Shown piece after piece: positions 1-64,000 of a stretch of DNA of 64,000 nt. The translations under genes and the position numbers were made by a program. The notes under the pieces are model-generated. The model worked only from the letters and a program-made list of their open reading frames with translations. It was not told where the DNA came from and ran no database searches. Within the stretch, counting starts at the first letter, position 1, and each line of letters starts with the position of its first letter. Source of the DNA: Zetaproteobacteria bacterium CG1_02_55_237 (GTDB lineage Bacteria; Pseudomonadota; Zetaproteobacteria; Mariprofundales; Mariprofundaceae); the NCBI GenBank assembly GCA_001871195.1, contig MNXA01000032.1, forward strand, positions 1 to 64,000, written 5' to 3'.

Positions 1-192
1 CGTCAAACGCTTGTCCATCAACCCAGCTTCGCCTTCCCCCTGATAACGCTCTACATAACGCCGGAAGTTACGCTCGCTCATGCCGAGCAGTCGTCCCGCC
101 TCTTCCTGGGTCAACTGGCCTCTCTGCCAACCACCATATGCCTCATCAAATCTCATCTTCCTGACCTCCTGTAACACTGTCGTTCGTCTCAT
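1..192 (-). CDS. ISNCY-family transposase, N-terminal part, cut by window edge
   Basis: Sixty-four codons are readable from an ATG at 192 down to base 1, where the frame runs out of the window still open. The protein starts MRRTTVLQEVRKMRFDEAYG and continues with a helix-turn-helix segment containing LTQEEAGRLLGMSERNFRRY, then GLMDKRL. From memory this matches the DNA-binding N-terminus of ISNCY (IS1202-like) transposases, which move the insertion sequence by DDE chemistry; the catalytic domain lies outside the window. A second in-frame ATG at 156 has a strong AGGAGG upstream, but the family usually includes the first twelve residues. Whether the element is intact cannot be judged here. Confidence 0.75.
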   Translation of the reverse strand, partial: MRRTTVLQEVRKMRFDEAYGGWQRGQLTQEEAGRLLGMSERNFRRYVERYQGEGEAGLMDKRLT

Positions 193-223
193 CTCTGATT
201 ACCTCTCGGGTAATCTTCAGACC

Positions 224-263
224 GGACAACTTATGAGCTACTGATGAGGACAGGTTATGTGCT
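224..263 (-). repeat. Pair of 16-bp direct repeats upstream of the transposase
   Basis: GGACAACTTATGAGCT (224-239) and GGACAGGTTATGTGCT (248-263) agree at 13 of 16 positions and sit 24 bp apart, upstream of the transposase start. Repeated motifs of this type inside an IS end are usually transposase-binding sites, so this is probably part of one end of the element. I could not define the outer inverted repeat or a target duplication between here and the tRNA at 344. Confidence 0.4.
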
Positions 264-343
264 GCCGACAGCCAGCCATGGCCGCGCTTGCCGCAACCTA
301 GGAAGATACTTATGATGCGCCGCCTGACGACGCGGACATGAAT

Positions 344-420
344 CGGGATGTAGCTCAGCCTGGTAGAGCACTGTCTTCGGGAGGCAGGGGCCGGAGGTTC
401 AAATCCTCTCATCCCGACCA
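344..420 (+). tRNA. tRNA-Pro (anticodon CGG)
   Basis: Complete 77-nt cloverleaf with encoded CCA. The acceptor stem is CGGGATG/CATCCCG, the D arm includes AGCTCAGCCTGGTAGAGC, the anticodon stem is CTGTC/GGCAG, and the loop TTCGGGA gives anticodon CGG, which reads CCG proline codons. The T arm contains GGTTCAAATCC. It lies about 80 bp beyond the last repeat of the left IS end. Confidence 0.97.
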
Positions 421-470
421 TTTCCTGTTCGCCCAGCCAGAAGCTGTTGGTTTATTGCAACAGCATAAGC

Positions 471-489
471 GTGAAGCCCCCGACTTCAC
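471..489 (+). terminator. Weak hairpin after tRNA-Pro, possible terminator
   Basis: GTGAAG (471-476) pairs with CTTCAC (484-489) around a C-rich 7-nt loop and is followed by CCTTATT rather than a real T tract. A second hairpin, GCTGTTG/CAACAGC, lies just before it (443-464). They sit between the tRNA and the 3' end of the convergent engB, so one may end either transcript. Confidence 0.25.
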
Positions 490-519
490 CCTTATTAATC
501 ACACAGCATCCGCAACACC

Positions 520-1110
520 TTACTCCGTGAACAATTCCTTCTCGATCAGTGCCCGCAATTCATCCACGCCCCGCTTACTCAAGGTGGATGTCGGCAGAGG
601 CGAAAGCATGCCCCCCATGGCCTGCGTCATTTCCTGCAGGCGCTTGCTGCGCGCATTGCCTGTCAGCTTGTCGGACTTGGTTGCTATCGGCAGCCAGCGC
701 ACTCCCTGCTCGTTCAGCCACTCGATCAACTGCAAGTCGGAACCCTTCGGTCCATGCCGGATATCCATCAGGGTCAAAACCAGCTGCGGCTTGTGCTCCC
801 CGCTCAGATAGTGCTCAATCAATTTTTGCCAGTGGGCCTGATCGCCCTTGGAGGCACGGGCAAAACCATAGCCCGGCAGATCAACGAGCAACATGGCGCC
901 ATCCACCTCAAAAAGATTCAGCAGGCGGGTGCAACCGGGCGCCTTGGAGGTCTTGACCATTCCCTTCCTGCCGAACAGGGCATTCAGCAGACTCGACTTG
1001 CCGACATTGGAATGACCGGCCACAGCGATCTGTGGCAGCTCAATAAGCGGAAACTGCCGATCATCGGCAACCGACTGAATAAAACTGGTGTTTTCCCATG
1101 TGATTTTCAT
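520..1110 (-). CDS. engB: Ribosome-biogenesis GTPase EngB (YihA/YsxC)
   Basis: A 196-residue Era/Obg-superfamily GTPase needed for late assembly of the large ribosomal subunit. G1 is GHSNVGKSS (32-40), G3 is DLPGYGFA (from 77) and G4 is TKSD (144-147), with the usual family length. It is transcribed away from dusB across an 88-bp divergent gap, and converges on tRNA-Pro. No frame problems were seen. Confidence 0.95.
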   Translation of the reverse strand: MKITWENTSFIQSVADDRQFPLIELPQIAVAGHSNVGKSSLLNALFGRKGMVKTSKAPGCTRLLNLFEVDGAMLLVDLPGYGFARASKGDQAHWQKLIEHYLSGEHKPQLVLTLMDIRHGPKGSDLQLIEWLNEQGVRWLPIATKSDKLTGNARSKRLQEMTQAMGGMLSPLPTSTLSKRGVDELRALIEKELFTE

Positions 1111-1198
1111 GTCGCGAGACTGGCTGCTTTGTAGATGACCTTCAAGGGCAAGCTGTGGCGTGACATGGACATGGCGAGCCCCTAGAGTTGCCTAAATT

Positions 1199-2239
1199 AT
1201 GTGCACCTCTGCCGACACCCCATCGATGACCCCCCTGCTACCCGGTTTTCATATCGGCCCGCATCGCGTTGATATGCCGCTGGCGCTGGCGCCAATGGCC
1301 GGCATTACCGACCTGCCCTTCCGGCGCATATGCAAACGCTTCGGCGCCGGCATTACCGTTACTGAAATGATTGCATCGCGCGCCGTGGAATTTGGCCGGG
1401 AACGCACGGAACGCATGGCCGAAATCGGAACGGATGAACATCCGGTCGGCATCCAGATTGCCGGCTCCGACACCGGCTATATCGAGGATGCCGCACGCTG
1501 GGCGGAGCAACATGGCGCAGACTTCATCGACATCAATATGGGCTGCCCGGTCAAGAAAATATGCAAACAGGTGGCAGGCTCCGCCCTGCTCAAGGACGAG
1601 CCGCGCGTCGCCCGCATCCTTGCCGCAGCCATTGCGGCAGTGAAGGTCCCGGTGACACTCAAGATTCGTACCGGCTGGGATGCGCATTCAAAAAATGTGG
1701 TGCAGATCGCCCGCATTGCCGAAGAAGCAGGTGTTGCAATGCTGACCATTCACGGGCGAACGAGGGCCCAGATGTTCAACGGTGAAGCCAACTGGGAAGA
1801 TATCGGCCTGGCCAAACAGGCTGTTTCCATTCCGGTGATAGGCAACGGCGATGTTGTGGATGCCGCTTCAGCGCTGGAAATGCTGCGCATCTCCGGCTGC
1901 GACGGCGTGATGGTCGGTCGCGCTGCACAGGGCAATCCCTGGATTTTCGCCGAGATTCGCGCCGCCCTGTTAGGGCAGCCGGTAAGCCCGGAAGCCCTGG
2001 CCCATGAACGTTGGCCTGTTGTGCTTGAGCACCTGCTTGCCCTGCATGCGCATCATGGAGAACGCACTGCCGGCCAGTTGGCCCGCAAGCATGTTGCCTG
2101 GTACAGCAAGGGGTGTTCCGGTTCCGCCGAGTTTCGCAGGGACTTCCAGCGCCTCACCGAGTGGCAGGCGCAGCTGGAAGCCGCCGAGATATTTTTCACC
2201 CATCATGAAACACAGGCGGAGCTTCTGCATGCCGCATAA
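1199..2239 (+). CDS. dusB: tRNA-dihydrouridine synthase DusB
   Basis: A flavin-dependent tRNA-dihydrouridine synthase of 346 residues. The TIM-barrel start APMAGITDLPFR is at 31-42. The family signature MGCPVKKICKQVAGSAL is at 114-130 and holds the active-site Cys116. KIRTGWD and HGRTRAQMF follow as FMN/tRNA-binding segments. The ATG at 1226 (MTPLLPG) is an alternative start. It is the first gene of an overlapping run with ntrB and ntrC, an order best known from alphaproteobacteria (nifR3-ntrB-ntrC), where gammaproteobacteria instead pair dusB with fis. Confidence 0.94.
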   Translation: MCTSADTPSMTPLLPGFHIGPHRVDMPLALAPMAGITDLPFRRICKRFGAGITVTEMIASRAVEFGRERTERMAEIGTDEHPVGIQIAGSDTGYIEDAARWAEQHGADFIDINMGCPVKKICKQVAGSALLKDEPRVARILAAAIAAVKVPVTLKIRTGWDAHSKNVVQIARIAEEAGVAMLTIHGRTRAQMFNGEANWEDIGLAKQAVSIPVIGNGDVVDAASALEMLRISGCDGVMVGRAAQGNPWIFAEIRAALLGQPVSPEALAHERWPVVLEHLLALHAHHGERTAGQLARKHVAWYSKGCSGSAEFRRDFQRLTEWQAQLEAAEIFFTHHETQAELLHAA

Positions 2240-3239
2240 TTCCACTGCGCCCTGCGATATCCCGCTTCCCATGCTCATGCTTAACGCCGAAGGTATGATC
2301 GAATCGGCCAATATCGAAGCCCAATCCAGACTTAATATTTCCGAAAAAGCACTGCGCGGTCAGCATATCGGCAAACTCTTCGGCCCGGAATCAGAGGTCA
2401 ATGGTATCATCCAGCACCTGATCGAGAGCGGGCAGCCCCTTTCCGATCACGGTCTTTACCTGCGAACCAGCGGAGAGCCTTGCGCCTTGCATATGGGCGC
2501 CTTTGCCGATGGCTATGTGATGATCATGGTCCCCGAAGCCAATCGACAGGAACATGATCTGCATGCCAAGCGTCAGGAAATGGCCGAAGCCGTCGCCCGT
2601 ATCGCTCTCGAAGTGGCCCATGAGGTGAAAAATCCTCTTGCCGCCCTGCGCGGTGCGGCCCAATGGCTGGCCGAACAGCCGATTAGCGATGAGCAGCTCG
2701 AAGCCACGACCATGATTCTTGGCGAGGTCGATCGTATTCGCCAACGCATCGATGATTTTCTGCAACTTGGGCCACGTGCCGATATCGGCATGGAACAGGT
2801 GAATATCCACCAGTTGATCGATGAAGTATGCAGCCCCGTCAGTGGCATCACCGTGCGCCGTGTTTTCGACCCGGGACTGCCCCCGGTGCAGGCGCATGCG
2901 AATCGCTTGCGCCAAGCCATTGAAAACCTGTGGCGCAATGCCCTGGAGGCAGGGGCAAAAAATATTGAGTGGCAAACCCGCATCAATCCGACCGTTCGCC
3001 TGCACGGGTATAAAGGGTCGGTCCTTGAAGTGCGCATCAGCAATGACGGGACAGCGATTCCGGAAACCCTGCTTGATCAGATATTTGAACCCTTCGTCAC
3101 CGCCGGCAAGAAACGCGGCAGCGGCCTGGGCCTGGCACTGGTGCAGCGGGTTATGCTGGAGCACAAAGGTCAGGTTACCGTAAAATCTGATGGTGGTCGG
3201 ACGGCATTCATCCTTCGCCTGCCGCTGGTGCAATACTGA
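2229..3239 (+). CDS. ntrB: Nitrogen regulation sensor kinase NtrB (GlnL)
   Basis: A soluble two-component histidine kinase of 336 residues that would phosphorylate NtrC in response to nitrogen status through PII. A PAS-like sensor (about 10-110) precedes the dimerisation/phosphoacceptor helix ALEVAHEVKNPLAALRG with His131. The N box is NLWRNALEAG (Asn about 233-237), and the G box is GSGLGLALVQ near 298. I chose the ATG at 2229, which overlaps the dusB stop by 11 nt and has GGCGGAG upstream. The longer open frame from 2004 lies entirely over dusB and lacks family similarity. Confidence 0.93.
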   Translation: MPHNSTAPCDIPLPMLMLNAEGMIESANIEAQSRLNISEKALRGQHIGKLFGPESEVNGIIQHLIESGQPLSDHGLYLRTSGEPCALHMGAFADGYVMIMVPEANRQEHDLHAKRQEMAEAVARIALEVAHEVKNPLAALRGAAQWLAEQPISDEQLEATTMILGEVDRIRQRIDDFLQLGPRADIGMEQVNIHQLIDEVCSPVSGITVRRVFDPGLPPVQAHANRLRQAIENLWRNALEAGAKNIEWQTRINPTVRLHGYKGSVLEVRISNDGTAIPETLLDQIFEPFVTAGKKRGSGLGLALVQRVMLEHKGQVTVKSDGGRTAFILRLPLVQY

Positions 3240-4636
3240 TGCGTACACTTGTTATCGATGACGATGCCGGCATCCGCTGGGTGCTGAACAAGGTGTTGAA
3301 AGAAGAAGGCTTTGAGGTCATTCAGGCAGACAGCATTGCTGCTGCCGAGGCAGCCCTGCATACCGGCCCGTTTTCGCTGGTATTCCTTGATATTTATCTG
3401 CCTGATGGCAACGGCATGGAGGCACTGAAAAGCGGCATGTTTTCAGCACCCGTGGTTCTGCTGACTGCCGAATCAACCTTCGGCAATGCAGCACAGGCCT
3501 ACCGTATCGGGGCCATGGAATACCTTCCCAAGCCATTTGATTTGGAAGAGGTTCGCTCGCTGGCCCGGCGCATCAAGCCCACGGAAGTGGTAGCTGCACC
3601 GGTGGCGGAAAAAGACAACGACATGTTCATCGGACGCAGCCCGGCCATGCAAAACCTTTTCCGTACACTCGGCCGGGTAGCCGCTTCCGAACTGACCGTA
3701 CTGATTACCGGTGAATCCGGCACGGGAAAGGAACTGGTCGCGCAGGTTCTGCATCGCCAGAGCCGGCGTGCCGATAAGCCGTTTGTCCCCATCAATACAG
3801 CAGCCATTCCGGCCGACCTTCTGGAAGCAGAGTTGTTCGGCCATGAAAAAGGCGCCTTTACAGGCGCAGACCGGGAGCGCGTTGGTCATTTTGAAAAGGC
3901 TAATGGTGGCACCTTATTTCTCGATGAAATCGGCGATATGCCCTCCTCCTTGCAGGTTAAGCTGTTGCGCGTGCTTGAAGAGGGCGTCATTCAACGCGTG
4001 GGCGGGCGTGAAGACAGGCGGATCAATGTTCGCCTGCTTGCCGCCACACACCAGAACCTGTTGCAGAAAATTGAGGCCGGCACCTTTCGCGAGGACCTTT
4101 TCTATCGGCTGAATGTCATACCGGTACACATCCCTCCCCTTCGGGACCGAAGGGACGATGTTCCACAGCTTGCAACATTCATGCTTGATGCAGCAGGGAA
4201 AGAACTTGGTATGCATCCCCCTATTTTGCTTGATGAAGCCATCGGACTGCTACAGTCCTACGACTGGCCGGGCAATGTGCGGGAACTGAAGAATGTAATG
4301 CGCAGACTGGCTCTGCTAACACCCGGGGCGGCTATTACATTGTCCGATGTGGCGCTGGCACTGGGCAATCAGAGCAATCGCAACGAAGATGAGGAAACAC
4401 TGTCCGATGCTGTGAACCGTTGCATGCGCAACTATCTAAATCATCTTGGTCATGCTCAACCGGAAGATATGTACAAGCATCTGATGGCGGAGGTCGAACC
4501 GCCTTTATTGATGCTGGTAATGGCACACTGCAAGGGCAACCAGATCAAGGCGGCGGAAACCCTTGGCTTAAACAGGAATACTGTACGCAAACTGCTGCGC
4601 CAGTATCACATCGATCCGCAGTACTTTAAGGATTGA
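3239..4636 (+). CDS. ntrC: Nitrogen regulation response regulator NtrC (sigma-54 activator)
   Basis: A 465-residue enhancer-binding protein. The receiver domain has acidic residues 7-9, phosphoacceptor Asp51 and Lys98. The AAA+ domain has Walker A GESGTGKE (158-165), the sigma-54-contacting GAFTGA loop (205-210) and Walker [11 protein letters not shown] (223-232). A C-terminal Fis-type helix-turn-helix contains [20 protein letters not shown]. Its ATG overlaps the ntrB stop by one base (TGATG), so the pair is probably translationally coupled. It would drive sigma-54 promoters for nitrogen assimilation; none were located in this window. Confidence 0.95.
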
Positions 4637-4643
4637 GTTCACC

Positions 4644-4856
4644 ATGACACACCACGACACCCGCTTTGAGGATATAGAAACCAAAATATCCTTTCAGGAG
4701 CATCTGCTTGAAAATCTGAATGAGGCCCTCACCAGCCAGCAGCGGCAACTGGATGATCTGAAGCGGCAGATGACGAAGATGACCCAGATGCTGGAGTCAC
4801 CCCAGAATCAGCAAATCAGCAACCCGGATGAAGAGGCTCCGCCACCGCATTATTAG
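4644..4856 (+). CDS. slyX: SlyX family protein
   Basis: A 70-residue acidic, heptad-patterned protein (MTHHDTRFEDIETKISFQEH...) ending in PPPHY, the usual C-terminal mark of SlyX. Nearly the whole protein should form a coiled coil. The molecular function of SlyX is not established. It starts 7 bp after ntrC and probably shares its transcript. Confidence 0.88.
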   Translation: MTHHDTRFEDIETKISFQEHLLENLNEALTSQQRQLDDLKRQMTKMTQMLESPQNQQISNPDEEAPPPHY

Positions 4857-4882
4857 CAGCACAGCTCCCTGTTAAAACATTT

Positions 4883-5914
4883 CTATTGCGGCTTCCAGAT
4901 ACCGTCTTCGCTGAAGATGGCCGTAATATTGGCAAATGGCGTCACATCGAATGCAGGATTGTTGGCCGGCACATCAGGGGCAGCAATGCGCACATGGTGG
5001 GATACCCCGGCAGCATCCACGCCATCCATCATGAGCACCTCATCATCATCCCTTTCTTCAATGGGTATATCCGCGCCGCTTTCGCAAGCGGCATCAAAGG
5101 TGCTTGACGGCGCAGCCACGTAAAACGGCACGCCATGCTCGCGCGCAGCCAGTGATAGCATGTAACTGCCTATTTTATTTGCCACATCGCCATTAGCCGC
5201 GATTCGATCCGCACCGATCACAACAGCATCCACCATGCCGCGCCGCATCATCCAGGCGGCCGCTGAATCGGCCTGAATGCGGCAGGCAACCCCTTCCTGA
5301 TGCAGCTCCCAGGCCGTTAATCTGGCCCCCTGCAGGCGAGGACGGGTTTCATCCACCCAAACAAACGGCGATTCCCCGGCCCGTGCCAGGTGATAGATGC
5401 CCGAGGTGGCTGTTCCCCAGTCCACCGTAGCCAGCCAGCCGGCGTTGCAATGGGTCTGGATACGCCGCTCACCGACAGCCAGGTATTCGGCCATATGCGC
5501 CCCCATGCGCTCGTTGGCCAGCACCTCAGCATCGGCATAGGCCTGTGCCGCCTCAATCATGGATGCGTCTGAAGCACCCTGCTCGGCCAAAACCAGCATC
5601 GCATCACAGGCATGAAACAGATTCACGGCTGTTGGCCTTGTGGCCCGGAAGCGAGGTATCCAGTGCGAGAAAAACGCTTTCTTATCAAGGCAATAGGCGA
5701 GTGCCAAACCATGTGCTGCAATCGCGCCGATGGCCGGGGCACCGCGCACCTGCATGCTCTCAATAGCCACGGCAACTTCCTCGGGCTTATTGCTGATCAC
5801 CTGTTCAAAACGATGCGGCAAGAGACGCTGCTCGATCCACTGCACAGCCGGTATGCTCCGGCCGCTCTCTACATACCAGTTAACCGAACGGAAGACCTTT
5901 CCTGCAACCTTCAC
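4883..5914 (-). CDS. mtnA: Methylthioribose-1-phosphate isomerase
   Basis: A 343-residue enzyme of the methionine salvage pathway that isomerises 5-methylthioribose-1-phosphate to the ribulose form; it belongs to the eIF2B-alpha-like fold. Recognisable segments are MQVRGAPAIGAIAAHGLALA near the N-terminus, THCNAGWLATVDWGTA with the catalytic Cys, and GADRIAANGDVANKIG with the catalytic Asp. Its start overlaps the parB stop by 4 nt (ATGA), so it is the last gene of the mnmG-rsmG-parA-parB run. No other methionine salvage gene is in the window. Confidence 0.93.
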   Translation of the reverse strand: MKVAGKVFRSVNWYVESGRSIPAVQWIEQRLLPHRFEQVISNKPEEVAVAIESMQVRGAPAIGAIAAHGLALAYCLDKKAFFSHWIPRFRATRPTAVNLFHACDAMLVLAEQGASDASMIEAAQAYADAEVLANERMGAHMAEYLAVGERRIQTHCNAGWLATVDWGTATSGIYHLARAGESPFVWVDETRPRLQGARLTAWELHQEGVACRIQADSAAAWMMRRGMVDAVVIGADRIAANGDVANKIGSYMLSLAAREHGVPFYVAAPSSTFDAACESGADIPIEERDDDEVLMMDGVDAAGVSHHVRIAAPDVPANNPAFDVTPFANITAIFSEDGIWKPQ

Positions 5915-6765
5915 GCACGCAACCTCGCCAGCACCCCGTCCAACTCTTCCGGCCGTGAATATTTAATGCGTAGCTCTCCGCTGCCGTTCTTTCGACAAAC
6001 AAGCTCAACCGTCAAACCGAGGCGGCGCGTCAACTCATCCTGCAGTGCTGCCACATCAACATCCATCGCACGACTGGTCGTCGGCGTTGCCATGGAGGAC
6101 TGGGCTTTTTTCGCATGCGCCTCCATCTGGCGCGCACTCCAACCTTGTGCAACACATTGTTCTGCAAGCGGCCCGGCCAAGGTCTCCGGCAAGCCGATCA
6201 GCGGGCGGGCATGGCCCATATCCAACACGCGCTCTTCAATCATTTTCTGAATCTTTTCAGGCAGTTGCAAAAGACGAAGCAGGTTGGTTACCTGTGTTCG
6301 CGAGCGACCGATACGCTCGGCAACCTGCTGCTGTGTACAGCCGAATTCAGCCATCATGACCTGGTAGGCTCGTGCCGATTCAATCGCCGTCAAATTATCA
6401 CGCTGTTCATTTTCAACAATGGCAAGTTCAAGCGCCTGCAGATCATCAACATCGCGTACGACGGCGGGAATATCCTGCAAGCCGGCAGCTTGCGATGCCC
6501 GCCAGCGCCTCTCCCCTGCAATCAATTCATAGCCGTCGCCACTAGGTCGAAGCAGAACAGGCGCCAGCACCCCATCCCTGCGTACGGAATCGGTCAGGCT
6601 GGCCAATTCCTCCTGCGAGAAGCGCTTCCTCGGCTGGAATCTGTTGGGTCGAATTCTGGAAATTGGAATTCGACTGGACTCCGCCATCATTTCAGGACTT
6701 GATATGTCGCTAATCAAGGCACCCAAGCCTTTTCCAAGCCCTCGTTTTTTCTGCATATTATCCAT
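5911..6765 (-). CDS. parB: Chromosome partitioning protein ParB
   Basis: A centromere-binding CTP switch protein of about 284 residues that loads at parS and spreads as a sliding clamp. The N-terminus KKRGLGKGLGALI is the ParA-interaction peptide. The nuclease-like domain contains ELIAGERRWRASQAAG, the CTP-binding signature. A helix-turn-helix contains TQQQVAERIGRSRTQVTNLL. A C-terminal dimerisation segment follows. I prefer the ATG at 6765 with AGGGGTGG upstream; a GTG at 6771 is possible. Two matching parS sites lie 0.8 and 3.2 kb upstream. Confidence 0.95.
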   Translation of the reverse strand: MDNMQKKRGLGKGLGALISDISSPEMMAESSRIPISRIRPNRFQPRKRFSQEELASLTDSVRRDGVLAPVLLRPSGDGYELIAGERRWRASQAAGLQDIPAVVRDVDDLQALELAIVENEQRDNLTAIESARAYQVMMAEFGCTQQQVAERIGRSRTQVTNLLRLLQLPEKIQKMIEERVLDMGHARPLIGLPETLAGPLAEQCVAQGWSARQMEAHAKKAQSSMATPTTSRAMDVDVAALQDELTRRLGLTVELVCRKNGSGELRIKYSRPEELDGVLARLRA

Positions 6766-6773
6766 TGCCACCC

Positions 6774-7538
6774 CTATCCTCGCCGCATCATTTCCTGCGC
6801 CACCTGCAAATAAGCCTGAGCGCCGGAAGAGCGTAAATCATGGTACATTACCGGCACCCCGAAGCTGGGCGCCTCCGAGAGACGTACATTCCGGGGAATG
6901 GATGCCTCGTAAACCTGCGAACCAAAATAATTTCTAACCTCTTCCTCTACCTGAACACTTAGATTGTTTCTACGATCCACCATGGTCAACAAGATGCCAT
7001 CCATGTTCAGATGTGGATTAAGATTCCCTCGCACGCGACGGATCGTATCCATGAGCTGCGTAAGCCCCTCCATCGCATAAAACTCCGCCTGCAAGGTAAC
7101 CAGCACCCTGTCCGCCGCTGTAAAGGCATTAAGCGTAATCAGATTCAGTGCAGGGGGGCAATCAATGAACACATAATCGAAGGGCTTCCCGGTGTAATTC
7201 GACAGCGCGCGATCAAGCACCCTCTCCCGACCTGCCACGCCGACCAGCTCAACCTCCGCTCCTGCCAGATCCATGCTTGCAGGAACAAGCATCAATCCTT
7301 CGCAGGAGGTAGGCAAGATAGCCTCCTCAAGCGGCGTGCTATTAATGAGAATCTCATAACTACCCTGATTTACTTCCCTTTTATCAATTCCCAGGCCTGT
7401 TGTGGCATTGCCCTGCGGATCCACATCGATCAACAAAACATGTTTGTCGAGCGCGGCAAGCGATGCGGCAAGGTTAATACTTGTCGTCGTCTTTCCCACG
7501 CCGCCTTTCTGATTGGCGACTGCAGTCACCCGCTTCAT
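6774..7538 (-). CDS. parA: Chromosome partitioning ATPase ParA (Soj)
   Basis: A 254-residue deviant Walker A ATPase (KGGVGKTT at 11-18) that binds DNA nonspecifically when ATP-bound and moves ParB-parS complexes. Further motifs are DVDPQGNATTGLG and DYVFIDCPPAL. I chose the ATG at 7538 (MKRVTAVANQKGG), 4 nt after the rsmG stop. The longer open frame to 7604 merely reads through the parS sequence and the end of rsmG. It is followed directly by parB. Confidence 0.95.
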   Translation of the reverse strand: MKRVTAVANQKGGVGKTTTSINLAASLAALDKHVLLIDVDPQGNATTGLGIDKREVNQGSYEILINSTPLEEAILPTSCEGLMLVPASMDLAGAEVELVGVAGRERVLDRALSNYTGKPFDYVFIDCPPALNLITLNAFTAADRVLVTLQAEFYAMEGLTQLMDTIRRVRGNLNPHLNMDGILLTMVDRRNNLSVQVEEEVRNYFGSQVYEASIPRNVRLSEAPSFGVPVMYHDLRSSGAQAYLQVAQEMMRRG

Positions 7539-7542
7539 AGCA

Positions 7543-8112
7543 TCATGTTTCACGTGAAACCCCTTGTTTTCGATAGCAATGAATACGCTGCTGAATACCC
7601 TCAAACATCACATCAGCAACCGACTCAACAACCCAGCCGGGAACCGGCCATGCACCCATTGTCGCCGGCACAGGCAATACAGCCAGCCCATCTGGGGCCA
7701 TGCTCTCCTCAACCATCGGCAGCAATGAATCCGGGCGCGAAACAGCACGCGCCACACAAACATCCGCGGCAATACCCTTTAAATCACGCACATCACAGTC
7801 GTGCACCTCTGCATCCAGCTTGAGCAAACGAACAATGTGCCGGAGAAATTCAGCCCTTTTCTTCCGCCGCTCGACTAACACACCATGCAATCCAGGCTTG
7901 CTAATCAAAATCGGTATCCCCGGCACACCCATGCCACTTCCAACATCAAGCAGGATCCCGTCATCAGGAATCCATTCGCACATCGCTACCGAGGGGCCAA
8001 TAAAACGGCGGGAAAATTCCTCGGCATCATGAATCGCAGTGAGATTAAGCGCCTTGGCAAACCTCAGGGTTTCATCGACATAACGCTGCAAATCAGTCGA
8101 CACGGGCCACAT
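7543..8112 (-). CDS. rsmG: 16S rRNA (guanine-527-N7)-methyltransferase RsmG (GidB)
   Basis: A 189-residue SAM-dependent methyltransferase that modifies G527 in the 530 loop of 16S rRNA. The SAM-binding glycine motif is [13 protein letters not shown], followed by the [16 protein letters not shown] region typical of GidB. It is slightly shorter than the E. coli protein (about 207). The chosen ATG overlaps the mnmG stop by 20 nt. The C-terminus VSRET is dictated by the embedded parS. mnmG-rsmG-parA-parB is the classic origin-proximal order. Confidence 0.94.
7546..7561. promoter_or_regulatory. parS: parS site 1, inside the 3' end of rsmG
   Basis: TGTTTCACGTGAAACC matches the widely conserved ParB-binding parS consensus TGTTTCACGTGAAACA at 15 of 16 positions. 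On the minus strand the site forms the last codons of rsmG (VSRET then stop). It lies just upstream of the parA start, so bound ParB could also touch parAB expression. Confidence 0.93.
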
Positions 8113-10000
8113 TGCCCTTTTGCAAATGCATCATCAGACTGGTAATCGCTGCAGGCGTAATTCCTGACAGGCGCGCAGCCTGCCCAAGATTCTGTGGCCG
8201 CATTTTGCTTAAGCGCTGACGGCACTCCATACTCAAGCCGGCAACGGCATTGTAATCCAGCCCGTCCGGAATTAGCCGCCTCTCAAGTTGCTGAAAGCGG
8301 GCAACCTCCACATCTTGCTTTTGCATATAACCGTCATAATGAATGATGGCCTTCAAGCTCGCCCTATCGCGCTCGCTCAAATCTTCCATGGTCGACAGCA
8401 GCGTCATAGCGCGCTCCGCATCAACATCCCGGCGATGTGTGTAAGCGGTAAAGGCCATGCCGTTTTCGGGAACAGGCAGATGTGCCGCTTCAAGCCGTTC
8501 TCGCCACGCCCGGCCATGACCGACAAGCAGGGCGCGCGCTTCCGCCTCGGCTTTCCGCAAGCGGCTTTGCCTTGCTTCGAAATCTCTTTTCCGCGCGTCA
8601 TCGCAAAGCCCCAGGCGTATCGCCATTTCTGCCAGGCGCATATCAGCATTATCCTCTCGCAAATGCAGGCGAAATTCTGCTCGCGCCGTAAACATGCGAT
8701 ATGGTTCGGTTATTCCCTTGTTCACCAAATCATCCACCATCACGCCCATATAGGCTTCTGAGCGATCTGGAACCCATGACTCCCAACCACAGGCCAGGGC
8801 TGCAGCATTAATGCCTGCTATCAAACCCTGAGCTGCAGCCTCCTCATAACCCGTGGTTCCGTTAATCTGGCCGGCATGAAAAAGGCCAGCAACTTTTTTG
8901 CACTCCAGGGTTTGCTTTAATTCTGTAGGATCTACGTAATCATACTCGATGGCATAGCCAGGTCGTATCATGATGACAGACTCAAGGCCGGGTATGGCCC
9001 GCAAAAAAGCCCATTGCACATCAATCGGCAGAGACGTGGAGATACCGTTGGGATAAATCTCCTCGTGATCCCTGCCTTCCGGCTCCAGGAATATCTGATG
9101 GCTATCCTTATCAGCGAATCGCACAACCTTGTCTTCGATGCTTGGGCAATAACGTGGCCCTGTACCCTTAATGTCGCCCGAATACATGGGTGAGCGGTGC
9201 AAGTTTTCCCTGATGATATCGTGAGCGCGGGTTGTGGTACGTGTGAGGTGACAAGGCACCTGATCAGCAATAAGGGGCCCGCTGCTGGATGAAAATGGAA
9301 TCGCATCCTGATCGCCAGCCTGAATATCCAGGCCATCCCAACAAATGCTGCGGCCATCAAGGCGGGGGGGCGTTCCTGTCTTCAGGCGGCCGATCTTCAG
9401 CTCCTGACGGTACAACTCATCCGTTAACCCATCAATCGACGCGTCGCCTGCCCTGCCAGCCGGAATCTTTGTATCACCGACATGAATCAGCCCGCCAAGG
9501 AAGGTTCCCGTGGTAAGAATGACCGTTCCAGCCGAATGCTCAACGCCAAACTCATCAACAGCGCCAGCCACCCGGCCCTGATCAAAAAGAAGCTCGCGAA
9601 TACTCCCCTGATGCAACATAACGGGAGAATCTGCCAACACCTGCCGCATCCGAATGTGATACAGGCGGCGATCACATTGTGCGCGGGTAGCCTGGACTGC
9701 CGGACCCTTGCCGCGGTTCAACAACCGGTATTGCAGCGCAGAGGCATCGGCGACAAACCCCATGGCTCCGCCCATCGCATCAATCTCCCGAACCATATGC
9801 CCCTTTCCCACGCCACCAATGGCAGGATTACAGGACATTTTTGCAATGGTATCCAAATTCTGGGTGATCAAACGAACCCGCGCACCACGCCGTGCGGCAG
9901 CCAATGCCGCCTCGCAACCAGCATGGCCGGCACCAATGACCAAAACGTCCACCGGACCATCGGGATGTTTCACGTGAAACGTGTTCGTATCTATTTTCAT
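8093..10000 (-). CDS. mnmG: tRNA uridine-34 carboxymethylaminomethyl synthesis enzyme MnmG (GidA)
   Basis: A 635-residue FAD enzyme that works with MnmE to place the cmnm5 group on wobble U34 of tRNAs. The dinucleotide-binding motif [12 protein letters not shown] is at 21-32. GidA signature segments such as [19 protein letters not shown] and [14 protein letters not shown] follow. The C-terminal helical domain ends near [14 protein letters not shown]. The first dozen residues ([12 protein letters not shown]) carry parS site 2 in frame. It is the first gene after the prkB terminator; I did not find a convincing promoter in the 41 bp between. Confidence 0.96.
9966..9981. promoter_or_regulatory. 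parS: parS site 2, inside the 5' end of mnmG
   Basis: TGTTTCACGTGAAACG matches the parS consensus at 15 of 16 positions. On the minus strand it encodes FHVKH in the mnmG N-terminus, upstream of the conserved FAD-binding domain, so the peptide can tolerate it. It lies 2.4 kb from site 1 and about 6.5 kb from the proposed oriC. Confidence 0.93.
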
Positions 10001-10041
10001 GGAATGCTCAAGACTAGGGGTTCAATCTACGGACAGCAAAC

Positions 10042-10067
10042 AAAAGGGAGGCCGAAGCCTCCCTTTT
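10042..10067 (-). terminator. Intrinsic terminator of prkB (works in both directions by structure)
   Basis: An 11-bp perfect stem AAAAGGGAGGC/GCCTCCCTTTT surrounds a 4-nt loop that reads TTCG on the minus strand, ending in a T run. It sits 17 nt past the prkB stop and separates prkB from mnmG. Confidence 0.88.
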
Positions 10068-10083
10068 AATAAAGAATGATCAA

Positions 10084-10947
10084 TCAGCCTTTGCGGGCTT
10101 TTTCCATCATGTCATGAATGATCGGTGCAAGGATCAACTCCATGGCAAACAGCATCTTGCCAGCAGGTACAACCAGCGTGTTACGGCGAGACATAAAAGA
10201 ATCCTTCAGCATTGATGACAGCCACGGGAAGTCGATTCCAAGCTGCTCGGGCTTGCGGATGCGAATCACTACCACGCTCTCATCCGGCGTTGGGATATCA
10301 CGCGCCACGAACGGGTTGGATGTGTCCACCAATGGCACTCGCTGGAAATTAATGTCCGTATTGGTGTACTGCGGCGTCATAAAGTGCACATAGTCATGCA
10401 TGCGGGAAAGAATATTATCTACCACAGCTTCCGGTGAGTAACCGCGCATGGCCGTGTCACGATGAATTTTTTGAATCCACTCCAGGTTGACCACAGGCAC
10501 GATACCCATCAGCAGATCGCAATATGGACGAACCTCTTCCACTCCACCGTGCAGACCTTCATAGAACAACAGATCAGAACCCTCGCCGATATCCCGCCAC
10601 GGCGTGAAACGCCCTGCATCCACGCCATAAAGCTTGGCTTCTTCATCATCATGCACATAGGTACGAGCCTTACCCACGCCTTTCTCGCCATAAGCGCGGA
10701 ACAAATCAGCAATCTTGTCGAACAGATTGGCCTCGTCGGAGAAATGGCTTAAGCGTTTACCGGCAGCTTCGAATGCTTTGGATTGCTCGCGAAACTCATA
10801 ACGATCAAACTTATGGAAACAATCGCCTTCAACAATGGCTGGCGTTACTTTCTCACGACGGAAAATGTGTTCCAAGGCAACCTTGCCGGTGCTGGTGCCG
10901 GCCCCCGAAGAACCGGTCACCGAGATTACTGGATGTTTTGCAGACAT
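10084..10947 (-). CDS. prkB: Phosphoribulokinase (CbbP/PrkB type)
   Basis: A 287-residue kinase that phosphorylates ribulose-5-phosphate to ribulose-1,5-bisphosphate, the Rubisco substrate. The P-loop GSSGAGTST is at 12-20, followed by EGDCFHKFDRYEF, the proteobacterial short-form signature with a sugar-binding region. FYEGLHGGV holds the likely catalytic acidic/Walker B area. I chose the ATG at 10947 because GGAGGGG precedes it; the frame also opens at 10959. It lies alone between mnmE and mnmG with its own promoter-like sequence and terminator. E. coli PrkB is a non-autotrophic relative, so a Calvin-cycle role is likely but rests on Rubisco being encoded elsewhere. Confidence 0.92.
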   Translation of the reverse strand: MSAKHPVISVTGSSGAGTSTGKVALEHIFRREKVTPAIVEGDCFHKFDRYEFREQSKAFEAAGKRLSHFSDEANLFDKIADLFRAYGEKGVGKARTYVHDDEEAKLYGVDAGRFTPWRDIGEGSDLLFYEGLHGGVEEVRPYCDLLMGIVPVVNLEWIQKIHRDTAMRGYSPEAVVDNILSRMHDYVHFMTPQYTNTDINFQRVPLVDTSNPFVARDIPTPDESVVVIRIRKPEQLGIDFPWLSSMLKDSFMSRRNTLVVPAGKMLFAMELILAPIIHDMMEKARKG

Positions 10948-11045
10948 ATACCCCTCCAAATTTTCTTAATAAGAACGGGTGGTTACGTGGCAACAAGCAT
11001 GCCATCCCTGTCTTTCAGGCAGCCATCCATTTCTTGCGGACACGG

Positions 11046-11075
11046 ATTATGCCGCACAATAGGGGTCGGCTTCAA
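11046..11075 (-). promoter_or_regulatory. Sigma-70-like promoter candidate for prkB
   Basis: On the minus strand, TTGAAG (11070-11075) and CATAAT (11046-11051) are spaced by 18 bp, about 100 bp upstream of the prkB start, in the only sizeable gap between mnmE and prkB. Confidence 0.4.
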
Positions 11076-11096
11076 GGGGCCAACCGGTACCCACCC

Positions 11097-12413
11097 CTAT
11101 TTACCGATACAAAACTGAGAAAAAATACGATCCAGAATATGCTCAACGTCCCCGATGCCAAGAATTTCGCCCATACAGGACCACGCCTGCCGCCACTCAA
11201 GAGCAATCAAATCAAGTGACATCGCATCCCCCAACATTTCTTCCCCGCTTATCAGATGGTTTCGGGCACGCTCAAGCTGCTGACGATGTCTTCGGCTGGT
11301 AATCAGGAGACCTTCTTCATCCGCCGGAATTTCCCCCAATAGCTCTGCCAGATGGCTCAATAAGGATTCTACCCCTTCTCCACTATGTGCAGAAATCATG
11401 CAGTAGCGCTCAGGAAACCCATGTGCACCATCGACAAGATCGCACTTGTTCATCACATAGGTATCGGCATCGGCGACCACATGCCATGAATCCGGATTCG
11501 ATGCATCGGCCATCACAATGGTGATGTCTGCGCATTGTGCTGCTGCCCGGGCGCGTTTAACACCCTCCTGCTCAATCATATCATTGCTTTCACGCAGGCC
11601 AGCAGTGTCCAACAGGCGAACAGGAATGCCATGCAGTTCGAAATCCACCTCTAGCACATCGCGTGTTGTGCCGGGTTGAGGACTGATGATCGCCCGATCC
11701 CTTCCGGACAGGCGGTTCAGTAGCGTTGACTTACCAACATTGGGGGCGCCAATAATAGCCACCGTCGCCCCTTGAAAAAGCCGCTCCCCGAAATCTGATG
11801 TGGCCAACGCTTTATCAATGGGTTTTAGCACCGTTTCTTCAAGCCCTGCGCGCAATTGCTCAAATAACAGGGCTGGAATCTCTTCTTCGGGGAAATCGAG
11901 GCATGCCTCCACATGGGCAAGCAGACCGGTCAATTCATCCATCAAGCCATTGATCAGGCGCCCGAACTCGCCTTGCAGATGCCGCTGGGCCTGGCGTGCT
12001 GCACGCAAAGTTGCGGCATCGATACATGCGGCAACAGCCTCGGCCTGTTCAAGATGCAGCTTTCCATTCTCCACCGCGCGTCGGGTAAACTCACCGGGCG
12101 CAGCCAGTCTGGCTCCGAGAGCTATCACCTGTTCCAGCAAGGCGCGCAACAACACCGGACTGCCATGCGCCTGTAATTCGATCACATCTTCACCGGTATA
12201 GGATGCCGGAGCAGGAAAATACAGAAGTAACCCGTTATCCAGCACACTCCCATCGGAAGTAAAAAAGGACCGGTGCTGCGCATGTCTGGCAGCAAAGGTT
12301 TTTGTCGTGCGGCAAAGTTTTCTGACAATACTTTCGGCACCCGCTCCGGAGAGACGGATAATGCCGACGCCACCCCTGCCTGCAGGGGTGGCGATAGCGG
12401 CTATCGTATCCAT
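11097..12413 (-). CDS. mnmE: tRNA modification GTPase MnmE (TrmE)
   Basis: A 438-residue GTPase that partners MnmG in wobble-uridine modification. The folate-binding N-terminal domain starts DTIAAIATPAGRGGVGIIRL. The G domain inserted in a helical domain has GAPNVGKST (222-230), DTAG (269-272) and NKCD. The invariant C-terminal Cys motif FCIGK ends the protein. It starts 13 nt after the yidC stop in the rpmH-rnpA-yidD-yidC-mnmE run. Confidence 0.96.
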   Translation of the reverse strand: MDTIAAIATPAGRGGVGIIRLSGAGAESIVRKLCRTTKTFAARHAQHRSFFTSDGSVLDNGLLLYFPAPASYTGEDVIELQAHGSPVLLRALLEQVIALGARLAAPGEFTRRAVENGKLHLEQAEAVAACIDAATLRAARQAQRHLQGEFGRLINGLMDELTGLLAHVEACLDFPEEEIPALLFEQLRAGLEETVLKPIDKALATSDFGERLFQGATVAIIGAPNVGKSTLLNRLSGRDRAIISPQPGTTRDVLEVDFELHGIPVRLLDTAGLRESNDMIEQEGVKRARAAAQCADITIVMADASNPDSWHVVADADTYVMNKCDLVDGAHGFPERYCMISAHSGEGVESLLSHLAELLGEIPADEEGLLITSRRHRQQLERARNHLISGEEMLGDAMSLDLIALEWRQAWSCMGEILGIGDVEHILDRIFSQFCIGK

Positions 12414-12425
12414 AGCTAAGATGGC

Positions 12426-14015
12426 TTAAAGGGCGTTCTTAACCTTCAGGATGTACCACTGCTGGGCAATGGACAGGATGTTGTTGACCAGCCAGTAGAG
12501 CACCAGACCCGAGGGGAAGAAGAGGAACATGAAGGTGAAGATAACCGGCAGAAATTTCATGATTTTAGCCTGCATCGGATCCATCGGCGCTGGATTCAGG
12601 CGCTGCTGGATAATCATGGATGCACCCATCACGATGGGAAGAACATAATACGGATCCATCGCGGATAGATCAGTGATCCAGCCATAAAACGGCGCCTGAC
12701 GCAGCTCGATGGAAACCAGCAGAGATTTATACAGGGCAAAAAACACGGGTATCTGGATCACAATCGGCAGACATCCGCCCATCGGATTCACCTTATGTTT
12801 CTTATACAGACCCATCATTTCCTGGCCCATTTTCTGCCGGTCATCACCATGCAGGTCGCGTACACGCTGCATTTCAGGCTGCAGCTTGCGCATATCCGCC
12901 ATCGACTCGTATGCCTTCTGTGTTGGCCAGTAGAAAAGGGTCTTGATCATCAATACCAGCACAATGATGCATAGACCATAATTGCCGAGGTAGCCGTGCA
13001 GCCAGAGCAACAGGGAATGCAGTGGCTTGGCAATAACGGCAAACCAGCCGTAATCCACACTGCGCTCCAGACCCGCGCCAAACTGCTTCAGAATAGGTGT
13101 CGCCTTGGGGCCAATGTAGATATCCGTGCTGAACACCGTGCCAAGCGCATTTCGATCACCTGCAGACAGCACACCAGCCTGATAGGTTTTTCCATCGCCC
13201 TTGAAGTAGTAGTCGTAGACCCTTTCCGGATCGCCCACAATCGCAGCAATGAAGTAGTGCTCCATCACGCCTGTCCATCCGCCCCGCGCCTTCTGTTTGA
13301 CCGGACTCTTTTCATCCAGGTCGTCATAGCTATTTTCAACCAGCTTGTCTTCAAACAGGGAAATCGGACCGACATACTGATAGATATTACTCGAATCCCT
13401 GTTCGGGTTGCGCGACACAACCTGACGGAACATTTCATACTCTTCGCTGCCGCTGACCTCATCGATCACCTTAACCGCATAGCTCCCGGGCTTAAGCGAG
13501 ATACTACGTATCCATTGGTTGCCGTCGGCCAGGGTGGCCTTCAAGCGCAGCGTAGCTTCATCCTTGGTCTGGGTTTGCGCATCGATCGTAAAGGCGGGTA
13601 GAGCCTGACCCAGAAGGCCGGAATTGATGTATAAGGGGCGCTCAGTGGCAATATCCAGAATGGACACCGGCGCAGATCCCGGCTCAATCGTCTGGTGATA
13701 TTGCGTGGCAGTCGCTGAAATAATGGCGCCCTGTGCATTCAACTTCAGGATCAGCACATCATTGTGCAGCAGCGCCAGCGCCTGATTTCCTGCGTCTTCA
13801 ACCGGCGCTGGCGCCGCCCGCGATGACAGACTGATGTCCGGGACACTACTCGTCGCCTGCAGGGGTTGCGCTACACCACTCTCAGGCACAGCCGTCGCTT
13901 CCAGCGACATCCCGGCCTGTTGATCCACGGCTTCCTCAGTGGGAAACAGGGCCTGCCATGAAACCAGTACCAGCATGGATAAGACAAACGCCATGATCAT
14001 ATTGCGCTGTTCCAT
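12426..14015 (-). CDS. yidC: Membrane protein insertase YidC
   Basis: A 529-residue inner-membrane insertase/chaperone acting alone or with SecYEG. It has the Gram-negative layout: N-terminal signal-anchor (NMIMAFVLSMLVLVSWQALF), a large periplasmic beta domain (about 60-320), then the conserved five-helix core with MGGCLPIVIQIPVFFALYKS. The C-terminus WYILKVKNAL follows the last helix. Its ATG overlaps the yidD stop by one base. Confidence 0.96.
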   Translation of the reverse strand: MEQRNMIMAFVLSMLVLVSWQALFPTEEAVDQQAGMSLEATAVPESGVAQPLQATSSVPDISLSSRAAPAPVEDAGNQALALLHNDVLILKLNAQGAIISATATQYHQTIEPGSAPVSILDIATERPLYINSGLLGQALPAFTIDAQTQTKDEATLRLKATLADGNQWIRSISLKPGSYAVKVIDEVSGSEEYEMFRQVVSRNPNRDSSNIYQYVGPISLFEDKLVENSYDDLDEKSPVKQKARGGWTGVMEHYFIAAIVGDPERVYDYYFKGDGKTYQAGVLSAGDRNALGTVFSTDIYIGPKATPILKQFGAGLERSVDYGWFAVIAKPLHSLLLWLHGYLGNYGLCIIVLVLMIKTLFYWPTQKAYESMADMRKLQPEMQRVRDLHGDDRQKMGQEMMGLYKKHKVNPMGGCLPIVIQIPVFFALYKSLLVSIELRQAPFYGWITDLSAMDPYYVLPIVMGASMIIQQRLNPAPMDPMQAKIMKFLPVIFTFMFLFFPSGLVLYWLVNNILSIAQQWYILKVKNAL

Positions 14016-14272
14016 TATTGTTGCTCCTTCATTCTATCCGCAATGGGTTGTTCCAAACGATACTCGGGAACGGGGTCATAGCCCCCTTTGGCAAAGGGGT
14101 GGCACCGTAGCAGTCGCCGCATGGCAAGGCCAGAGCCACGCAGCCAGCCGTGCTTATCCAATGCCTCAACAGCATAACTGGAACATGTCGGGTAATGGAT
14201 ACAACGTGCGGCCATAAAGGGGGAAATAGCATACTGGTAGGTGCGGACCATGGCGATCAAAAGACGCTTCAT
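14015..14272 (-). CDS. yidD: Membrane protein insertion efficiency factor YidD
   Basis: An 85-residue basic protein with the family signature YQYAISPFMAARCIHYPTCS and three conserved Cys. LLRCHPFAKGGYDPVP follows. It is amphipathic, is thought to assist insertion next to YidC, and overlaps rnpA by 4 nt. Confidence 0.95.
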   Translation of the reverse strand: MKRLLIAMVRTYQYAISPFMAARCIHYPTCSSYAVEALDKHGWLRGSGLAMRRLLRCHPFAKGGYDPVPEYRLEQPIADRMKEQQ

Positions 14273-14727
14273 AAAATATTCCGCCGTAATTTGCCACTAA
14301 GGGATTCAAGGGCCCGCTGTAAATCTTCGCGTGGATGTTTCATACGTGCTTCAGGACAGACAGGAATGGCCAAAACATCCACCCCCAGACTGCGAACGGG
14401 ACTGGAGCGAAAACACTCGCGCCACAAACGTTTAAGCCTGTTGCGTTGAACTGCATTGCCATATTTCCTGGAAACAGCGAGGCCGATCCGGGCATGATGT
14501 AAGCCATTGGTAGCGTAAACCAGGCGAACCCCGCCACTAACCAGCTTCATTCCGCCCCGCAAAGATGCAAAATCGGCCTTTGTTCGAAGCCGATTAGATG
14601 CAGAAAATGTAGATATCCCAGACCCCGAAAAACGGGCCTTAAGCGCTAAGGCGCTTGCGACCCTTGGCGCGACGGCGCTTGATAATGGCACGGCCGGAGC
14701 GCGTAGCCATACGAGCACGGAAACCAT
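14269..14727 (-). CDS. rnpA: Ribonuclease P protein component, N-terminus overlapping rpmH
   Basis: The protein subunit of RNase P, which helps the RNA enzyme cut tRNA 5' leaders. The core starts at [15 protein letters not shown]. The RNR signature region [20 protein letters not shown] is clear, followed by LKRLWRECF. The start is uncertain: between the rpmH stop (14639) and the conserved core there is no in-frame ATG, GTG or TTG. The available starts (ATG 14727, GTG 14718, GTG 14691) all lie inside rpmH in another frame. The ATG gives 152 residues against about 120 usual. An unusual start codon near 14620 is the alternative. Confidence 0.88.
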
Positions 14728-14773
14728 GGTTTCGTGCGCGGCGAATTCGACTGGGTTTAAACGTAAAACTCAT
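14639..14773 (-). CDS. rpmH: 50S ribosomal protein L34
   Basis: A 44-residue, very basic protein: [20 protein letters not shown], then [20 protein letters not shown] and KRLSA before TAA. This is a full-length L34 apart from the slightly divergent first residues. AAGGAG lies about 6 nt upstream of the ATG, and a good promoter lies 26-53 bp upstream. It heads the rnpA-yidD-yidC-mnmE run, divergent from dnaA. Confidence 0.97.
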
Positions 14774-14798
14774 GGACTACTCCTTAAAAGGGTGGCGA

Positions 14799-14826
14799 AT
14801 AGTAAAGTTGCATCCCTCACTGTCAA
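14799..14826 (-). promoter_or_regulatory. Promoter of rpmH
   Basis: On the minus strand a perfect -35 TTGACA (14821-14826) is followed after 16 bp by TACTAT (14799-14804), 26 bp from the rpmH start. It lies in the dnaA/rpmH divergent gap. Confidence 0.65.
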
Positions 14827-14935
14827 GATAAACCATTCAGCCCTTCTCCTACCCCTGTGTTCTAACATTTTAACATGCGTTTTTTCATCTGACATGCCTA
14901 ATGACCTTTGATATCTTATTTCGTAGTCTTGCCCA

Positions 14936-16261
14936 ATGACTGAACAACAGCAACGCATTGACTGGCAGCGCATTCTTGAAGAACTGGCTGAAGAGGTTCC
15001 TTCCGCCCGCTTTGATGCCTGGATTCGCCCGGTTCGATCGTCCGTAAAGGGGCGTACCCTGACCTTGTCTGTGCCCAGTCGTTTTTTTCTGGATAATCTC
15101 CGCGATCATCATGAGAAAGCCATCCGCAAAAAGGTAGGTCAGTATTTCGGTGACGATGTGTTGATTGAATTCTCGGTTGACCCTGAATTGGCTGTTGAAT
15201 CCCAGGTGGTCGCCAACCCCAGTGAAACCCGCAGCGGACATGTCGATGGATTTATCGATCATCGTTTTACTTTTGCAAATTTTGTGGTCGGCCCAAGCAA
15301 TGAATTCTGCCATGCCGCCTGTCGTGCTGTGGCAGATAACCCGGGGTCCATTTATAATCCGCTCTATATCTATGGCGGTGTTGGTCTTGGCAAAACACAT
15401 TTGATCAATGCTGTCGCCAATGAACTGCTTAACCAGAACCACTTCAAAATTGCCTACCGGACAAGCGAGCGGTTTACCAACGAACTCATTTCCGCCATTC
15501 GTAACGGCACCACCCAACAATTCCGTGACCGCTATCGTCAGGTGGATGTGCTCATTGTGGATGATGTACAGTTTATTGCCGGTAAAGCCAGTACGCAGGA
15601 AGAGTTTTTTCACACCTTCAATGCCTTATATGAGATTCAGAAACAGATTATCCTTACATCAGATCGGCCACCACGGGAAATGAACCACCTGCAGGAACGT
15701 CTGAAATCACGCTTTGGTTGCGGACTGGTTGCTGATATCCAGCCACCATCTCTGGAAACCCGTCAGGCCATTCTTAACAGTAAAGCGGAACTTGCCGGTA
15801 TTGAACTTCCTGATGATGTTACTTCCCTTCTGGCCAGTCGAATCACCAGTAATGTCCGTGAACTGGAAGGAGCACTGACTCGCCTGACAGCACACGCCAC
15901 CCTTACCGGTCGAATTATTGATATGGAATTTGCCCGCCGCGTCTTGCGTGATTTGCTGCATGAGGAGGTGCGGGCTGTTTCGGTTGAGGATATCCAGAAA
16001 CATGTGGCCAATTACTACAATATACGGTTGCTGGATATGCGCTCCCAAAAGCGCACGCGCAATGTCGCCTTTCCGCGCCAGGTGGCTATGTATTGTTGCA
16101 AGCAGTTAACCTCACTCTCTTTGCCGGAGATTGGTGAAGCATTCGGTGGACGGGATCACACCACGGTTCTTTATGCCGTTCGTAAAATCGATGAAATGAT
16201 GAAAGAGAATGAGAGTATGGAGGTTGAGGTTGAGCGCATGATGCAGATGCTGCGCAATTAA
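14936..16261 (+). CDS. dnaA: Chromosomal replication initiator DnaA
   Basis: A 441-residue AAA+ initiator. Domain I (about 1-85) mediates self-interaction, with a short linker to about 105. The ATPase domain III has Walker A GGVGLGKTH (147-155) and Walker B VLIVDDVQFIAGK. The domain IV DNA-binding signature is FGGRDHTTVLYAVRKI near the C-terminus. It lacks a recognisable strong ribosome-binding site. It is followed by the AT-rich gap taken as oriC. Confidence 0.97.
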   Translation: MTEQQQRIDWQRILEELAEEVPSARFDAWIRPVRSSVKGRTLTLSVPSRFFLDNLRDHHEKAIRKKVGQYFGDDVLIEFSVDPELAVESQVVANPSETRSGHVDGFIDHRFTFANFVVGPSNEFCHAACRAVADNPGSIYNPLYIYGGVGLGKTHLINAVANELLNQNHFKIAYRTSERFTNELISAIRNGTTQQFRDRYRQVDVLIVDDVQFIAGKASTQEEFFHTFNALYEIQKQIILTSDRPPREMNHLQERLKSRFGCGLVADIQPPSLETRQAILNSKAELAGIELPDDVTSLLASRITSNVRELEGALTRLTAHATLTGRIIDMEFARRVLRDLLHEEVRAVSVEDIQKHVANYYNIRLLDMRSQKRTRNVAFPRQVAMYCCKQLTSLSLPEIGEAFGGRDHTTVLYAVRKIDEMMKENESMEVEVERMMQMLRN

Positions 16262-16526
16262 AAATCAGGTTTGCGGAAACTTTCTGTATAGTCATCTGAA
16301 GACCTGTGTATAGATTGTGGGTTGCTGGCATTTTCCGCTGATTGTTTCTTCTGGTATGATTCCTGAACATTATTTCACATCCTTCATGCCAGATTCATCC
16401 ACAGCTAAATGATTAGCTAAGATGTTGGAATAAAAAGAAAAATAAAGTTCTTCACATTATACACAGGTTCTATGATGATGACGAAATATTTGATATAAAA
16501 TGGATTTATAAAAAAGGAGAACCTTC
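16262..16526. other. oriC: Candidate oriC between dnaA and dnaN
   Basis: A 265-bp AT-rich gap. TTATACACA (16457-16465) fits the relaxed DnaA box TTWTNCACA. TCATCCACA (16395-16403) and, inverted, CTATACACA (16305-16313) differ from TTATCCACA by few bases. A long A/T-rich stretch from about 16405 to 16515 could be the unwinding element. The position between dnaA and dnaN, with parS and parAB nearby, agrees with an origin. The box count is low, so the other gap (14774-14935) cannot be excluded as a partner. Confidence 0.55.
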
Positions 16527-17627
16527 ATGCACGTTTTACTCTCCCGTCAGGATATGTTGCAGGCGGTGCAACGCTGTCAAAATATTGTTGAACGGCGACA
16601 CACCATTCCTATCTTGTCGAATATTCTTTTGCATGCAGATGATAATACATTGCATTTTTCAGCCACTGATCTGGAGGTTGGTATTCAGACCTCAAGTTCT
16701 GCTACGGTCAAAAAATCAGGTAGTGTTACCGTATCGGCACGCAAGTTGTTTGAGGTGATTAAAGAGCTGGATACTGAAGCCGATGTTGAGTTGGAGGTTG
16801 CTGATGGGTTTGTTGCTTTAAAGAGCGGGCGATCCAGATTCCGTCTGGCAACATTGGCAGCTGAAGAGTTCCCCGAAATGCAGCATGATGAAGAGGGAAT
16901 CAACATTGAGCTTGATGGTGCCGATCTGGCTGCGATGATCGCTGCAACAAGTTTTGCCATGTCTAGTGACGAAACCAGAAAATACCTTACCGGCACATTG
17001 TTTGAGGTTGATAAACAGGGGCATCTCTGTCTGGCTGCAACAGATGGCCATCGTCTGGCCCTTACACGCGTTCGCCTGCAACAAAACGCCCGCGCGGGTC
17101 AGTGTATTGTTCCACGCAAGGCTGTGAGCGAGATCCGTAAGTTGAGCGAGGAAGTGGCTGGTCAGGTTACCTTGCGCATGGGTGATCGTCAGGTTTCCCT
17201 GTTGGCCGGAGACCATCATCTCAGTTCCAAGCTGATTGATGCACGTTTTCCTAATTACGGGGATGTCATTCCAAAGAGTAATCCGCACGCAGCAGTTGTT
17301 GAGCGTCTTGCGCTTGATCAGGTGTTGCGGCGCACCATGATTGTCGCCAATGAGTTTACCCACGATGTTCGCCTACAGATCAATGGCGGGGAAATGCAGG
17401 TATCGGCCCATAATACCGAGCAGGAGAAGGCCAATGAGTCCATCGCCATTGAATACAGTGGTCCGGATATCGAAATTGGCTTTAATGCCCGCTATATCAG
17501 GGATGTTCTTGGTGCCCTGAAGAGCGATGTTGTGACAATAAGCCTGAAAGACGGTCTTTCACCGGTGCTTATCAAACAGGACATGGATTCGGCAGAGTAT
17601 TATGTGATTATGCCGATGCGTATCTGA
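16527..17627 (+). CDS. dnaN: DNA polymerase III beta sliding clamp
   Basis: A 366-residue ring-forming processivity clamp with three repeated domains. Recognisable segments are the N-terminal VERRHTIPILSNILL, TDGHRLALT in the second domain, and the hydrophobic pocket end EYYVIMPMRI. AAAAAAGGAGAACC gives a strong ribosome-binding site ahead of the ATG. It is followed closely by recF and gyrB in the standard order. Confidence 0.97.
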   Translation: MHVLLSRQDMLQAVQRCQNIVERRHTIPILSNILLHADDNTLHFSATDLEVGIQTSSSATVKKSGSVTVSARKLFEVIKELDTEADVELEVADGFVALKSGRSRFRLATLAAEEFPEMQHDEEGINIELDGADLAAMIAATSFAMSSDETRKYLTGTLFEVDKQGHLCLAATDGHRLALTRVRLQQNARAGQCIVPRKAVSEIRKLSEEVAGQVTLRMGDRQVSLLAGDHHLSSKLIDARFPNYGDVIPKSNPHAAVVERLALDQVLRRTMIVANEFTHDVRLQINGGEMQVSAHNTEQEKANESIAIEYSGPDIEIGFNARYIRDVLGALKSDVVTISLKDGLSPVLIKQDMDSAEYYVIMPMRI

Positions 17628-17652
17628 TATTACCGTCAGGGAAACGTATGGC

Positions 17653-22245
<4,593 letters not shown>

Positions 22246-22333
22246 CGCCCTTCGCGTCTGTTCTTAATATTTGGGGCAAAGCTGTTGAGTCGCTTGCTGA
22301 AACAGGTTCGGGATTTGAACAAGGACGTTGCTT

Positions 22334-22948
22334 ATGAGTAATAATGCAATCGCCGTAATGGCATCGGGCAAGGGCAGTAATCTGCGCGTCATTCTTGATG
22401 CGGTGGCGGCTGGCACCTGTCCGGTTGAAGTAAAACTGGTGATATCGGACAAGGCTGATGCGCAGGCGCTGAATATTGCGCGCGCGGCCGGCGTGCCACA
22501 GGTGCTGCATCTCGATCCGAAGGCGTATGCCGACAGAGCATCGTTTGATGTTGATTGCGCCGAGGTGATTGATGCCGCCGGGTGCCAGTGGATTGTTCTG
22601 GCCGGCTACATGCGGATTCTGTCCAGCTCCTTTGTGCGCCATTTTCGCGGGCGCATGATCAATATTCATCCATCGATTCTTCCAGCCTTTCCGGGTGCGA
22701 AGGCCGTGGAGGCTGCACTGGGCTATGGTGTAAAGGCATCTGGCTGCACGGTGCATCTGGTTGATGAAATTCTAGATGGCGGGCCGATTCTGGCACAGGC
22801 TGTGGTGCCGGTTCTTGATGGCGATACGCTTGAGAGTTTGCATGCGCGTATTCAGGTTGAAGAACACAGGCTGTATCCAGCGACCCTGGCGCGTATGGTG
22901 ACGACCGGGTTCGACATTGATGGCAGACGCGTGATCTGGCGTACATAA
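22334..22948 (+). CDS. purN: Phosphoribosylglycinamide formyltransferase
   Basis: A 204-residue enzyme that formylates GAR using 10-formyl-tetrahydrofolate. The start AVMASGKGSNLRVIL binds phosphate. NIHPSILPAFPGAKA holds the catalytic Asn-His pair and VHLVDEILDGGPILAQ the Asp. I chose the ATG at 22334 with AAGGA at good spacing, in place of the TTG at 22328. A 6-bp hairpin (CGGCAG/CTGCCG, 22963-22980) without a T tract follows the gene. Confidence 0.95.
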   Translation: MSNNAIAVMASGKGSNLRVILDAVAAGTCPVEVKLVISDKADAQALNIARAAGVPQVLHLDPKAYADRASFDVDCAEVIDAAGCQWIVLAGYMRILSSSFVRHFRGRMINIHPSILPAFPGAKAVEAALGYGVKASGCTVHLVDEILDGGPILAQAVVPVLDGDTLESLHARIQVEEHRLYPATLARMVTTGFDIDGRRVIWRT

Positions 22949-22962
22949 TGCCGATGCGCTGA

Positions 22963-24141
<1,179 letters not shown>

Positions 24142-24144
24142 GCG

Positions 24145-24942
24145 GTGTCGCGTCGCTGGTTGGGCGTTCGCCCCTGGATTTGGCTGGCGACATTGTTTGT
24201 TCTGTTACTTTTTGTCCAGCAAAGCCCGCTCGGCCAGCAGATCGGCCCCCGGGCCAATCTGTTTTTTGCTCCCCTGGTAAGCGCCTTACAGGCTCCGGCG
24301 ATTTGGTGGCAGGACATCAGCCAGTGGTTCATCGGGCGCGATCAATTGCAAAGCGAGGTGCTCGACCTGCGCAAGCGCGTCCAGCAGCAGTCCTTTGTTG
24401 AGCAGGAGCGCGATGCCTTGCGTGCCGAAAACATGCAATTGCGCAGCCTGCTCGTTCTGCCGGAGCTGCCGGACTATATCTGGCATGCAGCCAAGGTTCT
24501 CGGGCGTAGCCCGGATAAAATGAGCCAACGCCTGATGCTCAAGGCACAGACCCAAATTCATGCCGACGATGCTGTGGCATCCAGTGAAGGGCTTGTCGGC
24601 GTCGTTGATTCCGTCTCCGGCCATCTGGCCGTGGTGCGCACCATCCTTGATGCTTCGCTGGCCGTGCCGGCGACGCAGCCCGGCAGCGGACTGGCAGTGC
24701 TGGTGCGCGGTCAGGGTGAGCGCTTGCTGGTTGATTTTGTTCCTGTGGAGCAAGCACCACCGGTGGGCAGCGTGCTGATGACAAGCGGTTCCGGTGGCAT
24801 ATTTCCCCCCGGCATTCCTGTGGCGCGTATCGTGTCAATTCGCCCCGTTGCCGGCAGCGTGTTCGCCGAGGTGGAGGCCGAGCCGACGGCACACTGGCGG
24901 CGTGATGCCTGGCTGAGCATTGCTTCGCAACAGCATCCCTGA
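24145..24942 (+). CDS. mreC: Rod-shape determining protein MreC
   Basis: A 265-residue bitopic protein. One transmembrane helix (about 10-28) precedes a coiled coil (about 65-100, LRKRVQQQSFVEQERDALRA) and a periplasmic beta-barrel pair. It links MreB to PBP2 and RodA and is thought to activate PBP2. It starts with GTG 3 nt after mreB, with GAGGAA upstream. Confidence 0.93.
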   Translation: MSRRWLGVRPWIWLATLFVLLLFVQQSPLGQQIGPRANLFFAPLVSALQAPAIWWQDISQWFIGRDQLQSEVLDLRKRVQQQSFVEQERDALRAENMQLRSLLVLPELPDYIWHAAKVLGRSPDKMSQRLMLKAQTQIHADDAVASSEGLVGVVDSVSGHLAVVRTILDASLAVPATQPGSGLAVLVRGQGERLLVDFVPVEQAPPVGSVLMTSGSGGIFPPGIPVARIVSIRPVAGSVFAEVEAEPTAHWRRDAWLSIASQQHP

Positions 24943-25355
24943 TGCATTCTCCTCTTCCGCTTCTATTGCTGGCACTGGCGATAACCGGGCTGGCCCTAAG
25001 TCTGGCGAGCGGTGGCATGCTGCAGCCGGATTGGTCTTTGGCTATCCTGCTTGGTGCTTTACTCGCCCGTCGAGGCACATGGCCGTGGGTTTTGCCAGCG
25101 TTGCTGTTGCACGATCTGGCCCTTTACTGGACGCCGTGGGGCGTGTTTCCGCTTGCCTGTCTGCTGCCGATCCTGTTGCAGCGGATGGATGCCCAGCTTG
25201 GCCCGGGACTTCCGCAACGCATGGGCATGCTGCTCCTGGTGAGCATGCCCATGCTGTTTTATGGCGCCGGCCTGATGCAATGGTCACTTACCCTTCTGCT
25301 ATGCATCCCTGTCTGGCATTCCCTGGCTTATATGTATGACCGCCAGATCGCTTGA
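24942..25355 (+). CDS. mreD: Rod-shape determining protein MreD
   Basis: A 137-residue very hydrophobic protein with four to five predicted membrane helices. Sequence similarity to MreD is weak, as is usual in this family. The call rests on size, hydrophobicity and position between mreC and mrdA. Its ATG shares a base with the mreC stop, and its end overlaps mrdA by 20 nt. Confidence 0.83.
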   Translation: MHSPLPLLLLALAITGLALSLASGGMLQPDWSLAILLGALLARRGTWPWVLPALLLHDLALYWTPWGVFPLACLLPILLQRMDAQLGPGLPQRMGMLLLVSMPMLFYGAGLMQWSLTLLLCIPVWHSLAYMYDRQIA

Positions 25356-27165
25356 GCTGCGCAGTCGCTTCGAGCGGCGCATCTTCTTCCTGCAAGGGGC
25401 GGCAGCACTGCTGCTGCTGTTGCTTTTCGTCCGCTTGGCCGATCTGCAGTGGTTGCAGCACGAAGGTTTTCTGCTGCAGGCCGAGCGCAACCGCATCAAT
25501 GTTGTGCCCATTCTGCCCACGCGCGGTGAAATAACGGATCGCAACGGCGTGGGGCTGGCACTCAATCTTGTGTCCTACAACCTGACCCTGATTCCCGAAC
25601 GAGTTGAGAATATGGATGCTGCCTTGAACGAGATTCAAGCCTTGATGCATTGGCCTGATGAACGCATGCAATCCCTACGCAAGCGCATCAAGCGAAGCCG
25701 TGACGATAGGCCGGTGCTGCTGGCCGATAAACTGGACTGGGGCGCTGTGGCGCAGATAGCCGCCCGTCTGCATCACCTGCCAGGAGTTGATGTGCAGGCA
25801 GGGACACATCGCTATTACCCCTATGGGCCGGTGACTTCGCATGTTGTCGGCTATGTGTCGCTGGCGCGTATCGATGATGTGAAGGCCGGAGTACTGTCCA
25901 CGGAAAAGGTCGGTCGCCGCGGTGTGGAGTATGCCTATGAAGAAAGGCTGCACGGCAGTCTTGGCTCGCAGTATGAGGAAGTGGATGCACACGGGCGACG
26001 CATCAGCGCTTTTAAACGCGTGCCTTCCAGAATGGGTGAGCGCTTGCAATTGAGCCTGGATGTCCGGCTGCAACAGGCCGCTTCCGAGGCGCTTGGGGAT
26101 CGCACGGGTGCTGTGGTGGTGCTTGATGTGAAGTCCGGTGAGGTGTTGGCTCTGCTCAGCAAGCCGGGTTTTGAGCCCAACCGGTTCATTTCCGGTCTGG
26201 AAACCGAACAGTGGCAGGAATGGGTCAACGACCCACAGCATCCCTTGATCAATCGCGCCATCCAGGCGGCCTACCCCCCGGCCTCGACCTTCAAGCTGCT
26301 GGTCGGCCTTGCCGCCTTGCAGGCGGGCACGCCGCTGGCGCATAAATCCACGCAGTGTCCCGGTTATGTGGAACTGGGCGATCGTAAATACCGCTGCTGG
26401 AAGCGGAGAGGACATGATCAGGTTGATCTGCACAAGGCCGTGGTGGAATCGTGTGATGTGTATTTCTATGAGCTGGGCGACCAGTTGGGCATGCCGGGTA
26501 TCAGCGAGGCGGCGCTGGAGTGGGGCTTTGGCGAAGCGACCGGCATTGATATCGGTCCGGAGGCGGTAGGGACGGTTCCCCTGACAGGTTCACGGCGCGG
26601 GGCGCAGCGCTGGTATCGCGGCGACACAATGATTACTGCTATCGGGCAGGGTTCGATCACTGCCACACCCATGCAGTTGGCGCGCTTTGTTGCCGCGATT
26701 GCCAACGGAGGAAGCCTGCTGCGCCCGATTCTGCTGGCGGGACAGCCTGCCGAAATCGAGCGCCAGATTGATGTGAAGCCGGAACAGCTGCAGGAAATTC
26801 GCAGTGCCATGCGCGATGTGGTGGCCTCTGTGCATGGCACTGCTCACAGCGCCATGGGACGCCTGGCATGGACTTCGGCCGGCAAGACCGGCACGGCACA
26901 GGTGGTCGGTGAGGCGCAGGATGATGAGGTCGTGGCCAGTGACAAGCCGCAGCTGCGCAAACATAAGGACCACGCCTGGTTTGTCGGCTATGCCCCCTAT
27001 GAAAATCCGCGCATTGCGTTTGCTGTATTCGTCGAACACGGCGGCCACGGCGGCAGTGCTGCTGCACCGGTGGCCGCTGCCGTGGTTCGCGCCATGACGA
27101 AGGCCTCCTCAGCGGACGAGGTTTGGGAAGAAGCCACGAGCCCGGCCTTGTACGAGGGGGATTGA
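25336..27165 (+). CDS. mrdA: Peptidoglycan transpeptidase PBP2
   Basis: A 609-residue monofunctional class B penicillin-binding protein for cell-wall elongation. It has a short cytoplasmic tail, one membrane helix (about 17-35), a pedestal domain beginning NVVPILPTRGEITDRNG, and a C-terminal transpeptidase. The active-site SxxK is STFK at 317-320. SCD stands at the second motif, the variant usual in PBP2. The KTG motif is SAGKTGTAQV. It works with RodA, encoded next. Confidence 0.96.
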   Translation: MTARSLELRSRFERRIFFLQGAAALLLLLLFVRLADLQWLQHEGFLLQAERNRINVVPILPTRGEITDRNGVGLALNLVSYNLTLIPERVENMDAALNEIQALMHWPDERMQSLRKRIKRSRDDRPVLLADKLDWGAVAQIAARLHHLPGVDVQAGTHRYYPYGPVTSHVVGYVSLARIDDVKAGVLSTEKVGRRGVEYAYEERLHGSLGSQYEEVDAHGRRISAFKRVPSRMGERLQLSLDVRLQQAASEALGDRTGAVVVLDVKSGEVLALLSKPGFEPNRFISGLETEQWQEWVNDPQHPLINRAIQAAYPPASTFKLLVGLAALQAGTPLAHKSTQCPGYVELGDRKYRCWKRRGHDQVDLHKAVVESCDVYFYELGDQLGMPGISEAALEWGFGEATGIDIGPEAVGTVPLTGSRRGAQRWYRGDTMITAIGQGSITATPMQLARFVAAIANGGSLLRPILLAGQPAEIERQIDVKPEQLQEIRSAMRDVVASVHGTAHSAMGRLAWTSAGKTGTAQVVGEAQDDEVVASDKPQLRKHKDHAWFVGYAPYENPRIAFAVFVEHGGHGGSAAAPVAAAVVRAMTKASSADEVWEEATSPALYEGD

Positions 27166-28271
27166 TGAAGTCCTGGTTACCAAGGCTGGACTGGATGTTA
27201 CTGCTCATCATGGCCTGTCTTGCCGGCATCGGTTTGATGACTTTGTATGCTGCCGTGCATCAGGGCGGGATTGGTCTGTGGCAGCGACAAGTCGTGTACT
27301 GGCTAATGGGTATGGGCATATTTTTTATCGTCTGCCTGATACCGGTCCGCCTGCTTGCCCTGATGACATGGCCAGCCTATCTCACCGCCCTGCTCGCCCT
27401 GATGCTGGTGCCGGTTCTGGGCGATGTGCAAATGGGCGCGCGCCGCTGGCTTGATCTCGGTGTGGTTAATTTCCAGCCTTCGGAACTGATGAAGTGGGCC
27501 CTGATGCTGTTGATGGCACACTGGTTTGCCTCGCGACACGCCGCTTCGTTCAGGGATCTGTTGATGGCCATGTTGTTTGCCGTGGTTCCTGCCGGCCTGA
27601 TCATCATTCAGCCGGATCTGGGCACAAGCCTGCTGTTGTTGCTATCGGCGACCGCGATGGTGTTTGCCGCCGGCCTGCCTTGGCGCTGGGCTTTTTATGG
27701 CATAGTCGGTGGCCTGATTTCGCTGCCAGTGCTGTGGTATAATATGCATACCTATCAGAAGCAGCGCGTGCTCAGCTTCCTGCATCCGGAGGCCGATCCG
27801 CTTGGTGCCGGCTACCATGTGATTCAGTCATCCATTGCCATCGGGTCGGGCGGCCTCTTTGGCAAGGGCTATCTTCAGGGCACGCAGGCGCGGCTGCATT
27901 TTCTTCCCGAGCAGCATACCGATTTCATTTTTGCTGTGCTGGCCGAGGAGGGTGGATTGATTGCCTCCAGCCTGCTCTTGTTGCTCTACGCCTTTTTGAT
28001 CAGCCGTATCGTGATGATTTCAGCGCGTGCAGCCACCCGTTTCGGAGCCATGTTGTGTATCGGCATTGCGGCAATATTCGGGCTATACGTGCTTATCAAC
28101 ATTGGCATGGTCAGTGGCGTGATGCCGGTGGTGGGTGTTCCCCTGCCCTTTGTCAGCTATGGTGGATCGGCACTGATTACCATGCTGGCTGCCCTTGGCA
28201 TGGTCATGCGCGTGCATATCGAATCGCGCGACAAGCTTCCCTGGCAGCGATTGGGCAGCCCGTTCGCCTAA
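27165..28271 (+). CDS. rodA: Peptidoglycan glycosyltransferase RodA
   Basis: A 368-residue SEDS-family polymerase with about ten membrane helices. Key segments are QPSELMKWALML with its acidic neighbour, IIIQPDLGTSLLLL, LPEQHTDFIFAVLAEEGG and GVPLPFVSYGGSALI. It polymerises lipid II for lateral wall growth together with PBP2. The ATG at 27165 overlaps the mrdA stop by one base and has GAGGGGG upstream; the longer frame from 27123 lies over mrdA. Confidence 0.96.
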   Translation: MKSWLPRLDWMLLLIMACLAGIGLMTLYAAVHQGGIGLWQRQVVYWLMGMGIFFIVCLIPVRLLALMTWPAYLTALLALMLVPVLGDVQMGARRWLDLGVVNFQPSELMKWALMLLMAHWFASRHAASFRDLLMAMLFAVVPAGLIIIQPDLGTSLLLLLSATAMVFAAGLPWRWAFYGIVGGLISLPVLWYNMHTYQKQRVLSFLHPEADPLGAGYHVIQSSIAIGSGGLFGKGYLQGTQARLHFLPEQHTDFIFAVLAEEGGLIASSLLLLLYAFLISRIVMISARAATRFGAMLCIGIAAIFGLYVLINIGMVSGVMPVVGVPLPFVSYGGSALITMLAALGMVMRVHIESRDKLPWQRLGSPFA

Positions 28272-28289
28272 CCGTTCTCCGGTTTAGGC
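28266..28289. terminator. Possible bidirectional hairpin between rodA and gcvPB
   Basis: GCCTAACCG (28266-28274) pairs with CGGTTTAGGC (28280-28289), leaving one bulged T and a 5-nt loop. It overlaps the rodA stop and ends one base short of the convergent gcvPB stop. There is no proper T tract on the rodA side. Confidence 0.3.
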
Positions 28290-28290
28290 C

Positions 28291-29772
28291 CTAATTAAGT
28301 GGCCAGACCAGTACCGGCTTGCGTGCAGCCTGGGTCTCATCGAGGCGGCGCCGGAAGGGGATCAAGGGTGCTGCATGCAAGGCCTCGGTGTCGCCCGCCT
28401 CGCAGGCTGCGGCAATCTCCAGCATCGCATCGCAGAAGGTGTCGAGGGTTTCACGGGCCTCGGTTTCGGTCGGCTCAATCAGCATCGCACCATGCACAAT
28501 CAGCGGGAAATACACGGTCATCGGATGCATGCCCAGATCGATCAGGCGCTTGGCGATATCCAGCGTCTTCACACCATGCTTCTCCTGCAAGGCATCGGTT
28601 AGCAGGCATTCATGCTTGCACAGGCCGGGGAACGGTACGTGATAGGCATCCTTCAGGCGATTCAATACATAGTTGGCATTGAGCACTGCATCCTCGGCAA
28701 TGCGGTGCAGGTGATTGCGGCCGAAGGCTGCAATATAGGCTGCCGCGCGCAGCAGCACGCCGACCTGTCCGATGGAGCCGAATATCGCGCCGATACTTTT
28801 TGCATCCTTACGCACTACCCGGAAGGTGTTGTCATGCCGCTCAATGCGCGGCACCGGCAGGAAAGGAGCCAATGCATCGTTCACCGCCACTGGACCCGCG
28901 CCCGGACCACCGCCGCCGTGCGGTGTGGAGAAGGTTTTATGAACATTGATATGCAGGCAGTCGATGCCCATATCGCCCGGACGGGCCAGGCCGACCAGCG
29001 CATTCAGATTTGCTCCGTCGCCATAAACCATGCCTCCGGCCGCATGTACCAGCTCGCAGATTTCGGCGATGTCCGATTCAAACATGCCGGTGGTGTTCGG
29101 GTTGGTCAGCATCAGGGCGGCGACATCGTCATCCAGATGTGCCTTGAGCACCTCCAGATCGATACGCCCGTCGGCCCCCGATTTAATTTCCACAGTCTCC
29201 AGACCGGCCAGCACGGCCGAGGCCGGATTGGTGCCGTGCGCCGAATCCGGCACCAGCACCTTGCGTCGCGTCGTGTCTCCGCGTGCATCGTGGTAGGCGC
29301 GAATGACCATCATGCCGGCCAGTTCGCCATGTGCACCGGCTGCCGGTTGCAGGGTGACGTGTGGCAATCCGGATATCTCACCCAACCATTGCTGTAATTC
29401 AAAGAGCAGGGCAAGCACACCCTGCACCGAGTCGTCCGGCTGTTCGGGATGCAGGCCAGCCAGCCCCGGCAGGCGAACGACCTGTTCATTGACGCGCGGG
29501 TTGTACTTCATGGTGCACGAACCAAGCGGGTAAAAACCGGTTTCAATGCCGTGGTTCCACTGCGACAGGCGCACGAAATGGCGCACGGCCTCGGGCTCCG
29601 AAAGACCTGGAATCAGGGCCGGGGTTTGACGTGCAAAAGCAGCAAGCTCGGGACAGGCATCGCCTGCAATGCCGGGCAGGGCAATCGAGGTTGCATCCTC
29701 ATGGGCATGCTCGAAGAGCAGTGCCTCTTCATGTTGCAGGCCGGAGGCGGCTGAGTAAGTCGTTGGGCTCAT
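28291..29772 (-). CDS. gcvPB: Glycine dehydrogenase (decarboxylating) subunit 2
   Basis: A 493-residue PLP-binding half of a split glycine-cleavage P-protein. The PLP-lysine motif is NVHKTFSTPHGGGGPG. SCTMKYNPRVNE and GANLNALVGLARPGDMG are family landmarks. It decarboxylates glycine and passes aminomethyl to the lipoyl arm of GcvH. It overlaps gcvPA by 4 nt, and the two subunits form the active enzyme. Last gene of the folD-gcvT-gcvH-gcvPA-gcvPB operon. Confidence 0.96.
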   Translation of the reverse strand: MSPTTYSAASGLQHEEALLFEHAHEDATSIALPGIAGDACPELAAFARQTPALIPGLSEPEAVRHFVRLSQWNHGIETGFYPLGSCTMKYNPRVNEQVVRLPGLAGLHPEQPDDSVQGVLALLFELQQWLGEISGLPHVTLQPAAGAHGELAGMMVIRAYHDARGDTTRRKVLVPDSAHGTNPASAVLAGLETVEIKSGADGRIDLEVLKAHLDDDVAALMLTNPNTTGMFESDIAEICELVHAAGGMVYGDGANLNALVGLARPGDMGIDCLHINVHKTFSTPHGGGGPGAGPVAVNDALAPFLPVPRIERHDNTFRVVRKDAKSIGAIFGSIGQVGVLLRAAAYIAAFGRNHLHRIAEDAVLNANYVLNRLKDAYHVPFPGLCKHECLLTDALQEKHGVKTLDIAKRLIDLGMHPMTVYFPLIVHGAMLIEPTETEARETLDTFCDAMLEIAAACEAGDTEALHAAPLIPFRRRLDETQAARKPVLVWPLN

Positions 29773-31127
29773 CGGGCTGCCTCCAGCATCTTCATATAAT
29801 CGGCAACGTCCTGCGCTCCGATCATTTCTGTGGTGGCGACCAGCAGATGCTTGTTTCCATGGGTTTTATCATATTGGGCATCCATCTGCTCCAGCGGAAT
29901 GCCGGCAAAGATGTCCTGTGCACGGCCAGCGGCCAGCACGCGATCACGCGCTGCCTGATCGGCAAAGGACAGTACTGTTTCGTTGTAATGCGCACCGCCT
30001 GCTGCTGTCACACCGGCAGGCAGGGATGAGACAAGGGCTTGCAGGGCGGCGGCCGAATGGCGTGCCACTTCTTTCAGACCCGCATCGCCCATCAGTGTCA
30101 TATAGCAGGCGTTGGCCGTGCACATCAGGCCCTGATTGGAACAGATGTTGGAGGTCGCCTTCTCGCGACGGATATGCTGCTCGCGGGTTGAAAGGGTAAG
30201 CACAAAGCCGCGTTTGCCGTCCACATCGTTGGTCATGCCACACAGGCGTCCCGGCATCTGGCGTACATATTTCTCACGGCAGGCGAACAGACCGATATGC
30301 GGTCCGCCAAAGCCCATCGGAATGCCCAGAGCCTGACCGGAACCGCAAACAATGTCGGCGCCGTAGGAGCCGGGTGGTTCAATTAGGCCGAAAGCAGAGG
30401 CATCCGAGAAGCACACTACGAGCAGTGCCTTATGCGCATCGCAGGCGGCGCGCAGCGGGGCAAGATCATGTACCGAGCCGAAGAAGTCGGGGTACTGAAC
30501 CACGACGGCAGCAGTGGCATCGTCAACCCCGGCAGCCAGCGCCGCGACATCGGTCCTGAAACCGGCAGCGGCGATTTCGACATAGTCGAATTCCTGCTGC
30601 GAGAGATAGTTGCGCGTGACTTCCCTGTATGCGGGGTTCACGGATGCCGCCATCACGATGCGCGATTTGCGTGTGATGCGTTTGGCCATCAAGGCTGCTT
30701 CGGCAACGGCGGTTGCCGCGTCGTACATCGAGGCATTGGCTACCTCCATGCCGAGCAGGCGGGCGACCATGGTCTGGAACTCGAACAGGGTCTGCAGTGT
30801 CCCCTGGGCGATTTCCGGCTGGTACGGGGTATAGGCGGTCAAAACCTCGCCGCGCGAAATGATGTAATCCACAACAGCCGGAACGAAGTGATGATAGGTG
30901 CCGCCACCCAGAAAACAGCGCGTGGAGCCTGCATGCCGGTTGGACTCCGCAGCGCGCGTGAACTTGCGCACGATATCCGCCTCGGCAAGCGCATCAGGCA
31001 GATCAAGCGCGCCGGGTGCAAGATGGAATCCGGCGGGAATGTCGGCAAACAGCTGACGCACATCATCAAGGCCCATGCTCTGCAGCATGGACTGACGGTC
31101 GGCATCGGTATGGGGTAGAAATCTCAC
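29769..31127 (-). CDS. gcvPA: Glycine dehydrogenase (decarboxylating) subunit 1
   Basis: A 452-residue N-terminal-type half of the P-protein, which has lost the PLP lysine but completes the dimer. Landmarks are RCFLGGGTYHHFVPAVVDYI, TAYTPYQPEIAQGTLQTLFE and TSNICSNQGLMC. A 74-nt gap with a small hairpin (CAAGG.CC/GGCCTTG on the minus strand) separates it from gcvH. Confidence 0.96.
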   Translation of the reverse strand: MRFLPHTDADRQSMLQSMGLDDVRQLFADIPAGFHLAPGALDLPDALAEADIVRKFTRAAESNRHAGSTRCFLGGGTYHHFVPAVVDYIISRGEVLTAYTPYQPEIAQGTLQTLFEFQTMVARLLGMEVANASMYDAATAVAEAALMAKRITRKSRIVMAASVNPAYREVTRNYLSQQEFDYVEIAAAGFRTDVAALAAGVDDATAAVVVQYPDFFGSVHDLAPLRAACDAHKALLVVCFSDASAFGLIEPPGSYGADIVCGSGQALGIPMGFGGPHIGLFACREKYVRQMPGRLCGMTNDVDGKRGFVLTLSTREQHIRREKATSNICSNQGLMCTANACYMTLMGDAGLKEVARHSAAALQALVSSLPAGVTAAGGAHYNETVLSFADQAARDRVLAAGRAQDIFAGIPLEQMDAQYDKTHGNKHLLVATTEMIGAQDVADYMKMLEAAR

Positions 31128-31201
31128 ATTTGTTCCTTTATCTCACAGCAGGGCGGCCAAGACCCTGGACATCAAGGCCTGCGGCCCTTGTGGAGAGTAG
31201 A

Positions 31202-31576
31202 TTATTCTTTCAGAAAGGTGGCGTAAGCCTCGGCATCCAGTAGTTCGCCGCTGCCGCCGTTGATCTTCACACGGACAATCCAGCCGGCACCGTAGGAGTC
31301 GGTATTGATCTTCTCCGGCTCCCCTTCCAGCGCCTCATTCACCTCGATGATCTCGCCGCCCACAGGGGCATACACATCGGAAACCGCCTTGACCGACTCG
31401 ACCACGGCAAATGCATCGCCGGGAGCAAGCTCGCGCCCGATTTCCGGCAGCTCAACAAACACGATGTCGCCGAGAGCCTCCTGGGCATGATCGCTGATGC
31501 CGAAGGTCGCTGTGTCGCCTTCGATGCGCACCCACTCGTGCTCTTTGGTATATTTCAGATCTGCAGGAATCGTCAT
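31202..31576 (-). CDS. gcvH: Glycine cleavage system H protein
   Basis: A 124-residue lipoyl carrier that shuttles the aminomethyl group between P, T and L proteins. The lipoylated residue is Lys63 in VVESVKAVSDVYAP. The protein has the normal length and is acidic. It lies between gcvT and gcvPA. Confidence 0.97.
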   Translation of the reverse strand: MTIPADLKYTKEHEWVRIEGDTATFGISDHAQEALGDIVFVELPEIGRELAPGDAFAVVESVKAVSDVYAPVGGEIIEVNEALEGEPEKINTDSYGAGWIVRVKINGGSGELLDAEAYATFLKE

Positions 31577-31617
31577 ATCAGTCTCCAGTCATCAGGTGCG
31601 ATGAACGCCTGTTTCCC

Positions 31618-32709
31618 CTATTTTCTTACATTGCTGCGCACGAACGGTGTCGTTGCGCGCAGGGCTGCCACGGCCTTGCCGCGAATCTCGACGGCCAGCT
31701 CACCCTGTGCCGCATGTTCCGGTTTCACATAGGCCAGCGCAACCCCGCCGGCCATCGGCGAATGCATGCCGGAGGTTACTTCACCACTCACCTCTCCATC
31801 CACCAGCACCGGATAATGTTCGCGCGGAATACCCCTTTCGCTGAGCTTCAGGGCAATTAGCACCTGCTTTGCACCCTCGGCCTTGCGCGCAACAACGGCA
31901 TCTCTGCCAAGGAAGTCGCCTTTGTCGAGTTTGGTAATCCACATCAGCTTCGCTTCGACCGGTGTTACCGCATCGGAAATCTCATGGCCGTACAGTGCAT
32001 AACCCATCTCGGTACGCAGCATATCGCGCGCGGCAAGACCAATCGGCACAGCCCCGGCAGCTAGCAAGGCGTTCCATATCACGCTTGCCGCCGCGTTGGG
32101 CAGATACAATTCAAAGCCATCCTCACCGGTATAGCCGGTGCGCGACACAATGGCCTGCGCATCCCCTAAACGGCATTCGGCAAAGCGGTAATAGCCGACA
32201 GCTTCCAGATCAACATTGCACAGAGGCTGCAAAAGCTTTTGTGCCGCAGCGCCTTGCAGGGCAAGCAGCGTGGTGTCGTCGGATTCATCAAGCACAGCCA
32301 CATCGAAGTCGGACGCACAGGTTTGCAGGTGTGCCACATCCTTGTGCCGGTTGGCGGCGTTGATGCACAGATAGTATTTGTTATCAGCAATGCGGTAGGT
32401 GGTGATGTCATCGATGAAGGTGCCGGCCTCATTCAGCAGGGCTGAATACTGCACCTGACCATCCACCAGTTTGCTTACATCGTTGCTTGTCACATATTGC
32501 AGGAAATCCAGCGCCTGTGGACCCGTGACCCTCACCTGCCCCATATGCGAAATATCGAACAGGCCGGCGGCGCCCTCGCGCACAGCGGTGTATTCCTTTA
32601 AAGCGCCGTCGGGATATTGCACCGGCATATCGAAACCGGCGAAGGGCACCATCTTGCCGCCCAGACGAATGTGTTCCGCATGCAGGGGTGTGTGTGCCAA
32701 TCCGGTCAT
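31618..32709 (-). CDS. gcvT: Glycine cleavage system T protein (aminomethyltransferase)
   Basis: A 363-residue folate enzyme that transfers the one-carbon unit from GcvH to tetrahydrofolate. Landmarks are [41 protein letters not shown] and the late EVTSGMHSP. Its ATG overlaps the folD stop by 4 nt. Confidence 0.96.
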
Positions 32710-33575
32710 AGCGTATCTCCAAGGTGTTCGCGGAATGCCTGCACGGTATTGGCCAGCAGCATGGTAATGGTCATCGGACCAACCCCACCCGGCACAGGCG
32801 TAATCCAGCCGGCGCGTTCCGCCGCCGCAGCATAGCCCACGTCGCCTGTCAGTGTGCCGTCATTCAATCGGTTGATGCCGACATCGATGACCACCGCGCC
32901 CGGTTTGATCCATTCGCCCTTCACCAGACCCGGCTTGCCGGCTGCGGCCACCACGATATCGGCGCGCTCGATATGCGCCTGCAAATCGCGGGTGAACTTA
33001 TGCGCCACGGTTACCGTGGCTCCGGCCAATAGCAGCTCAAGCGCCATCGGTCGGCCGACGATATTGGACGCGCCAACAATCACCACTTCCTGCCCGTGCA
33101 GATCCAGACCCGTTTCCTCAAGCAGCTTCATGCAGCCGTAGGGCGTGCAGGAACGCAGGCTCGGAATACGCGCCGCCAGTCGTCCGACATTGTAGGGATG
33201 AAAGCCATCGACATCCTTGCCCGGATCAATGGCCTCAATCACCGTCTCGGAATCGATCTGTGCCGGCAAGGGCATCTGCACGAGAATGCCATCCACCTTC
33301 GGGTTGGCGTTTAGCTCGGCAATCAGGCCGAGCAGATGCTGCTGCGTGGTGCTGGCCGGAAGGGTCTGGGAGAAGGCTGCAGATTCGATGCCGGTATCCA
33401 CGCAGGCCTTCTTTTTATTGCGCACGTAAACCTCGGAAGCGGCATCCTCACCGACCAGAATGACGGCCAGCCCGGGGGCGCGGCCATGCTTGCTGATCAA
33501 TGCGGCGACTTCGTCGGCCATCGTGCTGCGTATGCGTGCGGCGACGGCTTTGCCGTCCAGAATGCGTGCTGTCAT
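32706..33575 (-). CDS. folD: Bifunctional methylenetetrahydrofolate dehydrogenase/cyclohydrolase
   Basis: A 289-residue NADP-dependent enzyme that interconverts methylene-, methenyl- and formyl-tetrahydrofolate. Landmarks are [18 protein letters not shown] with the catalytic Lys, [19 protein letters not shown] and [14 protein letters not shown] chose the ATG at 33575 ([15 protein letters not shown]); the frame upstream reads into the palindromic element. As first gene of the gcv operon it takes methylene-THF made by GcvT towards formyl-THF for purines. Confidence 0.96.
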
Positions 33576-33581
33576 AGCATG

Positions 33582-33847
33582 GGGCCTGTTAAAACTAAAT
33601 TCGGGCGCAGCGACGAGGTCATTTTTTCGAGCCTGCAAGGCATGGTGAACGCGATGTGCTTGTTGCACATGAGTGAACCATAACGCAGCAGGACGGGAAA
33701 ATGGTCCGTCCCGAAGGGCTTCGCCCGAAATGGGGTCATGCAGCGTTGCTCGTCATTCATTTGGATTCACCAAACTTCACTCCTCGCGCCTTGCCTGGCT
33801 CCATTTCGGGCAGAAGCGCTTCACTCGAATTTAGTTTTAACAGACCC
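33582..33847. repeat. 266-bp palindromic element with 22-bp terminal inverted repeats
   Basis: GGGCCTGTTAAAACTAAATT-CG (33582-33603) is repeated inverted at 33826-33847 with one mismatch. Inside, GCCCGAAATGG and CCATTTCGGGC (about 33723-33734 and 33800-33811) form another inverted pair. The two halves also align imperfectly when one is inverted, for example GAGCCTGCAAGGC against GAGCCAGGCAAGGC. The element fills the gap between folD and the ROK kinase almost completely. A short open frame inside (33572-33760, minus) has no recognised product. It looks like a non-autonomous mobile or extragenic repeat; no target duplication was seen. Confidence 0.7.
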
Positions 33848-33877
33848 TAATTCTTGCAGGAAGGACCATCCTGCACA

Positions 33878-34789
33878 ATGATGTCCCGCATGCGAATCGG
33901 CATTGACCTTGGCGGCACAAAAACCGAACTGATTGCACTCGATGATACAGGCAGGGAATGCCTGCGCTTGCGCCGGGCAACACCCGCCGGCGATTACTCG
34001 GCAACCCTTTCATTGATGACTAACATGGTGGCCCAGGCGGAAAAAGAGATCGGCATGCGGGCCACGGTCGGTATCGGCACGCCAGGGGCGATTGCCGGAA
34101 ACAGCGGGCGCATGCAGAACTGCAACTCCACCTGTCTGAACGGCAAGCCGCTGCGTGAGGATATGGAGGCCTTGCTTGGCCGCGAGGTACGGCTGGCCAA
34201 TGATGCCAACTGCTTTGCTCTGTCGGAGGCCGTGGATGGAGCAGGCTGTGGAGCAGAGGTCGTGTTCGGTGTCATCCTTGGCACCGGTGTGGGTGCCGGC
34301 ATTGTGGTGCATGGCAAGCCGCTGAATGGTGCCAATGGCATCGGCGGTGAGTGGGGCCATAATCCGCTTCCTGCCCCTCGGGATGACGAACGTCCCGGAC
34401 CAATTTGCTACTGCGGGCGGCATGGTTGTGTGGAAACCTGGCTTTCAGGCCCTGCCATGGCCGCTGACCATAAGCTCTTGAACGGCGATACCTTGAGTGC
34501 CAAAGATATTGCCGGACTTGCTGCGGCAGGCGATGCCGACTGCGCCGCAACACTGGCTCGCTACACAGAACGACTGGCACGGGCACTGGCCGGGGTTATC
34601 AATATCCTCGATCCGAATGTGATTGTGCTCGGCGGCGGGCTATCACATATCGCCAGCCTGTATGCGCAGGTGCCGGACTTGTGGCGGCAGCATGTTTTCT
34701 CTGCCACCATCAACACACGCCTGCTGCCGCCTGCGCACGGTGATGCCTCCGGGGTGCGCGGTGCCGCTTGGTTATGGGAGAAGAAATGA
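33878..34789 (+). CDS. ROK-family sugar kinase
   Basis: A 303-residue kinase of the ROK family. The ATP-binding start is GIDLGGTKTE (8-17). The zinc signature CYCGRHGCVETWLSGP and the sugar/catalytic segment GGEWGHNPLP resemble E. coli fructokinase Mak and NagK; ANDANCFALSE contains the likely catalytic Asp. The substrate is a hexose by family but cannot be fixed. AGGAAGGA lies 12 nt upstream of the ATG at 33878, within a hairpin TGCAGGA/TCCTGCA (33855-33875) that could mask it. ATGs at 33881 and 33890 are alternatives. It overlaps the next gene by 4 nt. Confidence 0.85.
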   Translation: MMSRMRIGIDLGGTKTELIALDDTGRECLRLRRATPAGDYSATLSLMTNMVAQAEKEIGMRATVGIGTPGAIAGNSGRMQNCNSTCLNGKPLREDMEALLGREVRLANDANCFALSEAVDGAGCGAEVVFGVILGTGVGAGIVVHGKPLNGANGIGGEWGHNPLPAPRDDERPGPICYCGRHGCVETWLSGPAMAADHKLLNGDTLSAKDIAGLAAAGDADCAATLARYTERLARALAGVINILDPNVIVLGGGLSHIASLYAQVPDLWRQHVFSATINTRLLPPAHGDASGVRGAAWLWEKK

Positions 34790-35154
34790 AACTCTTACAC
34801 CTTGGATTGATTGTTGCCGACCTGCAAAAAGCAGCGGCGTTTTACGAGGGGGTGCTCGGATTAAAACGCGCCGAGCGCCCTGCTCTCGGCTTTGAAGGCA
34901 TCTTTTATGCGCTGGATGGCGAGAGGCAGATTCATCTGATGCGACTGGATAATCCTTATGATGGCTGCAAACTGCCGGCGCATGGTGGCCGCGACCGGCA
35001 TGTAGCGCTGGGTGTGGCCGACATCGATGCCATAAGGCTGCGACTGGATGCTGCAGGAATCAGCTACTCGATGAGTAAATCCGGTCGCGCTGCCCTTTTC
35101 TGCCGTGACCCGGACGGCAACGCTATCGAGCTCTGCCAAATGGCTGGGGATTGA
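34786..35154 (+). CDS. Glyoxalase/bleomycin-resistance (VOC) family protein
   Basis: A 122-residue single-domain-length VOC protein with two beta-alpha-beta-beta-beta modules. HLGLIVADLQKAAAFYEGVL starts the first (His at 5 is a likely metal ligand). GRDRHVALGVADIDAI starts the second, and FCRDPDGNAIELCQ gives the last ligand Glu. Such proteins bind a divalent metal, but substrates vary widely. Its start overlaps the ROK kinase stop (ATGA), and the next gene begins at the very next base. Confidence 0.82.
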   Translation: MKLLHLGLIVADLQKAAAFYEGVLGLKRAERPALGFEGIFYALDGERQIHLMRLDNPYDGCKLPAHGGRDRHVALGVADIDAIRLRLDAAGISYSMSKSGRAALFCRDPDGNAIELCQMAGD

Positions 35155-35631
35155 ATGTCAGAAATGGATTGGAAACAGGAGATTGGCGTGCTGCTTGGGC
35201 GCTGCCGCATCGGCTTTCTTGCCACGCAGGGAGATGCCAGCCCGGAATCCTCGATGGCGCCCTTCGCCCTGTATCATGGTTGCGTACTGCTGCATCTCTC
35301 CAGGCTTGCCCGACACACGGCCAATATTGCTGCGCATCCAACAGTCGGGTTCATGATTTGCACCCCGGAAACGACGATGGACTCAGCTCTGGCACTACCG
35401 CGCCTGAGTCTGCAGGGAAGCATGATTCCCGTGCCTGCCGAAGAACTTGCGCCAGCAAGACAGGCCTATCTTCATAACATTGCCGATGCCGAACCCCTGT
35501 TCGGTTTCGCCGATTTCCGCCTGTATCGCCTTGATCCGACACACATTCACTGGGTCGGTGGCTTCGGCTCGGCACGCAGCATATCCCCGGCCTTATGGCA
35601 TGAAATCACTGCGTCAGCCGGAGAAAGCTGA
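35155..35631 (+). CDS. Pyridoxamine 5'-phosphate oxidase-like FMN-binding protein (HugZ-like)
   Basis: A 158-residue split-barrel protein. GRCRIGFLATQGDASPESSM at the start and LHLSRLARHTANIAAHP fit the FMN-binding pyridoxamine-oxidase-like fold. The tail LFGFADFRLYRLDPTHIHWV followed by GGFGSA resembles the haem-oxygenase HugZ group. I infer an FMN or haem-related redox role, unproven. TGAATG joins it to the VOC gene, so the ROK-VOC-FMN trio is one transcript. Confidence 0.72.
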   Translation: MSEMDWKQEIGVLLGRCRIGFLATQGDASPESSMAPFALYHGCVLLHLSRLARHTANIAAHPTVGFMICTPETTMDSALALPRLSLQGSMIPVPAEELAPARQAYLHNIADAEPLFGFADFRLYRLDPTHIHWVGGFGSARSISPALWHEITASAGES

Positions 35632-35683
35632 GGGATGTTTGCGCGCATGGGACGCCCCCCTGGCGGCGAGCCCCATGTTTTCC

Positions 35684-35711
35684 TTGCTTTGTCCGTCTTA
35701 TTTCCTAAAAT
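35684..35711 (+). promoter_or_regulatory. Sigma-70-like promoter candidate for tpiA
   Basis: TTGCTT (35684-35689) and TAAAAT (35706-35711) are separated by 16 bp, 55 bp before the tpiA start. A short GCCGG-GTT-CCGGC hairpin follows, before the ribosome-binding site AGGAGG. Confidence 0.4.
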
Positions 35712-35766
35712 CCCGACCCCCTGAGCCGGGTTCCGGCACAGGTTTGCATACGCAGGAGGATTTATC

Positions 35767-36540
35767 GTGAGCCAGAGTGGAAGCTATACAAGCCGCAAAA
35801 GACCGCTGATTGCCGGCAATTGGAAGATGAACGGCATACTCGTAGAAGCACAGCAGTTTGTTGCCGAACTGGGCGAGAATCCGGCTCCTGATCATATCGA
35901 AGTGGCGTTGATGCCACCCTACACCCTGTTGCATCCGCTTTCCGAATCATTGCGCCAGAAGGGCATCCAGTTGGGTGCGCAGAATGTTTATTACGAACCG
36001 AAGGGTGCCTTCACGGGCTCGATTTCACCGATGATGTTGCGCGATGCCGGCTGTCATTATGTGATTCTGGCGCACTCCGAGCGCCGCGACATCATGGGTG
36101 AAGCCAATCAGCAGATTGGTAAAAAACTGGAAGCAGCCTGGGCCGCCGGACTTGAGCCGATCCTGTGTATCGGTGAGCATCTGGAAGAACGTCAGGACGG
36201 CGAGACCAATGCTGTGCTGCGCCGTCAGCTGGCAGTGCTTGAAGATGCCCCCGAGGGCGCTCCCCTGACCGTGGCTTATGAGCCTGTCTGGGCAATCGGC
36301 ACGGGCTTGACCGCTTCCCCTGAGCAAGTCACCGAAACGCATGCCTTCATCCACGAGGAGTTGACCCGCCTGGGTCACGATTGCCGTGTGTTGTATGGCG
36401 GCAGCGTCAAGCCGGATAACACCGCAGAGCTGATGTCCTGCCCCGGCGTTGAGGGAGCGCTGGTTGGCGGCGCAAGCCTGCAGGCCGCATCCTTCATGCA
36501 AATCGTACAGGCTGCCGCCGATGTGGCTGCAGGAGCATAA
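35767..36540 (+). CDS. tpiA: Triosephosphate isomerase
   Basis: A 257-residue glycolytic/Calvin-cycle TIM barrel that interconverts DHAP and glyceraldehyde-3-phosphate. The active site is complete: Asn18 and Lys20 in AGNWKMNG, His103 in ILAHSERR, Glu172 in AYEPVWAIGTG, and the phosphate loop YGGSVKPDN. It starts with GTG behind AGGAGGAT. The N-terminus has about ten extra residues. It is followed by secG after 2 nt. Confidence 0.96.
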   Translation: MSQSGSYTSRKRPLIAGNWKMNGILVEAQQFVAELGENPAPDHIEVALMPPYTLLHPLSESLRQKGIQLGAQNVYYEPKGAFTGSISPMMLRDAGCHYVILAHSERRDIMGEANQQIGKKLEAAWAAGLEPILCIGEHLEERQDGETNAVLRRQLAVLEDAPEGAPLTVAYEPVWAIGTGLTASPEQVTETHAFIHEELTRLGHDCRVLYGGSVKPDNTAELMSCPGVEGALVGGASLQAASFMQIVQAAADVAAGA

Positions 36541-36542
36541 GA

Positions 36543-36914
36543 ATGACTATCCTGTTTGTTTCCCTGCATATACTGGCGGCTGTTGTGCTGATCGGCCTGG
36601 TGCTGATTCATCGCGGCGAAGGCGCTAATATGGGCGTGTCTTTCGGCGGTGGCGGTGCGCAGACGCTGTTTGGCAGCCGTGGTTCCGGCTCTTTTCTGGG
36701 CAAGCTGACCGGTGCTGTTGCCGGCGTATTCATGCTTACCAGCCTGACGCTGGCCTTCTTTTCGCAGCAGCAGGTTAAGTCGGTTGTCGACCACACAGTG
36801 GTTGAGCAGCCTGCACAGCAGGAAAATCTGCCTGCTGCTGATGGGCCTGGTGGTTTTGATCCATCTAAGCTGAAAGGCAATGGTGACGCGGACGGTCTTC
36901 CGATCGCCAACTAA
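36543..36914 (+). CDS. secG: Protein translocase subunit SecG
   Basis: A 123-residue SecYEG accessory subunit with two membrane helices (about 3-20 and 55-75). The signature GANMGVSFGGGGAQTLFGSRG lies between them (GANMG at 23-27). The C-terminal tail is hydrophilic and variable. tpiA-secG followed by a tRNA-Leu matches the E. coli secG-leuU arrangement. Confidence 0.94.
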   Translation: MTILFVSLHILAAVVLIGLVLIHRGEGANMGVSFGGGGAQTLFGSRGSGSFLGKLTGAVAGVFMLTSLTLAFFSQQQVKSVVDHTVVEQPAQQENLPAADGPGGFDPSKLKGNGDADGLPIAN

Positions 36915-36974
36915 CCTCTTCCTCAGAGGTAAGGGATAACGGCAGCAGGCGCCGCTAAAGCCTGCAACATAAAA

Positions 36975-37059
36975 GCCTGAGTGGTGAAATTGGTAGACAC
37001 GCCATCTTGAGGGGGTGGTGGGGTAACCCGTGCTGGTTCGAGTCCAGTCTCAGGCACCA
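36975..37059 (+). tRNA. tRNA-Leu (anticodon GAG)
   Basis: An 85-nt class II tRNA with encoded CCA. The acceptor stem is GCCTGAG/CTCAGGC, the anticodon stem CCATC/GGTGG, and the loop TTGAGGG gives anticodon GAG for CUC/CUU. A long variable arm GGGGTAACCC and the T-arm GGTTCGAGTCC are present. It lies 60 bp after secG and is probably cut from the tpiA-secG transcript; a GCAGGC/GCCTGC hairpin (36945-36965) lies in between. Confidence 0.97.
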
Positions 37060-37084
37060 TATCAAGGTTCGATAAGAACCAGAG

Positions 37085-37118
37085 AAAGCCTGTAAGCCTA
37101 GTGTTTGCAGGCTTTTTT
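37085..37118 (+). terminator. Intrinsic terminator after tRNA-Leu
   Basis: AAAGCCTGTAA pairs with TTTGCAGGCTTT (one G-T pair) around an 8-nt loop and is followed by a run of six T. It ends the tpiA-secG-tRNA-Leu transcript. Confidence 0.85.
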
Positions 37119-37134
37119 CTTGCATCTTCGCTTT

Positions 37135-37276
37135 CACGGCACCCGCCGTGGAAATACTGCCTCAAAAGGCGGCAAGGCGGAGGGCTAAAGTGCATTCCCG
37201 GCCCCATCGCGTGGTGGCACCCGAAGGCGCGGGCGGGTAGCGTTGGCCTTATAAATACAGGGAGATAGACCTTTCC
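37135..37276 (+). other. GC-rich structured leader before glyQ
   Basis: The 158 bp between the terminator and glyQ hold several short stems: a perfect CACGGC-ACCC-GCCGTG (37135-37150), GCCT-CAAA-AGGC just after it, and GC-rich segments around 37200-37245. TATAAA near 37252 could be a -10 box but has no good -35. I do not recognise a riboswitch class; it may be a leader or an extragenic repeat. Confidence 0.3.
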
Positions 37277-38134
37277 GTGACCTTTCAGGATTTGATTCTC
37301 ACATTGCAACGATACTGGGCCGCGCAGGGATGCGTGTTGCAGCAGCCCTACGACTCATCGATGGGTGCAGGCACCTTTCATCCGGCGACCTTTTTGCGCG
37401 TGCTCGACGACAAGGCATGGAGCACCGCTTATGTGCAGCCCTGCCGTAGGCCGACCGACGGGCGCTACGGCGAAAACCCGAATCGCATGCAGCACTACTA
37501 CCAGTTTCAGGTGATTCTCAAGCCTGCACCGGCCAACATCCTCGATCTGTATCTCGATTCGCTGCGCACCATCGGCATCGATCCTGAGGTGCATGACATC
37601 CGCTTTGTCGAGGACGACTGGGAATCCCCCACCCTCGGCGCCTGGGGCCTAGGCTGGGAAGTCTGGCTCAACGGCATGGAAATCACCCAGTTCACTTACT
37701 TCCAGCAGGTTGGCTCGGTTGAACTCTCGCGCACACCGGGCGAAATCACCTACGGACTTGAGCGTCTGGCGATGTATCTGCAGGGCGTGGAAAATGTGTT
37801 CGACCTGACCTGGGTGGAGGCGCCCGATGGTTCGAAGGTGAGCTACGGCGAGGTGTTCCTGCGCAATGAGGTGGAGTTCTCCACCTATAACTTCGAGGCA
37901 GCCGACACGAGCTGGCTGCATGAGCAGTTCGATCATGCCGAGGGCGAGTGCATGCGGTTGACGGAAAACAAGCTCGTGCTGCCGGCCTACGAGGAAGTGA
38001 TGAAGGCATCGCATGCCTTCAATCTGCTCGATGCGCGCGGCGCAATCTCGGTGGCCGAGCGGCAACGCTTTATCGGCCGGGTGCGCGGCCTTGCCCGCAC
38101 AGTTGCCCGTGCCTATGCGGGGGTGGACGAATGA
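37277..38134 (+). CDS. glyQ: Glycyl-tRNA synthetase alpha subunit
   Basis: A 285-residue class II synthetase subunit of the bacterial alpha2-beta2 type, which holds the glycine and ATP site. It begins [20 protein letters not shown] (GTG start) and contains [39 protein letters not shown] and [13 protein letters not shown], all typical. It is separated from glyS by 141 bp of hairpins, unusual for a pair that is commonly adjacent. Confidence 0.97.
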
Positions 38135-38181
38135 AGCTTGTTCCGACCGCATCCAGGCCGTCCATGGCCTTGATGCTCCAC

Positions 38182-38233
38182 GGCATTGAAAAAGTGCGAT
38201 TTTTCAATGCCTCACAAATCAGCATGCTGATTT
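38182..38233. repeat. Tandem perfect hairpins in the glyQ-glyS gap
   Basis: GGCATTGAAAAA (38182-38193) and TTTTTCAATGCC (38200-38211) form a 12-bp perfect stem with a 6-nt loop. Five bases on, AAATCAGCATGCTGATTT (38216-38233) is a perfect 18-bp palindrome. GGCC...GGCC and CCATCCATGG half-palindromes flank them. They could attenuate glyS, stabilise glyQ mRNA, or be extragenic palindromic repeats; no clean terminator T tract follows the second. Confidence 0.6.
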
Positions 38234-38275
38234 GCTCACCCATCCATGGGTTCGGTCTGAGCCAAAGAGGTCAGC

Positions 38276-40348
38276 ATGTCTGAGTCATTGCCTTTACTTA
38301 TAGAAATCGGTGTAGAGGAAATCCCGGCCGGCGTTGCACCGCGTATGGGCGAGGCGCTGAAAGAGGCTGTTGAGAAGTTGTTGGCTGATGCCAACGTCGC
38401 ACCTGAAAATGTACGCCTTGGTATCAGCCCGCGTCGCCTGCTGCTGCATGCTGCTGCATGCCCTGTGATGCAGGCCGACCGTGAGGAAACCATCTGGGGA
38501 CCGCCGGAGCGCGTCGCCTTCACCGACGGTAAGGCAACCGGAGCCGGCATCGGCTTCGCCAAAAAGAGCGGCTTGTCGCTGGATGATTTTGAACTTGCCG
38601 ACAAGGGCGACGGCAAAGGTCTGTACATGAAGGCCGTGCAATCTGTGAAGGGCCAGCCTGTGGCCGACATGCTTGCCGCAGCCTTGCCCGGCATTCTGCG
38701 CAAATTACCCAGCCCCAAGCAGATGCAGTGGCAGGACGGCGAGAATCGCAGCGATGCCTTTATCCGCCCGGTGCGCTGGATTGTCGCCCTGCTCGGCGAT
38801 GCGGTGATCCCTTTCTCCTTTGCCGGTATTGAAAGCGGCAGGGAAAGCTGCGGCCATCGTGTGCATGGCAGCAAAGGCGAGATTGATGTTGTCGATCCAT
38901 TCGGCTGGCTGGCAAAGCAGTCGGTTAGCGCAGATCGAAGTGCCCGCCTGAACGATATCAATGAGCAACTACATGCAGCAGCAAAAGCAGCCAAGGTCGA
39001 GCTGGTTGAGGATGCAGGTCTGCTTGAAGAAGTGGCTGATCTGACCGAATGGCCGCATGTGATTACCGGCCGTTACGGCGAGGATTTCCTGCGCCTTCCG
39101 GCCGAGGTAAGCCGTATTGAGCTCAAGCATCACCAGCGCTGTTTCTCGACCCGTGATGCTGAAGGTGCGGCCAGCAATGTCTTCTTTGCCGTGGCCAATA
39201 TCGCATCGAAAGATCCGGCAGCTGTAGCCAAGGGCAACGAGCGTGTGGTTAATGCACGCCTGGCCGATGCCGCCTTCTATTTCGACCGCGATCCGCAGGA
39301 AACCCTTGAGGCTCGCGTCGAAAGATTATCTCAGGTTGTCTTTCAGGACGGGCTGGGCATGGTCGGCGATCAGGTGCGCCGTTTGCGCGGCTTCGTTCTT
39401 GATAATGCCAAGGCGCTCGGTGTGTCCGCTGATGACGCACAGCGCGCCGCCTATCTGTGCAAATCCGATCTGACCACGGGCCTGGTCGGCGAATTCCCCG
39501 AACTGCAGGGCTATATGGGCGGCATTTATGCCCGCATGATCGGTGAGAACGAGGCCGTGGCCGCAGCCATTGCTGGGCATTATGCACCGGCCGGCGCGGA
39601 TGATGATCTGCCTGAGAGCAGCATCGCGCGAGCCATCGGTATTGCCGAGCGCGCCGACAAACTGCTTGGCTACTTCCATCTTGGTCGCATCCCCACCGCC
39701 AGTGCTGACCCATTCGGCTTGCGCCGCGCTGCCATCGGCCTGATTCGTCTGCTGTCGGACTCATCTATGCCGGTGGACATCACCTTGAGTCGGGTGCTGG
39801 AAGATGCTGCCAAGCAGTGGAATCAGCAGCGCGTCACCATTGCCATCAGCGGAGAGACAAAGGCTGCTGTACTGAAGTTTATCGAAGAGCGCTGGCTGGG
39901 CATGCATTCTGCTTCCTACACGCGCAATGCGCTGGAAGCGGCGATTAGCTGCAGCCGTGAACGTCCGATGCAACAGACCGTTGCGGTGGCCGAACTGTTG
40001 GCCGGTTTTGCCGATTCCGAAGCAGGACAGGCCGTGGCCGCTGCCAATAAGCGCATCGCCAATATCCTGAAGAAGGCAGGCAGCACTGGAACGGATGTGA
40101 AGCTGGTGCATCTGCTTGAGCCGGCCGAGAAGGCGCTTTACGAAGCTCTTGTCGCAGCAGAGAAAAACTTCCCCGAAGCAGCCGAAGATCAGCTCAATGT
40201 GCTGGCAACGTTGCGCGAACCGGTGGATCGTTTCTTCGACGATGTCATGGTGATGGCGGAGGATGATGCTGTGCGTCTCAACCGTCTGGCGCTGCTTAAC
40301 CGCTTGCGCCAACTCTTCCTCAAACTGGCGGATATTTCCCGGCTTTGA
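38276..40348 (+). CDS. glyS: Glycyl-tRNA synthetase beta subunit
   Basis: A 690-residue beta subunit that binds tRNA-Gly. It starts LPLLIEIGVEEIPAGVAPRM and contains FIRPVRWIVALLGD, ITGRYGEDFLRLPAEV and the HD-like core DPFGLRRAAIGLIRLL. A C-terminal anticodon-binding-like region ends FFDDVMVMAEDDAVRLNRLA. AGAGG lies upstream of the ATG. Full length. Confidence 0.97.
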   Translation: MSESLPLLIEIGVEEIPAGVAPRMGEALKEAVEKLLADANVAPENVRLGISPRRLLLHAAACPVMQADREETIWGPPERVAFTDGKATGAGIGFAKKSGLSLDDFELADKGDGKGLYMKAVQSVKGQPVADMLAAALPGILRKLPSPKQMQWQDGENRSDAFIRPVRWIVALLGDAVIPFSFAGIESGRESCGHRVHGSKGEIDVVDPFGWLAKQSVSADRSARLNDINEQLHAAAKAAKVELVEDAGLLEEVADLTEWPHVITGRYGEDFLRLPAEVSRIELKHHQRCFSTRDAEGAASNVFFAVANIASKDPAAVAKGNERVVNARLADAAFYFDRDPQETLEARVERLSQVVFQDGLGMVGDQVRRLRGFVLDNAKALGVSADDAQRAAYLCKSDLTTGLVGEFPELQGYMGGIYARMIGENEAVAAAIAGHYAPAGADDDLPESSIARAIGIAERADKLLGYFHLGRIPTASADPFGLRRAAIGLIRLLSDSSMPVDITLSRVLEDAAKQWNQQRVTIAISGETKAAVLKFIEERWLGMHSASYTRNALEAAISCSRERPMQQTVAVAELLAGFADSEAGQAVAAANKRIANILKKAGSTGTDVKLVHLLEPAEKALYEALVAAEKNFPEAAEDQLNVLATLREPVDRFFDDVMVMAEDDAVRLNRLALLNRLRQLFLKLADISRL

Positions 40349-41028
40349 TTGCCCTGCCGGATGCCGACACGCTGATGGGCCTGCTGGCCGCTTGGCTCCT
40401 GCTTGGCGGAGCGGCGATGTGGGCATGGCGTGAGAAGCTTGATCTGGGCAAGCGCATGCTGCTGGCCAGTCTGCGCGGGCTTGTGCAGCTGCTCGTGTTG
40501 GCTTTTATCCTGCACTGGATTTTCGATATCCGTTCTCACTGGGCGCAGGCCCTGCTGATCTTGGGTTTCTGCATTCTGGCGGCAAGAACATCCGCCGCAC
40601 ATCACAGTACACCCAGGCAGGCATGGCTGGCGGCCAGTATCGGACTGGCTGCGGCTTGCATTGTTACCCTGCCTTGGCTGGCAGTGAGCGGTGCCATCGA
40701 TGCCGACACTCGCACCTTGATTCCGCTGGGCAGCATGTTGGCCGCCAACGGCATGAACACGATTTCCCTGATGTTCAACCGCATGGGCGACAACGGTGGT
40801 GCGCTTGCCGGCTTGCGTCAGGCGATGATTCCACCGGTAGACACGCTGCGCGTCGCGGGGCTGGTGCATATGCCGGGTATCTTTGTCGGTATGGTGCTGG
40901 CCGGTGCCGCACCCATGGCGGCAGCCAGTGCGCAGCTTGTAGTACTTTACATGATCGTCGCCTCAAGTTTTACTGCGTGTATGGTGAGTTTTCTGATGCT
41001 CAATCATCTGAGCAAGGCACAGGCATAG
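40345..41028 (+). CDS. FetB-type (UPF0014) membrane permease
   Basis: A 227-residue protein with about seven predicted membrane helices. The family motif is RQAMIPPVDTLRVAGLVHMP, followed by GIFVGMVLAGAAP, which parallels the E. coli FetB (YbbM) stretch around LIPTVDSAKTVGLVSLPG. FetB with the ATPase FetA exports iron. No fetA-like ATPase is next to this gene. The start is uncertain: TTG at 40345 overlaps the glyS stop, and ATG 40375 would cut into the first helix. It ends 4 nt before smc. Confidence 0.8.
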   Translation: MIALPDADTLMGLLAAWLLLGGAAMWAWREKLDLGKRMLLASLRGLVQLLVLAFILHWIFDIRSHWAQALLILGFCILAARTSAAHHSTPRQAWLAASIGLAAACIVTLPWLAVSGAIDADTRTLIPLGSMLAANGMNTISLMFNRMGDNGGALAGLRQAMIPPVDTLRVAGLVHMPGIFVGMVLAGAAPMAAASAQLVVLYMIVASSFTACMVSFLMLNHLSKAQA

Positions 41029-41032
41029 TGAT

Positions 41033-44000
41033 ATGCGGCTGAAACGTATCGAGCTGGCAGGCTTCAAATCCTTTGTCGATCCGGTGAAGGTGGAGCTCGC
41101 CGAGGGCATTACTGCCATCATCGGCCCCAACGGCTGCGGTAAATCGAACATCGTCGATGCCATTCGCTGGGTGTTGGGCGAACACTCGGCGCGCCAGTTG
41201 CGCGGTGGGGTGATGGACGATCTGATCTTTCAGGGTTCGGATACCCGCCCGCCGGTCGGCGTATGCGATGTGGAGCTGACCTTCGCCGTGCAGCAGGGAA
41301 AATTACCCAGCCCGTATCACGAAATGGAAGAGATCAGCATCCGCCGTCGTCTGACCCGCGAAGGCGGTTCGGATGCCTTCATCAACGGCAAGATGGTGCG
41401 CCTCAAGGATGTGGTCGATTTGTTCCTCGACACAGGGATCTCCACCCGCGCTTACGCCATCATCGAACAGGGCTCGATCTCGCGCATGGTTTCGGCCAAG
41501 CCTGAAGAGCGTCGTGCCATGCTCGAAGAGGCTGCAGGTGTGATGAAATACCGCCATCGCCGCCGTGAGGCGGAGCGTCGCATGCAGGATACGCGCGCCA
41601 ATCTGGAGAGGGTGATGGACCTGCTGGAAGAGGTGCGCACCCAGTGCCGCAGCCTGAAAGCGCAGGCCGGGCGTGCCGAACGTTTCAGAAACCTGCAAAA
41701 CGAATGGGAAGATACCAAGGCGCTGTCGTTGGGCATTCGCCTGCGTCAACATCGCCGGCGCTACGAGAAGGAAGCTGCGGAGCTTAAGTCTGCGCTGCTG
41801 GCGGAAGAGGAAATCACCCGCCTGCACGCGGCAGGCGAGCTGCAACTGGACGAGGCGCGGCAGAAGCTGGTGGCGCATGAAGAAGTGGCCCAGAACGTTC
41901 AGGACAGGCTGCGCGCTGCCGAGCAGCAGCGCGCCGAGATGCAACGTCAGGCGGAGCGCCTGGCCGGCGAGCGTCGACTGCTCGAAGAGCGACGCAAGAG
42001 CACTCAGCAACGACACGATGAAAGCCTGAAGCGTAGTGAGGCACTGGCCGCCGAACTGGCTGCATTACAACAGCGCATTGTGGAGCAGAGTGACGCGCCG
42101 CTGGTTGAAGGGCTGGAGAACGCCGAGCGCGAGGTAGCAGCAGCACAGCACAGGCACGAGGCCGAGCGCGCCGAGCGTGACCGCCTGCTGGGCGAATTCG
42201 AGCGCCTGCGCAGTCAGCATAGCGATGCTGAACGGCGGCGCGAGCAGGCAGAGATCAATCTTGGACGATTGCAGGAGCGGCAACATTTGCTCAGCGGTCG
42301 TGAGACTGAAATCAGGCAACAGCTGGACGCAGCCAGGGTTCAGGCTGCAGAACTTGATGCGGCGGTGCAGGCTGATGAGGCACATGTCCGGGCCGCTGGA
42401 GAAAGCCTTGATAAGGCGCAGCAGGAACTCGACGACATCCGCCAGCAGCGCAATGCGCTGGAAGAGGAGCTCAATGCCCGGCACGGTGAGGCACGGCGCC
42501 TCAATGGCGATATCGAGGCCTTAAAAGGCCGCGCCGAGGCAGGCGGTATTGATGCCGATGTGAAACGGCAATGGCGTGAAATCGGCGCGGTATGGGTGGA
42601 TGAATCGCTGCAGGTGGCGGAAGGGCTCGACCTTGCCGTGACCGCCGCACTGCGCGGTCAGGATGGCGATGCGCAGCTGCCGGGTGGCGCAAGCATCGAT
42701 TCCCTGCGTCAGAATCTGAGCGAGAGCCGCGAACTGCCGGCCGCTTTTCATGCCGGCAGCGCGCAGGAAGACATCCGGGGAAGTCTGGCGACCGCCCTCG
42801 GTCTGGATGCAGGCCATCCCTTATTCGCCATGTTTGCCGGCGTTCTGTTGCTCGATGATATTGCCGCTGCACCCGCAGCCCTGGATCAGGAAGCGCGCGC
42901 CTTTGCCGCAGTCAGCCGCGATGGCTGGCGCATGGAGCGCGGCGGCTGGCTGGTGCCACCGGCGCATCAATCCGGCGCTCGTCGCCTGGCAGCACAGCGC
43001 GATCTACGCGAAAAAACGACACAGCTGAAAAATGCTGCGGCCGCCCTGACCGTTGCAGAGCAACAGTTTGCCGATTGCGAGGGCCGGCTCGCCGGGCAAC
43101 AACAGGCATGGCAGCAGGCTCATCTTGCAGCCACGCAGGCACAAAGCGACAGCCAGTCGCGGCAGGCTGAGAGTGCACGCACGCATGCTGAAATCGAAGC
43201 GCTTGAAACCCACCTGCAACGCCTGCAAGGCGAATATCAGGAGCTGGCGCAGCAACGTGAGCTCCTGAAGGCGCAGGCCAGCGCTGAGGCCGCCCCCGAT
43301 CCTGCACAACTTAATCAGGCGGAGCAGATGCTGGCCCAAAAGGGAGAGGCCGAGCAGGCCGCCCGCCAGCAGCTTGATCAGTTGCGCAACAGTCGGGCCG
43401 AAGCCGCTCAGACCCTGGCCCTGCACCGGCAGGCCAGCGATAACCTGCACCGCGAGCGCAACCGCCTGCAGCAGGAAGCCGATGCTCTGGCCGCGCGTAT
43501 CAACCAGGATCAGGGTGCTTTGCACGGTCTGGCCGGGGAAATCGAACAGGCAGCGCAGCATGTGCAGATGGATGAGCAATTACGTACGGCGGCCGACGCC
43601 GTGGAAGGCATGCACCGCGAGCTCAACGAGGTGCGCCAGCAGGGACACGAGTTGCAGCAGGCAGCGCTTGAGGTTGAGCGACAGGAGCATCGCTTGCGTG
43701 CCCAGCTGCAGGACAGGAGCAATCAGCGGCAGCAGCGTGAAGTGGCGCTGGCTTCAGAAACTGCCCGCCTTGAGGATATGGAGCAGGAAATCGTGCAGCG
43801 CTGCCGACAGACAGGCGATGCCCTGATCGGCAAGCTGGAGTCCATGCAGGAAGAAGTTGATGAAGGGGCCACCCTGGCCCGCGCCGCGGAGCTTGAAGAG
43901 CGCATGAATCGTTTCGGACCGGTCAACCTGCTGGCCATCGACGAATATGAGCAGGCCGCCGAACGCGAGCAGTTTTTGACCACCCAGGCTGCAGATCTGG

Positions 44001-44533
44001 ACAGCAGCTTGAGCACGCTTACCGAAACCATTGCGCGAATCGACCGCACCACGCGGCAACGTTTCAAGGAAACCTTCGATCAGACCAACGCCTACTTCAA
44101 ACAGCTATTCCCGCGTCTGTTTGGCGGCGGTCGGGCGGAGCTGCGTCTGGATTCGGAAGACCTGCAAACCGCGGGTGTGGAAATCATTGCCCAACCGCCG
44201 GGTAAACGCCTGCAGGATCTGGATCTGCTGTCCGGTGGCGAAAAGGCACTGACCGCAGTGGCACTGGTCTTCTCCATCTTTCGTATCAAGCCGGCCCCAT
44301 TCTGCATCCTCGATGAGGTGGATGCGCCGCTGGATGATGCCAATGTCGGTCGCTTTGGCGAGATGGTCCAGGAGTTCTGCTCCGACGTGCAGTTTCTCAA
44401 TATTACGCACAACAAGGTCAGTATGCAGATGGCAGGGCGTATCATAGGCGTTTCGATGCCTGAGCCCGGTGTATCACGTATCGTTGGCGTGGACCTTGAG
44501 GCCATGGAGTCGGCCGGGCAACCGGGTATCTGA
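41033..44533 (+). CDS. smc: Chromosome segregation ATPase SMC
   Basis: A 1166-residue condensin. The N-terminal head has Walker A GPNGCGKSNIVDAIRW (about 32-47). Two very long Gln/Ala/Glu-rich coiled coils (about 170-500 and 670-990) flank a divergent hinge (about 505-660). The C-terminal head has the signature LLSGGEKALTAVALVF and Walker B CILDEVDAPLDD. It acts with ScpA/ScpB, not seen here, and is loaded at ParB-parS in many bacteria, which fits the parS sites in this window. Confidence 0.97.
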   Translation: MRLKRIELAGFKSFVDPVKVELAEGITAIIGPNGCGKSNIVDAIRWVLGEHSARQLRGGVMDDLIFQGSDTRPPVGVCDVELTFAVQQGKLPSPYHEMEEISIRRRLTREGGSDAFINGKMVRLKDVVDLFLDTGISTRAYAIIEQGSISRMVSAKPEERRAMLEEAAGVMKYRHRRREAERRMQDTRANLERVMDLLEEVRTQCRSLKAQAGRAERFRNLQNEWEDTKALSLGIRLRQHRRRYEKEAAELKSALLAEEEITRLHAAGELQLDEARQKLVAHEEVAQNVQDRLRAAEQQRAEMQRQAERLAGERRLLEERRKSTQQRHDESLKRSEALAAELAALQQRIVEQSDAPLVEGLENAEREVAAAQHRHEAERAERDRLLGEFERLRSQHSDAERRREQAEINLGRLQERQHLLSGRETEIRQQLDAARVQAAELDAAVQADEAHVRAAGESLDKAQQELDDIRQQRNALEEELNARHGEARRLNGDIEALKGRAEAGGIDADVKRQWREIGAVWVDESLQVAEGLDLAVTAALRGQDGDAQLPGGASIDSLRQNLSESRELPAAFHAGSAQEDIRGSLATALGLDAGHPLFAMFAGVLLLDDIAAAPAALDQEARAFAAVSRDGWRMERGGWLVPPAHQSGARRLAAQRDLREKTTQLKNAAAALTVAEQQFADCEGRLAGQQQAWQQAHLAATQAQSDSQSRQAESARTHAEIEALETHLQRLQGEYQELAQQRELLKAQASAEAAPDPAQLNQAEQMLAQKGEAEQAARQQLDQLRNSRAEAAQTLALHRQASDNLHRERNRLQQEADALAARINQDQGALHGLAGEIEQAAQHVQMDEQLRTAADAVEGMHRELNEVRQQGHELQQAALEVERQEHRLRAQLQDRSNQRQQREVALASETARLEDMEQEIVQRCRQTGDALIGKLESMQEEVDEGATLARAAELEERMNRFGPVNLLAIDEYEQAAEREQFLTTQAADLDSSLSTLTETIARIDRTTRQRFKETFDQTNAYFKQLFPRLFGGGRAELRLDSEDLQTAGVEIIAQPPGKRLQDLDLLSGGEKALTAVALVFSIFRIKPAPFCILDEVDAPLDDANVGRFGEMVQEFCSDVQFLNITHNKVSMQMAGRIIGVSMPEPGVSRIVGVDLEAMESAGQPGI

Positions 44534-44568
44534 ATTAGGGAACGTTCGCCCGAAGGGGGCGACAGAAG

Positions 44569-46275
44569 TTAAGCTTTTTCTGAAAGCTCGTCCGAGTAGG
44601 ACACCATGGTGTTGCCGCCTTTATTCTTGGCCTGATACATGGCGGCATCGGATTTGGCGATGAGTGTATCAATATCATCTCCATCGTCTGGAAAAAGGCT
44701 GATGCCGATGCTGCCGCCGACGGACATGTTGTGCCCATCCATTGCAATATCCTGAGACAGAACATCGATCACTTTTCCTGCTACAAGCTCAGCATCGCTG
44801 TTTTTATGAATCTCTGTCAGAACAAGGGTGAATTCATCTCCGCCAATGCGTGCGGCCGTATCCACTTCACGGACGCAGGCGCGTAAACGATTTGCCACTT
44901 CCCTTAAGGCGAAGTCTCCAGCCTCGTGGCCAAGCGTATCGTTGACCAGTTTGAAGCGATCCAGATCGATAAATAGCAAAGCAAGCTTGTGATGTCCTCG
45001 GCGGGCCTGAGCCAGAGCCTGTTCGAATCGATCCATGAACATGGCGCGATTCGGCAGCTTGGTTAGCATATCGAAATACGCCATTTGCTGGAGTTTCTCT
45101 GCTGTTGAGTGTCGTTCAATGGCGATGCCGGTCAGGTGACCCGCCCAATGCAACAAATCGAGCTCCTTTTTTTCCGGTTTCCGAGATGTTTTGAAATACA
45201 GCGCAAAGGTGCCCAGCACCTCTGATGCAGAATCGCGAAAAGGCATGGACCAGCAGGCACGCAAGCCGTGTGATATGGCCAGAGCTTTGAAGTCGGCCCA
45301 CAGGGGGTCGCGTGCGATGTCCTCGACAATGACTGTGTCGTTTCTATACACAGCCGTACCGCACGACCCGACAGAGGGGCCAATGGTAACGCCGTTGATG
45401 GCGCCGACATATTCATCCGGCAGGTTGGGAGAAGAAGCACTGTGCAGATGTTTGCCTGCTTCATCCAGCAGCAGAATGGAGCTGATGGCCAAAGGAATTT
45501 CCTTTTCAATGGCTATATTGATGGCATGCAGTACCGTGGAAAGAGGAAAGCTGGTTGCCAGCATTTCAAGAATGTCATTGCTTCTTCGCATCAGATCTTC
45601 ACTTTCTTTTCGGGCGCCAATCTCCTGTTTCATATCGGCAAGCAGATCGACATTCGTGAAGCGCAGCCGGAATGATTCGGTCACAACTTTATTCAGGTTT
45701 CGTGCGATAAAGACAAGCGATAATGTATATAAGGAAAGGAGCAGGCTCATGGCGGAGGCAATGGGCGTGTTCTGCATGAAAAGCCAGATAACAGCCGGCA
45801 GCCCGGCGGGAATGCAGAACATCACATAGGCAGGCAAGATGGCCGAGAGGGTTTGGGTAGATCCGGCCATCACACCGCCTATGACGAAGCACACCAGCAA
45901 CTGATAACCAATAGAATCAGATGGCATCAGCCATACACCGGCAGATCCCCATACCAGACCGGCGAGGGTCGAGCCGATGATAAATTTTACCAGCCAAGCC
46001 TGTGTACCGGCATCTTCCGGCTGCGTCTTTTTATACATGGAAGCAAGCCGTAAGCGGCTGACGGACAGGATCAGCAGAACACTTGCCCATAGCATGAGGA
46101 TGGTATGGGAGGTGACTCCCCACAGGGCATAGACAAGAATCGAAGCGACAGCCAGAGCACTGAAAATACTTTCCGGCAACCCCTGATATAGCAGGCGAAC
46201 CTGTTCAGCACGAATTTTGTTTTGTTGGATGTCTTCAGGCTTGAATGATGACGAGGAAGGGGTTGGCGTGTTCAC
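44569..46275 (-). CDS. Membrane GAF-GGDEF diguanylate cyclase
   Basis: A 568-residue protein. About six membrane helices (residues 35-205) precede a GAF domain (about 235-385). The C-terminal GGDEF domain starts at YFDMLTKLPNRAMFMDRFEQ and has an intact signature RIGGDEFTLVL. The inhibitory I-site RxxD is present as REVD five residues ahead. It is therefore likely an active, product-inhibited c-di-GMP synthase; the signal is unknown. GTG start with AGGAGG upstream. It converges on smc. Confidence 0.92.
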   Translation of the reverse strand: MNTPTPSSSSFKPEDIQQNKIRAEQVRLLYQGLPESIFSALAVASILVYALWGVTSHTILMLWASVLLILSVSRLRLASMYKKTQPEDAGTQAWLVKFIIGSTLAGLVWGSAGVWLMPSDSIGYQLLVCFVIGGVMAGSTQTLSAILPAYVMFCIPAGLPAVIWLFMQNTPIASAMSLLLSLYTLSLVFIARNLNKVVTESFRLRFTNVDLLADMKQEIGARKESEDLMRRSNDILEMLATSFPLSTVLHAINIAIEKEIPLAISSILLLDEAGKHLHSASSPNLPDEYVGAINGVTIGPSVGSCGTAVYRNDTVIVEDIARDPLWADFKALAISHGLRACWSMPFRDSASEVLGTFALYFKTSRKPEKKELDLLHWAGHLTGIAIERHSTAEKLQQMAYFDMLTKLPNRAMFMDRFEQALAQARRGHHKLALLFIDLDRFKLVNDTLGHEAGDFALREVANRLRACVREVDTAARIGGDEFTLVLTEIHKNSDAELVAGKVIDVLSQDIAMDGHNMSVGGSIGISLFPDDGDDIDTLIAKSDAAMYQAKNKGGNTMVSYSDELSEKA

Positions 46276-46317
46276 TTATGCTGTTCCCTCCTTGTTTGCT
46301 CAAAGAAGCATTATTGT

Positions 46318-46345
46318 AGAATAGAGGTCGACAATATGAAGTCAA
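46318..46345 (-). promoter_or_regulatory. Promoter candidate for the GGDEF gene
   Basis: On the minus strand TTGACT (46340-46345) and TATTCT (46318-46323) are 16 bp apart, 43 bp upstream of the GTG start, in the 134-bp divergent gap with folA. Confidence 0.45.
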
Positions 46346-46409
46346 TTTATCATGACGAATACGATTTACCGCCTTTGCAAGGCAGCTGCATATACGGAAG
46401 GATGCGGAC

Positions 46410-46913
46410 ATGCTGATTTCCCTGATTGCCGCCATGGATGAAGAACGACTGATTGGCGCAAGCAACAGCCTGCCCTGGCGCTTGCCGGCCGATATGCAGT
46501 GGTTTCGCAGGCAAACCATGGGCAAGCCTATTCTGATGGGCCGCAACACCTTTGCATCCATCGGCAAGCCGCTTCCCGGCAGGCAGAATATTGTACTCAG
46601 CCGCAACCATGCCCTGCATATTGAGGGATGCAGCATCATTCACAGTCTCGATGAATTGAAGAAAGCAGCAGGTGGAGCCGACGAAGTGATGGTGATCGGT
46701 GGCGCTGAGGTGTACGGCCTTATCCTGCCATTGGCTGATCGTATGTATCTGACCACCATTGCGGCGACCTTCGAGGGAGATGCATGGTTTCCCGACTTCA
46801 ACGATGCGGAATGGCGCGAGGTATTACGGGAGGAGTATGCGGCCGATGATTTGAATGCGTGGCCCTACTGCTTCCGCATCCTCGAACGCATCAGCTGCGA
46901 GAAGACATCATGA
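46410..46913 (+). CDS. folA: Dihydrofolate reductase
   Basis: A 167-residue NADPH-dependent reductase that regenerates tetrahydrofolate. It starts ISLIAAMDEERLIGASNSLP, with LPWRLPADMQWF carrying the catalytic acid. TMGKPILMGRNTFASIG and MVIGGAEVYGLILP are the cofactor motifs. GGAAGGA precedes the ATG. It overlaps ribF by 4 nt. Confidence 0.95.
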   Translation: MLISLIAAMDEERLIGASNSLPWRLPADMQWFRRQTMGKPILMGRNTFASIGKPLPGRQNIVLSRNHALHIEGCSIIHSLDELKKAAGGADEVMVIGGAEVYGLILPLADRMYLTTIAATFEGDAWFPDFNDAEWREVLREEYAADDLNAWPYCFRILERISCEKTS

Positions 46914-47839
46914 AGATTCTACGCAACTGGGCAACCGGGCAAGGCGATCCTTTACTGCATGGCGGTGCTGTCACCCTTGGTAACTTCGATGGCGTACACA
47001 TGGGGCATGAGCAGGTGCTGGCCGAAACCCGTGGTCATGCGCTGGCCGTGCTAGGGCCTGCCATCGCCGTCACTTTCGAGCCGCATCCGCGCGCGGTGCT
47101 GTTTCCCGGCGAAGCGCCGCGCCGCCTGTGCCATCTGCACGAACGTCTTGAGCTCTTGGAAGCCGCAGGCATAGATGCCGTGCTGCTGCTGCATTTCAAC
47201 CGCGAATTGTCGAAGTGCTCGGCGGGAGATTTCGTGCGCCGCCTGCATGATGCGCTGCACTTTAAGCATATGCATGTCGGCTACGATTTCGCCTTCGGAC
47301 ATAAGCGCGAAGGGCATGCCGACGAATTGCGCCGCATGGGTGAAGACAAAAACATGCGTTTCACCGTTAGCGAGGCAGCCGCTTTCGAGATGCACGATGC
47401 CGTGGTCTCCTCCAGTCGCATTCGCTCGGCCATTGAGGCGGCGGATTTCGGGCTGGCTGGCGAGCTGCTTGGCCGCCCCTACAGCATCTCCGGCCACGTC
47501 GGCAAGGGCGATCAGCGTGGTCGCAAGCTCGGTTTTCCAACCGCGAATATTGATGTGAAGGACCTTGCCCATCCGCCGGCCGGCATCTATGCCGTGCATG
47601 CCTCAAGCGGTGCAAGACACTGGAAAGCCGCCGCCTATCTCGGTTATCGCCCGACCTTTGCCGGGCGCACGCTGATCCTTGAAACACATCTCTTCGATGA
47701 TGCGCCGGATTTGTATAAGCATCGACTGAAGGTGGATTTCGTTAAGCGTATCCGCGAAGACCGTGCCTTCACCGGTCCCGACGATCTGGCCCGGCAGATT
47801 GCCAAAGACTGTCAGGCGGCGCGCAAGATTCTTTCCTGA
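46910..47839 (+). CDS. ribF: Bifunctional riboflavin kinase/FAD synthetase
   Basis: A 309-residue enzyme making FMN and FAD. The N-terminal nucleotidyltransferase has VTLGNFDGVHMGHEQVL. SSSRIRSAIEAADFGLAGEL marks the domain junction, and the C-terminal flavokinase has GRKLGFPTANIDV. I chose the ATG at 46910 that overlaps the folA stop; the frame opens 17 codons earlier over folA. ribF-ileS-lspA is a common proteobacterial order. Confidence 0.95.
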   Translation: MKILRNWATGQGDPLLHGGAVTLGNFDGVHMGHEQVLAETRGHALAVLGPAIAVTFEPHPRAVLFPGEAPRRLCHLHERLELLEAAGIDAVLLLHFNRELSKCSAGDFVRRLHDALHFKHMHVGYDFAFGHKREGHADELRRMGEDKNMRFTVSEAAAFEMHDAVVSSSRIRSAIEAADFGLAGELLGRPYSISGHVGKGDQRGRKLGFPTANIDVKDLAHPPAGIYAVHASSGARHWKAAAYLGYRPTFAGRTLILETHLFDDAPDLYKHRLKVDFVKRIREDRAFTGPDDLARQIAKDCQAARKILS

Positions 47840-47845
47840 AACATC

Positions 47846-47861
47846 CATGGCGAAAGCCATG
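47846..47861. other. GNRA-capped hairpin after ribF
   Basis: CATGGC-GAAA-GCCATG is a perfect 6-bp stem with a GAAA tetraloop, 6 nt beyond the ribF stop in the 151-bp gap before ileS. No T tract follows, so it may be an mRNA-stabilising or leader element. Confidence 0.35.
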
Positions 47862-47990
47862 CTGGTAGATTTCAGCCAAGGGCATATAAACATGGGCTGG
47901 AACTTTTCCGGCGTGCATGGCTTCCTTTGGCAATGACCGCTATCCTTGCCCGCCAAATTCTGTTGTGTGCGTTCATATTGGAGCTTTGCC

Positions 47991-50771
47991 GTGTCTGAAG
48001 AGAATAAATTCGACTACAAATCGACGGTGTTTCTGCCGACCACTGATTTCCCCATGCGCGGCAACCTGCCGCAGGCCGAGCCGCAACGCCTGGCAAAGTG
48101 GGAAGAGCAGGGCCTTTATGCCGCCATTCGCGCCGCGCGTAAGGGCGCGCCGAAGTTTGTGCTTCACGATGGCCCTCCCTATGCCAACGGCAGCATTCAT
48201 ATCGGTCATGCGGTGAACAAGGTATTGAAGGATATCGTGGTGCGCTCGCGTTCCATGATGGGCTTTGATGCCCCCTATGTGCCGGGCTGGGACTGTCATG
48301 GCCTGCCGATCGAGCTGAAGGTTGAAGAAGGTTTCAAGAAAAAGAAGCGCAGCAAGGAAGACATCAGCGACTCGGAATTCCGCGCCGAGTGCCGCAGTTA
48401 TGCCAAGGGCCAGATCGACGTGCAGCGTGAAGAATTCATGCGTCTCGGTGTGATCGGCGACTGGGCTAATCCGTACATCACCATGGATTACCATTTCGAG
48501 GCCAATACGGTGCGGGAGATTGGTAAATTCCTGGCCAATGGCGGTCTGTACAAGGGAGCCAAGCCTGTGCATTGGTGTGTCTCCTGTGCCACGGCTCTGG
48601 CCGAGGCCGAGGTGGAATACGAGGACCACACCTCGCACTCCATCTATGTGAAGTTCGCTGCAGGCGAGGATTTGACGGATGTCGATCCAGCCCTGTCGGG
48701 AGATGTCTCCATCGTCATCTGGACGACGACACCGTGGACCATTCCGGCCAATCTGGCCGTTTCCGTTGGACCGAATATTGAATACGCCGCAGTGAAAATC
48801 ACCAATGCCGGTGAGAATAGCAATCTGCAGGCCGGTGAAATTCTGATTCTGGCCGAGGAACTGCGTGCCGGCACGATGAGCGCTATCGGCGGTGAGGGCG
48901 AGGTGATTGCCCGTTTCAATGGTGCAACATTGGATAATCGTCGTTTTCGCCATCCCTATCTGGATCAGGACGCCCCGATTCTGGTGGGCGACCATGTCAC
49001 ACTCGACGCCGGTACAGGCTCTGTACATACGGCTCCGGGACATGGTCAGGAAGACTACGAAATCGGCATGAAATATGGCTTGAAGGCTTTCAATCCGGTT
49101 GGTGATACCGGGGTGTTTGAAGAAGGCACGCCGGTGGTCGAAGGGCGCCACGTTTATCAGGCCAATGCCATTATGGTTGAGCACCTGCAAAGCTGCGGAG
49201 CTCTGCTTGAAACCAGTCAGGTCAAACACTCCTACCCGCATTGCTGGCGTTGCCACAAGCCGCTGATCTTCCGCGCAACACCGCAGTGGTTTATTTCAAT
49301 GGACAACAACGGATTGCGCGACAAGGCGCTGGCCGAGATCGGCAAGACGACCTTCGTGCCTGAGTGGGGTGCAAAACGCATCCGCGGTATGGTCGAGCAG
49401 CGCCCGGACTGGTGCGTTTCACGCCAGCGCAACTGGGGCGTTCCGATTACCGCTATCCGTTGCAGCTCCTGCGGATCACACAAGGTCACGACACCTCAAG
49501 TGCTGGAAGGCATCGCCAAACAAGTTGAGAAGGGTGGTGCGGATGTGTGGTTTGCGCATGATGTGACAGCCTTTCTACCTGAGGGTTCCAGTTGTCCCGA
49601 TTGCGGCCATAAGGGTTTTGAGAAAGAGACCGACATCCTTGATGTCTGGTTCGATTCCGGCTCTACGCATGCCTGTGTTCTGGAACAGCGCGCCGAGCTT
49701 GGCTCACCGGCTGATCTTTATCTTGAAGGTTCCGATCAGCATCGCGGCTGGTTCCAGTCATCGCTGTTGGAGAGTGTGGGCACGCGCGGCGTTGCGCCAT
49801 TCAAGGGCGTGCTGACGCACGGCTTTGTGGTGGATGCCAGTGGCAACAAGATGTCCAAATCGCGCGGCAATGTGATTGCGCCGCAGAAGATTATCCAGCA
49901 ATCGGGCGCCGATATCCTGCGCCTGTGGGTGGCGGCCGCCGATTATTCGGCCGATATCCGCATCTCCGATGATATCATCAAGCAGCTGGCGGAAAGTTAT
50001 CGTCGTATCCGCAACACGATTCGCTTTCTGCTCGGTAATGTGCACGGCTTCGATCCGAAACGGGATGCTGTGGCACCTGCTGACCGCACGCCGCTGGATC
50101 AGTGGGCCAGTCATCGCCTCTCGCAGGTGGAGCATGCGGTGCACAAGGCTTATGAGGGCTATCAGTTTCACCGCATCCATCAGGAGATACACAACTTCTG
50201 TTCGGTCGATCTAGGCGGTTTCTATCTTGATGTCATCAAGGACCGTTTGTATTGCGATGCCCCGGATTCAGCTCGCCGCAAATCCGCTCGCGCCACGCTG
50301 TTTGATATTGCCGATACCCTGATAAGGCTGATTGCGCCGATTCTCCCATTTACCGCTGAGGAGGCATGGGAATTTGTGCCGCAAACCGATTCGACCAGCA
50401 TCCACCTGCAAACATTCCACCCGGTGGCTGATCTGAAGATCGACGATGCTGCCTGGGAGCGTTTCTTTGCTCTGCGCGAACAGGTGAATACTGCACTGGA
50501 TCAGGCCAAGAAGGATAAAATTGTCGGATCATCCATTGCCGCTACGGTTACCGTGCCGGGGCTGGATGCCGAATTCTCCAAGGCCGCGGGTGAGAGCTAC
50601 GAACAGCTGTTCATCGTTGCCAAAATTGAGCCCGGCGATGTGTTGAATGTCCGTGCAGCCTCCGGGATAAAATGCCCGCGCTGCTGGAACGTTGCAGCGC
50701 CCGCCCATGCAAAGCACGACGTACACAACGAACTGTGCCCGCGCTGCTTTGATGTTGTGACCGGCGCGTGA
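47991..50771 (+). CDS. ileS: Isoleucyl-tRNA synthetase
   Basis: A 926-residue class I synthetase with an editing domain. HIGH is at 70-73 ([14 protein letters not shown]), the editing-site [12 protein letters not shown] is in the middle, and KMSKS lies in [11 protein letters not shown]. The C-terminal zinc finger CPRCWN...CPRCFD is intact, indicating the bacterial type 1 enzyme. GTG start at 47991 with GGAG 7 nt upstream; the longer frame from 47946 has no such support. Confidence 0.96.
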
Positions 50772-50781
50772 GGAATAATCT

Positions 50782-51267
50782 GTGACCAAGAGCCGCACAT
50801 GGCAGCAGCTTACCCTGTTTGCCCTGCTGCTCGCGGCAGACCAGCTGAGCAAATGGTGGATCGAGCAACAGCTGCCCTTCTTTCATCAGACGGTGATTGC
50901 TGGTTGTTTCGATCTGGTGCGGGCGCATAATTTCGGCGTGGCCTTCTCGCTGTTTGCCGACTGGTCCAACCAGTGGCGAACCACACTGTTGCTCGGCGTT
51001 ACCATCGGTATTGCGGGAGCCGTGTCGCTGTGGTGGTGGCAGGAGCGGCATCGTGCCGGCATCACTTCATGGCTGCTGATCCTGATTCTGACAGGTGCCG
51101 CCGGTAATATCTGGGACCGTATTCAGTTCGGTTATGTGGTGGATTTCGTGGACTGGTATGTGACATGGAATGGAGCCACCTACCACTGGCCGGCCTTTAA
51201 TATTGCCGATGCCTGCATCTCGGTTTCCGTTGTTGTTTTGCTGTTGGTAAGCCTGAAGAAGGGATAG
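50782..51267 (+). CDS. lspA: Prolipoprotein signal peptidase (LspA)
   Basis: A 161-residue inner-membrane aspartyl protease with four helices that cleaves signal peptides of diacylated lipoproteins. DQLSKWWIEQ is the N-terminal signature. The catalytic pair lies in GAAGNIWDRIQFGYVVDFVD and FNIADACISV. GTG start 10 nt after ileS. It is convergent with the hybrid kinase; no clear terminator is seen in the 46-bp gap. Confidence 0.95.
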   Translation: MTKSRTWQQLTLFALLLAADQLSKWWIEQQLPFFHQTVIAGCFDLVRAHNFGVAFSLFADWSNQWRTTLLLGVTIGIAGAVSLWWWQERHRAGITSWLLILILTGAAGNIWDRIQFGYVVDFVDWYVTWNGATYHWPAFNIADACISVSVVVLLLVSLKKG

Positions 51268-51313
51268 CGCTTAAAAGGTCTGGCTCCCCTCTGTGCGTCA
51301 GGTCATCTGCGTA

Positions 51314-53176
51314 TCAATACTTGATGCCGGTTCTTTTCAAGCGAATAGCCTTGGTAACGATCTCCAGCATTAGGTCAAGGTCACACGGTTTCGCCAGCTC
51401 AAAATCCACAAGACCTTCCTTCACTGCGTCCTTTTCAGTCTGAGGATTCCACCCGGTCAGAAGCAGCACAGGTATTGTGGAATCGATTTCCTTGATATGG
51501 CTGGCCAACGCCAGCCCCGATATCCCCGGCATTTCCAGATCAGTAATGACAATGTCATAAGCACCCGTATTAAAAAGTTCCAGCGCCTCTTTGCCACCAG
51601 AAGCCAGGCTCACTCGATGGTTGTATTGGGTAAGAAGGTCGAAAAATATATCGCGGATAGCTTCCTCATCATCGACAAGTAAAATATTTGCGGCCTCAAG
51701 ATTACCGTCAACAGGGGTCACCCGCGCTTTTATTTTGAGTTTTTCCGCGCCTGACTGAATGGGTAGCAGGATAGTAAATGTAGACCCTTCTCCTTCGACG
51801 CTCTCCAGCTGAATTCTTCCTCCATGCTTGGAAACCATATTGTAGGACAGGCTCATGCCAAGTCCTGTGCCCTGATGAGCCTTGGTCGTAAAGAAGGGGT
51901 CAAAAATCTGGGCCATGACCTCTTCGGACATTCCTTTCCCGCTGTCGGAGAGAATCACTGAAACCATGTTTCCGGCGACTGCTGTTTTAATATCTATCTC
52001 TCCACCTTTTGGCATGGCATCAATGGAGTTATGAATAAGATTTGTAAAAACCTCGCGTAGCTCGGATGCATTGCCAGTCACAAACGGCAATTGAGCGAGC
52101 GATGTCCTTACGTTGATTGTAATGCCTTTGGCCTGGGCTTCGTCTTTCCATTTGCTCTTGGTAAAATCTATCACGTCCATGATAACCTTGTTGATATCAA
52201 CCGTTGATAAGCAAGGGGGTGCTTTTCTCAGTCGGATAGAATCCTGCAGTCGTTTGGTTATCTCAGAACCATCCAGAGCTGCCTTTTCAATGATATTCAA
52301 CCCATTCTCCAGCAAGTCAGGCTTATCCAGATGGCGTTGTAACAGCTGGCTTCTTCCCAGGATAACCCCCAGGATATTATTGAAGTTGTGCGCCACACCG
52401 CTTACAACCTCTCCCAGAACCTTCAATTTCTCAGCCCGGATCAGCTGCTGCTCCAGTCTGTTTATTTCCGTAACGTCCCTTAACATAATCATTACGGCAG
52501 GCTGATCCCTGTACTGGATTTCCTCTGTCCGGATTTCAACATCGACATGCTTCTCATCCTTTCGAATAAGGGAAAGCGCATAAGGCAGTTGATGCCTTGC
52601 AGATAATTGTTTTGCTATGAAGGCTCTGAAGGCGTATTTATCTTTATGGAGCAGGAAATCAATGAACTTTTTACCAATAGTTTCTTCTTCCTCATACCCC
52701 ATGAGTTTGTTACAGGCGGGATTAATAAAGGTGATCTTTTCATCCTGGACCACTAAAATAGGATAAGTGGCATTCATCACCAGGGTTTTGTATGTCTCCA
52801 TTTCAAGCAATTCCCGATCCAGCTGGGCAAACCTCTCCCCCGAATTATTCAATAAATAGGCCAGAAAAAGTTTTTCGGTTTTGTCTGAGTTTGTGATGAT
52901 TTTGGCGCCTACCGTGTACATTCCAGCAGGCTCTTTTTTACACCACATGATCTCTACCTGTAATTTGAAATCCCTTAACTGTCCATCACCAGCCATCGTC
53001 GAATGCTTTTCAGGAGCGATGATGTCCAGGTCGGTTATGGAGCCTTTTTGCAGTTTTTTCCCACTGATGAATTGTATGCCCGACACAGAAATATCGTTGA
53101 TTTGAGCTTTGAAGTTTTCATGCAGACAGTCCAGGCGAAGATGGAGTCGACTGTTTCTCCTTTTATCTGACGCCAT
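51314..53176 (-). CDS. PilZ-PAS-histidine kinase-receiver hybrid protein
   Basis: A soluble 620-residue sensor. The N-terminal PilZ domain (1-110) has both c-di-GMP contacts, RxxxR (6-10) and DxSxxG (28-33). A PAS domain follows (about 125-240, TLVMNATYPILVVQDEKITF). HisKA has GVAHNFNNILGVILGR with the phospho-His, and HATPase has N-box NLIHNSIDAM and GTGLGMSLSYNMV. A C-terminal receiver has its phospho-Asp in IVITDLEMPG. I chose the ATG at 53176 with AAGGGGG upstream; the TTG at 53236 is unlikely. There is no output domain. Local sequence is noticeably more AT-rich than its neighbours. Confidence 0.92.
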   Translation of the reverse strand: MASDKRRNSRLHLRLDCLHENFKAQINDISVSGIQFISGKKLQKGSITDLDIIAPEKHSTMAGDGQLRDFKLQVEIMWCKKEPAGMYTVGAKIITNSDKTEKLFLAYLLNNSGERFAQLDRELLEMETYKTLVMNATYPILVVQDEKITFINPACNKLMGYEEEETIGKKFIDFLLHKDKYAFRAFIAKQLSARHQLPYALSLIRKDEKHVDVEIRTEEIQYRDQPAVMIMLRDVTEINRLEQQLIRAEKLKVLGEVVSGVAHNFNNILGVILGRSQLLQRHLDKPDLLENGLNIIEKAALDGSEITKRLQDSIRLRKAPPCLSTVDINKVIMDVIDFTKSKWKDEAQAKGITINVRTSLAQLPFVTGNASELREVFTNLIHNSIDAMPKGGEIDIKTAVAGNMVSVILSDSGKGMSEEVMAQIFDPFFTTKAHQGTGLGMSLSYNMVSKHGGRIQLESVEGEGSTFTILLPIQSGAEKLKIKARVTPVDGNLEAANILLVDDEEAIRDIFFDLLTQYNHRVSLASGGKEALELFNTGAYDIVITDLEMPGISGLALASHIKEIDSTIPVLLLTGWNPQTEKDAVKEGLVDFELAKPCDLDLMLEIVTKAIRLKRTGIKY

Positions 53177-53246
53177 CTCAAGCCCCCTTGCACGCGCACT
53201 ATTCTCAACGAACAGTATACGCACATAACAGGCCAAAAGGCCGCAA

Positions 53247-54299
53247 CTATCTCGGGCTTCGACTCAGATAGTCCGCATAGCTAAGACGGATACCATTCTC
53301 CAGTCCTGTTTGCACCTTCCAGCCCAAGGCATGGATACGCCCGACATCCAGTAGCTTGCGCGGTGTGCCGTCCGGCTTGCTTGCATCCCAGACAATCTCA
53401 CCATCAAAACCGACGATGCCCTGAATCAGCTCGGCCAGCTGTTTGATGGTGACATCCTCGCCGACACCGACATTCAGCGCCATCTCGCCACTGTATTCTT
53501 TTAGCAGGAACAGACAGGCACGGGCCAGGTCATCGACATACATAAATTCACGAAATGGAGAGCCACTGCCCCAGAGCATGACTGCGGGCTTGCGCCCGGC
53601 AGTCATTGTGAACCCATTATCGCTACGCCTTATTGCCAGCATATGCAGGATATCGTCGGGAATGTTGCCGAAGAGCTGTTCGTCGCGCTGCATCGCAGTT
53701 AAATCTCCGGTCGAGGCCAGACGCGCCAGATGGAACTTGCGGATCAGGGCCGGAAGCACATGCGAGTTTTGCAGGTCATAGTGGTCGTTGGGACCGTACA
53801 TATTGGTCGGCATCGCACTGATGGCATCGAAGCCGTATTGCCGACGATAGGCCTGACACATTTTAAGCCCTGCAATTTTGGCAATGGCATACCATTCGTT
53901 GGTCGGTTCCAGCGCACCATCCAGCAGGTATTCCTCACGGATTGGCTGCGGCGCCATTTTCGGATAGATACAGGATGAGCCCAGGAACAACAGCTTTTTC
54001 GCACCATGGCGATAGGCTGCATCAATGACATTCATCTCAATCTGTAGGTTATCGCGGATAAAATCGGCCGGATAGGTGTTATTGGCATGGATGCCACCAA
54101 CCTTGGCGGCAGACAGAATCACATACTCAGGGCGTTCCGCAGCATAAAAAGCTTCCACAGCCTGCTGGTTGCAAAGGTCCAGTTCAGCTGATGTGCGCAG
54201 TAGAAGATTGTCGAAGCCCTCATTCTTAAGGTGGCGCACCAGTGCCGAACCGACCAGGCCGCGATGTCCGGCCACGTGAATGCGAGAGCGCTGCTGCAT
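53247..54299 (-). CDS. fcl: GDP-L-fucose synthase
   Basis: A 350-residue SDR epimerase/reductase that turns GDP-4-keto-6-deoxymannose into GDP-L-fucose. The NADP loop is VAGHRGLVGSALVRHL, and GSSCIYPKMAPQPI plus NEWYAIAKIAGLK provide the catalytic Ser, Tyr and Lys. DASKPDGTPRKLLDV ends the substrate domain. A roughly 40-residue insertion after ALIRKFHLARL makes it longer than the 321-residue E. coli enzyme; similar insertions are known in other bacteria. The ATG is 4 nt past the gmd stop. Confidence 0.95.
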   Translation of the reverse strand: MQQRSRIHVAGHRGLVGSALVRHLKNEGFDNLLLRTSAELDLCNQQAVEAFYAAERPEYVILSAAKVGGIHANNTYPADFIRDNLQIEMNVIDAAYRHGAKKLLFLGSSCIYPKMAPQPIREEYLLDGALEPTNEWYAIAKIAGLKMCQAYRRQYGFDAISAMPTNMYGPNDHYDLQNSHVLPALIRKFHLARLASTGDLTAMQRDEQLFGNIPDDILHMLAIRRSDNGFTMTAGRKPAVMLWGSGSPFREFMYVDDLARACLFLLKEYSGEMALNVGVGEDVTIKQLAELIQGIVGFDGEIVWDASKPDGTPRKLLDVGRIHALGWKVQTGLENGIRLSYADYLSRSPR

Positions 54300-54303
54300 G
54301 GGC

Positions 54304-55389
54304 CTACTCGTTGTGGCTGAGCGTGGTGTAGCCCTCGCTCTTGCACAGCTCGTCGCGTTCGGCCTCGCGCAGGTCTGCACGAACCATCTCACTGACCAGT
54401 TCGGCAAAACCCACCTTCGGCTCCCAGCCCAGTTGCCGCTTTGCCTTGCTTGGATCACCAAGCAGGGTTTCCACCTCGGCAGGACGGAAATAACGAGGGT
54501 CCACACGAACAATCACGCGACCGTGCTGATCCGTACCGGTTTCGTTTACGCCCTCGCCCTGCCAGGTCATCGTGATACCCAGTTCGGCAGCGGCGCAATC
54601 AACAAACTCGCGCACCGAATGCTGCTCGCCGGTGGCGATGACATAATCCTCCGGCTCTTCCTGCTGCAGCATCAGCCACTGCATCTGCACATAATCGCGG
54701 GCATGTCCCCAGTCGCGCAGCGAATCCATATTACCCAGAAAAAGGCAATCCTGCAGGCCAAGCTTGATGCGTGACATGGCGCGAGTGATCTTGCGGGTGA
54801 CAAATGTTTCGCCGCGAATCGGCGACTCATGGTTGAACAGGATGCCGTTGCAGGCATACATGCCATAGGCCTCGCGGTAATTCACGGTAATCCAGTAGGC
54901 ATACATTTTGGCCACGGCATAAGGAGAGCGCGGATGAAACGGGGTGGTTTCCGACTGCGGAATTTCGCGCACCTTGCCGTACAGCTCGGAGGTGGAGGCC
55001 TGATAAAAACGCGTCTTCTTCTCAAGACCCAGAATGCGCATGCCTTCCAGCAGGCGCAAAGCACCGAGGGCATCGGAATCGGCCGTGTATTCCGGCTCTT
55101 CGAAGGACACCGCTACGTGGCTTTGTGCCGCCAGATTGTAGATTTCATCAGGCTGCACCTGCTGCATGATACGAATCAGGCTTGAGGAATCCGTCATGTC
55201 GCCATGATGCAGGATGAAGCGCGGGTCCTTTTCGTGCGGATCCTGATAAAGATGGTCGATACGATCGGTGTTGAACAAGGAGGTGCGCCGCTTGATGCCG
55301 TGTACCTCGTAGCCTTTATCAAGCAGAAACTCCGCCAGATAGGCTCCGTCCTGCCCTGTTACACCGGTAATCAATGCCTTCTTTCTCAT
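54304..55389 (-). CDS. gmd: GDP-mannose 4,6-dehydratase
   Basis: A 361-residue SDR enzyme for the first step from GDP-mannose to GDP-fucose. Landmarks are [40 protein letters not shown] with the catalytic Thr-Glu, and [20 protein letters not shown] with Tyr/Lys. I chose the ATG at 55389 behind GGAG; GTG 55395, overlapping the manC stop, is possible. It sits between manC and fcl. Confidence 0.96.
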
Positions 55390-55391
55390 GC

Positions 55392-56804
55392 TCACTCCGT
55401 CCGTCCATAGGAATCGTCAAAACGTTCGATATCGTCCTCACCCACATACTCGCCCACCTGTATCTCGACGATTTGCAGCGGGATCTTCCCCTTGTTTGCC
55501 AGTCGGTGGCGCATGCCAATCGGGATATAGGTGCTTTCGTTTTTGGAAACAGTAAATGTTTCATCGTCCCGGGTCACTGTTGCGGTACCCGATACGACTA
55601 CCCAATGCTCGGAGCGATGCTGATGCCGTTGCAGGCTCAGGCTATGCCCGGGCGTTACCTCGATACGCTTCATCTTGTAGCCCAAACCGCCATCCTCAAG
55701 AACGGTGTAGCTGCCCCATGGGCGGCGTACGGTCAGATGCTCGATATGCTCGCGGCTGCCGCGTGCCTGCAGCTGATCGACAACCTCGCGCACCCGCTGG
55801 CTGTCGCCACGTTTGCTTAAAAGAATGGCATCCGCCGTTTCCACGACGATCACATCCTCTAGCCCGATTGCAGCCAGCAGGCGGTCCCTGCTGCGCAACA
55901 GCGAGCCTTTGCAATCGATGCTAATAACATCGCCGCTAAGTACATTGCCCTGTTCGTCCTGCGGAGATATCTCGTACACAGCATCCCAGCTGCCGACATC
56001 CGACCATTCAATGTCGCAGGGCAGCAGGCTGACCTGGCTTGAGCGCTCCAGCACACCATAATCAATCGATATATTCGGCATGCGTGCAAATTCCTGCCGC
56101 ACCACATCCTGCCAGGGTTGACCGCCCTGCCATGCCGCGCGCATCTCGGTCAGCACGGCATCAAGTTCCGGGATCCATTTTTTTATTTCCTGCAGAATCA
56201 CCGAGGCTCGCCAGACAAACATCCCCGAGTTCCAATAATAATTACCCTGTCGAAGGAAACCTTCGGCTGTGGCCACATCAGGCTTCTCGGTAAAGCGTTT
56301 GACCGGTTTTGCCGTCGCTTCCGTTTCTTCGACCTCGATATAGCCAAAACCGGTATCCGGCCGCTCGGGTCGAATGCCGAATGTCACCAGTTTTCCATTT
56401 TCTGCTTCGCCCACAGCCTCGGCCAGGCGTTCGCGGAAGGCTTGTGGGCGTTTGATAATATGGTCGGCCGGGAGAATCACCATCACCGGATCTTCCCCTG
56501 TCTGATCCATCAGCAGGGCGGCGGCCAGTGCGATGGCTGGAGCGGTATTACGACCGACTGGTTCGAGAATCTGTTTGTACGCAGCCAGTTCAGCATAAGC
56601 CTCCCCGACCGAGTGCGCTTCTCCGGTTACTACCCATACATCATCATTGCCGATCATGGGCTGCAGACGTTTAATCGTTGCCTCGAGCAGAGAGGTTTCG
56701 CCCTCGATCTTAAGAAACTGCTTGGGTAAATGCTGCCTTGAGAGTGGCCACAGGCGGCTGCCGGAGCCTCCGGCCAGCACAACAGCCTTGATAGAAGAAC
56801 TCAT
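55392..56804 (-). CDS. manC: Mannose-1-phosphate guanylyltransferase/mannose-6-phosphate isomerase
   Basis: A 470-residue bifunctional type II PMI-GMP enzyme. The N-terminal nucleotidyltransferase starts [20 protein letters not shown] and has FTEKPD. The C-terminal cupin isomerase has [32 protein letters not shown] and [17 protein letters not shown]. It makes GDP-mannose for Gmd. The ATG at 56804 overlaps the cysC stop (ATGA). No phosphomannomutase is in the window. Confidence 0.95.
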
Positions 56805-57424
56805 TTCTTTTCCCCCCTGAGCCACTGATGGGTCTCAAGCCAGGCTATCACCCGATCCACACTCGCTTCAATCGGCTCACTTCCTGTCGGTACAACGATC
56901 TCGGCATGCTCGGGCGCCTCATAGGGCGAGGAGATACCGGTAAAGGCGGGAATCTCTCCAGCTCTTGCCTTGGCATACAGCCCCTTCACATCGCGGCCCT
57001 CACAAATCTCCAGCGGCGTATTGCAATACACCTCAATGAAATCATTGCCCAGAAGCTCTCTGGCTTGCGCGCGGTCGCCGCGAAACGGTGAAATAAAGGC
57101 GGTTAACGTCAGCACCCCGGCCTGTACGAACAAACCAGCCACTTCGGCGACGCGGCGGATATTCTCAACCCGGTCGGCATCACTGAAACCCAGATCGCTG
57201 CACAGTCCGTGGCGTACATTATCGCCATCGATGACATAGGTGCGCACGCCCATGGCATGCAGGCGCTGCTCCACGGCATGTGCCAGCGTTGACTTCCCTG
57301 CTCCGGAAAGGCCGGTGAACCACAGCACTCCGGCGCGATGTCCGGCCTGTGTCTCGCGCATGTCACGCGTCACATGACTCTGATGCCAGACAACGTTGGA
57401 GCTTTTTTTCTCGTGCTTCCCCAT
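56801..57424 (-). CDS. cysC: Adenylylsulfate (APS) kinase
   Basis: A 207-residue kinase that phosphorylates APS to PAPS. P-loop is [15 protein letters not shown], followed by [34 protein letters not shown] and [16 protein letters not shown], all complete. The ATG at 57424 comes 2 nt after the cysS stop. There is no ATP sulfurylase (cysD/cysN or sat) nearby. It lies between cysS and GDP-mannose/fucose genes, which hints at PAPS for sulfation of a polysaccharide rather than simple assimilation, but this is inference. Confidence 0.94.
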
Positions 57425-57426
57425 CC

Positions 57427-58836
57427 CTACACCTTTTTCCAACTTGTACCCGATGGACTATCCTCAAGCACGATGCCTTCGGCGGCAAGTTCGTTGCGGA
57501 TCGCATCGGCACGGGCGAAATCGCGCGCCTTTTTGGCTTCAAGGCGTTCGGCAATCAACGGTTCAATTCGCGCCGCCAAATCGCCAGCGCCACTTTCATC
57601 CAAACCCTTGAACCAGGCCTCGGCATCGTTCTGCACAATCCCCAGCAGACTGCACATGACTTCAAACTCACCTGCCAGTTGCTGCAATGCCGAGGCATCG
57701 GTTGCATCAAGTGCCTTGTTGATATGTTTTGAACAGTCGAACAATACGGCAAGCGCAACCGGTGTATTGAAGTCATCATTCATGGCATCGGCAAAACGTG
57801 CGGGAACGGTACCTTTCCCGGCAACGGTCATGTTGATAGCCGCCAGTCGTTTTTGTGTCTCGTATAAACGATCCAGCCCGGATTTGGCGACATCGAGGGC
57901 GGCATCCGAAAAATCGAGTGGTGAGCGGTAATGGGTGCCGAGCATGAACATGCGCAGCACTTCGGGGTGATAGCGCTCGGTTACTTCGCGGATGGTAAAG
58001 AAATTACCCAGTGATTTGGACATCTTCTCGGCGTTGATATTCACAAAACCGTTATGCAGCCAGTAGCGCGCAAAACCGCCACCGTTGGCTGCCCTTGCCT
58101 GGGCGATCTCATTTTCGTGATGCGGAAATTTCAGGTCCATACCGCCACCGTGGATGTCGAAGGTATCGCCCAGATGGCCGCAGCTCATCGCCGAACATTC
58201 GATATGCCAGCCCGGTCTACCCTGGCCCCACGGGGAAGCCCAGGCCGGTTCGCCCGGTTTGGCCATTTTCCACAGCACGAAATCAAGCGGATCGCGTTTC
58301 TGCTCATCGACATCCACGCGGCTGCCTGATTCCAGATCATCGATATTCTTACCGGAGAGCTGTCCGTAGTTCTCAAACTGGCGCACCGCATAAAGCACAT
58401 CGCCGGAGTTTGATACATAGGCAAAGCCGCGTTCAATCAGGCTTTCAATCATGGCGATCATGTCCTGCATATGGCCGGTGGCTTTCGGCTCGTGTGTCGG
58501 ACGCAGGCATCCCAAAGCATCGGCATCGGCATGGAAGGCATCAATCATTTCACCGGTCAAAGTATCGATGGCAATGCCGCGTTCAGCAGCGCGTTTGATA
58601 ATCTTGTCATCCACATCGGTAAAATTGCGGACATAGTTCACTTCGAAGCCCAGCTGTATCAGCCAGCGGTAAATCACGTCGAACATCACCATCACGCGCG
58701 CATGGCCGACATGGCAGTAGTCGTACACCGTTACACCGCAGACATACATGCCGATTTTCCCGGCATGCAGCGGCTCAAAAGCCTGCTTGCTGCGTGTCAG
58801 TGTGTTGTAAACCCTCAGATCTGTTTTTTGCGTCAT
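57427..58836 (-). CDS. cysS: Cysteinyl-tRNA synthetase
   Basis: A 469-residue class I synthetase. [19 protein letters not shown] contains zinc-ligand Cys and the HIGH motif as [24 protein letters not shown] binds zinc and cysteine, and EKMSKSLGN is the KMSKS loop. The DALR-like C-terminal domain is present. Overlaps gltX by 4 nt. Confidence 0.97.
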
Positions 58837-60215
58837 GCCCTGATCTTCTCCCTGATATCGCTGAGCCGGCTGCGCACGCCTGCATCACCCAGATACGCCA
58901 CCACCCCGCTCATTTCCGGGCCATGGGTGGCGCCGGAAAGCGCCACGCGCAGCGGCATGAAAAGTTTTTTTCCGGAGCACCCTGTAGCCTGTTTCACAGC
59001 ATCGGCCCAGGCCTTCCAGCCACTACTGCCGTTCTCATCCCAAGCCTGCTGTGCGGCGATATAAAAGGCCTCGCCCGCGGTCTTTGCTTCGGTCAGACCA
59101 TCATCCGGCAGGTCGGCGTGCGCATCAAGCAGACGGCGGAAAGTCAGTGCATCCTCAATGCGTTGCACATTGCCTTGCACCAGCGCTGTGAATGTCGTAT
59201 CGGCCTGCGGCAGCAACGGCTGCAAAAGATTGCAAAGCTCTTCGACTGGCAGCCCATGCAGCAAACGCGTATGCCAGCGCCACAATGCCTCGTCCTGCCA
59301 GCGTACCGCTGAGGTGGACAGGTGAGTCGCCTCAAAATGCTCAAGCAATGCAGCAAGATCGGCATCTTCAGGCATGTTCGGATGGCCCAGACGGGTCATG
59401 GCCTGCACCAGCGCCTGCGGCAGAAGGCCCGCATCGCGCATCTCGGCCACGCTGTGACTGCCGCTGCGTTTGGACAGCTTGCCACCGTCTTCTCCAAGCA
59501 GCAGTCCGTGGTGCAGGTAGAGCGGCGGCTGGTAGCCAAGCTTGTGCAACAGCCAGACCTGATAGGCTGAATTGGTCAGATGATCGTCGCCGCGCAACAC
59601 ATGCGTGATGCCGTCCAGTGCATCATCCACCGCGTTGGGCAGGAGAAAGGTAAAGCTGCCATCGGAGCGCACCACGACCGGGTCATCGAGATCGGTGCAG
59701 GCAAACTTCACTTCACCGCGCAGCGCATCGGATACCGTCACTTCACCTTCCGGGTCGTGTACTGCCAGTCGCCAGACATGCGCCTCGGATTCCATGCGGC
59801 TGATTGATTCCCAGTCACTCAGCTCGCGACAGCGTCCTGTATAGCGCGGCGGCAGGCCGCGCGAGGCAGCCAGCTTGCGATCCAGTGACAATTGGTGTTC
59901 CGAACAGAAACAGGGATACGCTAACCCCTGAGCCGCCAGATTCTGCAGGGCCTCGCGATGCTGATCTGCATGCGCCGACTGGAATTTTGGCTCGCCATCC
60001 CACCCCAGACCCAGCCATGTCATATCCTGCTGGATGGCACGGATGAACTCGTCTTGGGAGCGATCGGCATCGGTGTCCTCAAAGCGCAACAGGAAACGCC
60101 CGGCATGGCGGCGTGCATACAGCCAGTTAAGCAGCGCGGTGCGCACATTACCCAGATGCAGCAGGCCCGTCGGGCTTGGCGCAAAGCGGGTTACAACCAT
60201 CGATTCACTGTTCAC
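58833..60215 (-). CDS. gltX: Glutamyl-tRNA synthetase
   Basis: A 460-residue class I synthetase. RFAPSPTGLLHLGNVRTALL has the HIGH equivalent HLGN, and GKLSKRSGSHSV the KMSKS loop. The insertion CFCSEHQLSLDRKLAASRG resembles the zinc-binding region of bacterial GluRS, with two Cys visible. Whether it is a discriminating enzyme cannot be told. It overlaps ftsB by 4 nt. Confidence 0.95.
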   Translation of the reverse strand: MNSESMVVTRFAPSPTGLLHLGNVRTALLNWLYARRHAGRFLLRFEDTDADRSQDEFIRAIQQDMTWLGLGWDGEPKFQSAHADQHREALQNLAAQGLAYPCFCSEHQLSLDRKLAASRGLPPRYTGRCRELSDWESISRMESEAHVWRLAVHDPEGEVTVSDALRGEVKFACTDLDDPVVVRSDGSFTFLLPNAVDDALDGITHVLRGDDHLTNSAYQVWLLHKLGYQPPLYLHHGLLLGEDGGKLSKRSGSHSVAEMRDAGLLPQALVQAMTRLGHPNMPEDADLAALLEHFEATHLSTSAVRWQDEALWRWHTRLLHGLPVEELCNLLQPLLPQADTTFTALVQGNVQRIEDALTFRRLLDAHADLPDDGLTEAKTAGEAFYIAAQQAWDENGSSGWKAWADAVKQATGCSGKKLFMPLRVALSGATHGPEMSGVVAYLGDAGVRSRLSDIREKIRA

Positions 60216-60535
60216 GGCTTCGCCTGTTCTCCCTTGTTCTCCATCTGCCCGGAATTGCCTTTATCCTGAGGTACAATCAGCATGTATTCATCCGGATAGA
60301 CATAGCCCAGCTCACGATGCACCAATTCCTCCAGCGCCTTCGGATCCTTGCGCAGACGCAGGATATCCCCGGCCAGTTTTTCGCGTTGCTGCTGCATTGC
60401 ACCCATCTGCTCCTGCAAACGCAACACCTCGGCATGCTCGGCGCGATACACCAGATAGCCATGCTTCGACCAGATGAGATCCCATGCCATATAAACGAGC
60501 AGGGCCAGGGACAAGCCCCAGCCCAGCCAACGCAA
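60212..60535 (-). CDS. ftsB: Cell division protein FtsB
   Basis: A 107-residue bitopic protein with one N-terminal helix (about 3-20) followed by a leucine-zipper coiled coil (about 33-65, VLRLQEQMGAMQQQREKLAG) and the family end ELVHRELGYVYPDEYMLIVP. It links FtsQ and FtsL in the divisome. The start is TTG at 60535, 15 nt after eno, with only a weak upstream purine run. eno-ftsB is a conserved gammaproteobacterial pair. Confidence 0.9.
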   Translation of the reverse strand: MRWLGWGLSLALLVYMAWDLIWSKHGYLVYRAEHAEVLRLQEQMGAMQQQREKLAGDILRLRKDPKALEELVHRELGYVYPDEYMLIVPQDKGNSGQMENKGEQAKP

Positions 60536-60550
60536 GGACTTCTTCAGGGC

Positions 60551-61831
<1,281 letters not shown>

Positions 61832-61952
61832 TTACTTGCTCCTTGTAGGACTTAATGCCCACCCATTTTGTAGTTAGAAAGCTGTTATTTGCCGGAAAGC
61901 TACAGGATACACCGGGTTCACAACACCAGTGGCTGGCCGGCCGCCCTTGCGG

Positions 61953-62780
61953 CTATAGTTTTTTTACAACCTCATCGATTTGCTTCAATGTGGTCAGCAG
62001 GCCCTCCAGATCGGCCAGCGGCAATGAATTCGGCCCGTCGGACAGCGCTTTGTCCGGATCGGGATGTACTTCCATGAATACTGCGGCGACGCCGGTGGCC
62101 ACGGCAGCGCGCGACAAGCCAGGCACAAATTCGCGATTGCCTCCTGTTGCGCCGCCCAGTCCGCCCGGCTGCTGCACCGAATGCGTGGCATCAAACACCA
62201 GCGGTGCGCCATATTCGCGCATCACCAGCAAGGAGCGCATATCGGAGACCAGATTGTTGTAGCCGAAGCTGGCACCGCGTTCGCAAAGCATGATATTCGC
62301 GTTGCCTGTCGCCAGCGCCTTATCGAGCACATGGCGCATATCCCAAGGGGCGAGAAACTGGCCCTTTTTGATGTTCACCGGTTTGCCGCAGCGGGCAACG
62401 GCATCAATAAAGTCGGTCTGTCGGCACAGAAAAGCCGGGGTTTGCAGCACATCGGCAACCTCTGCCACGGATGCAGCCTGCTCAGGTGTGTGTACATCGG
62501 TAATCACGGGCAGGCCGAGCTCATCCTTCACTCGGCTCAGGATACGCAGCCCTTCATCCATGCCCGGGCCGCGAAAGCCGTCCTTGCTGGTCCGGTTGGC
62601 CTTGTCGAAACTGGATTTGAAGATCAAAGGCACGCCGCAGCGCTTGGCAATGGCCGCGATGGCCGCCGCTGTTTGCAGCGTGAAATCCTCGCCCTCGATG
62701 ACGCAGGGACCGGCGAACAAAACCAAAGGCCTGTCCTGGGCGATCTCGAAATCGGCGATGCGGATGCGGTGTGTGTTCAT
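61953..62780 (-). CDS. kdsA: 3-deoxy-8-phosphooctulonate synthase
   Basis: A 275-residue TIM barrel that makes Kdo-8-phosphate from PEP and arabinose-5-phosphate for lipopolysaccharide. It has [47 protein letters not shown] and [20 protein letters not shown] chose the ATG at 62780 with GGAGCTGAAA upstream, 2 nt after the pyrG stop. Shows that the cell has a Gram-negative outer membrane. Confidence 0.97.
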
Positions 62781-62782
62781 TT

Positions 62783-64000
62783 TCAGCTCCCTGAGAACTT
62801 CCGCGCTGCGCCGATAAAGCCGGCAAACAATGGATGCGGCGCATACGGCCGCGACAGAAATTCGGGATGGAACTGGCAGGCCACAAACCACGGGTGATCG
62901 CGCACCTCGATGATCTCGACCAGCGAGTTATCAGGCAGTGTGCCGGCAATGATCAGCCCGGCCTGCTCCAGCTGCGCGCGATAGGTGTTGTTGAATTCAT
63001 AGCGGTGTCTGTGGCGTTCACGAATCTCGGTTTTGCCGTAAGCTGCGTACGTGCTTGTTCCCTCGATGACCTTGCAGGGATAGCCGCCCAGACGCATGGT
63101 ACCGCCGAGGTCATCATCGCTCGTGCGATGTATTTTCTCGCCTTCCTGCTCCCACTCGGTCATCAGGGCAATCACCGGATGCTCGGACTGCTCGTTAAAC
63201 TCGCTGCTGGTTGCATGCTCGATGCCGGCCACATGGCGTGCGAATTCGACCACTGCCATTTGCATGCCGAGGCAGATACCAAGATAGGGCACGCTGTTCT
63301 CGCGCGCGAAGCGGATCGCGGCAATCTTGCCTTCCGTTCCGCGTTCGCCGAAACCGCCCGGAACCAGAATACCGTGTGCGCCGCGCAGGCAGTCTGTGCC
63401 ATCAAGCTCCAGCGATTCTGCATCGATGTAATCAATCTTCACCTTGCAGTCGTGCGCCATTCCACCGTGGAACAGTGACTCGTTGACCGATTTGTAGGCA
63501 TCAGCCAGCTCGACATACTTGCCCACCATGGCGATGTGCACCTCGTGCCGCGCATTGCGAATGCGATGGCAGATATTCACCCACAAACTGAGATCGGGGT
63601 TATCGTTCGGCAGACCGAAGTGTTCCAGCATGGTGGTGCCAAGGCCGCCCTCGCAAAGCGTTAACGGCACTGCATAGATGGTGTCCACATCCGGCGCCTC
63701 GATCACAGCTTCCTTATCCACATTGCAGAATAGCGCAATCTTGTCTTTCTGAGATTGCGGAATCGGCGTCTCGGTGCGGCATAGCAGCACATCCGGCTGG
63801 ATGCCGATCTCGCGCAGCTTCTGTACCGAGTGCTGCGTCGGTTTGGTTTTTATTTCTCCGGCCGAGGCGATATATGGCACCAGCGTCAGATGCATATAGG
63901 CCGTGCGCTTGCGGCCCAGATCGAAACGCAACTGGCGAATCGCTTCGAGGAATGGCTGCGATTCGATGTCGCCGACCGTGCCGCCGATTTCAACAATAGC
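62783..64000 (-). CDS. pyrG: CTP synthase, C-terminal three quarters, cut by window edge
   Basis: The frame is open to base 64000, giving 406 codons; roughly the first 130-140 residues are outside. The visible part starts in the synthetase domain with [17 protein letters not shown] and continues with [13 protein letters not shown] and [13 protein letters not shown]. The glutaminase domain has the nucleophile Cys in [17 protein letters not shown] and the His-Glu pair in [11 protein letters not shown]. It makes CTP from UTP and glutamine. pyrG-kdsA-eno-ftsB is a known proteobacterial gene order. Confidence 0.97.

What the first reader, a model, noticed from the sequence alone, without database searches (positions are those of the whole stretch)
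33582..33847. 266-bp palindromic element between folD and a ROK kinase
Terminal 22-bp inverted repeats (one mismatch) enclose further nested inverted segments, so the whole element could fold into a long imperfect hairpin. It codes for nothing recognisable and nearly fills the gap upstream of the folD-gcv operon. It may be a MITE-like or extragenic repeat family, or a structured RNA, and could carry or block the operon promoter.
Basis: seen in the sequence. Interest (0 to 1): 0.55.

Follow-up and report, generated by a model that had tools for sequence, protein, structure and literature searches.

The report
Widespread folded miniature jumping DNA
The 266-base palindrome beside folD is one copy of a tiny gene-less transposon family spread through many proteobacteria; its ends match different helper insertion sequences, while its folded two-hairpin core is kept by compensating mutations, which suggests the core itself does something.

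Summary
Observation confirmed: 33582-33847 is a 266-bp element with 22-bp terminal inverted repeats (1 mismatch) and nested hairpins. It is not single-copy: the genome holds four full copies plus mini and end-only remnants, and 31 of 78 genomes of the order carry it. It inserts at YTAR next to TA and is absent at folD/ROK in a sister species. Beyond the guess: the interior is two inverted copies of one hairpin (stem-CAAGGC-40 nt-AACGC-stem, tandem G.A pairs), about 265 bp overall, also in Halomonas, Pseudomonas, Azotobacter and unnamed proteobacteria. Across 27 such elements with different end 'dialects', 75 of 84 base pairs show double compensatory changes (94.9% paired versus 37-41% when slid). 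A model of the hairpin hits 73 of 396 Pseudomonadota genomes. None of nine helper-IS loci carries it; elsewhere it sits alone inside MITEs with GTAA..TTAC ends. Most likely: a non-autonomous IS5-type transposon whose hairpins fold as single strands and are selected for the element's own benefit. The binding partner is unknown; fixed-sense cis RNA and REP/RAYT explanations were tested and not supported.

The parts
33582..33603 (+). left terminal inverted repeat, GGGCCTGTTAAAACTAAATTCG (dialect AACACTAA-like)
   Evidence: same 17-nt end in 22 of 78 genomes of the order at <=1 mismatch
33826..33847 (-). right terminal inverted repeat, reverse complement GGGTCTGTTAAAACTAAATTCG
33579..33581 (.). 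left flank ATG: the expected TA is not present on this side of the window copy
   Evidence: 30 of 56 extracted copies have TA on both sides
33848..33849 (.). right flanking TA, target YTAR
33623..33701 (+). arm A: hairpin with CAAGGC ... AACGC motif, GA-sense on + strand
   Evidence: model R1 match E 7.0e-16; alignment A3
33710..33718 (+). central mini-hairpin CCC-GAA-GGG between the arms
   Evidence: both pairs of this helix kept in 27 of 27 elements of A4
33728..33806 (-). arm B: inverted paralogue of arm A, GA-sense on - strand
   Evidence: model R1 match E 7.5e-20; alignment A3
32706..33575 (-). folD (neighbour, not part of the element), start codon 7 bp from the element
   Evidence: translation from the MTARIL start
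33878..34789 (+). ROK-family kinase (neighbour, not part of the element); start inferred

Best explanation
The element is a non-autonomous miniature transposon (MITE). SHOWN: it has TIRs, it recurs with a fixed length, it inserts at YTAR next to TA, it is absent from the same site in a sister species, and full IS5-subfamily insertion sequences (NCBIfam transpos_IS5_3) carry the same ends. INFERRED: such a transposase binds the TIRs and moves the element in trans (about 0.93). SHOWN: the interior is not found in the IS; it is two inverted copies of one hairpin, [stem]CAAGGC-N40-AACGC[stem] with tandem G.A mismatches, joined by a CCC..GGG mini-hairpin, and its pairing and loop motifs persist across genera while the TIR dialect changes. 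INFERRED: the purine-rich (GA) strand of each arm folds as a single strand, so each strand of the element carries exactly one working hairpin. INFERRED: the fold is under selection for the element's own spread or persistence, most likely as a protein-binding single-strand DNA hairpin exposed during replication or transposition, with a widely conserved cellular partner (about 0.5), rather than as a regulator of folD or the ROK gene.
For: Copies: 4 full ones in the own genome (100, 83, 79, 78% identity), plus a 60-bp TIR-TIR copy and two solo ends. Order: 31 of 78 genomes at E<=1e-5; the TIR pattern in 22 of 78 with near-zero reversed-pattern controls. Of 56 extracted elements 33 are exactly 266 bp; TA flanks both sides in 30 of 56 (background TA 3.5%), Y at -3 in 50 of 56, R at +3 in 52 of 56. 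Empty site in G070: flanks match to within 4 bp with no insert. Helpers: IS with these TIR types and CTA|..|TAG flanks in Enterobacter (805 bp), P. aeruginosa and Polaromonas (824), Halomonas (857), Aeromonas (856) and P. avellanae (857); a related IS with TIR GGGCGTGTTCACACTA in same-genus G070, and an IS end GGGCCTGTTCACACTA|TAG in G040; the tested transposases have NF033580 (IS5 family) as best family. Fold: A2, 45 copies, 318 double-change cells vs 96 shuffled and 30-66 slid; A4, 27 elements, 75 of 84 pairs double-changed, 597 cells vs 172 shuffled, 94.9% paired vs 37-41% slid. Loop motif identity 0.96 vs 0.65 for arm stems and 0.60 for TIR dialect positions; G.A at five facing positions in 20-25 of 27; G-U exceeds A-C in each arm's own GA sense (22 vs 9; 26 vs 10), not in the TIR stem (6 vs 4). 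R1 finds no arm in 9 of 9 IS loci.
Against: No helper IS was found in the window's own genome by the one protein query used (3 of 78 genomes in the order, one of them strong). The window copy lacks TA on its left. Palindromes can be homogenised by template switching, which also makes compensatory changes without selection; the persistence of conserved unpaired loops argues against that as the sole cause but does not exclude it. In the Mariprofundaceae set, pairs shared by both strand folds show no G-U/A-C bias (arm A 19 vs 17, arm B 16 vs 14), although position-defined pairs do (47 vs 21, p=0.002; 39 vs 16, p=0.003). No binding partner was identified. DNA versus RNA is open: G.T and G.A pairs are tolerated in both. 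A4 was chosen for two-arm IS5-like architecture (15 of the 24 loci). The second arm's motif is less conserved (0.75).
Confidence: 0.75

Rival explanations
1. The element is a structured RNA acting in cis (terminator, stabiliser, RNase III site or riboswitch-like leader) on neighbouring genes, spread by transposition like NEMIS or ERIC.
For: Very stable fold, strong covariation, G-U excess in the GA sense of each arm; tandem G.A pairs also fit RNA.
Against: No Rfam family matches the window element or 20 related loci except an unrelated cobalamin riboswitch. No terminator-like site in the region. In 23 co-directional contexts of one-armed MITEs the hairpin is sense in 13 and antisense in 10. 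Arms are inverted, so either transcript carries one GA-sense arm only.
Confidence: 0.2
2. The hairpins are REP/BIME-type units mobilised by a tyrosine (HUH) transposase of the RAYT kind, and the TIRs are incidental.
For: Inverted pairs of hairpins resemble BIMEs; hairpins occur outside the two-arm element, singly and in tandem; 15 of 18 arm-rich genomes carry Y1_Tnp.
Against: Three arm-rich genomes (G043, G124, G172) have no Y1_Tnp match, while 8 of 10 genomes chosen as arm-less have one. Of 20 fetched Y1_Tnp neighbourhoods 2 hold an arm, both about 2 kb or more from the gene, in genomes with dozens of arms. TIRs and TA flanks are precise.
Confidence: 0.07
3. The pairing is kept only by mutational palindrome correction (template switching between arms) and the interior has no function.
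For: TIR-stem changes are strand-symmetric; palindromes are prone to this.
Against: The facing mismatches (CAAGGC/AACGC and tandem G.A) are among the best conserved positions (0.96 identity), where correction should erase them; the same hairpin occurs in MITEs with unrelated ends.
Confidence: 0.2
4. The element is a simple internal-deletion derivative of one IS5-family insertion sequence.
For: Shared TIRs with full-length IS.
Against: None of nine IS loci carries an arm; one interior is found with at least ten TIR dialects.
Confidence: 0.05

Closest known systems
IS5-subfamily insertion sequences (NCBIfam NF033580 transpos_IS5_3; Pfam DUF4096 + DDE_Tnp_1)
   Same: same TIR tip GGG(C/T)CTGTT and, per dialect, the following 8-10 nt; CTA|..|TAG flanks
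   Different: they are 805-857 bp, code for a transposase and carry no arm
Bacterial MITEs (Chunjie, Nezha, NEMIS, MITEPsy1; PMC10969869, PMC3733652 and PMC3189936, passages read)
   Same: under 300 bp, TIRs, no coding capacity, intergenic, presumed moved in trans; MITEPsy1 also uses CTAG/YTAA targets
   Different: the interior here is a conserved two-hairpin fold shared across genera and across end dialects; no such sharing was described in the passages read
REP/BIME/REPIN palindromes with RAYT
   Same: inverted pairs of short hairpins, intergenic, non-coding
   Different: no conserved GTAG or CGTC tag in the arm alignments, hairpins about 80 nt, bounded by DDE-type TIRs with TA flanks, no link to Y1_Tnp
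P. fluorescens repeat families R0, R2, R178, R200 (PMC2718517, passages read)
   Same: MITE-like intergenic repeats in Pseudomonas; R200 is listed at 320 bp, 47 copies in SBW25
   Different: no sequences in the passages read; not tested whether R200 is a member of this family

Membership tests
MITE | terminal inverted repeats, under about 500 bp, no coding capacity | tested here: met
MITE | multiple dispersed copies with target-site signature | tested here: met
   (window copy itself lacks TA on the left)
MITE | ends shared with an autonomous element | tested here: met
MITE | mobilised in trans by that transposase | not testable with these tools
   presence/absence at folD/ROK is indirect
IS5-derived internal deletion | interior derived from the IS | tested here: not met
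   no arm in 9 of 9 IS loci
REP/BIME with RAYT | GTAG/CGTC-tagged short palindrome | tested here: not met
   alignments A3, A4 show no such conserved tag
REP/BIME with RAYT | association with a Y1 tyrosine transposase | tested here: not met
Known structured RNA (Rfam) | match to a curated covariance model | tested here: not met
Structured RNA acting in cis | fixed sense relative to the regulated gene | tested here: not met
   13 vs 10 of 23 co-directional contexts, one-armed MITEs of two genomes
Integron attC site | R and L boxes, integrase association | not tested
   no attC model or integrase search was run

The most novel reading that the evidence does not exclude
A single folded hairpin module (CAAGGC-N40-AACGC with tandem G.A pairs) is a selfish structural cargo that has been combined with the ends of several insertion-sequence lineages (many IS5 dialects, and GTAA..TTAC ends with 8-bp repeats) across Proteobacteria. 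Its transposase specificity is exchangeable while the fold is the heritable core. The fold is recognised by a conserved cellular single-strand binding or processing factor, which would make it a new functional class of non-autonomous mobile element.
Probability: 0.4. Interest if true: 0.85.

Novelty: new variant of a known kind. Interest (0 to 1): 0.62.

Why it matters
MITE interiors are usually treated as junk between two transposase sites. Here the interior outlives the ends: 27 elements with different end dialects share length, fold and loop motifs, with 75 of 84 pairs showing compensatory change, and the hairpin is detectable in 54 of 236 sampled genera. If the fold matters for mobility or tolerance, it offers a direct test of what, besides TIRs, a non-autonomous element needs. 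It would also explain a class of stable intergenic hairpins that could be mistaken for regulatory RNAs.

Tried and rejected
Rfam scan of the window region and of 20 loci: nothing for the element. IS630 transposase (PF13358) as helper: a match in 2 of 11 genomes, 1 over cut-off, so dropped. Phage records: no match to the L179 or Halomonas element. L179 element in plasmids: no match. Strict paired-TIR pattern in the phylum sample: 9 of 398 genomes, all Mariprofundaceae, which under-reported the family because the TIR dialect varies. Promoter/terminator scan: nothing. RAYT link: not supported. Fixed-sense cis RNA: not supported. The plasmid search with the GTAACTACTCAG end found no helper IS, only two Segatella records with 17-nt matches. 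The plasmid search with the GGGCGTGTTGATGTTTG end gave arm-bearing loci in Pseudoalteromonas. Literature: TIR string 0 papers; MITE + Zetaproteobacteria 0; Mariprofundus + transposable + inverted repeat 0; structure and IS5/MITE searches gave reviews and other families only. Papers were seen as listings except passages of PMC2718517, PMC10969869, PMC3189936, PMC4465626, PMC3733652. I therefore say only that these searches found no description. That GTAA..TTAC ends with 8-bp repeats are IS66-type, and that REP tags are GTAG/CGTC (also read), are general knowledge; the IS66 label comes from no call.

Rows dropped: A2 used 45 of 56 elements (11 left out for lengths 251-308), and one element (L172) was turned by hand before alignment. 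A3 used 34 arms: 13 of 17 arm A and 13 of 15 arm B representatives plus 8 from L183, L201, L202, L179. A4 left out 9 of the 24 loci (other lengths, one arm, or no clear TIR). Model R1 was trained on arms from these sets, so matches to them are by construction; phylum hits in other genera are not. In some searches only 60 and 11 candidates per genome were scored, so copy counts are lower bounds.

Full report
WHAT IS THERE. The window stretch 33582-33847 is a 266-bp element, GGGCCTGTTAAAACTAAATTCG ... CGAATTTAGTTTTAACAGACCC. The 22-bp ends with one mismatch exceed anything in 60 shuffles (longest 13), and the fold is far more stable than shuffled sequence (z -9.6 and -7.8 for the two strands). 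It lies between divergent folD (start 33575, minus strand) and a ROK kinase (start about 33878). The best named relative by one neighbouring gene is a Mariprofundaceae genome (66% protein identity), so the host is probably a zetaproteobacterium; this is an inference from one gene.

IT IS A REPEAT FAMILY AND IT MOVES. The own genome holds full copies at C42 (this one), C22, C31 and C18 (100, 83, 79, 78%), a 60-bp copy reduced to its two ends at C38:31071-31130, and solo ends at C10:30675 and C28:3199. In the order, 31 of 78 genomes match at E<=1e-5 and 22 of 78 hold the end GGGCCTGTTAACACTAA at one mismatch or less, 49 times in G069, with near-zero matches for the reversed control pattern. From fetched regions 56 paired elements were extracted: 33 are exactly 266 bp, TA flanks both sides in 30 of 56 where background TA is 3.5%, and the target is YTAR. 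In sister species G070 the folD and ROK flanks align to within 4 bp of each other with no insert. The window copy has TA only on its right side.

THE HELPER. Searching plasmid records with 33-34-nt ends found IS5-family genes at some of the matches. Six of eight fetched loci gave a precise IS with CTA|TIR...TIR|TAG: Enterobacter 805 bp, P. aeruginosa and Polaromonas 824, Halomonas 857, two Aeromonas 856. A further dialect (GGGTCTGTTCCCGTTTCG) belongs to an 857-bp IS on a P. avellanae plasmid and equals the ends of elements in G405 and G421 (with one mismatch at one end in G405). The single-ORF transposases tested belong to NCBIfam transpos_IS5_3; the split-frame ORFs match the same model below its whole-protein cut-off. 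In the order, the one protein query used found a strong relative in same-genus G070 (814-bp IS, TIR GGGCGTGTTCACACTA) and a contig-edge fragment in G040 whose end GGGCCTGTTCACACTA equals ends found elsewhere in that genome. None was found in the window's own genome, so the helper may be lost or of another dialect.

THE INTERIOR IS THE SURPRISE. RNAalifold on 45 copies gives a TIR stem, arm A, a tiny central hairpin and arm B. Of 75 pairs 48 show changes on both sides; 318 double-change cells against 96 shuffled and 30-66 slid; 95.4% paired against 37-44% slid. Arms A and B are inverted paralogues: [13-nt stem]CAAGGC-N40-AACGC[15-nt stem], aligned almost without gaps. The same layout is in Halomonas, P. 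aeruginosa and Azotobacter plasmids and in two virus-collection contigs. A covariance model of one arm (R1) matches 50 of 78 genomes of the order, 14 of 18 genera, and 73 of 396 genomes of a phylum sample, 54 of 236 genera, although at most 11 candidates per genome were scored. Of the 24 contexts read in that sample, 15 are two-arm elements of about 264-268 bp with IS5-like tips and widely different dialects, such as GGGTCTGTTCCCGTTTCG, GGGCCTGTCATCAG, GGGCGTGCCATCG, GGGGCTGTTCTCAATG, GGGTCTGCCGCCAATTG and TTAGAGCGTTTTTCG. Twenty-seven such elements from this and earlier sets aligned with few gaps: 84 pairs, 75 with double changes, 597 cells against 172 shuffled and 99-148 slid, 94.9% paired against 37-41% slid.

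WHICH STRAND FOLDS. Facing positions in the arms are tandem G.A rather than Watson-Crick: in A4 GA or AG in 20-25 of 27 at five positions, with the same pattern in arm B and partly in arm A of the Mariprofundaceae set. Such pairs are stable only on the purine strand (general knowledge); that strand is + in one arm and - in the other, so each strand of the element has one such hairpin. Among pairs predicted on both strands, G-U exceeds A-C in each arm's own GA sense (22 vs 9; 26 vs 10), not in the TIR stem (6 vs 4). In the Mariprofundaceae set this test was negative on shared pairs (19/17, 16/14) and positive on position-defined pairs (47/21, 39/16). First-arm loop motifs are 0.96 identical, second-arm motifs 0.75, arm stems 0.65, TIR dialect 0.60. 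Conserved mismatches beside covarying stems are hard to explain by palindrome correction alone.

THE HAIRPIN IS INDEPENDENT OF THE ENDS. No arm occurs in nine IS loci. In G001, G003 and G061 single arms sit inside shorter repeats with GTAACTAYTCAG ... CTGARTAGTTAC ends, at least two with 8-bp flanking repeats (L238, L258), and in G007 inside GTAAGTAG ... CTACTTAC ends. By recalled knowledge GTAA..TTAC with 8-bp repeats is IS66-like. Arms also occur in tandem without evident TIRs (L080, L287).

MECHANISM. Movement by an IS5-subfamily transposase in trans is inferred from shared ends and targets. A cis RNA of fixed sense is disfavoured: 13 sense and 10 antisense among 23 co-directional contexts of 40 one-armed loci (genes approximated by long ORFs), and no Rfam match. 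A RAYT partner is disfavoured. The remaining best reading is a single-strand hairpin, probably DNA exposed in replication or transposition, bound by an unidentified conserved factor to the element's benefit. DNA versus RNA, and the partner, are not shown.

NOVELTY. As an object it is a MITE. As a kind it is a variant not described in the searches made: a conserved two-hairpin interior shared across many end dialects and genera. Possible identity with named Pseudomonas repeats such as R200 (passages of PMC2718517) was not tested.

Noticed in passing
G000 C10:30675, C28:3199 (L034, L035); L114:9080; L115:2900; L116:3772: Solo TIR ends of 17-29 bp with no interior, several apparently at gene borders; at L114:9080 the end runs straight into what looks like an ATG start.
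   Followed up: partly
L117, L118, L124, L125, L127, L128, L132 (G069): Element lengths in G069 step by about 15 bp (251, 266, 281, 296); the extra bases lie in one or both sides of the arm B stem.
   Followed up: no
L033:972-1031 (G000 C38:31071-31130): A 60-bp copy made of two TIRs and a few bases, the smallest form seen in this genome.
   Followed up: no
L080:1400-1800 (G076) and L287 (G367): Tandem single arms without clear IS5-like ends, about one unit per 100 bp.
   Followed up: no
L240-L265 (G007), L238-L261 (G001), L241-L263 (G061): High-copy one-armed MITEs (54-72 arm matches per genome) with GTAA..TTAC ends in at least some, a separate mobile family carrying the same hairpin.
   Followed up: partly
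L288:1501 region and L289:1501 region: Arms inside repeats with further end types (TAACCTCAACTCTGGATAAG; GTGTCTC..GAGACAC).
   Followed up: no
window 36975-37059 (+): tRNA-Leu (gag) between secG and glyQ; the overlapping 128-aa ORF on the other strand is probably spurious.
   Followed up: no
   Followed up: no
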